This document shows, one piece after another, positions 1 to 64,000 of a stretch of 64,000 nucleotides of DNA. The stretch comes from Nymphaea colorata. Taxonomy: Eukaryota > Streptophyta > Magnoliopsida > Nymphaeales > Nymphaeaceae. The position numbers were made by a program, and so were the translations under genes. Where the stretch lies: assembly GCF_008831285.2 (NCBI RefSeq), contig NC_045139.1:28182808-28246807 (forward strand). The letters run 5' to 3'. The notes beneath the pieces are model-generated. The model did not search any database and was not told the origin of the DNA. It saw nothing but the letters and a program-made list of their open reading frames with translations. The stretch's first letter is position 1. Each line of letters opens with the position of its first letter.

Positions 1-650
1 TACTAAGGCGTACGTCAATCTTGTCATAGCTGAGACTAAGTTGTGCAATAGTTTTCTTCGTCTCCTAATAAGACTTTGGCAATGTTTCACCTTCATGTAA
101 TGCTTCCTTAAGCAATGCCTGTAACAGTTTGAATGATTTGTTGCTCCACCTATTAAGACACTTTATGTGATACAACCGTATAAGAAATGACAATTTGCTA
201 AATTTTGTGCAACCTAGATACAGTACTTGTGCAGCATCATGCAATAACTTGGAATGACTCAAAGTTCTCATTATGTCCTTTCGAAGGTTCATGTTCTTCA
301 TCATTATATCATTAGACATTTGATATATGTCATGCAACAATCCATGCATGTCATCCTGATTTGATTCTACAGTTGAAGTTTCCTGACAAATGCAGATGAT
401 GTGGCCTCTCCATGTTGATATAAATGAGTGAAATTTGGAAAAATTCCAATACAAATCAAATGATCCAAAACAACATCGAAAGTTTGTTATAGAATGTTGT
501 TATATGACAAACATGGACACTTGATCTTCCCATCAATGACAATATTATTGGCAACGACAAACTCAATGAATTCGTTTACTCCATCCACATACTCATCACT
601 TGTCCTATTAAATGTACATAAAGTTATTCATCATTTATGTGCCAAGGCAT
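1..650 (-). pseudogene. CACTA (En/Spm) TNP2-type transposase, N-terminal relic
   Basis: Read on the minus strand, about 600-400 gives a transposase-associated zinc-finger-like stretch (residues such as DEYVDGVNEFIEF, GKIKCPC, FPNFTHLYQHGE). After it, 454-1 gives the start of the TNP2 domain (DDMHGLLHD, LYLGCTKFSKLSFL, LNRWSNKSF, GETLPKSY). This order is that of plant CACTA transposases. The frame shifts between the two parts, and in-frame stops interrupt both ends (after LPKSY near 65, and near 490), so it is a dead copy. The catalytic part lies beyond the left edge. No CACTA terminal repeat was seen to the right, so the element end is not defined. Confidence 0.75.
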
Positions 651-2450
651 TTAATGTTCAACTTTTCATATGTTACTGTTGCATAACCCAACTTCTGTCT
701 GCCATAGACGTAACAAATGTTAATACAAGAATCCCTTTTCAAAACAATAAAAACATAAACAATATTAGTTTAAATATAAGCGTTTACATAACAAGTCTAA
801 AGCCATGACAAGTGATTGAAGATAGGCATGTTCTATAAGAGAATGATACAACGTTTTCTTCGTAATGCAATGATCTAGCATTACAAATGAAACCCTCAAA
901 AAGGAAAAAAATTAATCCTGAAAAATTACAATCACAATCTATGATAAGACTTCACCTGAATAGAATCAAATTTACACCTACTTCTTGCATCTAACAATCA
1001 AACGTCAAGGTTGGGGCTGCATATGTTGCAAAGGGGCACGAGGAATGGCAAATAGCATTCTAGGTTAATCATTCATTATATATTTGTTCTCATTCATTCA
1101 AGTAATACATGCTTTCATTCTTTTAAGTTATACACATACAAACAAAGACATGGGTGCAGCAAAGCAAAACAAAGACAAGTATGAAAATCAATGTCTAAAC
1201 TATTAATGTTTTACCAAGTAACAGGTAAGTAGTAAAAGATGAAACAAATTCTTCTTTAACCACAAAAGTAACATGTAAGCACTAAAAGAATCCATTTGTA
1301 GATGTTAAAAATAAATATCTTATTTAGATCGAAATTGAGAAGATGGGAATGAAAGGTGAAAGCGGGACCTACTATGTGGCTTAAGCCATGTCATAAATAA
1401 CAGAACACATGCAGTTATCAATCAAAGATTCTCCAAGGCACAAAATTGGCTCTGGTCCCCTTATCAGCTTCACACAGAACATGTAATATTATCACTATCA
1501 AAGTCTTAATGTGACACATACATTATCCTATGGTGATGAAGAGACCATTTCGCACGTCCAAGAAATCCAATACAGGATCATGGACTTTATGTTCCCAGCC
1601 AACAACTCAACACATGCCAAGGCAAATAATAATAGAAAGTAATTCAGTATTAAACTAATGAAATGCTTAAAAAAGCATTAGAAACAAAGGGGAGTAATCT
1701 ATACATACAACAAGTAGGGAACAGAGCTAGCCAAGGCTAGCTTACTCCTGGTCAAACTCAAATTTTGACCAGAATTGAATTAAAGAAAAATACAAAAAAT
1801 AAAAAAATGTAAATAATAACAACGATACTAAATACATACATACATATACCATACATACACATACATATGTATATAGACACACACAATGCATACATATCTT
1901 AACACCTTCGTCAAACTTATGGTGCAATTACAAAAAATTTGCCAAGAAAAAAAATTAAATATAGGTAAATAGATAGACTTGTTGAAGAAATCTGGTGAAA
2001 GATAAAGCAGATATTTAATTTTCAAGCACTCTTATTTGATGCAGTGTCAGCACATTTCTATGTGCTCCATCACTAGTGAAATGTGTGCATGCAAAATATC
2101 TCCCAATAACCCGAATGCTACCACACTAATACATGATATATATCTAAGGGAGAATAATTTATATGAGATGAATCTGTTATCTCTCTTCATAATATTTCTT
2201 GCTGACGTCTTTTAAGTGCCTTCATTCTTTCTTCATCCTCGTCCTCATAATTTTTCTTTTTTTGAATGGTTTTCTTCACCAACAATGTCGATTTTGTTGT
2301 TTCTAGGTAGTTTACTACATTTTTTCTAACAAGTGTTTTTATAGTAGTGCTAAAATAAATACCTTTTTTCAGCACATATATATCAGAAAAAGCAACTAGA
2401 AGATTTGTCAGCGAAGAGAATTTTCTATGGAAAGACAGTGTTGAGGAGGG
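650..2450. other. AT-rich non-coding stretch
   Basis: No gene is supported here. The stretch has short ATACATAC-type simple repeats near 1835-1880 and an 88-codon minus ORF at 2187-2453 with a lysine- and glutamate-rich end but no recognisable family. The sequence around 1735-1810 resembles 8555-8650 (GTCAAACTCAAATTTTGACC versus a similar motif followed by an A-rich run), which suggests a shared low-copy repeat. Confidence 0.4.
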
Positions 2451-2679
2451 CATGTACTGTCACTGGAATTTGCAACTTGTGCAAATTGACTTTGGAATCA
2501 ACTTTGGAAATGAGACTTGCTGATTTAATGAGGAGTCTCTTTAGAGTAGACTAGGGAAGAAACACTAGCTCCTTCTCTTGAGCATCATGCGTTGGCAAAA
2601 GGGCAATTGGTTACCTTCAGATCTAAGATAATTTCTTATAGAGAACCAAACTCTAGAAGTTGTTGTAAAGAAAATTGTT

Positions 2680-3195
2680 TTGCATATTATGCTAACTAGA
2701 GCAAAACAAATACGTGCATATGATCAACGGATAGCATGTAAGGACTGTGTGGAATTTGTGCTACATGGAACAATAATTTTTGCATGTCTAGAAAGTAGAT
2801 CAAATCAGTCAAAAGTTGAAAGTTTACATGATGTGATAGAAGGTGAAAGATTACACACGAACAATGGATCTAAAAAATCTAGGTCCAAAGAAGTTAGGAG
2901 ATCAAAGAACCTGGTTTCAGATTCTGAGAACATGTTGCTTGATACAGCAAAACAGAAGCTACCCAAAGGAAAGTGCTTAGGAACAGCAAGGGGTTGTGGA
3001 AGATACCCCAGCTCTACGACTATCAACCATCAAGTAGAAGAAGAAGATACAAGTCAGTTACACACATCTGAGAAGCAAATTTTGTCTCATCCTTCCATGC
3101 CTAAGAGAATGTCATCATGTTGGGAAGAAAATACTGATTTCAGCCTCAAGTTTGGCGGTGATGCGTTGAACTTTTTACACTTGAGAAAAAAGTGA
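2680..3195 (+). CDS. 171-codon ORF of unknown nature
   Basis: An open frame of 171 codons starting MHIMLTRAKQIRAY. It is hydrophilic, with a basic KKSRSKEVRRSK stretch at about residues 64-75, and shows no signal peptide or membrane segment. I recognise no family. It lies between a CACTA relic and a copia LTR, has no visible promoter, and has no partner exon that I can find. It may be a fragment of a transposon-carried gene or a chance ORF. It is listed because it is the longest plus ORF in the first 10 kb. Confidence 0.2.
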   Translation: MHIMLTRAKQIRAYDQRIACKDCVEFVLHGTIIFACLESRSNQSKVESLHDVIEGERLHTNNGSKKSRSKEVRRSKNLVSDSENMLLDTAKQKLPKGKCLGTARGCGRYPSSTTINHQVEEEDTSQLHTSEKQILSHPSMPKRMSSCWEENTDFSLKFGGDALNFLHLRKK

Positions 3196-3421
3196 GTCTT
3201 TTCCCACCATAGATGAGATGAAAGGATAGAAGCCACAAGTAGTCTTTTCATGAAAAAGGGAAGCTTAAAAAACAGCAATGCTTCTTGAGGTGCCTAAACA
3301 ATCTTTGCCAGCTTTATCTATCTCCTCGTAGATCAAAGCCTTGATAGTAAATTCTCAGCCAATAACTCAATATAAGCCACAAAATAAGGCTTATTTGAAG
3401 CACAATATGATATGGTGACAC

Positions 3422-3689
3422 TGTAAGATTTTGATGTATATCACCAAACTACCATATGAAGTTTTAAGGAGGTGCAGGAAGATGAGAAGAGGAACAGGCT
3501 GCTTGAGAAAAGAGAAAGAGAAGAAAGAGGACCGTTGGCTTGGTACCTACCCCTTGTCATTACTATATACTAATTTTTGTTACAAGGAAATACACAAAAT
3601 AACAATAAAAATTAAATGCCACCACCTATTAAGTGTGGCATGTGGTGGAGATGGGTTGGGTCTGACTTGACCCGAACCATATCTTAACA
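3422..3689 (-). repeat. 3' LTR of the copia element
   Basis: A 268-bp block beginning TGTTAAGATATGG and ending ATCTTACA on the minus strand. It is bounded on the inner side by a polypurine tract. Its last ~120 bp match 8386-8505, which fixes them as LTR pairs. Confidence 0.75.
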
Positions 3690-3705
3690 ACCCCCCTCAA
3701 GTTAT
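3690..3705 (-). other. Polypurine tract
   Basis: On the minus strand, AACTTGAGGGGGG directly precedes the LTR start TGTTAAG. This is the expected plus-strand primer position of an LTR retrotransposon. Confidence 0.75.
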
Positions 3706-5110
3706 GCATGAGATTTGATTACATATAACTTGTTCTTCAATTCCCAGAAATGATGCCCTGTGAGACCCTTGGTAAATAGATCAACCACTTGTTGAGACGT
3801 GGATATATAAGTATGAACAATTTCGTTCTCCTCAACCTTCTGGCAAATGAAGTATTGATCAATCTCTATATGCTTAGTACGATTATGTAAAATAGAATTG
3901 AAAGCAATCTTTATTGCACTTTGGTTACCGCAAAATGGAGATGATTGAGCAATGGGAAGAGAAAGTTCCCAAAGATGATGACGCAACCATGAAGGTTCAG
4001 CTATGCCAGTAGTCATTGCCCTATATTCTGCCTTAGTGCTCGATCTGGCAATCGCACGTTGTTTCCTGCTACTCCGGCAAATAAGATTGGAATTAAAAAA
4101 AATACAATAACTTGAAACTAATCGTCTATCATATGGATCACCAGCCCAATTTGTATCAGTATAGGTTGAAATTGTATGTCCATTCAAATAAATAGACTAT
4201 CTTGTGTAGACGAGTCCATCCTCAAGAGTAGCCTTAGGATAACACAAAATATGTTTAGTAGCATCCATATGTCCTTCTATGGGTATGTGCATAAATTGAG
4301 AAACTTGATTCACTGCATATACTATGTCTGGGCATATAAAAGTGAGCTATTGCAACATGCCAACTATACTCCAATAAAAAGTAGGATTTGAGTATGTATC
4401 ACTCCCATCAAAGGCATTCAATTTTGTGTTGAGAATACTAAGAGTATTTATGGGCTTGCAATTTGTTATACCTGCTCTATCTAAAATATCAAGAGTATAT
4501 TTGTGCTACGTAAGAGTTAACGTGTCACCCTTTCTATCAAGCTCAACACCCAAAAAGTACCATAGTTCACCAAGATCCTTCATCTTGAATTGTTGTTTCA
4601 ATACTTTCTTAACATGAGATGTATGACATGAAGAATTTTCAATAACAACTATGTTATCTACATATATGAGTAGCCAAGTTGTAATTTCACTTGAATGATA
4701 TATGAGTAAGGAATAGTCAAGTGAACTTCTGAGAAAACCAGCCTACTGTATATGAAGAGAAAATCCATTGAACTCTGAGCGAGATGCTTGCTTAAGACCA
4801 TATAGCGATTTTTGTAATTTACACACCCATTGAGTTGGATCATTGGTAGCATAATCTAGAGGTTGTTTCATATACATTTCTTCTTTTAGAAAACCATGAA
4901 GAAAAACATTTTTAACATATAAAGTCTATCCATGTGAGACTGCAAGAGAAATGATAACCCGAATTGTTCTCATCTTGATAACTGGATTGGAAGTCTCATC
5001 ATAATTTTTTCTGCATTGTTGAGTGAAGCCTCTAGCCACAAGATGAGCCTTATATCTATCAGTACTTCCATTAGGTTTATATTTGAGTTGTAAACCCATT
5101 TTGAACCCAG
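3702..5110 (-). pseudogene. Copia reverse transcriptase and RNase H, degenerate
   Basis: RNase H is best preserved (4187-3702). It has a TDTNWAGDPYDRR motif, then the RSSRKQRAIARSSTKAEYRAM region, then NRTKHIEIDQYF and the VVDLFTKGL tail, all standard for copia RNase H. RT is present upstream at about 5110-4200 with many stops and frameshifts: GSKWVYN, then [14 protein letters not shown]-like residues near 4830-4790. No continuous RT frame survives. It lies between integrase and the polypurine tract, as expected. Confidence 0.85.
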
Positions 5111-5503
5111 TACATTCTTATTATCTGGACGAGGGACAATCTCCTAAGTTTGACATTCATTTAAAGCAGTCATTTCTTCATTCATAGCCTCGACCCAATA
5201 TTTGCTTCTGCATGTGTGCTCATCACATATTGGCTCCATTTTTTTGCTCAATTATGTCATAAAAAGTTAAAAATCTAAAGATAAGTTATCATAACTTACC
5301 CATCTATCAATGGTGTGTCACACATGTTCTGATCTACGTGGGCAAGTGAAAGTAATTTCTAGAGAGGTTGCTGGAGCTAATCATCGAGTATATACTATCC
5401 TGAAAAACGATTAGGTGAAGACATGTTGTTCATATGAGTAGATGGAGGCATGTTGTCCATCTGAACATCTGAGGCTGCCTCGAATACATTCATAATTGTG
5501 TCA

Positions 5504-6600
5504 CTATGTGTTATGGTATGCATCAGCTCCTTGACCTAATATCTCGGCGTTCAGCCATGAAACATGTGTATTATCTCTTGTATTGAACGTAACATGTGGC
5601 TCCTTTAAATCCTTCAACCTGAGGTCATAAAAAACAACATATCGTGAAATATGCACGCAACCAGTCTTTGGATTGTAACATCTATAGCCCTTATAATTTT
5701 TTGCATAAATCACAAATCTTCATATAATAGCTCGATCTTGAAACTTATTTCTCAAGGAAACATCAACAGGAACACAACAAACACATCCAAAAACATGTAA
5801 TTCATCATAATTTTATTGTTCTTGATGTAAAATAAAGAATAGAGTTTTCCCTTCAAGTATAGATAGTGGCAGTCGATTAATGACATGAACAATAGTATGG
5901 AAGGCTTCAGTCCATAAATTCATGGGCACATCTGTGTCATGCAGCATACTTAGTGCACTTTCAACTATGTGTCTATGCTTTTTTTTTAGCAAGACCATTT
6001 TGTTGTGGTGTGTGTAGACAGAAAATTTATTTAGTGATCCCATGATTTAGTAAATATTCAGTAAATTCATTTGAGATGAACTCACCCCCACCATCACATT
6101 ATAAATGTACAATATTACTAGAGTATTTGTTTTGGACCAAGGCATGAAATTGAATGAACAAGCGAAAAACCTCTGATTTGCTTTTCATAAAATAGATTCA
6201 TGTGTAATGTGAATAAAAGTTAATAAAAGCAACATAATACTTGCTCCTAGAAAAAGAAGAAATAGGAGCAGGCCCCCAAACATCAGAATATATAGTATCA
6301 AATAGCTTCAAAGCTCGCTTATTTATTGAATGAAAATGGAGAGCATGGCTCTTACAAATATGACAAGCACATGCTAGACTCGTTGACTAGACTTATGTAA
6401 TAGTCCATCTGCAACAAGACTTTGAATGGAAGACCGACTATAATGTGCTAAATGACCATGCCAAATGGATGGCTTATCATACTCTGTTATATTAAATTCA
6501 CTCTGATTGGAAAAAGATGAATCTGAAAAACATGACTTGGACTTTTGGAGTTTCTTCAATGACGTACATGTCTCCTTTGCAAACACCCTCAACAAATGTC
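5504..6600 (-). pseudogene. Copia GAG-pre-integrase and integrase, degenerate
   Basis: From upstream to downstream on the minus strand: a pre-integrase finger (SIWHGHLAHYS at about 6470, CHICKS near 6355), then integrase blocks YSDVWGPAPISS (about 6280), CDGGGEFISNEF (about 6090) and TPQQNGLA (about 6010), and a C-terminal piece with NPKTGCVHISRYVVF (about 5660). Where the family normally has the third acidic catalytic residue, this copy reads lysines in an A9 run (about 5970-5985) that also shifts the frame. Integrase is therefore inactive. Confidence 0.85.
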
Positions 6601-6800
6601 ATCTTGGTTCGAGCATCCTTAACATAAACAGAAGAATGTGTAAACTCAACAGAGGAATGAGTATCATCAATAGGCTTTGACATAGAAATAATATTTTTCT
6701 GGACATCTAGAACAATAAGGACATTTTTTAAAGGTAGGAAAGAATGGGACATGGATATTTGTGCATTTTCAATATGAGATATTTTGTGATGGGAACCATC

Positions 6801-6992
6801 TCATGTGACAACTAAGCCTTTATCTAAATAAGGGAGAGCACTAGAAAGCTTACCTGCATGATCAGTAACATGAGCTGCAACACCAGAATCCACATACCAT
6901 AGTCCTTCCTCGTTTTGCTTAAGATTAACTTTGGACAAAGCTGCCATTAAGATCTGTTGCACATTAGGAGGAATATTTGGTGCAGCTATCAT
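6801..6992 (-). pseudogene. Copia aspartic protease fragment
   Basis: Contains GLWYVDSGVAAHVTD, the DSG active-site region of copia proteases. It sits between the zinc knuckle and the pre-integrase finger. The fragment is short and open only for 63 codons. The following frame (6752-6498) carries the rest of the protease and linker with a frameshift. Confidence 0.8.
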
Positions 6993-7039
6993 GTTCGATA
7001 TAGTTGGCCATGCTGCCTTATTGTCATGCTTAACCTGCT

Positions 7040-7923
7040 TTCCATTATTATGAGGATTATGCCAACATTTTGACTTTACATAACCTCTCCTATTGCAATA
7101 AAAACAAGTAGGTATCCTTTGTGGTACATTTGCCTATCCATTTGTGTTTGGTATGGAAAGAATACCTCTTCCCGTCCCTGCCTATGAGTTCCAAACTCTA
7201 GGACAACTTCCTTGCAAAGTGTAAGTGACAGTGACTAACATATTATGACTGACAGAAAAAATAATTCTTGTTATTGTATATGACTTGCTTCATGCTAAAT
7301 CAATTTCGCTTTCAAGTCTTCAAAAGAAGGAAAAATAGGTAATACCTCTAAAGTCGTGCAGAAAACATCAAAATTTGACCTCAATCCACTCAGAGCTCAC
7401 TGTACTTTGTCCTTGTCACTGACTGGATGTCCTATGATTAATCGCTGTCATTTTTAATCTCATGTATATACTCCAAAACTAAGTGTGTTCCTCACTTGAT
7501 ATCTTGAAACTGCCTCTTGAGTTGCATGAATCCTGCTTCTGATACTTGACAATATGTAGTAGCAAGTACACTTCATAACTCAAGTGCTGAAAGATCGTTA
7601 TCAACGCCCCCCAAAACTTCCTTTGATAGTGTGGAGGTAATATATGCAACAAGGGACTGATCATGAGTCATCCATGTCTTATATTCAGGATTGGATTAGG
7701 CAATGGTTTCTTGAATATGCCCTATAACATTCTTAACTTCCTGCATGATCCATTCTAATGGCACAGGTGTGGTGTCATTGAGATGTCCATAGAGATGGTG
7801 ATTCTTGATAAGGGGGATTATTTGACGTTTCCATGCCAAATAATTGGTATGGTTCAACTTTTGTGAGATGAGTTGAGAGAGGAAACTAGACAACAATATA
7901 GTAGAATTGCGGTTGTGATCCAT
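7040..7923 (-). pseudogene. Copia gag with mutated zinc knuckle
   Basis: The gag N-terminus begins MDHNRNSTILL at 7923 and includes KLNHTNYLAWKRQIIPLI and GHLNDTTPVP, the typical copia gag start. The knuckle near 7110-7070 reads CFYCNRRGYVKSKCW. The CX2CX4HX4C pattern is kept except that the histidine is tyrosine. Several frameshifts lie between the two ends. Confidence 0.8.
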
Positions 7924-8000
7924 ATTTAAACTTAGAGGATGGACGTGTAAGGGTAGGAACTTAGGGCAGACAACTTTGGAAATTAGGGCATGATAGATCT

Positions 8001-8408
8001 AGGAATTAGTGCAGACAACAACAGTTTTGGGATTAGGGCAGGAAAATAGAAAGTAGGGCAAAAATCAGAGATATTGGGCTTAGGCTGAAAAATAGAGATT
8101 AGGGCAGAAAAATAGAGATTAGGGGAGAAATCAGAGATTCTTACCAGACTAATCTCATTGGCAAAACCTTTCTCTGATACCACATAAGATTTTGATGTAT
8201 ATATAGGAATTAGTGCAGACGACAACAGTTTTGGGATTAGGGCAGGAAAATAGAAAGTAGGGCAAAAATCAGAGATATTGGGCTGAGGCTGAAAAATAGA
8301 GGTTAGGGCAGAAAAATAGAGATTAGGGGAGAAATCAGAGATTCTTACCAGACTAATCTCATTGGCAAAACCTTCCTCTCATACCACATAAGATTTTGAT
8401 CTATATCA
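8001..8408 (-). repeat. Tandem 204-bp duplication of the copia leader, two primer-binding sites
   Basis: 8001-8204 and 8205-8408 are near-identical direct copies. Each includes leader sequence, a Met-tRNA primer-binding site, and the last ~20 bp of the LTR. The site at 8172-8182 reads TGGTATCAGAG on the minus strand. The second, at 8376-8386, reads TGGTATGAGAG with one mismatch. The outer copy is the one next to the LTR. Confidence 0.8.
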
Positions 8409-8505
8409 CCAAACCACTAGATGAAGTCTTAAGGAGGTGCGAGAAGATGAGAAGAGGAACAAGCTGCTCGAGAAAAGAGAGAGAACAAAGAGGCAAAGAG
8501 GGGAC

Positions 8506-9770
8506 CGAGATAGCTGATGGAGATCAATCACTAGTTAATGGTTAGAGAACTAGCTAATTGCTAGCTAAGTGTTGGTTAATGTCTAAGTTTGACCACAACT
8601 GAACTAAAATAAAAAACACACAAATAAAATATAATACACAAATTCCACAAATGATACTCATACACTCAAACAACAAGTATATACATATATTAATAGACAT
8701 CAGAACTAAGTTTGGGATCATTTTGCTTGATTCAAGGTGTGGATATCTAGAATAGAGAGTCAAAATGGTAGGAAGTTGGGTTGGATAGTAACCAACTTGG
8801 CCAAGGCAAGTCGACTATAAACCTTATATTTTGACATGAGATAAGTTCATGAAAATTGAATACCAGAACTCACAAATATCAGATGACAAATAAAAACATT
8901 AATTTCATAAAAAATACCTTTAAGAAATTCCAATAGTAAAATGACACCTATAAAAGCTGAAAAGCACCCCAAGTAAAAGAAACTGACTCTGAAGGTGATG
9001 CTACAAATAAGAGGGTGAAATACATACCAAAAATCACATTTCTGGTAATAAGTGTTTCAATTAGTTTGTCTAAAAAGAAAAGAGTTTGTGACATCTATCA
9101 ATTGGATAAATGCAGGTTTTAAATTATTTTTTATAAGACAACTCTTACACTTTGTCAAAGTTCATCTACTATCAACTACTGACAGGAGTTAATGAAGCAT
9201 AAAACATTGCAATAAATAGAATGCTTGCATTACCCCACTATGTTGGAAAAATATGAAATAGCATGCATGCACTTGAAACCATGAATTTTGATACATATTA
9301 TATTAAGAGGTAATCACGAAAGAATTATCCACAGTCTAATATCAATAGGAAAAGGCCTCCTAGAAGTACCAAAGTTTTTAGTAGATCCAAAGTTTATACC
9401 CCCAATTTTCACTTCATCAATTTGCTTTTTCTAATAAAGAAACATCTTCTAAAAAACTTCATGTGATTCTGAAGATAGAGGCAAAGTGAGAAATGGTAGA
9501 GGGCAATAACATTACTGACCTTCCAACAAGTAGCTAGGAAGGAAAAAAGATGCATGTGACATGACATGATCCATTGTAAGATATCAAGCACAAAGTCACT
9601 TGTACAGCCAGTGAATCCCTTTCACAAGAGAAGCTACACGCAAAAAATGTACGTACATGGCAATTCATTTTTTTTTTTTTAGAAAATTGCTGATTTGAGA
9701 ATCATAGATTTAAATATGTTAGATAAGTTAATCTCATCCACAAAAAGGATATCCCAATCATGGAAGCACA
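8506..9770. other. Non-coding, AT-rich
   Basis: No supported gene. The start of this stretch replaces the expected outer part of the copia 5' LTR, so it may be a later insertion or a deletion junction. A TAGCTAATTGCTAGCTA palindrome-like run sits near 8552. ORFs here are short and unconvincing. Confidence 0.4.
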
Positions 9771-9966
9771 TAGGGGCAAAGCTAGGATTTCCTTTTGAGG
9801 GTGGGCCAAACGGCCCATCGAACTTATCCGGGTAGGGTCAAACTAAATCCGAATCTAAAAAATACATTACCCAACAAAAAATTTTAAATTTGTGTAATGT
9901 AATTTTTTTTTCAATTAGTTGGGGTGGGGGCCACAGCCTAGGCGGCCCTCCCTCCCTCCTCCCCTA
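9771..9966. mobile_element. Small hAT-like non-autonomous element with 8-bp target duplication
   Basis: A 196-bp element begins TAGGGGCAAAGCTAGG and ends CTCCTCCCCTA, so the outer 6 bp are inverted repeats. It is flanked by the direct repeat GAAGCACA (9763-9770 and 9967-9974). An 8-bp duplication and a TAGGGG-type terminus fit hAT MITEs whose ends read like 'TAGGGGCGGAGCCAGG'. It has no coding capacity. Confidence 0.7.
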
Positions 9967-9974
9967 GAAGCACA

Positions 9975-12130
9975 TCCTTATGTGCACAAACAACATGGAA
10001 ATATTTCACTAAGCAGTACTCTTTGTCTGAAATTTTGATATGTTCTTCAAAGAATGAAAGGAAAAAAAATCAATGAACTATGACGTTGTCTTTTTTCTCT
10101 GCTGATTGCAGTCAGTTGCAGAAAAATGCAAGGCATCTGAGTTAAAAATGTGAAACTAGGCACTAATGTGGCACACAGTGGATGCAAAAGCATGTATGAC
10201 CAGTAAATCATAAAAGTGATAAGAAGTGACATATGAAACCGAAGCAAGGAAGAGCACTTTTTAGAAGTAATTTGTTTGGAATGGAAATAGATTTAGCAAC
10301 AAAAATATAAGTATCAAAAGAAGCACATCAACTTTCATATGAATCGATGCACAACTTTAGATTGTCACAAACAAAATCGATCGCTTGAGAGAAGGCTTTC
10401 ACAAGCTATAGACAAAAAGATGTCTCGCCTACTGTGCCATCGGCTCTTCACTAACAAAATTGGTGGTTGTTTGCATCCCAAAATTTTCATTGGTTTTGGA
10501 GTGTTTCAGAAAAATAAGGTTTTCTTTTGAAAGAGGAAAGAAATGGACTCGCCCGTCGGTACGAGGATCGACCGTTCTCGGCACCTTTACCGGAGGTAAT
10601 CAACCAAAGGGCTATGTTTATCATTGATGCATTTCGTTTTGACTTAAACATCTTTTTTATTCTATATGCGATGTAGAAAATATTGAAAGTTTGATGTTTC
10701 AAACTTTTGAAAAGATTCTTGAAGAGTTGCTTGAAAATGTGAAATGTTTTGAGGAAAAAGTGGAACTAGTAAATATCATTTGAAAAACTTGTGAAATCAT
10801 TTTAAAATCACTTTAGTGTTCTCTTAAGACTTTAAGTAGGTTTGAGATTTTGCTTTAATTCGGTTACCACCTAGTTAGAGCTCCATCTCATATTGCTTAA
10901 GTTCTTTTGAAGAAGTGCTTGTGATCATAAGTGAAATAAAGTGGGTGAGAATGCATAGATGCATTTATCCTATATGATTAGAAGAATGTAAAACATTTCT
11001 ACCACAACATTCATCTAAAGTCATTCCTACCACAACATACATCTAAGATTTTGTTGTTATAATTATTGTATATAAGAAAGAAAAGTTTTTGAAAAGGGAT
11101 AGAGATTGTAGACCATCAAGCATGACTCCAATATTAGGTCATCACTTGGTTTGTGGTCTTAATGAAGTTGATAAATAGAAAGCTTGTGAGAGGAGAATGC
11201 TAAAAAAATACAAGAGATAAAACACTCTTATGAAAGGAAAGAGAGAGAGATAGAGAAAGACATGCATATATGTGTACATACCATCACATATACACATATA
11301 CGAAAGCTTAAGAGAAAAAGATGTATTTTTGAAGAGAAAAAGAGAAGTTTTAGAGGAAAAGAAAAATATACATACCTATATATAGGTATGTATAAGAAAT
11401 TTCGTAAGTGGAGATATTTGTCTTGAAAAGAGGAATGAAATATTCGAAAGAGAGGAAATAGAGCACATATGTATACGCATTCATGCATATATGAAAATTT
11501 GTAAAATGGAAAGTAAAAGCATAGAGAGAGAAAGATAAGGGGATCATCATGTGTGCATGGATGTATATAATATGTACACACATATGTGCCTTCACAAGAT
11601 TAGAAATCAAGGAATAACTTAAGATTACCAACTTCAAGTTTAATATGGGCCGGAGGGGAGCTTGCACTCATGCAAGAGTCTAAGCTAAGTCCCTAAGGCC
11701 ATATTAGGAGGTTAGTTTTGAAAATGTTTTGGAAACTATGATTTATAGAATGTTATTACTTAGTTATTACAAGGGATATATTTCTTCCACTGTTGGGTAT
11801 GGAAGAAAACAAGCAATATAATGAGACACTTATTATGGTTCCTAATGGGGTGATTAGGAAGGAAACCTATACGCAAGGACATGAGAATGCATTTTTAACA
11901 TGTACATATTCGTGAAGGTTTCTCCGGGTTGGACAAGTCCCAACCTCAAAAATTAATAATAAGATAAAAATGAAGAACCCCAAGCCACACTCTCATTCTC
12001 ATCATACATTCACATATAAACAGAAAACCAAACAACTATGCATGGGTGATACATAGACAATATTCAAGGAAGGAAAAAGAGAGAGAGAGAGAAGATGATA
12101 GGAAGAGAAAGATTCAACTAGGAGGGCATA
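9975..12130. other. Non-coding, probable retroelement debris
   Basis: No gene is supported. Sequence at 10550-10610 is locally GC-rich, like a retroelement leader, and then becomes AT-rich. ORFs at 11228-11667 come from GA/TATA-rich simple sequence. The stretch runs without a clear break into the tandem arrays to its right. Confidence 0.3.
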
Positions 12131-12138
12131 ATATAACT

Positions 12139-13025
12139 ATGAAATAAAGGATCTTTTCATTTTTACATGCTCCCGGTTCACTTGAGCATAGCCTCTCGTC
12201 TCTAAGAAGAGATTGAGTGTTATCTCCTTTGGCCATGGGGAGATGAAGATGAGAAGAAAATACAAACAATATCATATTTAATAGAAAATATGATTTAAAC
12301 ATGAAATGAAAGATCATCTCATCTTTCCATGCTCCCGGTGCACTCGAGCATAGCCTCTTGTCTCTGAAATAGAGATTGAGTGCTATCTCCTTTGGCCATG
12401 AGAATATGAAGATGAGAAGAACATGAAAAATGAAAGATAATATCATATTTAATAAAATAAAAAGCATGATTTAAGCTTGAAATGAAAGATCATCTCATCT
12501 TTCCATGCTCCTGATGCACTCGAGCATAGCATCTTGTCTCTAAAATAGAGATTGAGTGCTATCTCCTTTGGTCATGGGGAGATGAAGATGAGAAGAACAT
12601 GGAAAATGAAGACAATATCATATTTAATAAAATAGAAAGCATGATTTAAGCTTGAAATGAAAGATCATCTCATCTTTCCATACTCCCGGTGCACTCGAGC
12701 GTAGCCTCTTGTCTCTAAAATAGAGATTGAGTGCTATCTCCTTTGGCCATCGGGAGATGAAGATGATAACAAAATAAAAAGAACAACAGACAAACTATAT
12801 TCAAGAAAGGGAAATAACAATAATAACAAGAACATATTAATGAAGAGAAAGAACAACAACAACAACAACACTATAATCAAGAAAAGAAAGAATATGATTT
12901 AATCATGAAATGGAAGATCATCTCATCTTCTTATGCTCCCAGTGCACTCGAGCATAGCCTCTTGACTCTAAAATAGAGAGAGAGAGAACTATCTCCTTTG
13001 GCCATGGGAAGATGAAAATGAGAGG
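12139..13025. repeat. Tandem array, five copies of a ~175-bp unit
   Basis: Units start at about 12139, 12301, 12478, 12653 and 12905. Each has AAATGAAAGATCATCTCATC, then a conserved core CACTCGAGCATAGCCTCTTG, then ATCTCCTTTGGCCATGGG, then an AT-rich tail. Spacing is 162, 177, 175 and 252 bp. The longer last gap holds an extra CAA/AAC-rich insert. No coding potential. Confidence 0.85.
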
Positions 13026-13246
13026 GAAGAAAATAAAGAATGAAGTGAGGTTTGAATTACATACCTCTAAATGAAGCTCTAAGATAATGCCTCCAAGAGG
13101 GTTGTAGCTTGCTCCAAGTTGGAGAGGAAAATGAAGAGAGGAAGAGGGAGAGAGAGAGAGCTCAAGTGAAACTCTAAGTCTTCAAGTGAGAATATACTAG
13201 AGTTTCTCCCAATGGTCAATCTTGCCCACGAGGGGGGAAGTGGGGG

Positions 13247-13257
13247 GTATTTATAGA
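13247..13257 (+). promoter_or_regulatory. Possible TATA box of an LTR-like segment
   Basis: TATTTATAGAG on the plus strand follows a G-rich run and precedes the 71-bp array. It could be the core promoter of an LTR whose end is the TGATTACA at 13711-13718. This is an inference, because no matching second LTR is seen. Confidence 0.25.
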
Positions 13258-13302
13258 GAATTTTGGAGCCAAAACTCAAAATTTGAATTTTTTTTTTACA
13301 AA

Positions 13303-13585
13303 AGACCAAAATCACCCTCTAAAAAGAGGTTCTTTGTCAAAAAGAAGGGGCAAATGAGTCTTGTTTACCAAAAAGACTAAAATCGTCCTCTAAAAGGAGG
13401 TTCTTTGAAAAAAAGGATGGGCAACTGGGTCTTGTTTACCAAAAAAACCAAATCGCCCTATAAAAGGAGATTCTTTGTCAAAAAGGAGGGGCAAATGGGT
13501 CTTGTCCACCAAAAAGACCAAAATCACCCTTTAAAAGGAGACTTTTTTGTCAAAATGAAGGGCAAATGGGTCTCAAATGCTTGAT
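13303..13585. repeat. Tandem array, four copies of a ~71-bp unit
   Basis: Units start near 13303, 13374, 13445 and 13515. Each reads AGACCAAAATCACCCTCTAA, then AAGGAGGTTCTTTGTCAAAA, then GGGGCAAATGGGTCTTG, with point differences. It is the second, independent tandem array in the same repeat-rich block. Confidence 0.85.
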
Positions 13586-14119
13586 TTGGATTTGAACTTG
13601 GGTTTTTGGATCTAATTTGGATTTGGACTGTGGCTTTGGACCAATTTAGATCCAAAAATTGGATTTTGTGTTTTTAATAAAAGAGCGCATTCTTTTTGAA
13701 AAAATTTGGGGTGATTACAATGGTTCGAGGGAGGGCTTGCATGAGCTATGGACAAAGAGAAGCTTTTGCTAAATCAGATGGTGACCTGAAGATGTTTGTG
13801 CTTCTTTGATTCGATATGAAGATGTCTTGTTTTAATTAAGCAACACAAGCCATTGAGGGAGACGCACCGGTGTTGTCCATCGATCAGCGACCAAGATATT
13901 ATGGGAGAGCAGAGATGGAAAGACATCGATCAAAGAGGGAGAGATAGGAATGGGCTAAGGGAGAGAGAAAGCACCAGATCAACCAAGAGATCGAGGACGA
14001 ATGAGGGTTTCATAGGTTAGAGGGTGATTTATTGAAGAGGAAGATGGGGACGACTTAACTAGACAAAGAAGAGTGACATATTTTTGAAAAAGGGAGAATA
14101 CTTGTAGTAAATTCTAGGA

Positions 14120-14480
14120 ATGGTCCCAAAAGGGTACAAGGGTCATGTTCCTTTATCGTGTAATTGTTATAGTGTGATAACCCGTTCAATGATAGGCTCA
14201 CTTAAACCAAAATCATTCTTGACCAATATCTCTAACCATGTCAACCAAAGTCAAGAACATCAATCCTACAAGGAAGCATATGAAGCACTGCAATGGCAAT
14301 TAACAATGCAACAAGAGATTAATGCTCTCCACTCAAATCAGACATGGAGGCTAGCCTCGAGGAAACCTAAATATAATGTTATTGACACTAAGTGGATGTA
14401 GAAGGTGGAAAGGAGTGCTGATGGAACAATCGCTTGCACAAAGCATGGGTAGTAGCCTGTGGATTTTTACTAGAAGATGG
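14120..14480 (+). pseudogene. Copia reverse transcriptase fragment
   Basis: Plus-strand translation gives VITRSMIGSLKPKSF, then SYKEAYEALQWQLTMQQEINALHSNQTWRL, then NVIDTKWM, a stop, and KVERSADGTIACTKHG. This is the linker and N-terminal start of copia RT (TRSK..I.KPK, then EA...W..AM..E..AL..N.TW, then KWVYKVK...G). It ends abruptly, and no integrase lies upstream. It is an isolated scrap. Confidence 0.8.
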
Positions 14481-14589
14481 AATGAATTATAGAAACCTTT
14501 CATCCCATCATTAAACCAATCACTATATTTTTGCCTTTCTGTAATTGCTTTAATTATATGTAACAATCTGTATGACATTTTTTGCCTCA

Positions 14590-15335
14590 ATTTCTTCTAG
14601 AGCTGAAGAAAAAAAAGTCAACTATAAATTTTTGCAATTTTAGGACTTTTTCAACATGATTTGCCTTCCACAATATGGTGCCAGTTGGAGAGCTCGCCAA
14701 CAAGTTTACATAAGATCTGCTCTTAATCGTATCTTTCCAAATATCAGACATAATTGTGCATCCACATTGGGTCCATGTTTTCTTCATTTCATCAACATAT
14801 AATGAAACATCTTTTTCTACTTCATCTAGTAGTTTTTCCTTGTTGTTCCATTGCTTTGGAGAACATATTATGGGTTTCTTTGTAGTATCAACAACAAAAT
14901 TCTTAAAATCCACTAATTGAATCAAGTTGAAAGGGAAGTAAATTAATTATAAAAGCTTTAAAGATAAGCTTATCAACAAAATCCTTTTCGATTTTCTTAA
15001 TCATGCTTGCAATTGTTTGTTTTTGTCCTTATCATGTTCCTTCTTCAGATGAAGTTCCACAGAAAAAATTGCTAACAAAACATGATGGACCTTCACTTAA
15101 ATGTGATCCACTTCCATTTTTCATTTTTCCTTTCTACAAGGGTTTTTTCTCAATAACTTTATGTTTTGATTGTCCTTTGCTTGATATTTTCAGGCACATT
15201 AAGACACAAAAAAACATCCTTGCCATGAATTCAGGCCAAACAATACTTAAGTCGAGTAATTTCTCCTATATTTGCAAAACAGCTTCCCTTGATCACTATA
15301 AATTGCATGTTACTAAAATGGATCATTTGATTTAG
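14590..15335 (-). pseudogene. hAT-type transposase relic (BED finger plus DUF659)
   Basis: On the minus strand near 15290-15150, the end of a BED-type finger region is readable: ITRLKYCLA, stop, IHGKDVFLCLNVPENIK (family form: ITRLKxHLAGI.GKDV..C..VPE.VK). Then 14925-14590 encodes EMKKTWTQCGCTIMSDIWKD and SYVNLLASSPTGTILWK, the start of the DUF659 domain common in plant hAT-like transposases. Stops, frameshifts and loss of the C-terminal dimerisation domain show it is inactive. It abuts the copia scrap on its left, so one may have inserted into the other. Confidence 0.75.
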
Positions 15336-15339
15336 GCAC

Positions 15340-17200
15340 TTTGTCCTCCCTCTAAGTGTCTAGCTATCAAGTATCATGCACCTGAACCATATTAAAATCT
15401 AAATCTCATTTCATCATAAAAAAAATCATACATAAATGATATAAGTAATATAGAGACAACTATAAACACACATTAGCTGAATAGCTATGCACAAAGCCAC
15501 AAAATATAGATTCTACAAATGTATTAAGTACTTAGTTATCAGCAAAACAGATCGTTGAAGGAATCAGAAATAAATAGATGTATTAGGTACTTTAATTATT
15601 AAGTATTAACTATTAAGTATTAACAAACTAATTAATAAACTGAAAAAACCCAAGATACACACGTTTGTATATATATATGCACAAAATATTGACCCCTTAT
15701 GCAGAATCGAACTAAAAAGTCAAGATTAGATAGAAATAAAGTAAAAAATAGGAAATAAACGGAACCTATTAAGTTAGTAAGTACTAAAACAAATAACTAC
15801 TAACAAATCAAATAATAAACCAGAAGAAAAACCAAAGTAAAACACGTGTACATAAAAAAACTAAAGGCACAAACAGAGTAGGACTGAAAAATTCAATGCA
15901 AACCATACCTAAGCAATGTGTAGAGTGTGGTCAGACCGTCAGAAATCTGCTGTAAATGCCACTCATCAGAAGTCAACTGCTTTGTTGCTGCTCACCAGAA
16001 GTCGCCTAAGGGAGAGCCATCAATATGCTTTATATGTAACGATGTTGGAGAAGGTTCCATCGAGGAGTTTGGAGGTTGGAAAACTCGCTGGAAGTCAGAA
16101 ATCTAGTCAGTTTTGAATTCCCTCAATTCCAAAAATTGTAAACCCTAAAAATTTTGTCGACTCATTTTCTTCTGTTGTCAAGCAAGTGTTTTAACTTTTA
16201 AGTTTATGTTTTACTAAATTTTTTCCAAATCTACCATTTAAAAACACATCTTTTCACATTTTTTTTGGCATTTCATTTTCGTGCATTTTTTCTTTTCTTT
16301 TTTTTTAAATAACACATTTTTTGTGACTATGATGGAGACTCTCTCCTCCTCATCCTATGCACATCTCAGTTTCAAGAGTACATCTGCTTGAAATGAGTGT
16401 CCTAGCCCCTACCCTCCATGTCTTTCTTCTTAGTACAACTTAATTGGAGTTCCTCCTTTACCTCAACTCTTACAAATAATGGTGATTAACCAAGAATTTA
16501 GGGTTTTGAATAGACGTCCATTATTTCTAAAGGGTTCCAATGACAACACCATCATCTAGCCCTGGACATCTTCCTTGCACATATAGTCCAGCTATATCTG
16601 TAAATTGAAAGGGGAAAGCCGTTATATGGAACATTTCATGGTAAATGGAGATGGTAGATCCCTCTTCAATCTTCTCCATCTCCACCATTGTTTCTAGTAT
16701 GTTCCTTAAATCTATTCCTTTCATTGTCCCCTCAACTTTTCTCGCATGTGGGAGCTCCTTTGTTTGCTAGATTCTAATAATTCTTATTGTTGCATCCATA
16801 AAATTGAGATTTTCACCCCCTCCTCAACAATAGTCACACTCCATCTTAGGACAAAGGTCACGTGACTCTCTGAAAAAATAGTGCAACTTGATTGTTGTTG
16901 TTGGCACTTAATTGCTTTTGATGGTGACATTGAAAAGATATTTTATGATACAAGCTTGTCAGAAGGAGTCCTCTCATAAATTTTTTATTATCAAATGAAA
17001 CAAACTTACAAAAAAAGAAGAGACTATACAAAAGAATGGAGAATGAAATCATTAACAAAGTTCACTCTAAAACTAAGCTTTAGAAGCTTAATCCCACTCC
17101 CTTGTGGAATTAAAGTGAATCGAATTAGAAAAAACCTTGAGCACAACCTTATCAAGGTTATAACCATGTACCAGTCTCATTTTGTTCATACAAAAACTAG
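15340..17200. other. Non-coding, no supported gene
   Basis: AT-rich sequence with a T-rich tract at 16200-16320. A 65-codon minus ORF (16527-16724) and a 66-codon plus ORF (15916-16116) have no recognisable family. The right end may contain the far 3' part of the LINE described next. Confidence 0.35.
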
Positions 17201-18799
17201 AGAACCTAAGCCAACATAATTGAAGCAATGAACAACATGGTTAATTGATTTCCTCCAATTAGAAGGGTCTATGGTCAAAATGATCTTATAAGAGAGAGAA
17301 AACCAAATGAAGCTATAGGTTAACTAATCATCAAGATTATTGTGCCATTTCATAGCTGTCTAGGTTAGCTTTGCAAAAAATATCTTCTTCTCTTTAGGCC
17401 TGGTTAACACAACAAGTCATTCAAAATTAATATCATTGCACTAGACAATATATAGATGGCAAAGTAAGTTAGAAAAGGAAGGCCAAGGATTTGGCGCAGC
17501 ACTACTATGCATTCACAAGTCAATCTCTTCCTTATATTGGTCACCCCAACTATGGCTAGAAAATGACGTCTTTAAGTCCTCCTAAAAGGAGCCCTATAGA
17601 TCAACAGTGTAGCTTGTGTGTTTGTCATGGTGGATAGCATTTCTATGGCACCAAAGATACCAAACGCCTATTGGAAACACTACCAACCAACACTTATTGA
17701 TCCATCTTATTATACCAACACATATCCTTAATAGGGCAATTTAAGGTGGACCTTACAGTTAAAACTATAACCAACTTGAAACCATAGAATATTAACAAAT
17801 TATAACTACCCTTCACACACTGTACACCAGTTAGGAAGAGAAACACCCCAACTATGGAGTCCATCTATAGTAATTAATTTATTCTTGATGGCCACCAACA
17901 ATGTCCAACAAGCTCTTGAGAAACCAAAAATCTTCCAAACTTATACAGTGTCAACATCTCAATGGTTGTCAACCTTTTATCATAATCTTCATTATCTTCA
18001 TGGTAGAGACTCAAGCAGTATTTCAAATGAGCAAATCACTATCGTTATTTAACTGGACACTTTTACTACGAAATCCAAGGAGAAGACACCCTATTCAAAT
18101 GAAACTTTTATGAACATTGAGAACTTGACCAATAGAATAGTCGAAAAGTTTGTAACAAACATTAATATCTCCATCCTTAACAAGGTGTGCAAGGATCCCC
18201 CAATTCTGATGTTTTAGTCTAGAACTATATAGTTTGTCCATTACCAATCAACCAATGAAATAAATGACTGACTTTGTCTTCCCCCCATAATAAACCTCTA
18301 TAAGCCCAAGACATACTAACATTACATTTGGTGAACCACAGGCTTCTCCTCGACATATTTTTCTTCTTTACGAATTTTACCTAAACACTATCTGACAAGT
18401 GATGATGGCAAGGAAAATCGTATGGGTCCTATTAAGAGTAGCAAGATCAAGCAGTCCCAATCCACACTCTTCAATTCGTTGACATGTTGCTAACCAAATC
18501 ATAAGATGACATTTTTTGACATTGTCTTCATCTGCCCAAATAAAGGAACAACATGCATTCAAATGATAGGTGGAATAATTATGAAAGCCATTATGCAATA
18601 ATTAATGGATTTATTAACAACTTACCTTGCTAAACAGATTATGCTTGAATAAGAAAGCAAGCAACATTTCTAGGTTGATAGTTTCTTATCTACCTTTCTT
18701 TCAAGCTCCGCATGATAGTCACTTCTTAAATTTTACAAAAAGGGAGGCAGACCCAAATAAGTTATTGGGAGGTTAGCCTTAGTCCAACCAAGTAATCAA

Positions 18800-19570
18800 C
18801 AAATCTGTTAGAAGTAAGCCAATCAACATAAAAAGAAATAACAGCTGACTTCAAAAGATTTGTAAATAGCATTGCTTAATTTGTGTCCAGACTCTTGTAG
18901 GGTAGGCTTAATATTTATGATAGAAATTTCTTCAGTTTTGTATACAAGAATCATATTATCAACATAAACAGGGTCGAGATTGAAAAGATTTGTACCAACA
19001 AAACTAGGAAATTGACATTCCTTGCACACCTTTCTCCTCTAAGTTTGCTACAAAGTATCTCAATGACCAAAAATAAAAAACACACGAGAGATGAGATCAC
19101 CTTGCCTCAGTAACCTCTTTTACTCTCAGAGAAAGCCGTTGCCTACCATTAAGTACCCCAACAAAGGGAGAAGTCATACAAGTAATGTTTTTGGGCACCT
19201 ACACATCACAAAAGCCCAATAGATGTGATGCATAATTAAGAAAAGGCCACCTCATGCTATCATAAGCTTTCGAAATATCAATTTTTAAAGAGAAGGGTCT
19301 GACCTTTATATTACTCAAACTATTGAGAAATTCATGAACCAGTAGAATTTGATCTTGAATAAAGCAACCACAAATAAATATGCCTTGATCAATTTTCACA
19401 ATTCTAGCAACCATATTTCTCATTCTTTCTAGTATAATTTTGGTAATATTTTTGTAAACATAGTTGCAAAGAAAAATGGGGCAAAAATCTTTGATACTTG
19501 GTGCCCCTTGAAATTTAGAAAACAAGCACGGCATGATTACAGTTAACTTTCTTTTATTTTGAAAAAGCAT
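18800..19570 (-). pseudogene. LINE reverse transcriptase, degenerate
   Basis: Contains SIKDFCPIFLCNYVYKNITK, then IDQGIFICGCFIQDQILLVHEFL, then LKIDISKAYDSMRWPFL, the standard RT blocks of plant LINEs. Further on (19029-18823) VYVDNMILVYKT aligns with the (F/Y)xDD catalytic box, with the second aspartate replaced by asparagine. The gap between the two parts contains stops. Confidence 0.85.
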
Positions 19571-20535
19571 GTCACCAGAAGTGAATCATTAGAGCCAACA
19601 ATAGTTTAATACTTTTGAAAGAAGTTCCCAAAGGACCCATCCAGCCAGGCGCCTTCCCTTTTTCACACTATGCACTGCACATAGGATCTTTTGATCAGTA
19701 ACTGGTCTCATTAAGGCTTATTATCAGCATCACTTATGAGAGGACCTGTTATGAGATGGGGCATCTCCATTTGCCCTACATAGTCATGTGAGAAAAGATT
19801 AAAAAAAAAAAGTCCTTATTACAAACAACATGAATTGAATCCAACCCCTCTACAATTATCCTATTAACTTCCATTATAGTGATCTTTCTCTTAAATTGAT
19901 CGTTCTTCACATATGATTGAAAGATAAAGGTATTACGGTCCCCATCTGAAAGCCAACTAATCCTGGATTCTTGTTTCCATAAGAGCTCGTCCTTCTTAAA
20001 CATTAAAACTAAATCCTTCAAAGTTGGGATTCAGCTTTATCATCTCATCAAGTAGCTAGTCCAGACATTCTATGAATAGCTTCCAACTGTTGCACAATAG
20101 AGTGAATTCTTGTGTGCATCTTGCGAAGATGTTTAGAATTGCAAAAATCAAGTTATCTTCCAATGAACTAAATCTTCCTAATTAATCTAATCATAGAGCA
20201 ACCAGTAACAGCAACCCCTCAGCTAGATCCCACAATCTGTTCACATGGGTCCAAGAATAAAACTTAAAAAAGGGCATTATCAAAAGTAGTTTGTGAGCCA
20301 CTAGCAATAGTGAGAACAGACACATTATGGTTCCATTTAAATCTAGAAAGAACCTTCAGCTGAAAAGAGAAATGTTGTCGCTGCCACCAAACCATGTTCA
20401 CCAGAACCCAATCAATCCAGCATAAAACTTTAGATTCACCGCAAGACCAAGCCAATTCACATGCTAGATTATTCAATACTTCAATATTGCACATATTGAG
20501 AAACACATTAAAATCACAGAAAGAAGCAATATTAA

Positions 20536-20699
20536 GGGCCTGTTTGGCAAATGAAATAGTTTGTAACTCTTTAATGAATTTACACTAAAAGTTGGAGAAA
20601 ATTCATAAAACACTTTCTAAGATGTTCCCTGAATCTACCTCAATCCTTGGGCTATTCAGATGGAACAGTTACATATTCTTGCTTTTGCCAAACAGACCC
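20536..20699. mobile_element. Tourist-like (PIF/Harbinger) MITE 1
   Basis: A 164-bp element with terminal inverted repeats GGGCCTGTTTGGCAAA (left) and GGGTCTGTTTGGCAAA (right, reversed), one mismatch in 16. It is flanked by TAA on both sides (20533-20535 and 20700-20702). A 3-bp TAA duplication with this terminus is the PIF/Harbinger signature. Confidence 0.85.
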
Positions 20700-20702
20700 T
20701 AA

Positions 20703-20856
20703 GGGGCCATTTGGAAATAGTAACAATATGTTATTGTCCTATGCATTTAACCAAAAAATTGATTAGATTCAATGGATATTTTAAAAAGTGCTCCATGAAT
20801 ATGTTTCATTCTTTTGGGGTAGATGCATGAAACAGTAATAGTATGTTTCCAGATAG
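20703..20856. mobile_element. Tourist-like MITE 2, abutting MITE 1
   Basis: A 154-bp element with ends GGGGCCATTTGGAAA and, reversed, CTATCTGGAAAC. The inverted repeat is imperfect. It is flanked by TAA at 20700-20702 and 20857-20859. The left TAA is shared with MITE 1. Confidence 0.6.
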
Positions 20857-21861
20857 TAAGGTGTCTCCCTGTCTTGTCCGTAGGGGCCTCTTATGCTATT
20901 AAAGTCACCAAGAATGTAACAAGGAGAGAAGACAATGGACATGTAATTGATAAATTCATAAAAGGAGCTTCGCCTAGCAAGGGAATTGGCATGGAGTTGC
21001 AATCCAATAATAATGAAACAAAAGTCGATTTGTCTTACCATACAATCAGCAATGGTCCAGAAGTTCACACCGAACAATTCTTATGGTCAAAACATCTGGA
21101 TTCCAGCACAAAAGCATCCTTTCCACAGAAAATCAGTAGATAAAATGGAACAAAAAGTCCAATTGTTGTACTTGCACCAAAGATAAGGTGTAGAGAGCTA
21201 CGCATAGTATCAAGAAGAAATGTAATGTCAAGCGACGAGGAACAAAGCAAGTATGCCTTTTATGCCAATACTTGGTTAAAGGAAAATCCAGATCTGAACG
21301 AGATGGAAGCGGCAATAGAATCCTTTATACACGACAACACAAATTCTGTTCAATAGTATGTCATCAACTTGCATAAGAAGTGATGCCCACGGGAGTCGAA
21401 CCATGGTTCACATGATTTCCATCCAAATTCTATATTTATCATGCCTTCAACTCAGCAAAAGGCGACGCTCATGAGGGTCGAACTGCCTTTATTGGAATTT
21501 GAACTTTGAGATTCAGATTCTGTCATTGTTTTCAACCCTTCTTTTCGCCAACGCTAGATGCGGTTCATTTGCGCATCAATCATCAATGGCTATAAAAAGA
21601 TTGTGTGGCCCACAAAGAATATAAATACATTTTTCTGTCGCATGGTGGAACAGCATTATACGGACCCATGACTGTAAGGGGTCCCTCTGGTCTGACCTGA
21701 TCTGCTTTTTTTTTTTTCTCATTATTCTTTGGCCAGCTCTCGATCATATACACATGGCTGAGATCACATTTTGTCGTGTTCAACTTTACGGACAATTCCA
21801 GGTCTGATCGAAAGGATAAACCAAACACGATATATATATATATATATGAGTGATTAGTAGC

Positions 21862-21912
21862 TACTAGACCACTTGGGTAACGGATAAAAACCTCACCTCC
21901 TAAATCCATGTT
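21862..21912. repeat. Orphan end of the TA-flanked MITE family
   Basis: A partial copy of the terminus: TAGACCACTTGGGTAAC, then ATAAAAACCTCACCTCCTAA. It matches the left end of the full element at 21936, about 70 bp away. It is separated from it by a (TA)n run and may be a tandem duplication of the end. Confidence 0.65.
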
Positions 21913-21935
21913 ATATATATATATATATATACTAG

Positions 21936-22284
21936 ACCACTTGGGTAAGGGATAAAAACCTGACCTCCTAAATTCATGTTAAGAAATATTTTGAACAAAA
22001 TGTGAACCTTTTAATGTGTTTATAAACACTAATTTAATATAAATCATGCTTCAGTTCAAGTTATTTTTGTAAAAATAATTGATTTTTGTATTATCAAAAT
22101 TTTTTATGGTATAAGAACCGTTCACTTACTATTAAAAAACATTATTTGAGTAAGAAAATGATTAACTTAATATATGTTTCTCATTAAATCACTCTTAAGA
22201 TCATATCTATAAGGTTAGATTGCAAAAAAAATATTTTAATAATTAAGTTTAATAAGTTTGGTTTTTGTCTCTTACCCAAGTGGT
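21936..22284. mobile_element. TA-flanked MITE, copy 1 (reference copy)
   Basis: A 349-bp AT-rich element with 25-bp terminal inverted repeats that differ at two positions. The left begins ACCACTTGGGTAAGGG at 21936-21960, and the right is its reverse complement at 22260-22284. It sits next to a (TA)n microsatellite. The interior has signature blocks also found in the other copies: AATGTGTTTATAAACACTAA, then TTAAGATCATATCTATAAGG. There is no ORF. Confidence 0.8.
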
Positions 22285-22337
22285 TTGGTTTTTACCAACT
22301 TTCATACAACACACACACACACACACACACCAGACCA

Positions 22338-22641
22338 GGAGACCACTTAAATTTGCTTTGAAAAATATTTTACATAGATTTGAACATCCTACAGACACCA
22401 GTTTAATTTAGATCAACTTTTAGTTTTTTTTTCTCAAAACTTGATTTTAATTTCTACAACCCCAATTTTGATGTTATAAGAGCCATTTATTTTTTATTAT
22501 TAGAAAATATTGTTAAAGTAAAGAATGACTAACTTAATACATGTTGCTTAACAAACATCTTTTAGATAAAAAAAATACTTTAATAATTATTTTTAGTATG
22601 TCCCGTTTTTATTCCTTGCTTAATGCATTTACCAATTTCTC

Positions 22642-22645
<4 letters not shown>
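22338..22645. mobile_element. TA-flanked MITE, copy 2 (degenerate)
   Basis: It lies in direct orientation just after copy 1 and shares its interior blocks (ATTTAGATCAACTTTTAG, TTATTATTAGAAAATATTGTT). Its right end is CCGTTTTTATTCCTTGCTTA, a diverged form of the terminal repeat. It is bordered by (CA)n on the left and (TA)n on the right. Confidence 0.6.
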
Positions 22646-22649
<4 letters not shown>

Positions 22650-22673
<24 letters not shown>

Positions 22674-24420
22674 GAGAAATTGGTAAAAGCCACACTTAGT
22701 GACAGGTAGATAGCTCATAGCCCATAGGAATCATTTGGGCTATCAATTTCAAGGAAGGTCATTCATTTCTTTCTTTCTCTCTCTTTCTCTCATCTTAAGC
22801 TTAGGTTCTTGAGAAAAACAGTTTAATTTCTACATTTACAACTTAATCTTTATCATTTCACCACCTTTGAATTGACGGCATGTATGTTTCCCATCAAAGT
22901 TTAGTACACAAAGGTCTAATAACTACTTGTACTTCAGCGGCTTGGCCAGTTACTCAAATTCCGATTGTTCCATTTCTTGTACATTTGTCAAATATGACCA
23001 TTTTCTTCTCCAGACCACTTTTTTTCATCATGTGAGAATTAGAAATAATTCCTATTTACCTACTTTTATCCATGGTGGAGGAAAGAAACGTCTGTACTCA
23101 GCTATATATAAATTTAGAAAATGTTATTTTAAAATTTCTTTCAAAAAGTGATCTTTTTTTATGATAAAATAGTTCTATTATATTTTAATATTTTCTGTTT
23201 ATAAAGTTGTTTCTGCGAATTATTTTATAGATTCAAGCCATCATTTATATTTTCTCAAACATGAGGCGGTTATCCCAATGGAATGATTTAATATGTTTGC
23301 CATGTCCTTATCATTTACCCTTGGTTTCCGATATTGACAACTCCAAGCCAACCCGCCAGTGAGGTCCAAGTCCATTTATGAACAGGGTCGGTCCACATAA
23401 TTTATGAACAAGTTATAAGCCATAAGAAGGGCGACATCAAGAGCAGGATTGCTGCTCAAATCTACATTCTCTGCATGGCAGAAGCTAAGGCTTCAAGTTT
23501 GATGAGTGCGCTGCTGCCTCCCTTCAATGGCAGTTGAAGCCACCTTAACCACACTTTGATGTTAAAGGTGGTTGAAGCAATAATACATCAACCAATGTTG
23601 TTAGAGGTTTTGATGCAAAGTGGGTGTTGCGCCTACCATGAAGTGAGGCATAAGCTTTGTGATCAAATTAGTGAAATATGTAATATCAATAAAAATAATT
23701 AAAAATTTGAAAAAAATAAAAATGACAACTATATAAATAAATGAAAACATAATAACACATTGAACTACAAAATAAGTGCTTTTGTCTCCATTTTGGCTGT
23801 TATAAACAGGTATGTACAGTGCTGGATCTTTGCAAGGATGAGGAAAATGAGAAATAATTTCTCTCAACAGCGAGACAAATAATTTCTCTCCTTGAGCGGG
23901 TGTAGTGAAGCGTTAACAGTTCATCTAAATGGGTAGGAGAACTCACAACACACAGGGAACCGACTCATCAACGGGTTTTGCTCCAAGATATATAAAGAAA
24001 GATCCCATAAATAAATAACAAACAGTCGTCTTGATGAAATATGTATATGTATATAGTGAAAGAGAGAGAGAGACAGAGAGGAACATAAAGTATTACCTGA
24101 CAGGTACATCTAGACAGAGAGACAGAAAGGAAAATCAAGGTCAAAACACTTTATTGAATCCAATTACTTCACCCTACCGCCTGAGACATTTTGGATCTTC
24201 ACCGCCTCGATTGGCTCTTCTTCGCCTCGAGGCGTTAGCATCGATCCGTGTACACTAGTACTAATATTAGAAATAACATCCTTCATGGCAAATTTAAATT
24301 ATCTTATTAGGTTGTTGGAATCTATTAGATTGCGTTTGATTACCTAGGATTTGATCAGATATCCTCTTTAAATTCTCAGTCCTAACAATCAGAAAATTAC
24401 AAATCCATGGATTTCTAATC
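22650..24420. other. Non-coding, no supported gene
   Basis: Starts with a (TA)n run and then AT-rich sequence. ORFs are short and unrecognised. A CGCCTCGAGGCG palindrome lies near 24225. Confidence 0.4.
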
Positions 24421-24539
24421 CTCAAAAGGGCTGGCAGGAGACTTCCTGTGGTTTTCGCCTAGCCGAGGAAACAGATAGGCAAGAAGAGGTTGGCCAAGAC
24501 TTTGGACTGAAAAAACCCTCCGCCGGTGGAAAGGGGGGG

Positions 24540-24990
24540 TGGGGGTTGGGGAGAGAGAGAGAGAGGCTGGCCGAGGGAAAGCCTCCATTTGGCGAGCGAA
24601 ACAGAGAGAAAAGAAGAGGCTGGCCGGGGGTTTTGACCAGTGAAACCTTCCGCCGGTGAAGAGAGACACAGAGAAATGGCCAGTTAAGGGCTTTGACCGG
24701 CAAAAACCCAGCTGGCACGAGGGAGAGAGAGAGTGGGGGAAGACAGAGAGAAGAGCAAAACCCTCAGCCGGTGGGGGAAGACAGAGAGAAGAGCAAAACC
24801 CTCAGCCGGTGGGGGAAGACAGAGAGAGAAGAGCAAAAACCCTCAGCCGGTGAGATGACAGAGAGAGATCGTGGGGCAAGTGTTTCGACCAACAAAACCG
24901 CCAGCCAATGAGAAAAACATAGAAGAGGTTGACTAAGGGTTTCGACCGGCAAAGCCATTGGCTGGCCAATGGAGAGAGAGAGAGAGAGAG
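24540..24990. repeat. GA-rich minisatellite, 38-bp units
   Basis: Core units begin GTGGGGGAAGACAGAG at 24733, 24771 and 24809, with a partial unit at 24850. The spacing is 38, 38 and 41 bp. A looser version with CCGGTGAA, GAGAGACA and GGCTGGCC words extends on both sides. The ORFs here on both strands arise from the repeat and are not genes. Confidence 0.8.
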
Positions 24991-25490
24991 GTCTATGAGA
25001 AGAAGCAAACGAGCTCTCGACAGACCTCCGATCTGGAAGATCGATTTGAAATCAGCCCCAAATCTAAGATGAGAGACAATTAAATGCAGCCTCATTAAGA
25101 AGAAATGACTTAAGAAACAATAAATAGATTTTTGAAAAGAAACTCATTGCATTTTCTTTTTGCCTTGCCGCTTTTCAGGTTCTTCTTGTGCACCCACTTG
25201 ACAAAATCATTCTTTTTCATTTTGTTTCATCATTGACAAGCTCATTAAGCAGGCTTGCTAGATTAGAAATACTGTAGCTACGGAACTTTGTCATCCTCCA
25301 ACTTGAATTTCTTGAAGCCCTATCCATGTATGGAGCTCTGGTTTTCATTGTTCCAAAACTGCACTGAAATTAAAGTTCTAACCATGAACAACATGCTTGT
25401 ATGTTCTGGATGAAGCCTCCAATAGCTGCAACCAACAGGAACAAGAAGCAAAATGCATACAAGCATCTGGTCAAATTAAACAATCAACAA

Positions 25491-28400
25491 TCACAGAGCT
25501 GTCAAAACTAAGAAAACCAACATTAGTACACATAGGACCACCATTTCCCTGCCCCACTTGCTCTGACACCCACCTGTAAGGGTCAAGCTTGGATCGATCA
25601 TGACCTCAAATCTGCAGCTTCCAGCTGATGGATCTGTAGTTGTAACCATCCCAAGGTCGTTGAAACTACAGGCAATTGGGAGCTGGTTGTTTTTCTGATA
25701 ATACATGTTGAATGCATAAGAAATGTTTCCGCGGCTATCCAGATTGCCACAAGTCGAGCCGTAGCCAAGACTGGTACAGTCAGATAACGAGCATGCATAG
25801 CTTACACTATCAGCTAACTTTGTATCAGCTAAGTTTGCTTTTGGCGAGAACACACACCACTTCTTTCCAATATATTTGACTCCTTTTGCAGGGATCAATT
25901 GACCACTAGTCCCCTGGCCCAAATTCAGTGCATATTTGGCAGAACCATCATAGTTGAAGATGCCCCAGTGCCTCTCAAAATTTCCTGGTTGAATGCTCTT
26001 CTCATCCTCATCAATGAGGCTAAACAAATAGGCATCAATAGGCCCAGTTCTCATGGGCGTGCCCTGTCCTCCTGAAATGTGAGACATGAAGCCCTGATTG
26101 AATCTCTGTGCATATTGTACATTAGCATTCTTGTCACCATCAGTTGGCCAGCCAACTTCTCCAACAATGACTGGCAAGCTGCCAAATCCATTCTTCTGGA
26201 GTGCCCATATCAACGTATCATGATTGGCATCAAAGACATTTGTGTAAGTCTTTCCACTGTCCTTGTCAATCAGTGGTGAAGAATTGCCATCAAAGAAGGC
26301 GAAATCAACTGGAAAATTTGGGTCATTGTACAAGCTAATGAAGGGGTAGATGTTGACAGTGAACGCAGCCCCATTATCACTGAGAAATTTCACAATGGTC
26401 AGCATTAGGTCATGGATGTCTGCTCTAAAGTCACCTCCTGAAGGGTATGAAGTCGAAGATTGATAAACATCAGCGTTGAGGGGAACAGTCACCTTCACTT
26501 TGTTGCCTAATCCAGCCTTAATAAGAGCACTTTGAATATTTTGAAGAGCAGGAAAAGTGGTTGCGAGAAAACTTCCATTGTATGTCTGTAAGAAAGGTTC
26601 ATTTCCGACAGCTACATATCTATTTTAAAGAAAAAGTGAGTTCACAGTAGCCCATGTCAACACAACAAGAAACTGCAGAGATAAGAACAAGTTTTTGTCT
26701 GCTTGCATTTTTTTTACCGTAAGATGTGCACATCCTAAGTTCATGAACATTGCATATTTCCATGCGAAACCAAGTGAATGAAGGTTATCAAAAGAAACAT
26801 AACCAGAGCGAGAAGTTTGGAAGAATTTCATGTGTTAAGAAACCAAAAAATTAACGTATCATGCTATTCGGTACCCTCTCATTTCCGTTCATAGCTTCTA
26901 ATTTCTGTTAAGATTGCTTTTCAACATCATTGAACAACTTAGAACAGTTGAAAGAAAAACTGACAGAAAACTTACGGTTTATATTCTGTATTTATAAATT
27001 TACAATATTAAGAAGCAGTCAAATTGTGGACTCGCTACTAATGTAGGAAAACCTTGACTTAAAATATCACTCAGAGCCCAAAGACTGTTTATTCTACCAA
27101 GAGAATAATGCGACACAAGCAAAATCCATTTAAAGTCTAAGAATATATGTTGGAAAATATTGAGTAATCCACGAGAGCAGACTTCAGAAGGAAATAAAAG
27201 CAATGATGACCATAACAAGCAGCAAACCATGCAGCAGAAAGCCTTTGCAATCCATGGAGGGGTTCTACAAAAATAGAAGACAGAGACCGTTTAGGTCACA
27301 TAATAGCAAAACTAAAGTCACTACATAGACAGTGGAGAAGAGAACTTGACAGCAGGTAATGCACAAGAAAGTAGAAGCCATAAGCCAACATAAAGAGGCA
27401 ATAGTAGAACATCTTATATCTGAAAAAATACATAGAAACATCCCTATTTCATACTTTGCATTCATATGAATTTTATTTTCAAGCTAGAACATGCCAAAAT
27501 GAAAGTCAAGAATTTTATTTTCAAGCAAGAAGATTCCAAAATGAGAGACTAGACACTGACAAAAAAGAAAATGAAAAATTTCCAGTCATTTCTTTAAGCT
27601 TTCTAACAGTTTGCTGTTGCAACAGACAGGTGAAAAGGTTTTGTGGAATGAATATGCTGGGCTACCAAACACATGCCCAATCTAGAATTTTGAATTTTTT
27701 CCCCTCTTCCAGCTATTCCAAAATTACAATTCTGGAATTGTCATTCCAGAAATGTCACACTAGTACGTGGGTTTTGCCCATATACGCGTACCGGTACGGC
27801 GGTTTATATTTCTAGAGCCACCAAAAATGGGCCCTAAGGGCATTTTGTTAGCCGGAAAAAAAGCTTAGGGTGTACTGAACGGGTGAAATTTTCACTCACA
27901 GAAAAGTTTCACCCACCTACAATTGCAAAAGAGACCTTTCAGAAACCAAAAAAAGTCAGTCGGGTTGGTATTTTTCATGAAATCATTCACCCACCAGACA
28001 GAATGAAAGAAATCCTGAAAATTTCACCCTTGAGAAACTAATGATGAACATTAGAGAAACAATCAGAGAACTTGCCAACTAATCAAAATTAAGAGAGGTG
28101 CCGTGTAAATTTTGGAATATGAAGAAATGGTCATAAATTCAAGTAGAGGTAACTAGTAACTTAACAAAGCAAATAGCTTACTGCCTGAAAACTTTCAGGA
28201 CAAACAAAATAAACTTGTTCTTATCCACATCTAAATCAGGTCTGACAGATCCAAACCATCTAGAATTAGATACTCAAGGTCCCTAACAGCTTTCAAAGTC
28301 CTTCCAGTTCTTTGAGTATATCAGAAAGAGGAAGTGGTTCACGAGAAGAATGGCATACAAGAATCATTTGAAAAAGCAAGATAAAGGCTTAACAAAATAA

Positions 28401-29307
28401 GCTAATAAATATTTCTAGTCATAAATCATCCCAAAATAAGTGTGACAAGAACAATATGATGAAACTATTTGCAGCTAATAGCGTGCATCGTGTTACTATA
28501 TGGCATGGTTGCAGCATTTACAGTCTTGCATTGGTTTCAGACTGAAAGCCAGCTGTGTTATCATACGCCACAGTCCTCACAGTGGAAGACAAGGAAATGT
28601 GAAGCCCAAAGACCAAAACAAATTCCTTGGATGGCTTCAGGGGCAGCAGATTAATGGTACTGGAACTATGTTGTAATCGCATGGACGAATCTACACAATA
28701 CCGATGCCTCGCTAGGACAAAGAGCTAACTACTTATAACATGAACGCATACATTTTCAACCTAACGGTCTCTCCGGTATTAAGGACAGAGCTTCACTGGA
28801 CACTGACGTTGTCCGCCTGAAACTCAGGACGGTTCATAACCAAACACGAACTGCTACCACCACCAAACCATCAGATCACAACAGATGGGAGAAAACAAGG
28901 TTTCGTAATACCATTAAAACTATGAGAAGAGGAGAAAGAACCAGAGTAAAAAGAGCTATGATTATCAATACTCACTTGATGTTCACACCATTCCTGGAAA
29001 CCAAAGAGGAAACGTTCTTCGTGACCCAGTTTTCAGCTGCTTTCATGCTGCTTGCAAGAGTGGCCAACATGTCGTTTGGAATGCCAACCATCACTTCAAC
29101 ACCAGTATTCCCCAGTGCAGTCAAAACTCTAGAGTCTGCGTCAAACAGCTTCGCTTTGTTGAACCCATTTTCTCTCAACAGCCTAACTACAATTTCAGGG
29201 GCCAAAGAGTGGGATGATTGCGTTCCCCAGTTAGCACCAATCCCTCTCACAGAAACCACCAGCATGGAACCAAAGACTAAGCCCAGAATCAGGGAAGGCA
29301 ATCCCAT
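25491..29307 (-). CDS. Glucan endo-1,3-beta-glucosidase, GH17 with X8 (CBM43) domain
   Basis: Two coding exons: 29307-28976 and 26619-25491. Donor GTGAGT and acceptor AAAATAG join the frame exactly at ...[12 protein letters not shown]. The product is 486 residues: a signal peptide (about 1-22, [20 protein letters not shown]), a GH17 barrel (about 23-340), an X8 domain with six cysteines (about 365-450), and a hydrophobic C-terminus (about 470-486) like a GPI-anchor signal. The acid/base Glu is at about 118 (VAVGNEP) and the nucleophile Glu at about 265 (VGEVGWPT). GH17 enzymes cut beta-1,3-glucan (callose). X8 domains bind it, and GPI-anchored members act at the cell surface and plasmodesmata. 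By sequence it is closest to the E13B8-type subgroup I know. The start at 29307 is chosen because the signal peptide begins there. An upstream in-frame Met (29427) would add 40 non-conserved residues. Frames and catalytic residues look intact. Confidence 0.92.
26620..28975 (-). other. Intron of the GH17 gene
   Basis: A 2,356-bp phase-2 intron with GT...AG ends. It lies just before the YVAVGNEP block. It holds AT-rich sequence and, at 27650-27850, text like GGGCTACCAAACACATGCCC that resembles the ends of small DNA transposons. I could not pair these ends. No extra conserved exon was seen. Confidence 0.75.
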
Positions 29308-30330
29308 TTTAGCCCGAAGCCTGATCTTCAAACAACAAGTTCTGAAATATAATGGAAGTAAAATCAAGACTTTGGAACTCCAGAAATACATAAACGGGAT
29401 TAAGAACCAGGATGTTGCAGAAGACAAAATCTTTCAAGAAAACAAAACAAGAGAAGGTATAATAAGATACCCAAAAATACTAAACTTGAACGAAGTTCTT
29501 CTCTAAAGTTCTTCCACCAAGATCCAGAACGTGTTTCAATCATGCCAAAGAACAAAGATCTTGCAAATACAAGCTTTGGAAGAAAATGCCACTAAAACGG
29601 AGATCTTGGAGAAGCAAGAAAACTTCAGAAGGACAAGAGGGGAAGGTTGGTAAAGCAAACTTCTGGTCACTCTAGACTGTTATCTAAATATATTCAGTCC
29701 ATGAATAGCTAGCTGACCAACAAAAATGGGATGCAGCGTCCAGTCAAGAGGAACCAGACTTGCCATTAACAAGCTTCAGTCTACCTTCTTCTTGAGCGCA
29801 CAAAATCAATTTTTTTTATAGGGTACCGCTTCCAAGATAAATGCTTTTATCAAGGGAAGAAAGGTCATAAACAAAACCAAAAACACATAAATCTGCAAAA
29901 GAGAACACGGTAGCTGTCAAAACTCAAGAACATGTCAACCTTGCATTTTTGAGCTGGGAAAAACGAAAAAAAGAACACTTAGAGCATTATCCACTATGTT
30001 AAAGGACTAAAACAAGATTGGCAGGCAACGATAAAAGAATATGCATAAGATAAGCTTTAATAGCACATAGTAACCAAAAAGATAAAAAGAAACGGTCGTT
30101 CAGGCCATCGAGATTGAGGAAGGAAGAAGGTAAGGATCACCCTCTTTGTCCCCTTTTCTTCGTCTCTCACACACTCTCCCTCTCTGTCTCTCTCTCACTC
30201 ACCCTCTCCCCTTTTCCACCCAAATCTAAGAGAGTGAGGGAGGGGGAGAGAGAGAGGGGTTTAAACGTGAACTGGAGTAGTCAAGGAAACTTTTACTTCG
30301 TCATCGTCCAGTGGCCGAGCATTGAAGGTG
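29308..30330 (-). promoter_or_regulatory. Probable 5' UTR and promoter region of the GH17 gene
   Basis: Upstream of the ATG, TTATATTTCAG (about 29345-29355, minus strand) is a good acceptor, so a 5'-UTR intron is likely. At 30135-30265 there is a CT/GA-rich tract typical of plant 5' UTRs and core promoters. No convincing TATA box was found, and transcript support would be needed to fix the start. Confidence 0.4.
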
Positions 30331-30406
30331 CACTCGTTTCTATATTTTTATATTTGAAAGGGCACTAGTTATGATGTTAATGTGAAAATAAATATTTGAA
30401 GAAATT

Positions 30407-30479
30407 ATTACGAAAATAAAAAAACATTGTGATTATGAAAATAAAAAAACATTGTGATTATGAAAATAAAAAAACATTC
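30407..30479. repeat. Three tandem 25-bp units
   Basis: The unit ATTATGAAAATAAAAAAACA plus TTGTG repeats at 30407, 30432 and 30457, the last partial. Confidence 0.85.
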
Positions 30480-32125
30480 AACCTGGTGCATGTAATTGCC
30501 CACACTACGCGGGTATGTGGCTCCACCACGTATGCTATTCTAGATGTAAGTTGCTACTTAGATGCGATTTTAGAGACCGACATAGCACACAATTGATAAA
30601 CAACAGCCTTTCTTCAACGTCTCACCCAGTTTGGTGCAATTTTATAAGAAAATAGTTCAATTTTTTGCACTATAAGCAATGGTTTAAACTTATAAAATAA
30701 TTTACAACAACATGTAGAAAATAATTATCTTAACTCTAATCAAAAGATCTTTTAAACAGCGAGATTCTCCTATTCATGTTTCCTTCAGCCAATTTTTTTG
30801 TAATTTTTTAAAGGTGTGATTCAGACAACAAAATGTGAGAAAGTGTGTCAAACATGTTATATCTAATATCCACTCAAAAATCCGAGCAGGTTATTTGATG
30901 TGGCCCTTCACAAAGGACCATGTATTATGAATTAAATGATTAAAAATGCTTCTGCAGGATTTCTGCTGCCTAAACGGAAGACTCCTCTTGTAAAGATGAA
31001 AGTGGAATCTAAAAATTTTTCCCTTATAAAGTTACAAAAATAACAAGTGGGATGTGCCTTCTTTCTTATGTGGACGGCATAACATAGAAAGCGTTCTCGC
31101 CTAAGATAAAAGAACGTGCCTACGAAGCTAAAAATCAAAGACAAAAATTTATTCTTTCTATTGAAATGACAGATTTGTCTATTTCATTTGCAAAGAGATA
31201 AAACATGCCCTTCCTCTAGAAAAGATCAGAATATGCTACCCTGCAAACAGCTTGTCGCGATCTGGTTTGGGGATTCAATTCATTTTCTAGTAATTTCAGT
31301 TTCAGCTTCAAAAGATTTAAAACAAAGAACAACCAACTACTTAACAACATTTTTAAGTTTCCTAAAATTCTTCACAACTTTAAATAGAAAACTAAAATTT
31401 CTAAAGAGGGGTGTTACAACCCACCATTTTAAGGCACATAGGTTGGTGTATGTGGGAACCAAAGTCCATTTCAAAGTGGGCCATTACACAACTGGCCTTA
31501 TAAAGTGTGTGAGAAATGTGAAATTTGTATCAAATTAGGAAAGTTATTTGTGATTTTTTTTTATAAATTTTGTTTTTTATTGAGTAAAACAGTTTTTCAA
31601 GGTTAATTTTTAGCATTTTCATAAATGAAATTTGTGAAAAAATCTATTCTACACATTTTCCATTGAGAAAATTTGCGTTAATGAGTAAAATTAACTTAGA
31701 AAAACGTTACCTATGATTTTTTTGGTGAAAATTCGTTTTTTATTAAGAAAAAGATAGTTTTATAAAATATGTTTTTAATAGTTATCATTAATGAAATGTG
31801 TGTGATTCTTTTCCGTGAATTTTTTTTGTTAAAGGTAAGATAGTGTATTAAAATATGTTAATACTTTTCATTAGCAAAATGTGTGTGAAGAAAGAAGTAT
31901 AATTTTTACCTTTTCTATTAAGGAAAATTGTGTGCATTATACATTGTACAACAGGTTCCCTCTGGCCCACCGTCGGGGACAGCTAGAGAGCATGTCCCAT
32001 CGGAGGGGCGGCGTCTCATGCTCCCCTCTCTAATAGGCTAGCTAATGTGGAATAAACTTTTAAATATTAAACAGCTATGGGCAAATACATAAAAATTTGA
32101 GTATTTGCCGTTACACGAACAATAA
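30480..32125. other. Non-coding, AT-rich
   Basis: No supported gene. 31540-31920 looks like three or four very diverged copies of a ~95-bp AT-rich unit (blocks ATTTTTTTATAAATT, TTTTTAATAGTTATCATTAA, GAAATGTGTGTGA). A short GC-rich patch lies at 31950-32025. Confidence 0.4.
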
Positions 32126-35100
32126 TGGTAGGACCTAACTCCGGTATAAGCCACAGCCCAGTCCTAGAGTCGATCCTACACCCAAGATCCTCGTAGAGGG
32201 TCCACACGGGTCTAAAGACGCCTAAAGATTGAACCAACACAACTCAAAGAGGAAACTAAGGCTAGACTTAGACCAAACACACTCCTTGTAGACGGATCTT
32301 AGGCTTTAGGCCACCGAAAAACTACAGGAATACTGGACAAATGCGGAAGCGATTCAAAACTATGCAAGGAAAATAGCAAATCTAACTAGTCTAAATGAAG
32401 TACCTCCCCAAGGCTTGCTCGGGGTTCATTTGATGAATCTTCTGGAATTCTTTGATGATCTGCTGTAGGTGCTGTTGAGGATGAATTCCAGACGTCAGGT
32501 TGTAGCTGAGAAAATCGGGACACCAAGGTGGAAGGTGCTGCAACGCCAAGTAAGACGCCAAGTTGGAGAAGATCGCTGGTAAAGTCTTTGATGTCTTCTC
32601 TTCAACTCTGTTGCTGCTGCTGGTTTTGACGGAGCTGATACAAATGCTGCTGCTCCGGGTGTGGCAGTAGGCTCTAGATATAGCTGAGAGAGAGCCTCTT
32701 AGCTCAGCCCACCTGGCTGAGTGCCGTGGTAGCACACGGGATCCGGTTGCTTGGTGATAGCAACCTCAATTCGCTTGGGCGAGTGGATGAAATGCCCAAG
32801 GGTGCACACCAAATGCTGTAGTCGTGGCTGGGGATGGGTGGATTCAGCTTGGTCTTAGCTGAGGAATTACCTAACTACAGTCAATAGAGGAAAGCTCGGC
32901 CGTAGAGCTTGGTAATGATCCTAAGTGTGGCTGGCTTAGGGCCGGTTAGGAGCGATAGGGGCTTGGACGGCTTCGGCTACGGTGTAAGGGAAGATGATCT
33001 AAGGGTGTGAGGTCTGGAATGAGGTGGCTTAAGACAAGGGAATGTGGGATGTTGATTAGGAACTGGTGGTTAGGTTCAAGGATGATTGAACGAGTGGCTT
33101 GGGTTTAAATGAGAGAGCTAATGAGGAACTAAGAAGGGTTAGGGATCACGTGAGTGAGTTTGACGTGGGATCAAAAGGTGGACTCCTACACTTGAACCTA
33201 GGATAATCCTCTAGATCTAAGGCTGAAAATTCAAAGGTGGTAAGTGAGATGTGATGTGGCTGGGATCTAGGGATGGTTAATAATTGAATCACCTAAACTA
33301 AAGAGCAAATCCCTCCAAATGTGGGCACTAGTGGCACCGGCTCCTCCAATGTAGTCAAATGTGGCGAGGTGGCGCCTTGTGGAATGATGATTCCAAATGT
33401 GGGGATTCTCTTCCAAATCACGTGCAAATCAAGGGTCAGATCTTCTCCTAAGGATCTGGATGAAGGGCTAGGAGAGACTTAGATGGGTAAGGATGAAGCT
33501 CGTACCACTTTTTGAAGCTAGAATGTAGGAGTTTCCCCTTAATTCTCGCCTAGAAAAACTCCTCTCCATGCGATATCTCCTTGGAGTACTTTTGGACGGA
33601 CTTACCCTTGAAAATGATGGTCCCACTTCGTGGCAAGGAAGGGCACTTTGGTCCTTGGGTGATGATGACCAGAATCCCCCAAATGTGGCCGGCATTATGG
33701 CAGAGGTCGCCGGAAAACCAGAAGTTCCCGATGACTTGGTGCTTGCTATCGCCTAGGCCGTTCTTCGCGAAACCAATGTGTATCTTCTTCTTTCTTTGCG
33801 TGGAATCACCTTATATGGTCCATTCCCATGTCCAAGATGGTCTCACCGTGATTTCTTTCGGATGAGATTCTGATTTTGCCGGCGAAATTCCAAAGATGGA
33901 CCGCGGATGAAAACTAGAATCGATCGACTCTTCTTGTGCCATTTCCTTGAGTGATTTCTCAACTAGGAAAGCCTCAATGCCTAGGATCTTCTAAGACACG
34001 TAAAACTTAGTTTAAATCATGTTTCAACCGTGGAAAAGAAGGGAATCTCGGCTGTGACTCGAGACTTCTCCTCTTCTTGTAAGTCAAACCTTGGATCAAA
34101 CCAAACCAACGTAGTTGCTTAGCTTTCACCTTAGGAATCCAAGAACTAACCTTGTATGAGGAAACCGTGGGTTTGCTGTCCTTCCTTGGATGAAGACGCA
34201 GCCTCCTTGTTCAACTTAGGCCTCTAATATCTCTGATGTAGCAGAGATATTGCACCCAAGACGTGGCTGGGTAGATGCGAAGATGAAGACGATGATAACT
34301 CCTAGGGCCGTGGCTCTCCCAAGAGAAAGCCCTCACCTTCTTCTTCAACGAGAATTGATGTAAATGAAAGAGAGGGGAGATAGTGAGGAGTTGGGAAGGA
34401 GAGGAGAGGAAGACGTGAGGGGGAAGGGGAAGTAGAGGGCCAGCATGCTGGTCTTGGGAGAAGAGATTGGAGGGAACGTGAGAGAGAGAGAGAGAGAGAG
34501 AGAGACACGAGAAGAGAGAGAGAGAAGTGAGGAGAGAGAGAAAGCAAAGAAGCAAATGACCTTGATTTCCCAAAATTCCATCCATTTACACATGAATCAA
34601 AACCTTATATACATGAGTACATAAATCTGGTTCCCATGCATGGAACCAGCCCAAATCCAAATCCAGAACATGCTAAAGCAAAACGGATCTAAGGCACAAC
34701 CCGCCTTGGTAAGTTTGAATCCAAAACCGAATTGGCGCAAACTCAAATAAAGCAAATCAAGAAGTGAAAAACGGCTAAGTCCTAGCTAGACGCCCCTTGA
34801 GCCTTGTGAGCTCAAGGTGGGGACCTCGTCCGGGTTGCCGCCCAAACTTCGGACTTGACACATCCCTTAACCTCATTGAGCTGAGCTCAATTCAGCCAAG
34901 AGACCTCCCTAGACTCGTCCTAGACCGAGTCTAGAGACTTGGGTTTCGATACGACTCAAGAATGGACCATGGCCTATACCAGAGAAGTCCTATGGATCTA
35001 GTATCCTAACTCGCGGATTCCCCCAATTGCTGGTCTTCACCTAGTTCATTCATGTCCTAGAGCCGTTGCATATCCTCCCGCACCTCCCACTGCATTTGCT

Positions 35101-35194
35101 CTAGGCTCGAAGTTTAATTCCATTGAGCCGTGATCTCTCACTGTGGCCGTGCCTTTGGCCTTGGTTAGGCCTACTCGGACTAAGGCTCGTATCA
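32126..35194 (-). repeat. 3' LTR of the large element
   Basis: On the minus strand it starts TGATACGAGCCTTAGTCC at 35194 and ends GGTCCTACCA at 32126. It includes a (GA)n run near 34480-34505 that is shorter than in the 5' LTR, a TATA box (about 34613-34622), and the 114-codon ORF at 32735-32391. Confidence 0.93.
32391..32735 (-). CDS. 114-codon ORF inside the 3' LTR (copy A)
   Basis: Begins MLPRHSARWAELRG and ends NPEQALGRYFI. It is on the same strand as the element and intact in both LTRs. No family recognised. The two copies differ at four bases, three silent and one Ser/Cys change. Confidence 0.35.
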   Translation of the reverse strand: MLPRHSARWAELRGSLSAISRAYCHTRSSSICISSVKTSSSNRVEEKTSKTLPAIFSNLASYLALQHLPPWCPDFLSYNLTSGIHPQQHLQQIIKEFQKIHQMNPEQALGRYFI

Positions 35195-35211
35195 GATCCA
35201 CCCTCCTTAAA
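35195..35211 (-). other. Polypurine tract of the large element
   Basis: AAGGAGGGTGGATC on the minus strand, directly before the 3' LTR start TGATACG. Confidence 0.75.
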
Positions 35212-35232
35212 TCGAGCTTGTCCCCAAGCTCG

Positions 35233-37863
35233 TTATGAACTTGTTTCTTGGTGGCTCTGACGCACGCAGTCATCTTTCACCTTGTGTTTCCTCTCTGGTC
35301 CATAGTCTCTGGGTAACACCTTCACTGAGTTCCTAAGATGGAGGAAACATCTTCTTGGGCCTCTTGAATAAACCTTGAACATGGCCCTTTTAACTCTGAG
35401 TTTAGCTATGGTCAATGTGTCTGGACCATAGTCTTGAGGTAACTGTCCAATTCGCTTCATTGGTTGCCCAAGCAACCTTTCATCATTCTGGATCTCATTC
35501 CTTGACATGGCTTTACCACGGTCATGTGGTTGCCACTTTCTACCACCATGTTGTAGTGGTTTTTGCACTTGTTTAGGACTATAATCCCTTGGGAGTTGCC
35601 CTATAGCCCTCTTTTGCAGCCCTTGTAGCTGCTCAATAGTGCCCTCCTGATGTGCGAGGGCCTTCCCTCTGTCGTGGGCTTGCCATAGGCGCCCACCTGC
35701 TTGTAGTACTTGTTGGTTGATGATGTAGTCTTTCTGTTTACAATTACTCTGTACTGCCCATTGCACCTCAGTTGCGCTCATGTCGTTGGAGTCAATTGAT
35801 GTTGGTGACTCCGACTTGTAATCCTCACATGAACTCGAGGGGTTCCACATCTCTTCATTGCAATTTGGTGACTCTGAGTACTGGAATGCTCTCCATCTTT
35901 TTGGGTAGAGTTTTTCATTCTTATCTCTGTGAATCACCTCTTCATTTTGTTGTTGTCCACCCTCCTTAGGATGTATCATCTGTTGTTGTAATAGAGAATG
36001 TGTGGACAAAGATCTTTCCTTGTTCTCATACGATTCAATGTGCCCACTCTTAGCCATTGGGCATTCACGATTCACTCGTGGATCTTCTTGAGAAGCCTTA
36101 TATTGGTTGAATGATGGTCTTGGCTCCAAAGTAATAGTGTGATCATCATCAGAACTGCACAAGAAATCATCTTCAAACTCAGAGAAGAATCCTGCTAATT
36201 CCTCTTGCACTTCCTCTTGCCACTTTTGGATGCAACGAAGCTTAGCATGTTGATCACTTTCACTCATCTCAATAGGGGCTAACCACGTATCCTCGCTCTG
36301 TGGATGATTCTGACAAGAGGGTATTCCTTCAAGTTTCTCCACCCGTGGTCCGATACCTTGGTCTTGGTGTGAGCACGTCATGTGGAAAGCTAACTCTTGG
36401 GTTGCTTGTAGTTGTAACTCTTCCACAATCTGTGAGCAGTCAGTTGAATCCGCTCCACCCTCCTTATGATCTGCCTTACCTTCTATTGTGGAGGGATATG
36501 ATGGATGATCCTCGCTTCGCTGGCTGGACTCTTCATCTCCTTCTATTTTCATGGGATCATTAGAGTCCATGCTGCTTGCCTTTTCTACATCATTCCTTTG
36601 ATCTTCAAGGTTAAGATCTTCTGGCATTTGACAACGGATTAGCTCCACCTTGTCTTCTGGCTGTATGATCTCAAGAGGTTGAAGCTCGCTTGATTCTTCC
36701 ACTTCCATCATGTTGGGTGAAGCTAGAGCTGTACACACTAAAGATTCTTCTTTGTACGTATCTAATGCTTGGTTGGGACTAGACGCGTGCATTGAGTTTG
36801 TAGAGATTGAAGCTCTTTCTTCATGTAATCCTAAAGAATCTTCACTTGGAAGTGTCTCTTCAATAGATTCGCACTCTTGACACTTGCTTTCTATTTCAGC
36901 CAATAACTCATTGGTAGTCCATGTCTTCAATGATTCGCCATCACTTGAGTTGTTGGATGGCTCCTCAACTGTAGCTTGATCATGAACACCCTTGCCCTTG
37001 AGGCTATTGTTCGGCACTTCACATTTGATTGTCTCTACCGCTTGGTGCATTTCATCTCTCTTGTTCCTGCTTACTTCGTCCCTTTTCTTAGGTTGATAAT
37101 TGGTCTGAGGGACCTCAGATTTTTGAGTAAGGCCTTTAGTTGAGTAGGCCTTGCGGTAGGCTTTAGTGTTGTCAGTTTTCTTTGGAGGTGGTTGTGACAC
37201 CGCACTCATGATGCCTTGGTTCTTGCTTCCGTTGCCTTTGCTCATGTGCTCCGTGCGAGGTGGCGGAGTAGCTGGTCCGAGTAGCTCTTTGCTCTTCATG
37301 TTGGTCGGAACCATGCCCTTGGACGTGTTGCTCCTTAACTCCACGTGAGGCTTCTCTTGTTTCACGTTGTCCAATATCTCATCCATCTTTGAGAGCGCTT
37401 GTCGTATCATCTCTTCAATGTTAGGAGATGACTTTCCTGGGTTACTATTTCCAGGTTTCCCTACTTGTTGGACGGGTTTGGGTGCTGGGATTTCTTCCAA
37501 CACAAACTTATGACTCATGTCTCCTATTTGTATCACTTCTCCTGGATAAACTTGTAAAAGCTCACCCAGGTTGACTACTCTTTCTGCAACCCTAAGTCGA
37601 CCCACTAAGGTCCTATTGGTGATCCTAATGTTACAGGTCCCCTTGTCCACTTCAATCACACAATGATAACCCATTACACTGACATCTCGTAGGATGATGT
37701 CGCATCTCGGGTTTTGCCCAATCAAGAAACTGATGAACTGTGGGCCGTAACTCCAATCTTCTCTGTGAACTAAAATCTTCTCTTCCACGAGTTTTCCGTA
37801 AGAATAGGTGCTAAACACTAAATCAACATCTAAACTTCTGGGATACGCACCTTCTTCCATCAT
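35233..37863 (-). CDS. 876-residue retroelement ORF with N-terminal FHA-like domain
   Basis: The only long ORF of the element and fully open. Residues about 30-124 resemble a forkhead-associated domain: FLIGQNPRCDIILRDVSV (about 46-63), GYHCVIEVDKG (about 65-75), ITNRTLVGRLRV, then PGEVIQIGDMSHKFVLEE (about 107-124). FHA domains bind phosphothreonine. Here the usual Gly-Arg is Gly-Gln and the Ser-Arg-x-His loop is changed, so phosphopeptide binding is doubtful. Residues about 130-700 are hydrophilic and acidic or polar, probably disordered. The C-terminus (about 723-856) holds a repeated module, GGRLWQAHDRGKA...IGQLPRDYSP then GGRKWQPHDRGKA...IGQLPQDYGP about 50 residues later, with a third LPRDYGP. 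There is no zinc knuckle, protease or RT. It may be a divergent structural (gag-like) protein or a captured host domain. The function is unknown. The start is the first Met after a 0.7-kb leader. Confidence 0.75.
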   Translation of the reverse strand: MMEEGAYPRSLDVDLVFSTYSYGKLVEEKILVHREDWSYGPQFISFLIGQNPRCDIILRDVSVMGYHCVIEVDKGTCNIRITNRTLVGRLRVAERVVNLGELLQVYPGEVIQIGDMSHKFVLEEIPAPKPVQQVGKPGNSNPGKSSPNIEEMIRQALSKMDEILDNVKQEKPHVELRSNTSKGMVPTNMKSKELLGPATPPPRTEHMSKGNGSKNQGIMSAVSQPPPKKTDNTKAYRKAYSTKGLTQKSEVPQTNYQPKKRDEVSRNKRDEMHQAVETIKCEVPNNSLKGKGVHDQATVEEPSNNSSDGESLKTWTTNELLAEIESKCQECESIEETLPSEDSLGLHEERASISTNSMHASSPNQALDTYKEESLVCTALASPNMMEVEESSELQPLEIIQPEDKVELIRCQMPEDLNLEDQRNDVEKASSMDSNDPMKIEGDEESSQRSEDHPSYPSTIEGKADHKEGGADSTDCSQIVEELQLQATQELAFHMTCSHQDQGIGPRVEKLEGIPSCQNHPQSEDTWLAPIEMSESDQHAKLRCIQKWQEEVQEELAGFFSEFEDDFLCSSDDDHTITLEPRPSFNQYKASQEDPRVNRECPMAKSGHIESYENKERSLSTHSLLQQQMIHPKEGGQQQNEEVIHRDKNEKLYPKRWRAFQYSESPNCNEEMWNPSSSCEDYKSESPTSIDSNDMSATEVQWAVQSNCKQKDYIINQQVLQAGGRLWQAHDRGKALAHQEGTIEQLQGLQKRAIGQLPRDYSPKQVQKPLQHGGRKWQPHDRGKAMSRNEIQNDERLLGQPMKRIGQLPQDYGPDTLTIAKLRVKRAMFKVYSRGPRRCFLHLRNSVKVLPRDYGPERKHKVKDDCVRQSHQETSS

Positions 37864-38424
37864 TCTTGCCTTCTCTTAAATCAAAACAAATGCTTAAAGC
37901 TTTCTAAGCTATCTATTTCAAACATCAAACTGAACTACTAAAAGCTGAAAACCATGACACTTGTAAATTCTGTAACTCTCTAACTCGATGTCCAAAAATC
38001 ACGAAACTTGGTAGCAAAATACTAGACACGATAAGGAATCCAACGCCACCAAGATCAAGCTCTAACTCTGCTCCAGGAAAGCACTCGTTCTTCTGAAAGT
38101 CACGCCTGGGCTTGCTTTTCAACCGCACAGGACTCCCCCAGTGATAGGGGTCCACTCAAAAAATCATAACTTCTCACCCGTAACTCAACAAAATCTGAAA
38201 TTTGGACTGAAGATTCCTGAGACGTAGGCGCTTCCAACGAGCCTAACCTTGACCCATTCCGACGCCGGAGCTGACAGCGCCGGCCACCGGAATCCGGCGT
38301 AGTTTCTGGTTTTTCAGAAACTGAAAAAAATGCAGGCTGAAGAGGATGAGTTTCTGCTATGCTACCATCAAACCAAACTAACACTGCTGGAATCTGAAAA
38401 CTGAGTGCGGTGGCCTCTCAAGAT

Positions 38425-38437
38425 GGCTCTGATACCA
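38425..38437 (-). other. Second PBS-like site in the leader
   Basis: It has the same 13-mer TGGTATCAGAGCC and is preceded by CTATCA plus GTT, just as the real site is preceded by CTACCA plus ATT. It looks like the LTR end and primer site of a related element left inside the leader. Confidence 0.7.
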
Positions 38438-38593
38438 AACTGATAGGTTCGGTATCAGCCGGATAAGTTTGGAACTCTCCTTTCCAACTTTCACCCGCTT
38501 TTACCAAAATCGATCTTTCTTGCACTTATGAGCAACATAAACTCTAGAATTTGAATTCACAAGATGTAAACAAGCAACGGAATCCTCCACGTT

Positions 38594-38606
38594 GGCTCTG
38601 ATACCA
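38594..38606 (-). other. Primer-binding site (initiator Met-tRNA)
   Basis: TGGTATCAGAGCC on the minus strand, three bases inside the 5' LTR end. A second identical 13-mer lies 169 bp further in (38425-38437). Confidence 0.9.
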
Positions 38607-38874
38607 AATTGGTAGGACCTAACTCCGGTATAGGCGACAGCCCAGTCCTAGAGTCGATCCTACACCCAAGATCCTCGTAGAGGGTCCACACGGGTCTAAA
38701 GACGCCTAAAGATTGAACCAACACAACTCAAAGAGGAAACTAAGGCTAGACTCAGACCAAACACACTCCTTGTAGCCGGATCTTAGGCTCTAGGGCACCG
38801 AAAAACTACAGGAATACTGGACAAATGCGGAAGCGATTCAAAACTATGCAAGGAAAATAGCAAATCTAACTAGT

Positions 38875-39219
38875 CTAAATGAAGTACCTCCCCAAGGCTT
38901 GCTCGGGGTTCATTTGATGAATCTTCTGGAATTCTTTGATGATCTGCTGTAGGTGCTGTTGAGGATGAATTCCAGACGTCAGGTTGTAGCTGAGAAAATC
39001 GGGACACCAAGGTGGAAGGTGCTGCAACGCCAAGTAAGACGCCAAGTTGGAGAAGATCGCTGGTAAAGTCTTTGATGTCTTCTCTTCAACTCGGTTGCTG
39101 CTGCTGGTTTTGACGGAGCTGATACAAATGCTGCAGCTCCGGGTGTGGCAGTAAGCTCTAGATATAGCTGACAGAGAGCCTCTTAGCTCAGCCCACCTGG
39201 CTGAGTGCCGTGGTAGCAC
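38875..39219 (-). CDS. 114-codon ORF inside the 5' LTR (copy B)
   Basis: The partner of 32391-32735. Downstream of the LTR TATA box it would lie in the R-U5 part of the genomic RNA, ahead of the main ORF. It could be an upstream ORF or a chance one. Confidence 0.35.
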   Translation of the reverse strand: MLPRHSARWAELRGSLSAISRAYCHTRSCSICISSVKTSSSNRVEEKTSKTLPAIFSNLASYLALQHLPPWCPDFLSYNLTSGIHPQQHLQQIIKEFQKIHQMNPEQALGRYFI

Positions 39220-40967
39220 ACGGGATCCGGTTGCTTGGTGATAGCAACCTCAATTCGCTTGGGCGAGTGGATGAAATGCCCAAGGGTGCACACCAAATGC
39301 TGTAGTCGTAGCTGGGGATGGGTGGATGCAGCTTGGTCTTAGCTGAGGAATTACCTAACTACAGTCAATAGAGGAAAGCTCGGCCGTAGAGCTTGGTAAT
39401 GATCCTAAGTGTGGCTGGCTTAGGGCCGGTTAGGAGCGATAGGGGCTTGGACGGCTTCGGCTACGGTGTAAGGGAAGATGATCTAAGGGTGTGAGGTCTG
39501 GAATGAGGTGGCTTAAGACAAGGGAATGTGGGATGTTGATTAGGAACTGGTGGTTAGGTTCAAGGATGATTGAACGAGTGGCTTGGGTTTAAATGAGAGA
39601 GCTAATGAGGAACTAAGGAGGGTTAGGGATCACGTGAGTGAGTTTGACGTGGGATCAAAAGGTGGACTCCTACACTTGAACCTATGATAATCCTCTAGAT
39701 CTAAGGCTGAAAATTCAAAGGTGGTAAGTGGGATGTGATGTGGCTGGGATCTAGGGATGGTTAATGATTGAATCACCTAAACTAAAGAGCAAATCCCTCC
39801 AAATGTGGGCACTAGTGGCGCCGGCTCCTCCAATGTAGTCAAATGTGGCGAGGTGGCGCCTTGTGGAATGATGATTCCAAATGTGGGGATTCTCTTCCAA
39901 ATCACGTGCAAATCAAGGGTCAGATCTTCTCCTAAGGATCTGGATGAAGGGCTAGGAGAGACTTAGATGGGTAAGGATGAAGCTCGTACCACTTTTTGAA
40001 GCTAGAATGTAGGAGTTTCCCCTTAATTCTCGCCTAGAAAATCTCCTCTCCATGCGATATCTCCTTGGAGTACTTTTGGACGGACTTACCCTTGGAAATG
40101 ATGGTCCCACTTCGTGGCAAGGAAGGGCACTTTGGTCCTTGGGTGATGATGACCAGAATCCCCCAAATGTGGCCGGAATTATGGCAGAGGTCGCCGGAAA
40201 ACCAGAAGTTCCCGGTGACTTGGTGCTTGCTATCACCTAGGCCGTTCTTCGCGAAACCAATGTGTATCTTCTTCTTTCTTTGCGTGGAATCACCTTATAT
40301 GGTCCATTCCCATGTCCAAGATGGTCTCACCGTGATTTCTTTCGGATGAGATTCTGATTTTGCCGGCGAAATTCCAGAGATGGACCGCGGATGAAAACTA
40401 GAATCGATCGACTCTTCTTGTGCCGTTTCCTTGAGTGATTTCTCAACTAGGAAAGCCTCAATGCCTAGGATCTTCTAAGACACGTAAAACTTAGTTTAAA
40501 TCAAGTTTCAACCGTGGAAAAGAAGGGAATCTCGGCTGTGACTCGAGACTTCTCCTCTTCTTGTAAGTCAAACCTTAGATCAAACCAAACCAACGTAGTT
40601 GCTTAGCTTTCACCTTAGGAATCCAAGAACTAACCTTGTATGAGGAAACCGTGGGTTTGCTGTCCTTCCTTGGATGAAGACGCAGCCTCCTTGTTCAACT
40701 TAGGCCTCTAATATCTCTGATGTAGCAGAGATATTGCACCCAAGACGTGGCTGGGTAGATGCGAAGATGAAGACGATGATAACTCCTAGGGCCATGGCTC
40801 ACCCAAGAGAAAGCCCTCACCTTCTTCTTCAACGAGAATTGATGTAAATGAAAGAGAGGGGAGATAGTGAGGAGTTGGGAAGGAGAGGAGAGGAAGACGT
40901 GAGGGGGAAGGGGAAGGGGAAGTAGAGGGCCAGCAATGTGGTCTTGGGAGAAGAGATTGGAGGGAAC

Positions 40968-41008
<41 letters not shown>

Positions 41009-41102
41009 GAGAAGAGAGAGAGAGAAGTGAGGAGAGAGAGAGAGCAAAGAAGCAAATGACCTTGATTTCCCAAAATTCCATCCGTTTACACATGAATCAA
41101 AA

Positions 41103-41112
41103 CCTTATATAC
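41103..41112 (-). promoter_or_regulatory. TATA box in the 5' LTR
   Basis: GTATATAAGG on the minus strand, about 580 bp inside the LTR. It implies transcription starting near 41075, so U3 is about 0.6 kb and the R-U5 part about 2.4 kb. Confidence 0.6.
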
Positions 41113-41694
41113 ATGAGTACATAAATCTGGTTCCCATGCATGGAACCAGCCCAAATCCAAATCCAGAACATGCTAAAGCAAAACGGATCTAAGGCACAAC
41201 CCGCCTTGGTAAGTTTGAATCCAAAACCGAATTGGCGCAAACTCAAATAAAGCAAATCAAGAAGTGAAAAACGGCTAAGTCCTAGCTAGACGCCCCTTGA
41301 GCCTTGTGAGCTCAAGGTGGGGACCTCGTCCGGGTTGCCGCCCAAACTTCGGACTTGACACATCCCTTAACCTCATTGAGCTGAGCTCAATTCAGCCAAG
41401 AGACCTCCCTAGACTCGTCCTAGACCGACTCTAGAGACTTGGGTTTCGATACGACTCAAGAATGGACCATGGCCTATACCAGAGAAGCCCTATGGATCTA
41501 GTATCCTAACTCGCGGATTCCCCCAATTGCTGGTCTTCACCTAGTTCATTCATGTCCTAGAGCCGTTGCATATCCTCCCGCACCTCCCACTGCATTTGCT
41601 CTAGGCTCGAAGTTTAATTCCATTGAACCATGATCTCTCACTGTGGCCGTGCCTTTGGCCTTGGTTCGGCCTACTCGGACTAAGGCTCGTATCA

Positions 41695-43690
41695 AACAAT
41701 GACGGGAGATTACAATTGTTTTGATCGGACAGATACCCTTGTGACTCCGAACGTACCTCTGTCCTTCTCGCCATGTATCTCTCTCTCTCTCTCAAAAATT
41801 GTAACTTGTCCCAATAAATTTTACTGCATCATACAATTGACTGCATTTTGTAAATAGGATAGTGTTTCTCTTTTTAAATCGCACATGAAGGTTGAACTGT
41901 CCTATCAGATTTGTTGGGGACGTCTTGTGTGACCTACCGTGAAGGGCGGGAGAGAGAGGACCGTGTCACTAAGACCACCCTTGGTGACACGGTGGTATAA
42001 TCCTAGGAATGTTAATATATTTTATTTGAATCGAATATTTGATTTTTAAAAAAATAAATAAAAAATTAATATCTGATTACGAGATCAAATTAGGTTTGAA
42101 TTTAAAAAATGACATTCGATTGGATTTAGATTCATATTTTAGTATACACATATTCTAGTATACATAAATAACCAACTGGATTTAGATATGGATTGAAATC
42201 AGATTTATTTTTAAACAAAAAATTATATACCTAACTCTCTCATTTTGAAAGAGGCCAAATTTGGTTCGAAACTTGAATTTAGATTAAGATATAAATGTAA
42301 AAATTGGATTTCGATTGGATTTAGATTCATATATGACTTTTCTTTGTTTTCATTCGGATCCGAATTTAAATCCAAAATCTGTAAATTTTCAAAAAAAAGG
42401 ATATAACTAAGGATATATTTGATTTGAATATGATCTGTTCAACAAAGGTGGCTGCAATGAGCATACAGACCATATACAAGCTTCAACAATTTGAAGTTGC
42501 AAGTGATTTTCCTTGCTCAGCCTAGCCTCAGAGCTCATTAGTCCTCCTAATCCATTAGGAAGAAGGGGAATAACGTGAGGTTTTCCCTGGCTCTCCTTGC
42601 ACCTATCCCTAGTTGCAAAGGAACCTTTTTAAGAAAGTTTTAATATCTTTCAGTATGAAAAACCATCCAAGAAAATTCCAATTTCTCCTTTCCTTGAGTG
42701 TCGCTTTAATGGGCGAACATATTCTCAATTTCAATTTATCAGAATGGACACTTCACCTATTAATTTCTTGCTTTCTACAACAAAGGATAATATTTTGAGG
42801 CTAGACTACTATGAATACCTGGGGACGTCATTACTGAAATCGTGCACGTATTTTTGACCAAGGAATTGGTTTTTTAAGATAGAAGATTCTAACATTTGTG
42901 TCATGGATCTGCACCCTCTGCAAAGACCGTACCTGTGTATGCGGTTGAGCAATATGAGTGTTCTGCGTGCTGGATCACAGAATGCAAGACTTTACGTGTG
43001 CGTGTGTTTTGTGCGTGCAATTTGTTTGTCCGCATATAAAGGTTTAAATTCTATGATCCAGCATGGAGCAGCACAATACGTAGTTTCATCTTTGCAAAAT
43101 CCAATTGTATACAATTAATCATATATATCCAAAAATTTAAGAAAGAGATGATGCTTCAGAATATCAATCCACCATACTACAACATTATCTACTTTATGAA
43201 AAGGAAGAGAAGAATCTCTCATGAATAGTTCAAAGACTAGACGTACGCCTTATTCTAGAAAAAGGTGCTCTGCAAGGGTGAGCGCAAGTGTCTCAGGAGC
43301 GTCGCTTAAAGTGTATACCTTAGAGGCTGCCTAGCATTAGCATTAAGAACAAGATGTGAATGGATGGAGAATCTGTTACAAAATTGAAATACATTCATGA
43401 TGAAACACTTGAATATTAACATGTTATTCCTAATGCCAAATGAACGCTTAAAGTCGGAGCCATTTTTTTATAGTTTTTTTTTTCTTAAAAAAAAAGTCAA
43501 AAGAAATTTTCCGAATGGAGGGTTTTCCCCACCTGACGTTCCAGTTTCATTGTTACAGTTTCATTGTTACAGTTAACCTATTATTAGTACTGTTGACCAC
43601 TTACCTCTTTTCATTCATTCATTATAAGAGGCTTGGAGCTGTGGCGCTGGCCCTCTCTCTCTCTCTCTCTCTTGGAAAAGAGATAGAGAG
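41695..43690. other. Non-coding, AT-rich
   Basis: No gene is supported. 42000-42430 is very AT-rich with recurring GGATTTAGATTCATAT words (near 42120 and 42305), a pattern of old plant repeats. A hairpin lies at 41960-41993 and a (CT)n run at 43650-43672. Confidence 0.45.
41960..41993. other. Perfect 10-bp inverted repeat (hairpin)
   Basis: ACCGTGTCAC and GTGACACGGT are separated by 14 bases. It is GC-rich in an AT-rich setting and could form a stable stem. No T-run follows, and a function is not evident. Confidence 0.6.
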
Positions 43691-44440
43691 CAGCCGTCCC
43701 GCCATCACTATCACGGGTCGACTTTTTCAAGCCTTAATCGGCCCGAACGGTGCCGAAGGTTTCCCTAAAGCCTTCGGCCAGCCCGACTCTATATTGAGTT
43801 AGCGGAAGTGTTCATTTATCTCTTGAGACTGTGGACTAGACGAGGAGTGCTACGCACTCGGCACACCATCACCCAGGTTTATCTCATTATAAGCTATTGG
43901 CAAGCCGTGATTATGAAGTCCTGTCAGAACTTCGCCATTCCTCCAAGTGTCTATCTACTTCCATACGAAATCTGGGTGGGCTAGACTTCCCTTGGGAGGA
44001 AGTCCCTAGCTGAAGACAGTTGATGATTATATGTCATTAAGTAAGACGGCCGACCATCGCCCTACTCGACGATGAGCATTCATTTGCTCACCCCCGCGTG
44101 ATTCTACGCGGTTATGGAACGCAACATATGCGTCCATTGGGAGAATTACCCCTAACCCACGCGCACCCCCTTGCGATTCCAAACGCTACGCGTGAGGAAC
44201 TCACTTGATTCCCCAACGACGGACTTGCACTTTCAAAGGGACTGTTGACTATGATGCATTTATATGCTTCGTCTCTGCACTATCGCACTGCACATTCCAC
44301 GTGCATTGCTTTCTGCTTGACTCAGCGTCCGATTAAATCTCACATGCTCCCCGAGCTATGCCTAAGCTGGCCAAGCAACATATCCTTCTACTAGCTTGAC
44401 CGGGCCAGACACACTCGACCGGCAACAATCACAATGCCTA
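43690..44440. other. GC-richer tract, possibly organelle-derived
   Basis: About 750 bp of balanced base composition with words such as CACCCCCGCGTGATTCTACG and CCCACGCGCACCCCC. It sits in very AT-rich nuclear sequence on both sides. It resembles the texture of plant mitochondrial intergenic DNA. There is no long ORF and no tRNA or rRNA signature. Confidence 0.35.
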
Positions 44441-45705
44441 CTAATTTTTTAAAATGGCCCAAAATATTAATTGATGAAGTATTCATACAAATTGTGAACA
44501 TTAGGAAATTAATTGAAAAATTCATGTGACGGCACTGATTATTTTATAATATAAAAGTTTTATTAGGTCCGAAAAATGTAGCGTTGAGCTTTCTTGTGCA
44601 TGTGTTCTCTTCCCATTAATTTGTTTCAGTTATCCACGTTGTGACCTGCGTGCTTTACAGTATGAATGTTGGAAATTCATATCATACAAGGATTTGATTT
44701 TACCAATTTTAATGTAAGCGTAAATATTTTCAAATTGGTTTATTGTTATGCCATGTACATAACTAGTATAGAACGCATATATAGTTAACTAGCAGGTGTC
44801 TTTATCGGATTTAATTTTCATTGTTGCAATCATCACGAACATCATCAATATTGATATTATCTATAAGATCATTTTTATTATAATTTGTAAACTTGCTCAA
44901 AGGTATTGTGGGTGCTTGCACAAATGCATGCTGAAATGAGTGAAAAGTTAAAATTAAAATCCCTCTGGTGACACTCTGGGCAGCACATCACAATATTTTT
45001 ACTGCACACTTCCTCTTATGTAGCATGTCATCCTCTTGCATATGATATGCATATAGTCTGTTCTATTAAATATTTTAAAATATCTATTAATAAAGTTTGA
45101 ATAAAAAACAAAAAATACTTCAACGTATGTTAGGATGCAAACAAATGTAGTATTCATAATAATACTCACGACAAATTGATCTATTTTCAATGCATGTCAT
45201 ATATATATATATACACACACACACACGTTATGATTTACCTGTTATTTTGGTCATTTTAGTTTCCAATATTCTTGTTATTTTAGTTTTTGTTTCAATCTCA
45301 TTTTTTTTTATAAATATTATATAACTAATAAATTTGATCATGGAACTTACACTTCAATTGATGTCTTGCCTCCCCTCCCCTTTCCTTGCCTTGCTAGAGG
45401 CTCAACATCTCGCCTTGCCTCATCACCTTTTTGGTCCAATGTGCTAACTTGCAAGGATGGCAGCGTGTAAGATGGAGTAGTAGGGAATAAAATTTATCCA
45501 CTCCTTCTATGTCCATATCAAAAAATATAAAGTTTAAAAATCAAAATATAGTTTAACATTTTTCAGTGCATAACACCAAAAATGGCCTCTCCCGGCCCTT
45601 ACTAGACTCTGGTTCCGGCCAAAGTCTGAATTTTTACATTTACCATCATGTATATACAAATGTGTTATTACAAATATATCCCTATTGCAGCACATATATA
45701 CATTG

Positions 45706-45778
<73 letters not shown>

Positions 45779-46900
45779 AAAGAGAGAGAGAGAGAGAGAG
45801 AGAGTTTTGTCAAATTTCACATTTTAGCATTCTATTACGTGTAAACAAGATCTAGATTTTTTGGATCTAATTACATCCGACTTAGTTTTGGAATACAAAT
45901 AAAAGGTCCCAACCATAACAAATGCTCCAAAGAACTCCAACCGATACTTTTGAACACCAAATCTCCATATTTAAGTGCTCTTGAGACTAATATACTTCAG
46001 ACTTAATGTTGCTTGAGCGTCATTCTCCCGGGATCTCTACGTAGTATGAACAAGCAATACTACTGAACTTGCATTGAATTACTGAACTTGCATTAGCATG
46101 TAGAAACCCGAATACAAACTCTGTCACAATACTAAACCATCAAATTCAAGAAATCACAATAAAAAAAAAATAACAAAGGCAAGTACCACAGGAGGTAAAG
46201 TGACGACAATTACCGCTAGAATGAGGTAGAGAGTTTTGTAGCCGATGGTTGGGATGGCGCTGGTGTTACAGCTCTCAGATTCAGCCTTGTGCATGGCAGT
46301 TGAGGTCTCCAACACTTGGATGGGGAACAAAGGAAGGTCCACTACATCACCAAATATTAGGTCTTCAGAACCATGTGGACCATTTCCAGATCACTGAAAC
46401 GGTAGACAATTTTCCTACAACAAAAGAAACATGCTTTTGTGTTTTATTATGTATATGCACAAACATTTGATTAGTTTATTTCCTTCTAGCAAGGGAACCA
46501 TAGTTTTGGTTTGATTCTTTCTAAACAACTCTTTGTTCATGGCTTTTCTTCATTCAGGGTCTTAACTAGTTTTCTAAAAGGTTGATGGTTTATGGTGAGA
46601 GTAGATGTTAAGGACATAATACTGGTACTTGGTTGATAGTTTACTAAATTCTATGTTTTTCAAAGAGATGTTTGAAACTGCAATACAAGATTGGAACAAT
46701 ATGGGTAAAAATCACTAAACCTACATGGAGGTCATGACACTGTAGAAGACCTTCTTACTCTGGGGACATTACTGTCAATGGACTGGGTTAGTGAAGGGCA
46801 TAATGAGTAATATTGTTGTTGAGATGGCGAGATGGATGGTTGGTATGGGTTTGTGAACTTGAGGAGGTTGAGTCATGAAGTTGAAAGTTCTACTTTCTAT
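44440..46900. other. Non-coding with microsatellites
   Basis: No supported gene. Contains (AT)n(AC)n at 45197-45226 and a long compound microsatellite at 45711-45804. A 62-codon minus ORF (46154-46342) has a hydrophobic C-terminus but no family resemblance. Confidence 0.45.
45711..45804. repeat. Compound microsatellite (AT)n(GT)n(AG)n
   Basis: About 46 bp of AT, then about 22 bp of GT, then about 26 bp of AG, uninterrupted apart from one AA. Confidence 0.95.
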
Positions 46901-47009
46901 AGGGTTAGGAGAAGCATGGAAGGAGATGGACGCAAATGATCTGAAACCCGCATAGAAGAAGACACAGTAGAGTTGAAGTCATCACAAACAAGTAAAAACA
47001 TCCTTAAAG

Positions 47010-49130
47010 GAGGTTATTGTGATGATTCATTGTAGTTATGATGACTATGTGTCTCCCCCTCATAATGAATCAAAGTAGGAAAATATAGTTCATCTTCAAA
47101 GAATTTGACATCTTTTGAGATGTAAAATTTCTTGGTGATAGGATCAAAGAATTTGAAATGTTCTTGGAGATAGAATAACCAACAAAAGCACATTTGATGG
47201 TGTGTTGTCAAATGTGTTTTAGTAACTTATTTCAAAACAGTTGTTGGCGATGGATGAAGCATTTAAACCGAAAACTTTCGAATGACTCGTAGAAACGTAT
47301 CATTGGGTCAAAATTGCCATAGGAGCAATATTTTCAAGTCTCTTGTTGGGAAGTCTATTAGTTATATAGCATGATGTAGCAATGTTGTTTGCCCAGTATC
47401 CATATGTCATGTTCATGGAAACATTTCAACAACATTATTTTGCTTTGGTGTTGTTGCACATATCATTTGAGGCAATATTCCTTTATGTGACAAAGAAATC
47501 CTACAATATTTCATTAACATATTGGCCAGTGCCATTATCAAAACCAATTTTTTTAATTTTTGTTCTAAATTGAGTCAAAATCATTTGACAAAAATTTGAA
47601 GAAATTTAGAAACCTCACGCTTATGTTTTATAAAATAGATTCACATTGCCATTGACTTGTCCTCAATAAACATTACATAATATCAAAATCGAAAGATAGA
47701 ATCAAGTGGTGTGGTATCCTACACATGAGAATGAACAAGATCAAATATAATGCAATTACATTCAACAACATGATTAAAGGGCAAACAAGTAGACTTTGCA
47801 AATTCACAAGCATCACATGACTTTGTAGAAATAGATAGTTTAGGAAACAATGTTGTGACAATTTTATGAGAAGCATGACTTAATCTAGAATGCTACAAAC
47901 CTGACAGTTCATTAGATGAAACATGATTACACAACGTAAATGTCTTAGAATCTAAAAGATATAGACCACCTCACTGGATGCCTCTACCAATCTCATTCTT
48001 CAATTCTTTGTCCTTGGAAACGACATCTTTAACCAAGAAAATAGCAAGATAGTTATGTGTAAGAATAATCTTGTTTATGGATAAAAGATTGGTGGAAATC
48101 TTATGGACATGAAAACCTCAGATTCTTCACCATCACACAGAAATTTCACGTGACTTGAATCAGCAACCCACATGGCTGAACCATCAGCAGCAAACATAAG
48201 TTTGAAATTTTTATTTAAATCATTCAAAATGATAGGCTGGTTGATTATGTGTTCACTGGCTCCAAAGCCAACTACCCTATTCATGACAAGAGAATGTAAA
48301 GAAAAAGCAGATGTACCGGGATTGGCATCAATATTGGTTGCATTAAAAAATGATTGAGACGATCAAATTTGTTTTTGCCATTTGAGTAAAAAATTTCATC
48401 ATCACTTCCTTAGTGAGAGAGTTGTCTATTGTGTTCTTTTTATTGGGCTTTTGAGGGATGCCTTTGTCATGTGGTGGCTTGTTGACAAGGTCTCAATACT
48501 TGTCTCACGTGTGGCAAAACTTTTGGCAATAAGTTCACTTGAAGTGTGGTTGATTTTTAGGATTATCATGAGAGGTAAAGACACTCGATGAGCTGTTCAT
48601 GGCTGAACCTTGCCCTTTGGAAAGATATTCAACCTTGTCACGATACTGAACAGGTTGTAACAGGTTGTACGTTGGGGATAGTGGGACAGTGGGACTTGAA
48701 GTAATCAATTTTTTGAGAGCTACCTCTTGCTAGATCATGGCACAAATAGAGTTGAAGGATGGAAGACAAGTTATCACTGTGAAGGTGCTCAATTATTGAC
48801 TAAGTCTACAATGAACTTCAAAAATCTTGTCCTTTTTAAGGCATTGTTGTTGCACCTTGAAATCAATAGTAGGTGGACGATACATAAACAATTCATCAAA
48901 CATTCCTCGATGGGTATCCACATGCACATTATATAATTTACCTTCACACATAAATCTAACAACTTCATTTTGCAATTCATAGATACAAGTAATATTATCT
49001 AGCTGGTTGTAGACTTCTTTAACGACGTCCCACATCTCTTTAGCGGTTTCCATGAACATAAGCCCTTTGCCGATTCGAGGCTCCGTGCAATTGTATAACC
49101 ATGACATGACCATGTCATTTTTAGATTTCT
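47010..49130 (-). mobile_element. Ty1/copia retrotransposon relic 2 (gag to integrase)
   Basis: Minus-strand order: gag 49113-48793 (MSWLYNCTEPRIGKG, TAKEMWDVVKEVYNQLDN, YELQNEVV, DELFMYRPP); a broken zinc knuckle near 48530 (CHT-stop-DKY-stop-DLVNKPPHDK); protease 48284-48075 (GASEHIINQP, FAADGSAMWVADSS); a pre-integrase finger and integrase core about 47950-47660 (RLGHASHKIVTTLFP, CDACEFAKS, FDLVHSHV, YYVMFIEDKSMAMWIYF); integrase C-terminal part 47540-47014 (TPKQNNVVE, then EHFKFFDPITKKFYISKDVKFFE). Frames shift repeatedly. RT and RNase H are absent, because the sequence left of 47000 is not copia-like beyond a short linker. No LTRs were found. It is a different family from the element at 3.4-8.5 kb. 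Confidence 0.85.
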
Positions 49131-49955
49131 ATTGTGCATACTTTAGGCCTATTTTTTTCAGTTTACATACTTGAAATGTAGCCAAGTTTTCCTTTACTGT
49201 AGAGAAAAAGTTTTGCTGCCTTGGTTCAACTAATGTAGTTGGTGCTTGAAAAAGAGTCGCAACTATTTAATTGAGATGATCATTTTCTTGAACCACAAGT
49301 TTTGAATGGTTGGAGTCATCACTGGACCTAGAAAACCCTTAGTGCTGCATTTGCATCTCCTCAACCTTCCACCCCTAAATTCCTCCTCCAAAGGTAAATG
49401 AAAGCAAATATTTACACAAAGAAACTTTTTTCTGGTGTATAATAGTAAAATAAACAATTATGGATGCTAACATATCACACACGAGGATTGGATATAGTGA
49501 TTACCTTATATAACTTTAAATATTGTTTTCTTGGATGTAGAACCTATATATTCAAATTTTGTTAAGACTACAAAATCACCTCTCAATCTTTACACGTATC
49601 AGATTTGGATGTCCCTACGGAAATCAAATATCTATCCCAAAAAGGCTATATATGGAATATCATTTTATAATTACAATCTTATATCAATTTTCCTATTGAG
49701 TTTTATTTGAAATTGCATTGTTATGAAATTCCATATATGTTATATCCAAATTATTGACAATCCTAAAGGATATCTTGAATAACAGGAAACAAATGAATAG
49801 GATCTTTCTCCTCATATAAGACAAGACAGTGGATCTTATCTATCTTCGACTCTTCTAAAAGCCTAAAGGGCAAGGAAAATTTATTTTCCAAAAAAAGGAA
49901 CAAAATGAAATGATTGTATGGGCTGACACATCATGTTAGGTCATTCTATAGTTTC

Positions 49956-49963
49956 TATATAAA
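49956..49963 (+). promoter_or_regulatory. TATA box of the CYP707A-like gene
   Basis: TATATAAA lies 154 bp upstream of the ATG at 50117, with a pyrimidine-rich stretch after it. Position and sequence suit a plant core promoter, so the promoter of this broken gene seems preserved. Confidence 0.6.
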
Positions 49964-50301
49964 CCCATTACCACTACATCTACTTCATGTTCTACTGCTG
50001 ATTGCAAAATATCTTTCCTGACCTCTTCTTTTCCCCCATTTCTTTCTAGGCCTATATTTCATCAGTACATATTGGAAAAATAAAGTAAAATAAAGAAGAA
50101 AGAGTAATCAAAGAAAATGTTGCTTGAAGTTGCATGTCTCCTCATCTTTCTCTTCACGTTCTTATTTCTTGTTAATCTCAAAAGATCGAGATGGCTTGAT
50201 GCAAAGCTTCCTCCAGGATCCATGGGGCTCGCATACTTTGGTGAAACCCATGAACTCTACTCTCAAAACCCATCCATCTTCTTCGGACATCGGCAAAATA
50301 G

Positions 50302-52284
50302 GTACTCTTTTTCTCTCACTTCATTTTCCTTTTTTTCTTTTTTAAATTATATTTTATCATTCTTTTATTTCAGATCTCCAAATTTTAAAATGCTTATAAA
50401 CATGTTAGGCCTAGATCTTCAGTATTATATGTATTTTTTCTTCCATTTGCATCACACTATACGTTTTTGTTTTGCCATTTTCAGTTGAAAATACACTTGC
50501 TACATTGTATTATTGAAATTGTATTTTATTATCTTACGCATAAACCATTAATCCTACATTTGCAGTTTATAATTGTCGTTTCAATTATTTGAATGAATTA
50601 ACACTTATAAAGTACAACTCTTGTGAACACCATGGCCCAGAAAAATGCAGGGCACCATGGCTAAATTATTTTGCTCATAGAAAGTAAAGGAAATGTTGAG
50701 AGAGAGAGAGGGAGAGAGAGACCTCCCTCTCGGTGTAAGAGAGAAAGAGGAATCAACAATCCTCAATAGAGAGACTTCCTCTCTCGGTGTGAGAAAGAAA
50801 GAGGAATCAACATTACTCAAATACCATCTTCCAACTAGAAGTTGAAGGGATACAAAACCAAGTGCACAAAAACCACAATACCAAATAAAAAAAAAATTGA
50901 ACCAGGCCATAAAAAGGCCAAAAGAAGAGAGCATGCCATCCAAAACCAGGCCATGAAAAGGTCACAAAACATACCACCCAATTCATAAGCACAACAAATT
51001 GAAAACATCATTAGAACAGAAAAAACCAGGCCACTCAAAGGACATAAAAAAACACACCAAACAAGATATACCCAGTCCAAGAACATGTTAGATTTAAGTA
51101 GCGAAAAAAATCCAGAACCAAGCAACAATAGCAGCAAAACCTCAGCGACAAAGCCAAGCAGGAACATCAGAACCCTAACAACAATCTAACAACTAACACC
51201 AATGGCAACAGCTAACTCCGATGGCAGAATTCCAACAACCCAACAGTAATGATCGAATTGGTGATGATAGAAGAAAAATAACCCACTTGCAACGATAGCA
51301 CCCAAACCTGAATAAAAGATGCTATGGGTATGAAACTTTCATACGTCATTTTAATAATGACAAAAAATATCATCATTAACACAAAAAGAAACTTTTTGTA
51401 GTGAAGGAAACTGCAAAAAAAGAAAAATTCAGAATTTGGTAATGGTATCGGTAAAAGTAAAACTTGTCAATCTTTATATGCATATCATTATGATCAATAT
51501 ACCCCTTTAAAAGCAATATATATATATATTATTTTTTTTGTGTCCTACTCACAGCATTATTTCATACTTATTTTGTTATTTTATACACATTATCTCATAC
51601 ATAATTACATATATCTCTTGTTATTTCATATACATTATCTCATACTTATGTTTAACATCACCTCATATGTTTGTTATTATCTCATACATTTGTCATATTT
51701 TATACATCTTTTGTTATCTCATACATATTAACTCATACCCTTGTTATTATCTCATATTACTCCTTGTCATTTTCTCAAATACTAAGGGTATGAAATAACC
51801 GCAGACGTTACATGTGAGTATCAAAGTAAGTATGCATATTGGTAATTGAGTTTACAACCAGCGTAGCATTAAAGTAAATAATATGCATATTGGTAATAAG
51901 GTTCGTTTACAACAAGCGTACACTCACTCGTTAAATACATGGAACATTATATAGCAACAGTAGAACCTACAACCTAAATAACACGGCAGGATGTAGAACC
52001 CAGCTATAACAGGGCCCTGAAAAAGGCAAAACCCAAACCCTCTCGATGGCAGGGCCCAAAACCCAGCAGCTAAACCCATCGACAAATCGTAACCCAATGG
52101 CAATAGTAATAGAACCTCAATGGCAGACAACAGCAACTCCTAGAGGCAGAAAGAACGGTGACATCGGCAAGACCGAGTGACAGAATCCACTAGCAAAACC
52201 CAATGGCAACCCACCATCAAGCCCATTAGCTAAAGAAAGAGAGAGAGAGAGAGAGAGACTAAAAACTGAAATGTCCCCATGCAG
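50302..52284 (+). other. Intron 1 of the P450 gene, repeat-filled
   Basis: 1,983 bp. It contains a ~65-bp tandem duplication with GA runs (about 50700-50820, CCTCTCTCGGTGTGAGA in both), a CATACATTATCTCATA-rich element (51470-51850), and a short duplicated block ATGCATATTGGTAAT (51830 and 51883). Confidence 0.7.
51470..51850 (+). repeat. TTATCTCATAC-rich repeat element, copy 1
   Basis: The interior is a degenerate minisatellite of CATACATTATCTCATA words. The edges are ATGATCAATATACCCCTTT (left) and AAAGTAAGTATGCATATTGG (right). It is the reverse complement of 59500-59875, edges included, so both are copies of one element. Confidence 0.7.
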
Positions 52285-53009
52285 ATACGGGGATGTGTTC
52301 AAAACGCATGTGTTGGGGTACCCGAGCGTGATGTTAGCGGGGCCAGACGATGTTAAGTTCGTGCTTGCAAGTCGCTCGGAGCTGTTCAAGCCAACGTACC
52401 CAAGGAACAAGATGACGCTGATCGGGCCCTCGGCCTTGTTCTTCCACGAAGGCGACTACCACATGCGACTGAGGAAGCCGGTTCAGGCCTCCCTTCTCCC
52501 CGACTCCATCCGCTCCACCGTCGCCGACGTCGATGCAGTTGCCATATCCGTCCTGGCTTCGTGGAGCCATGGCAATGTTGTCCACGTCTTCTCCGGGATA
52601 AAGCAGGTGAAGGTTTTTCCTTTTGCTCTTCTGGTTTTTACCAGGATGTCCCATGTGTGCTCAGATCTGTTTATGCTTGCTATATATTCCAACCGAAAAA
52701 GGAGATTGCAATAGTCGCCTGGAGTTGTAAAGTGTTAGATTTTGAATCTATTCGAGCTTTTAACACGTTCAACTTAAAATCTCAATTGGATTCTTGTCCA
52801 TTGGCCACCGTTAAAGACTTGATTGAGTTGGACATTCAACAAATCGATCCCCGTTCATGAATATCAGACTAACATCCAAACATGATTTCAAATCACGCCA
52901 GGCCCGAACAAAAGGAATTTAAAGTCACATCGGCAATTAGACATTTGATTCATTCACGTAGTGTGCACCACCATTGCATATAAACCATTATTGATTGGTC
53001 ATGCCAAAT

Positions 53010-53370
53010 TACCGATCACTTGCGTAATTAAAAAATATTTTAAATAAAATGTGAAACTTCTAATATGTTTATAAACATTAATTTAATATAAATCATGTTT
53101 TAGTTTAAGTCATTTTTGTAAAAAACAAAAAATAATCTTTCTATTATAAAAAAAATTTCAAGTTATAAGAGTCATGCTTTTTTTTATTATTTAAAAACAT
53201 TATTTAAGTAAGAAAACAATTAACTTAATGTATGTTTCTCACCAAAACAAACACTTTTAAGATCATATTTATACGGCATTTTATTTATAAGGTTAGATTA
53301 CAAAAGAAAAAATCAATACATTAATAATTAATCTTAATCAATCTGGCTTTGTTTCTTGCCCAACTGGTTT
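53010..53370. mobile_element. TA-flanked MITE, copy 3
   Basis: In intron 2. Shares long blocks with 21936-22284 (AATATGTTTATAAACATTAA, TTAACTTAATGTATGTTTCT, TTTTAAGATCATATTTATA), in the same orientation. Its right end GTTTCTTGCCCAACTGGTTT matches the family terminus. The left terminus is degenerate. A long (TA)n(GA)n run follows. Confidence 0.75.
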
Positions 53371-53374
53371 GCTT

Positions 53375-53379
<5 letters not shown>

Positions 53380-53441
<62 letters not shown>
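53380..53441. repeat. (TA)n(GA)n microsatellite
   Basis: About 42 bp of TA followed by about 18 bp of GA, lying between two MITE copies. Confidence 0.95.
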
Positions 53442-53765
53442 TAGAAACCATACCATTAGGTCACAGAAAAAAGCCAGTTGCTTTAATTTTTTTATGAAAA
53501 TTATATTAAAATAAAATATAAACACCTTAATATATTTATAAATACTATAAAACATGTTTTGGTTTAAATGGTTTTTTATGAAATATGTGGATGTCACTAT
53601 TATGAAAATGTGGATGCTACGAGACTCGTTCATTTTTTATTATTAAAAAAACATTGTTAAAAACTCGTTCATCTTATTCTTATGATCATATCGATAAGGT
53701 TAGATTATAAAAGAAACACTTTAAAAATAAAAGTTAACGCGTCTTGTTTACTGGTTTTAAATGAA
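53442..53765. mobile_element. TA-flanked MITE, copy 4 (degenerate)
   Basis: In intron 2, in the same orientation as copy 3. Blocks ATAAACACCTTAATATATTT, GATCATATCGATAAGGTTAG and CGTCTTGTTTACTGGTTTT align with the family. The interior is shortened around 53640-53670. Confidence 0.65.
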
Positions 53766-54194
53766 TAACCCGAGGTGGGTAATTTTTTAATTTCCTCATG
53801 AAAACAGTGTTATCAGAAAACCTATGTGCCTGAAAACTCCCTTTCCATGCCGTCCAAACAAATTTTGCGTCCAAAACCCCTTATTATTAGGAGTGTAGCC
53901 AAGCACGCCCTTTTAGTTTGGACCTATTCCAGCTTTTACCAAATTCAACTTAGAATCTCGATTGACTTTCGGTCCATTGGCCACCATTAACACTTGATTG
54001 AGTTAGACATTCATCAGTCTCCAACTTGGATTCGGTTATGAAGCTGTATACTAGATCCAAATATGATTTCAAATCATGTCAGGGCCGAACAAAGCAATTT
54101 AAAGTCACACCGGTAATCAGACATTTGATCGATTTATGTAGTGGGCAATTCCTTTGTGTGGGTATATATATATATATAAAGAGAGAGAGAGAGA

Positions 54195-54582
54195 GAAATT
54201 AGTAGAAACTAGACTGTTAAGTCAGGAAAAAAACGAGACACTCCAATTTTTTTGCTAAAAATTATATTAAATAGAATATAAACATCTTAATGTATTTATA
54301 AAAACTATTTTCTTATAAAAACAGTTTTTATTTAATATTTTTTTAAATAAAAAAGTGGATTTTTCTATTATCAAAATGTTGATGATATAATAGTTATTCA
54401 TTTTTTATTATTATAAAAACACTGTTAAAGTAAAAAAAGTGATCAACTTTATCTGTGTTTTGCATCAACCTATTCTTAAGATCATATCAACAAGGTTAAT
54501 TAGATTATAAAAAAAAAACACTTCAAATATCAAAATTGAAGGGTCATGTTTTTGTCCCTGACCTAGTATCTACCAATATATA
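54195..54582. mobile_element. TA-flanked MITE, copy 5
   Basis: In intron 2, ending about 65 bp before exon 3. The termini pair imperfectly: TAGTAGAAACTAGACTGTTA...GTCAGG at the left, and, reversed, TGGTAGATACTAGGTCAGGG at the right. It is flanked by (TA)n on both sides. Confidence 0.7.
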
Positions 54583-55324
54583 TATATACACACACACAAA
54601 TGGGTGAACTTTAATTGATCACCTTGTCATACGAGCTGGTTTATGCAGTATACGTTTAACGTAGGTATCACTTCTATCCTTGGGAGATTGGAGGACAGCT
54701 GCAGGGAGGAACTGAGGAGAAACTATTCCATCATAGAAAAAGGCTATAATTCTTTCCCTAACAAGTTTTCCGGTACATTATACTCCAAAGCCCTCATGGT
54801 AAACCCAAGTCTGCCTCGTCTGTTATATTCTTATTTCACGTGCACTTATATTGTCGCGCCCGTTTCAGATTTTCGCATCATTCGCAACACTTTTCATTAT
54901 TGTAACAGAGAACATAAAACAAAAATATTGTGTATATGCATAGCAAGATCTTTAATGTCCGGAACAGAACCAAAAATACCTCTCACATAAAATAGTTTAA
55001 AAAAGGAAAAAACGACAAAAATGAAAAGGTGAAAATACATGAACATCTTGTTCTACCCATACACCCAATGCGCTTTATTTATACTCCATGTTCTCGGAAG
55101 TCCGTTTCAATCCGAGTGCTGGTCCAATTAAACTGGATAACCATGACAAAACAAGTCATCCTGTGAGGATAAAATGGTAAAAGTGCAAATGTATTTTTCT
55201 CAAATGTCAAAATTCCCTTTGATAAAATGGAAGATCCTAAACAAATTTAGTGATATTGGTGACCCCAAATACAGAAGTCGATCCGAAGGACGTCAGATCG
55301 ACTTAAACATTAATGTTTTCCATG

Positions 55325-55510
55325 TGGGTAGTGGCGGCGGAGTCACAGGAGCCGGCAGGGACCCTAGTCCTCTTAGAAGAAAATTAAATTTACATGTAAA
55401 ACTTACAAAATTTTATTTGTCTTATATAAAAGTTTTGAAAATTTATATTTTGAGATTGATTACTGTTAAAACTTTTTGATACTATAATTTGGCCTCCTTC
55501 CTGAAAAATG
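55325..55510. repeat. Small hAT-like repeat, copy in the P450 deletion interval
   Basis: Starts GTGGCGGCGGAGTCACAGG and ends near GGCCTCCTTCC. The interior (AAAATTTTATTTGTCTTATATAAA) matches 56150-56300. The GGCGGAG/GGCCTCC ends resemble the element at 9771. No target duplication was confirmed. Confidence 0.45.
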
Positions 55511-55823
55511 CCTTGCACAAAATGCCTTGCACTGCTCTACATGTGGGTTTATCTAACTTTAGGTGGATCACACCAAAACCATTTGATGGAGTAATCAAAT
55601 GGCCAAAAGGAGTCGGTCAAGGAATAAAGCAAGACATTTTAAATCCAACTTTAGCATTACATCACATTTTTTTATTTCATGATTTTCTCTCAACTATCGA
55701 TTTACAAAAAGACTAAGTGCTGAAATTGTATTAATGTAGTATGTAAGTGCCTAGCATCTACCGATTTCTCATATATATAGATTCAAACTGTACCAAAATA
55801 TTAACTTAAAAAAAATATATAAT

Positions 55824-55868
<45 letters not shown>

Positions 55869-56149
55869 CACACATACATACATATGTGTGTGTGTTATAT
55901 GTGGATTGAAACTATCACAAAATATTAAGTAAAAAAATCTAATTTTTCCATATGTAGATCAGTTTCTGTGAATTGGCAAACCTAGGGAAACTATTTTTCC
56001 AGGGTTCATAACATAAGACTTTTGTATGGAATATCCATAATTTCATTTTTCAATCTTATATCCTTGGACATGCAATGTAGATGAGAACGAGTTACATGCG
56101 CCTCTGGGTGCGCGCAACACTTATATACCTAAGAAAAAGAAGGTAGGGA

Positions 56150-56300
56150 GAAGGGGTGGAGACAAGTGGGGAGCGGCCCCCATCTCAAAATAAAAGACAA
56201 AATTATATGTAGATTTTAAAAAATTTCACTTATCTTATATAAAAAATTTTGAAAACTATATTTGGCCGGTACAATTTTTTTGTTACCCGCCTCTGTAGGG
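56150..56300. repeat. Second copy of the same small repeat
   Basis: Shares AAATTTCACTTATCTTATAT, TTTTGAAAACTATATTTGGCC and GTTACCCGCCTCTGTAGG with the 55.3-kb copy. It lies about 90 bp before the heme-loop exon. Confidence 0.45.
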
Positions 56301-56699
56301 AGTGAGGTTTTCTCATTAACCAAACCTTAAAGGGATTCAGTTTTCGTCATTTTATGCAAGCTAAGTATTTTTCATCTATTGTTTTGCAGGTTTCACCAAG
56401 ACCAAATACCTTCTTGCCATTTGGTACTGGAATCCATTCTTGCCCTGGCAACGAATTCGCCAAGCTTGAGATGCTTGTGCTTGTCCACCATCTTGTAACC
56501 AAATATAGGTGGGTTTATGCACACAAACACACACACACTTGGGCATTTCATTTCAAATCTTTAAAAAAAAAATCAATTTACTATCCTTTTTCTAATAAAT
56601 CATAATAAATGCATCTATATTGTTAGACTTGTTTACAATGTGAGAAAATCATAAAGTTAATTCTGCAAATTTCAGATGGCATAGTTGGGTAACACATTT

Positions 56700-56960
56700 A
56701 GGAAAACAAATTCAGCTACCAGGCAAAACCTAGGCCACTAATTATTACTCAAAAATATTTAAATGAAATACAATTGTGCTAACATGTTTATGAATACTAA
56801 TTTAGTACAGGCAAGTTTAATGCTAGTTATTTCATGAAAATTATTGATTTTTCTTTTATAAAATTGTGATGTTACAAGAACATCTCCTTTTTATGTCTAG
56901 AAAAGCATTTGAGATCACTGTCAAAAACATAAAAAATAAAAAAAAATTAACGTGGAGTAA
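56700..56960. mobile_element. TA-flanked MITE, copy 6 (degenerate)
   Basis: In the last intron. Retains ACATGTTTATGAATACTAAT, TTAGTACAG and the AAAATTATTGATTTTTCTTT block of the family. Termini are largely lost. Confidence 0.5.
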
Positions 56961-57179
56961 TTTTATTTATCCACGGAAGGCCATCGACCTTAAAATTGAT
57001 AAAGTATGTCAATCTCTTATATATAGGCATTACAGTTGAGATAACTCCTTATTTGAGGGAGTTGTTACAAGATATTCATTATCGATAAAACGGTTCTTTG
57101 ATTTGTGCTCATAACTGTTTTTATAATCCATCGTCTTGATCCTTGCCACCATATTTGCAAACCATCCTTTCCATAATGT

Positions 57180-57284
57180 TGGCATCCATATCATATGTGT
57201 TGTGTTTTCAATCATGTTTGTACGGTTTAACTGCATGATAATACTATAAATTGGGAGACTAGTTTTTGTCCATTATGTAGTCTA

Positions 57285-57325
<41 letters not shown>

Positions 57326-57552
57326 GGATGTATGAACAGGGTGAATGGGAGAGTGTTGACGGGAAAGTTTTGGGGAGTGTTTTGGATTCAAAGGAAAAGA
57401 GGGGCTGCGGTTGCACAATACCAGTGAAGGATTGCCAAAGGATAATGAAACTCAATGTTGCAAAGGCGAACACACTCAGACTTCACGTCTCTCTCTGCTC
57501 GCAGGAAAGGGAAATTTTAAAATTTGCAAGGCAAGAAGTCTGAGTGTTAGTG

Positions 57553-57586
<34 letters not shown>

Positions 57587-57740
57587 TATACAAACACTCG
57601 TAGATTTTGTTGGCATCCTTATCATATGTGTTGTGTTTTCAATCATGTTTGTACGGTTTAACTTTTAACTGCATGATAATACTATGATTTGGGAGACTAG
57701 TTTTTGTCCATTATGTAGTCCAGTATATATACACACACAT
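57180..57740. repeat. Direct duplication in the last P450 intron
   Basis: About 130 bp around 57180-57300 (TCATATGTGTTGTGTTTTCA, GGGAGACTAGTTTTTGTCCA) recurs at 57612-57725. The block ACAAACACTCGTAGATTTT also occurs twice (57590 and 57745). The copies are separated by (GT)n(TA)n and an unrelated, more balanced segment (57330-57540). Confidence 0.8.
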
Positions 57741-57889
57741 ATACAAACACTCGTAGATTTTTGTCATGGTTAATGTAAAAAAATTGCAGGTGGGAGGTGG
57801 TAGAACCAAACGATGAGATCGAGTATCGACCATTCCTAATCCCAAAGAATGGCCTTCCAGCTAAATTTTGGAAAGCACTACATTACTAA

Positions 57890-59500
57890 AGTTTATTCTT
57901 AACTATATTTTCTTTTGATGAACCTTTCCTCATATTTTTGTCGAACAATCGAAGTGTTATTACAGTAATTATTATCATGATAATTGTTCTAGGAACCGTC
58001 ATTCTCTCCACATTCTTACTAAAAGGAGTTGGATTATAAACGTGGATCCACAACTTTTTCTTTAGCCCCTTTTTATGCCCTTATAAGGAAAGGCATAGTA
58101 AATGATACTTCTTATTCAATATATATCAGGCCATAAATATACGTCTCGATACTTTTAAGTTTTACTAATGAACATACTTTTGAAGGAACAGAAATATCAT
58201 ATCTATACATTCATGTTTTTACTAATTTGCTAACAATGGATTTTTCATTGTGTTCGAAGTAGCTATATCCATCCTTCCAGTCCAGGACTTATCAACATGA
58301 GCCACATTGGGAACACATGATCCAAATCATTTTTACCAGATCTTGAATCTGATTAAGATCTATGCCCTAATGTAGTAGAAGTATTTGGTCAATACAAATT
58401 CAACCTAAAAAATGTTCTTCACATAAAATATCTCTTCTAGTTAAGCTTGGAAAAGCAGTATTAAATATCACAATTAGAAATATTTTAGGTATACTAGGCA
58501 ATTTATTTATCAAATTTTAGCAACACTTCACATAATTTGAGCTGAAGAAGCATTTCATAACAGATTAGGTGCCTCAGTGCCTTGTTTAATCCAAACCTAA
58601 CAAGCAACCGGATAGATGTTAAAAATGTCTTGCACATTAATAAAGTTTGAAAACTGAACCCATACACGTCAACTTTCAGGTCAGCGGTGGAAATTTACTG
58701 TTCCGCAGAAAGCCGAAGCTTTCACCCAACCCCTTGTCTCTCTAAAATACAGGACCTACTTTCGGTGCTTCGAGCAAACATATAATCTTGAGTTATAATT
58801 CAGAAATACACATCCAGTGATTCTGGATTGGTATACAATCCAAGTTCTGAAGCACCAGGCAGGTCAACCTCAAAATTCTTGTGGATTTGAACCCTATTCT
58901 TGGCACCCAACGAGAAGACATTGATAGCCCCCAGGGCTACGTTGCTTTTCAGTAGAACAAGAAAGAAAATAAAACAGACAATGGAGTATTTAATGGTAGG
59001 CGCTAGTTCTCTTCTATGTTGAAAAAAAAAAGTGAAAGAAAGGGAAATCAGATTACTTTTGAACCTGGCAGTCTATGTGTTTCTTTTACTCAAATGGGTG
59101 AAACCTATTTTCGTCAGGCAGCCTTAAAATGAGGTGTTTCAGTCAAGTAGACTTGAAATAAGGTGTCAGAAATAGAGCCCTGAAAGTATCGGGAGTGAGA
59201 GCATCAACATCTAACTTTTTTATTTGAAAGGTCATACATCTAGGAACCAGAGCCATTTGGGTGGTAACCAAATTTATGTCTAATTGGCTATATGTTGAAA
59301 ATACCTGCATCACTTTACTGGAATACATTTTGTTGTGTTGATTGTTTTCAACATCTTGCCGATACAGATTTTTCAAGTTTGCATCCGCCCCTTTATTTTA
59401 GGCAATAAGCAACAATGCAAGGTTTGTAAAACCATGGGTGCCAAACTATCTTCTATGGAGCTGAGGGCTCTCTAAATGGTCTTACGCCACTTCTTGTATA
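57890..59500. other. 3' flank of the P450 gene, non-coding
   Basis: No supported gene. The first 200 bp are likely 3' UTR. The rest has no recognisable repeat or ORF. Confidence 0.45.
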
Positions 59501-59875
59501 TAACTAGCATATGTCGGATGGGGACCATACTACCAATATGTATATTTACTTTAATGTCTACTCGTAGCGTATGTTATTATGTCATACTCGTAGGGTCTAA
59601 AATAATGACAAAGAGTAGTATGAGATAACAACTGGAGCATAAGATAATGTATATGAGATAACAAAAGAGATATGAGATAATGATAGATGAATGAGATAAT
59701 GTGTATGGGATAACAAAAGATGGATAAGATAATGATAGATGTGTGAGATAATGTTAAACAGGAGTATGAGATAATGTGTATGAGATAGTAAAAGAGGTAT
59801 GAGATAATGATAGATGTATGAAATAATATTATGAGCAAGACAAACTCGAAGGAGTATATTGATCATAACCATAGA
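59500..59875 (-). repeat. GAGATAATG-rich repeat element, copy 2 (inverted)
   Basis: The inverse of 51470-51850. It has an interior of GAGATAATGATAGATGTATG words and an edge ATATTGATCATAACC. The ORFs on the minus strand come from the repeat. Confidence 0.7.
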
Positions 59876-61700
59876 CTAGTTTGCTTTTCTTTTTGTTGAA
59901 TCAAAGGATTTTTGTTGAATCGAAGGATTGGATAAGTTGGATAAGGTCTGTTTCTTGTTAAGAGTCGTTATGCTTTTGCATCAAATTATTTTTATTACGC
60001 ATCAAAGGTCGTAATTTCTTTTAACTGTCGGCTTGTTTTCCTTTGTGTTATTCCTACTAAACAAACGCAGGTCTGATTTAGTTGGAGCGATGGATTTTTG
60101 AAAAAAGTTTCACCAAAATCCATTAGTGTGGGCCAGAAATATTCAGCAGATTTCAACCATAGACCATCGGCAACCATTGGTGGAGCTGCTTTGTTTCGCA
60201 TCGATTTCCAAGCAAGATTTCTCGTTTCGATTCAGTTTATTTTTTTTCTAGAGAAACCATTTGGAGCCTCAATGACCGAATGACAATGGGGGGATGCGCC
60301 TTTTTATCATTATAATCTAGTGTCTGAAGCTGTGAAAGGCCCGTCCCCTAGCAAGTTAAAAGGGTGAGGAGACTCCATTGAAAAGCCACCTTCACTGAGG
60401 ACATGGGCAGAAAAGCTTCTTGAAGAGTTGATGGACGAAGATGATATGGATGAACCATTGGAGATCGAACAAGATGATGAATGTTGAATGTCCATGTATC
60501 TTCATTCCTATGAAAAATGTTGAATGTCCATGTATTTCATTCCTGCAAAAGATCGGATAAAACGACCATTCTGATGGTCAACAATTTGTTGTTTTGTTGG
60601 TGGTGACACTCAAGATAAGGCATGGAGTTTTCATTATTATGAGTGGCTTGCACATGCTCTGGTCGGAGGTGCAAAACTCCCAGTTTTCATTGTTGGGAAG
60701 GGTTTCCTTCTTGGTATGAACAGATAGTCAGCACGAGCTCGGCATTGTTTGCAAGCTGGAGCATAGAAACTAGCTGCATTTGTTTTGCAGAAACCTGCTT
60801 GAGGCAAATCCCCTTTCCAAGCGCTTCTGCTTGTAAGGTTAGCTCAAATCAGAGTCTCTGTAACCTTAAATTTTTTGGCAAAATCAACTGTTAAGCTATT
60901 TGTTGCGGGCGCAGATCCCCTCCTCCAAGAGGCAATATATGAGGAAAGAACAAACTGTGTGCGTGATGCAAAACAATGACCCATTGTATAGAGAATTGCT
61001 CTATTAGCATGACTAGTAACCAGGCTAAAAATCAGTTCCAGTGCTTGAGCAAACAAATTAAAACATTGAGAAGTTTGAGCTACCCAAGTAGGCTGTAACC
61101 CAGAACCGCCAACCAAAGGATAGTAGCGAGATTGCCTGTGAAGAAGAAGCAGTCGATATACCCAGCCAATGCATTGCACCCCTATCTACAAAGCTAGCGA
61201 TGAAGCTATGACTAATTTGAAGGATAACCTTTTAGGAAAATCTTCTTCTCCATCTGCACCTTTAGTGCTGAGAGTTCTGATCCTAGCATGAAGGCTATGG
61301 AGGCGGATGCTTCCTTAGGGAGAAATAAGCCTAAATCCTACCTAAAAGCAGCTTATAGAAAAGTCTGATTACTGAACGGAGCCCACCCAAATAGTTTAAG
61401 GGTGAAATTTTCTGATGATATAGACGATTACGAAGGAGGTCCGTGCAAAAGGACCAGAAAACCTCTACAGGAAGTTAGCAATACTATTGCTTTATCTCTG
61501 CCAAACTGTTTTGGGGTGACCGGGCGGGGCTATGTAGGTGCAATTATAAAAAACGATGATGGAACAGATAAGTTAGAGGTGTACTTTGATGATACGAATG
61601 GTAGAGAAAACAGACTATTAGGGCATCTAGGATTGGATGTCAAAGAGGGGGACCGAGGAATTTTTGCTATGCAGGTTGTACTGAATGACTGATCAAAATT
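59876..61700. other. Non-coding or very degenerate, possibly LINE 5' region
   Basis: The plus strand has broken frames, for example an acidic run near 60420-60485 (EELMDEDDMDEPLE). A 96-codon ORF at 61402-61692 (GRGYVGAIIKNDDGTDKLEV) ends just before the LINE endonuclease region. These could be ORF1 remnants of that LINE, but I recognise no domain. Confidence 0.3.
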
Positions 61701-61719
61701 TCCGGAAAGAGAAAGCATT

Positions 61720-64000
61720 GGCAGTGGAGTCTAGCAAGCAACAACAACCATGATTGTTTTCTATGGAAGAAGGTATGTTGAATGCTAGTTCAACTGAATG
61801 TAGCTCTCATTGCCATGGGACGTTAAATGGTGACATGTAGCAACGATTTTGCCTCTCAATCAGTTAACAATGAGACTAATTTCTTAGAATGCAACAGGAT
61901 TATGTCGAGTTATAGCTAGGTACGATTTACATCTTATCATCAAGCACCAAAATTAAAGCTTGGGGACATTCCACGAGGAATTTTGCTATCATCACAAACT
62001 CCACATTTTATATATATGTACGCAGAATTGTCATGTGTTGGGACCCAACTACAAGATGGCTAATAATTGTTCTTTTACCAACATAGGATACCTATCCAAT
62101 GCACCTGAAAACGGACATGGATGGATATAGTAATTTTTTGGGTGTATCTTGCATCCACAATATGTTATAAGGGCTCAAGAATTTGTTGATTTGAGTATAT
62201 GCCTCTCACAAGTTAATGGGCCGGTTTGTTTGCTTGGAGATTTTAATGCTATGATGGCCGCCAAATAGGTATAGTTGCTCTACTTGCAGGGCTTTCTTTC
62301 GTGATATAGGTCTGTCAGAGATTGAAGATGCTCTTTCTAGTTTCACCTGGACTAATAATAGGAACAGAAGTGAACTTACACAATACAAACTTGATTGGGC
62401 TATGATAAATAATTTTTGGACTCATTTGCTATATGCACCGCCTCACCTAAAAGTTCTCCCTTGATCTTGACAATAACCATTCTCGAGCCCCAATATAGAT
62501 TCTATGGGAAAGGCCTCTTCAAAATTTTCAATTGCTGGACTCTCAGATATGGTTGTCTGGAAGTTATTTGTATGGTGTAGGCTATTGGCTTATATGGCTA
62601 TTGAATGATTAAACTATTTATGAAACTTGAGACCACCAGAAGTAGCTTGTAAATTGGAACTCTGCGGTGTTTGACAATACCATACAACACATTGCCAGGC
62701 TCCAGGCAAATCTTGATGGTAGATTTGATGGTATCCACAAGAACCCTCTTACTATGAGATCTCAAGTTGACAAAGGAAATTGCTAATTCCCAAAGAATTG
62801 CAACGGAAGAAGACTATCTATTGTGGAAACAAAAAACCAGGATTGATTGACATTAGGACGGCAATAGGAATACTAGTTTTTTCTATGTGTGTGTGTAAAT
62901 GTGAGACAAAAAGGAACAATGACCATTTCCGTTATCAGTGGCGGCCATATAATCAACCTTTATGAGTGTTACATTTTGCTTGTGTTGTTTTTTTTCGAGG
63001 ATTTGAAAACACAGATTGCTTTGATGGCATGATGATGGATAGATGCACCTGATGGTCCTATTGTCATTGTTCACGAGGGTCAGATGTTGAATAATCCTGT
63101 AAGAGACGATGAATAAAAAAAGGCAGTGTTCGAATCCAATAGTGACAAAGCCCCGATGCCAGATGGTTTCCCAGCTGACTTCTTCAAAACCTATTGGGAG
63201 GTGGTTGGTAAGGATGTGTGTCATGCAGTTAAAAATTCTTTGAAGACAAGTTGGCTTGTGAAGAAGATTAATAGAACTCATATGGTTATTATATTTAAAT
63301 TCTTGGGTGCAAAAAACATCAAGGACTTTAGGCCGATTGCATTATGTAACAATTGTTTACAAGTTTATCATTAAAATCATGGTTAACTATATACCAAACA
63401 ACTTAGCGCAAATTCTAGGCCAAGAACAAGAGGTTTTCTTCCCATCTCTTCTCATCCGTGACTAAATCTTCTTTGCACATGAGTATGTCAATAGCATTAA
63501 TCACCATGCACATAAATATGTCAACATCACTAATCAGCACAACAAAATCATGGTTAACTATATACCAAACAACTTAGCGCAAATTCTACGCCAAGAACAA
63601 GAGGTTTTCTTCCCATCTCGTCTCATCCGTGAGTAAATCTTCTTTGCACATGAGTATGTCAATAGCATTAATCACCATGCACATAAATATGTCAACATCA
63701 CTAATCAGCACAACAAGATTTCTTTTCTGCTGAAACTTGACCTGTCGAAAGCTTATGATAGGATCAATTTTGACTTTCTTAGGAGATCTGTGGATTGCCT
63801 ATGCTTCCATGTACTTTGGAATGAAAGAGTTTTGACTTGTGTGTATATTGTCTCTTATATGGTCATCATTAATGGGAGAGAAGGAAGTTTTTTTTTTTAT
63901 GCCAGTCGTGGTCTAAAACATACATATTCTCTCTCCCCTTATCTCTTTTTTACTTGTGATGAGAATGTCCATTCAGAACTTGAAATATGAGCAAAGAAAG
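61720..64000 (+). mobile_element. LINE (L1-type), inactive, cut by the window edge
   Basis: Plus-strand order: endonuclease (62210-62460: GPVCLLGDFNAMM, then SSFTWTNNRNRSELTQYKLDWAMINNFW), linker, then RT (63126 onward: DKAPMPDGFPADFFKTYW, NIKDFRPIALCN, LKLDLSKAYDRINFDFL, RGLKHTYSLSPYLF). Stops and frameshifts are frequent. The catalytic YxDD box would lie beyond the right edge. It is related to, but clearly a different copy from, the minus-strand LINE at 17-21 kb. Confidence 0.85.
63373..63714 (+). repeat. Tandem 171-bp duplication inside the LINE RT
   Basis: 63373-63543 and 63544-63714 are near-identical. The unit is 57 codons, so the RT frame is kept. It starts AAAATCATGGTTAACTATAT and ends AATCAGCACAAC. 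Confidence 0.9.

Follow-up and report, generated by a model that had tools for sequence, protein, structure and literature searches.

A single-gene LTR element of Nymphaea colorata with an FHA-domain protein in place of gag-pol, a probable satellite of Ty3/gypsy elements

What kind of element carries one long gene of another type where gag-pol is expected, and what does this gene do? The question is raised by a locus on contig NC_045139.1 of Nymphaea colorata, within an analysed stretch of 64,000 nucleotides (the window). The best explanation, with a probability of about 0.6, is a helper-dependent, non-autonomous Ty3/gypsy satellite that encodes its own non-Gag accessory factor and is a member of a diversified group. 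The search for other copies proposed in the earlier note showed that the locus does not stand alone: at least five lineages of such elements, F1-F5, are present in the genome of about 408 Mb, with a protein identity of 22-49% between lineages. The window copy belongs to F1.

Architecture of the element

Positions 32126-41694 of the window, on the minus strand, hold an LTR pair, a primer binding site (PBS), a polypurine tract (PPT) and a single intact ORF of 876 aa replacing gag-pol (Table 1). The 3-kb LTRs, PBS and PPT described in the earlier note are all present, and its figure of ~1.2% between the LTRs is reproduced by the alignment (38 mismatches in 3069 sites, 1.24%). By this divergence, the window copy is young. 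The PBS string, which we take to be of the initiator-Met tRNA type, matches twice in the 64 kb against 0 expected; the PPT has three exact matches against 0.01 expected. The window copy lacks a clean target-site duplication, with ATTGTT directly upstream and TTATTGTT downstream. No Rfam match was obtained at the gathering score between 32000 and 41800.

Table 1. Features of the window copy (coordinates are window positions)
Feature	Position	Strand	Remark
5' LTR	38610..41694	-	3085 bp, TGATACG...CCTACCA
PBS string TTTGGTATCAGAGCC	38594..38608	-	one base inside 5' LTR end
Non-coding leader, 5' LTR to ORF	37864..38609	-	
Hairpin holding second PBS (CTGATACCRAAC / GTTTGGTATCAG)	38426..38459	-	stem covaries between lineages
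876-codon ORF	35233..37863	-	uninterrupted; sole ORF of at least 200 codons in the element
FHA domain, residues 47-114	37522..37725	-	phosphothreonine-site Arg and Ser replaced
Internal PPT copy 1, 11-mer AAGGAGGGTGG	36455..36465	-	in frame (KEGG)
Internal PPT copy 2, same 11-mer AAGGAGGGTGG	35957..35967	-	in frame (PKEGG)
Conserved block, residues 652-671 (LYPKRWRAFQYSESPNC...)	35851..35910	-	kept in 5/5 lineages
Conserved basic C-terminal block (SRGPRRCF..LRNS...LPRDYGP), residues 833-856	35296..35367	-	
Inverted-repeat string AGCTTGGGGACAAGCTC	35214..35230	-	immediately ahead of PPT; common to helper elements
Terminal PPT AAGGAGGGTGG	35198..35208	-	precedes 3' LTR
3' LTR	32126..35194	-	3069 bp, ends TGATACG...CCTACCA

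The FHA-like protein

The protein, about 840-900 aa long in the family, is composed of an N-terminal FHA domain, a conserved basic C-terminus and, between them, a long acidic stretch of variable sequence. The frame is intact in the place of gag-pol, as had been noticed from the sequence, and none of the domains of gag, protease, RT and integrase was returned by a Pfam search of the ORF at E-values up to 1, in which all matches other than FHA were sub-threshold. The FHA pattern that had been seen in the N-terminal part is supported by sequence profiles: the window ORF (F1) reaches 26.2 bits with PF00498, whose cut-off is 20.7, and this cut-off is also exceeded by F2_C563 (21.1), by all three F4 proteins (26.1, 26.1 and 25.2) and by F5 (24.2). 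F2_C6 stays just under it (20.4), and the one F3 protein tested gave no Pfam match. A family-profile search of solved structures found FHA-domain proteins, the best being Ki-67 (1e-4). The full-length profile retrieved four solved chains, all aligned in the FHA part, and no similarity of the rest of the protein to any solved chain. Two family proteins had no match in NCBIfam, six peptide patterns had none in viral contigs, and three isolated C-termini gave a single sub-threshold Pfam match (SLED, 14.1 bits).

The changed Arg and Ser positions, reported earlier for the window copy, extend to the whole alignment. At the positions of the phosphothreonine-binding site, GQ or GS replaces GR and M, Q or K replaces Ser in all seven aligned sequences, and the His is kept in six. 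Both binding residues are missing in all five lineages. The suggestion of a captured host FHA domain gains weight from FHA relatives in this genome (L002, L003 and L007) with GR retained, but no donor gene was identified.

FHA folds are found in nuclear signalling proteins. The protein could accordingly act on the host, as an anti-silencing or chromatin-targeting factor aiding the expression or placement of the element and of its helper. The match to the Ki-67 FHA domain, the basic C-terminal block and the purifying selection described below all suit such a role. However, with the phosphothreonine-binding Arg and Ser missing from every one of the five lineages, ordinary phospho-dependent docking to host partners is unlikely, and this explanation is considered a serious but rather unlikely one.

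A divergent, capsid-like structural protein that builds the particle instead of Gag is improbable. It would explain the position of the gene in the place of gag-pol and has a parallel in wheat, where Sabrina NA5 and NA6 encode capsid-like folds in the same place (PMC9744471). Pfam, however, gave no Gag, capsid or zinc-knuckle match, and a capsid would not be expected to be variable and acidic over much of its length, as this protein is. Kinship with Gag was rejected after an hhalign comparison of the eight-protein family alignment with two helper Gags, which returned a probability of 0.1%.

Lineages and selection on the reading frame

The selection analysis was based on the 20 longest ORFs, 16 of them of 842-896 aa, from which 19 pairs were computed. 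The set excludes interrupted and partial loci (L010, L012-L021, L026, L030 and L032-L038) and is therefore biased against stops, and no frequency of intact copies is claimed from it. For diverged pairs within F2, F3 and F4, dN/dS is 0.40-0.66: the six F4 pairs range from 0.40 to 0.47 (z -4.4 to -5.7), two F2 pairs with C6 give 0.42 and 0.43 (z -3.5), and F3 gives 0.53, 0.61 and 0.66 (z -3.0, -2.4 and -1.6). In shifted frames, five of the same diverged pairs yielded 0.77-1.14. The protein is under selection, because the ratios are low in frame and not out of frame. Furthermore, substitutions are in excess at third codon positions, clearly in F2 and F4 and slightly in F3 (40, 51 and 54 at positions 1, 2 and 3). 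Hence, purifying selection acts on the ORF across the wider family (F2, F3 and F4), which bears out the earlier view that the intact frame matters.

Near-identical copies behave differently: two such pairs have ratios close to 1 (0.89 and 1.0). The former value is that of the window copy and F1_C10, the sole F1 pair tested, and is uninformative. The opposite outcome considered in the earlier note, dN/dS near 1 together with frequent stops, was not found between lineage members as far as the ratio is concerned; the stops give a mixed picture, as three of the five full-length F1 copies (L010, L012 and L013) contain a premature one.

The gene might be a passenger, a transduced fragment of a host gene without a role, open merely through the youth of its copies. 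The LTR divergence of the window copy and the ratio of 0.89 would be expected in that case, but this very improbable explanation is already contradicted by the low ratios between diverged members, by the third-position excess and by blocks conserved across lineages of such low identity. A family of host FHA genes flanked on either side by chance LTR insertions is hardly credible: FHA is a host domain with 69 Pfam matches in this genome, some of them within the element family itself, but the reading is already contradicted by the constant order of ORF, leader, PBS, PPT and LTR in at least one copy of every lineage, F1 to F5, and by the 5-bp duplications that flank the LTRs in F1, perfect in four of the six copies read (nine are known) and with one mismatch in C7.

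Candidate helpers and priming signals

If the element is a satellite, there should be gag-pol elements that share its LTR ends and primer site, and the earlier note had proposed a search for them. Elements with matching termini, PBS and PPT were found for F1 (L039) and for F2 (L051 and L052). L039 has 174 bp (82.8%) in common with F1 at the LTR end and PBS and 53 bp (90.6%) at the PPT and LTR start; for L051 and F2, the stretches are 124 bp (81.5%) and 97 bp (81.4%). Crossed pairs of helper and lineage have only 102+60 bp and 32+47 bp in common. In all three elements, gag, protease, RT, RNase H and integrase zinc-binding domains exceed the Pfam cut-offs and the integrase core stays under its cut-off. 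L039 scores 19.0 bits for a chromodomain, below the cut-off of 25.1, and none was reported in the scanned frames of L051 and L052. L039 and L051 were recently mobile, because their LTR pairs are 100% (2107 bp) and 99.3% (1965 bp) identical. In L039 and L052, gag-pol is distributed over two frames; therefore, these copies may be broken. Elements of these types are likely helpers for F1 and F2; the match concerns sequence at LTR termini, primer site and PPT, from which we infer mobilisation. No helper was found for F3-F5, for which the sole candidate fetched, L067 (C3:28956900-28965600), is itself an FHA element, of lineage F4.

The C-terminus of the FHA protein was compared with helper integrase, prompted by the pattern AHDRGK...GQ...LPRDYGP. 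Single BLASTP comparisons gave 3e-5 (F2/L039), 2e-4 (F2/L051) and 0.005 (F1/L039), and shuffled sequences reached the real score in none of 500 cases for F1 and F2 and in 6, 22 and 16 of 500 for F3, F4 and F5. With the tail removed, a second shuffle test against the C-terminal frame of L039 gave z values of 5.6-7.0 (F1, F2) and 0.4-2.4 (F3-F5). The hhalign probability of 84% includes a tail encoded by the shared PPT and LTR; without it, the value is 1.8%, equalled or exceeded in 6 of 100 column shuffles, or 31% without F4, which was dropped post hoc. An integrase remnant is not claimed.

The positions of the two internal PPT copies are the same even in divergent lineages, and an exact copy also occurs in helper pol, after the protease. 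A second PBS copy (38425-38439) lies in the leader, held in a hairpin (three folds used, L011 left out). Internal PPTs and second PBS are directly testable as plus- and minus-strand priming signals.

In the satellite reading, the gene for the FHA protein would have replaced gag-pol, and the element RNA would be copied and integrated by the enzymes of Ty3/gypsy gag-pol elements, suspected to be of the chromovirus type. The protein probably serves the element's own spread; purifying selection is the one observation that points to this. Its most likely role would be that of an adaptor: the basic C-terminus may bind the element RNA, and the FHA fold, now without a phosphothreonine site, may offer a protein-docking surface, bringing the RNA into the helper Gag particle or the pre-integration complex. 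A more far-reaching version is tentative: the protein may be the dedicated replication protein of the lineage, built on a captured FHA domain that had the phosphothreonine Arg in early members and lost the site later, the fold turning to partner docking. The Ty3/gypsy helper would then receive from its satellite a trans-acting factor other than Gag, and the lineage-conserved internal PPTs and hairpin-masked second PBS could reflect a distinct reverse-transcription programme.

Comparison with known systems

To our knowledge, non-autonomous LTR elements are mostly regarded as non-coding or Gag-coding parasites. In the FHA group, a long non-Gag protein is under selection in several satellite lineages, and lineage-matched helper ends are present in both lineages with a helper found. 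This offers a system for asking what advantage a satellite has in encoding a protein of its own, whether the helper benefits, and how a signalling domain becomes part of a retroelement. LARD and TR-GAG elements likewise have long LTRs, lack pol and depend on a helper. The interior of LARDs is non-coding, unlike the FHA elements with their internal ORF and a family under selection; TR-GAG elements encode Gag, whereas no Gag capsid or zinc-knuckle domain was found in the FHA protein.

A literature search on FHA or forkhead-associated with retroelements found no FHA-coding LTR family in titles or abstract starts among the matches listed, with most subscription papers and Repbase outside its scope, so that absence is not proven. 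Additional ORFs of plant LTR elements, such as Retand TRP28, are likewise conserved, lineage-wide proteins of unknown function, but they usually lie beside gag-pol and often antisense (PMC11963269, PMC7264820), whereas the FHA ORF is in sense and alone. In the text covered, "FHA" and "forkhead" do not occur in PMC7264820, nor "FHA" in PMC11963269 or the gene-capture review PMC13317346. Sireviruses have multiple PPTs, and Ty1 and HIV-1 internal ones (PMC2829016); the likeness lies in exact extra copies upstream of the terminal PPT. Unlike theirs, the copies in FHA elements are in frame in coding sequence, at the same places across lineages, with one in helper pol.

Closer are two wheat systems. 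RLG_Quinta and its autonomous gypsy helper RLG_Cereba have LTR termini, PBS and PPT in common, and the conserved ORF of Quinta includes a domain of unknown function, DUF1, in addition to Gag (PMC11302176). Such a helper-partner pair with a conserved partner ORF resembles the present one, but the FHA elements have no detectable Gag and their domain is FHA. In the non-autonomous Ty3/gypsy family RLG_Sabrina_NA, unrelated coding sequences replace gag-pro, and RLG_Wilma is the putative helper (PMC9744471). The likeness, an unrelated ORF in the place of gag-pol and a helper gypsy family, is one of mode. The Sabrina_NA replacements are short proteins, two of them capsid-like. In the satellite reading, the FHA elements belong with the non-autonomous gypsy elements with a replaced gag-pol, and differ from Sabrina_NA in one FHA protein of ~840-900 aa, present in five lineages and with purifying selection measured.

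Organization and distribution of the elements

The element studied lies on the minus strand, with a single ORF between its leader and its polypurine tract (PPT). Alignment of the two LTRs over 3069 sites shows 38 differences (1.24%), which corresponds to an age of roughly half a million years at the grass rate of 1.3e-8 substitutions per site per year, a rate that may not be that of this plant. The primer binding site (PBS) string TTTGGTATCAGAGCC is found twice in the 64 kb, 169 bp apart, where shuffling expects none. The PPT 11-mer, AAGGAGGGTGG, occurs three times (0.01 expected), always within the element and on its strand. Elsewhere in the window, the ORF matching Glyco_hydro_17 and X8 represents part of a beta-1,3-glucanase-like host gene.

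Features of the window and their positions
Feature	Position	Strand	Remark
Whole element	32126-41694	minus	
5' LTR	38610-41694	minus	
Leader	between 5' LTR and ORF	minus	
Single ORF	37863-35233	minus	
PPT	between ORF and 3' LTR	minus	
3' LTR	35194-32126	minus	
ORF	25491-26498	minus	335 codons; Glyco_hydro_17 and X8
ORF	52271-52714	plus	147 codons; weak match to cytochrome P450 (24.0 bits; cut-off, 22.8)
Tandem array	12140-12780		period 175 bp
Tandem array	8000-8406		period 204 bp
Tandem array	63373-63716		period 171 bp

The genome searched comprises 407.8 Mb in 783 contigs. Its FHA elements form at least five lineages, F1 (that of the window copy) to F5, whose proteins are 22-49% identical between lineages. 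A protein search revealed at least five full-length F1 copies (98-100% identity) and at least four that are broken, as well as other families at ~30% identity; these counts are lower bounds, because the search scores the best candidates only. By direct reading, 16 of the 20 ORFs kept, picked as the longest, measure 842-896 aa. In LTR DNA searches, F1 copies are flanked by LTR pairs, and single LTRs are found elsewhere. F2 elements also have LTR pairs; that of F2_C563 (copies are named by contig) shows one difference among the 2091 comparable sites, the remainder being unread. The LTRs of F3 and F4 copies are 7.0-7.5 kb apart. In C357 and at C3:29.84 Mb, the upstream match begins, as expected, at the LTR and lacks the PPT; in C404, it begins 4 bases into the query, and the LTR start is therefore less clear. 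The string CCTAACAAT precedes the PBS in all four copies read (one F3, two F4, one F5).

A 34-base signature of the 3' end (inverted-repeat string plus PPT), common to the FHA elements and their helpers, matches the genome exactly at 144 places, against none for its reversed control. At least 35 of these places, among the matches listed, fall in C3:28.48-30.87 Mb. FHA elements and helpers cluster in this stretch, which lies close to an end of C3, and on small contigs (C16, C30, C69, C96, C246, C398, C404), perhaps a heterochromatic or centromeric niche.

The FHA-like protein, its selection and its relatives

The Pfam FHA cut-off is passed by F1, F2_C563, F4 (three of three) and F5, and narrowly missed by F2_C6; no FHA domain was seen by Pfam in the one F3 protein tested. 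With E up to 10, a profile built from seven N-termini matched 26 distinct chains, the majority named after FHA-bearing proteins. Ki-67 is at the top (1e-4), and only the top two chains pass 0.001. At the phosphothreonine site, the Arg of the GR motif is replaced by Q or S and the Ser by M, Q or K in all seven sequences; the His is retained in six. Two strongly conserved blocks, LYPxRWRAxQ..xSPNC and RGPRxxFxxxRNSxxxLPRDYGP, lie outside the domain. A C-terminal module, HDRGKA...GQLPxDYxP, is single in the aligned representatives of F2-F5 and duplicated in tandem in F1 (window ORF residues ~724-815). A pairwise resemblance of the F1 and F2 C termini to the C-terminal region of the helper integrase failed the profile control and was rejected.

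The protein is under selection in F2-F4. dN/dS was estimated for 19 pairs of natural copies (Nei-Gojobori). Six diverged F4 pairs gave 0.40-0.47 (z -4.4 to -5.7), F2_C563 and F2_C273, each against F2_C6, 0.42 and 0.43 (z -3.5), and the F3 pairs 0.53, 0.61 and 0.66 (z -3.0, -2.4 and -1.6). F2 and F4 show a clear excess of changes at third positions, F3 hardly any. Five pairs reread in both wrong frames of the same alignments gave 0.77-1.14. The values between lineages (F3/F5 0.38, F3/F4 0.42, F1/F2 0.23) are unreliable, as dS is above 1. Near-identical pairs are uninformative: F1 (0.89), F4_C30/C404 (1.0), F2_C563/C273 (0.44, z -1.2), F4_C220/C171 (0.27 from 4 changes) and F2_C563/C3 (two changes, neither of them synonymous). 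Gag-pol is more tightly constrained than the FHA protein: dN/dS is 0.13 for the helper pair L051/L052.

These single values may average segments of unequal age, because the elements appear mosaic. F2 and F4 share 79.9% identity across 1247 bp of leader and FHA-coding DNA, and further along only shorter matches of 320, 176 and 93 bp at 70-75%. Between F3 and F4, dS is 0.31 over the first 130 codons, rises to 2.2 in the central part and is 0.86 over the final one. To judge from these alignments, it looks like 5' parts were exchanged, similar to the 5'-part exchange reported for Quinta (PMC11302176).

Nearer relatives were sought among the genome's eight best FHA loci, five of which match the family profile. 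L002 (45 bits), L007 (31 bits) and L003 (26 bits) all retain GR, and none was found to have a PBS or PPT string of the family within 1.5 kb. L003 and L007, both FHA-coding, are ~6.8 kb apart (C1:12.107 and 12.115 Mb). The stretch preceding the FHA domain in the family is also present in L003; L069, the region around it, gave no tblastn match at 0.01 with 20 family proteins. L002 sits in a degenerate stretch, positions 4355-7801 of L068 (C11:10200500-10210499), whose FHA ORF has a more canonical domain (49.9 bits). Downstream is a retropepsin match below threshold (17.4 bits, cut-off 20.3), and beyond it the sequence weakly resembles the PPT/LTR tail of F2 (tblastn E 0.004). This suggests that older relatives may have combined a protease and a more canonical FHA domain, L068 being a possible FHA-protease ancestor.

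Candidate helpers and duplicated priming signals

Shared DNA matches Ty3/gypsy elements to F1 (L039) and F2 (L051, L052) as candidate helpers; none was found for F3-F5. L039, on C1, has LTRs 100% identical across 2107 bp and encodes, over two frames, gag, protease, RT, RNase H and the zinc-binding and SH3-like integrase domains; its integrase core and chromodomain score under their respective cut-offs. In L051 and L052, the same domains occur in long gag-pol frames that contain some breaks; the scanned frames show no chromodomain. F1 matches L039 over 174 bp (82.8%) and 53 bp (90.6%), plus 166 bp (70.5%) in the LTR, and L051 over 102 bp (71.6%) and 60 bp (85.0%). F2 matches L051 over 124 bp (81.5%) and 97 bp (81.4%), and L039 over 32 and 47 bp.

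Internal copies of the PPT, [A/C]AGGAGGGTGG, stand in frame at two homologous sites in F1, F2 and F3 and at one site in F4 and F5, the other site being lost in F4 and a one-base variant in F5. The motif also occurs once in the pol of the three helpers, at a position read as after the protease. Where the protein column is invariant across the five lineages, the codon is also invariant in 3/3 columns with the third base inside the motif vs. 13/69 others. This small count favours a constraint at the DNA level; retention as a peptide motif, KEGG, is a possible alternative. Sireviruses, Ty1 and HIV-1 are known to carry more than one PPT (PMC2829016). In F2-F4, the ORF continues through the terminal PPT, in the frame of the helper pol.

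A second PBS within an inverted repeat is present in all nine known F1 elements, in F2 (L027, L030) and in F4 (C220, L067); the exact PBS is single in the three helpers read. In F1 the stem reads CCAAAC/GTTTGG, apart from single mismatches in L009 (the window copy) and L014; it is CCAAAT/ATTTGG in F2 and CCAAT/ATTGG in F4, the covarying pair adjoining the loop. In the window copy, this stretch has a folding energy of -28.8 kcal/mol (z -4.7), and those at L027 and L065 have z of -2.8 and -2.4. Ten other F2 loci have one PBS each, and seven then continue with the sequence downstream of the second PBS of L027, as if the two PBS copies had recombined, although the helper L051 begins similarly at that point.

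Possible function and comparison with known elements

The LTR structure and the FHA homology of the element are established, as are the selection on the protein in F2-F4 and the sequence matching of F1 and F2 to helpers. The element would be mobilised by the matched Ty3/gypsy helpers, and the FHA protein may serve RNA delivery or the assembly of a particle or complex. The leading alternative is that the protein acts on host silencing or chromatin instead.

No LTR family with an FHA protein is described among the literature matches listed. Helper-dependent elements with foreign ORFs replacing gag-pol are already known (PMC9744471).
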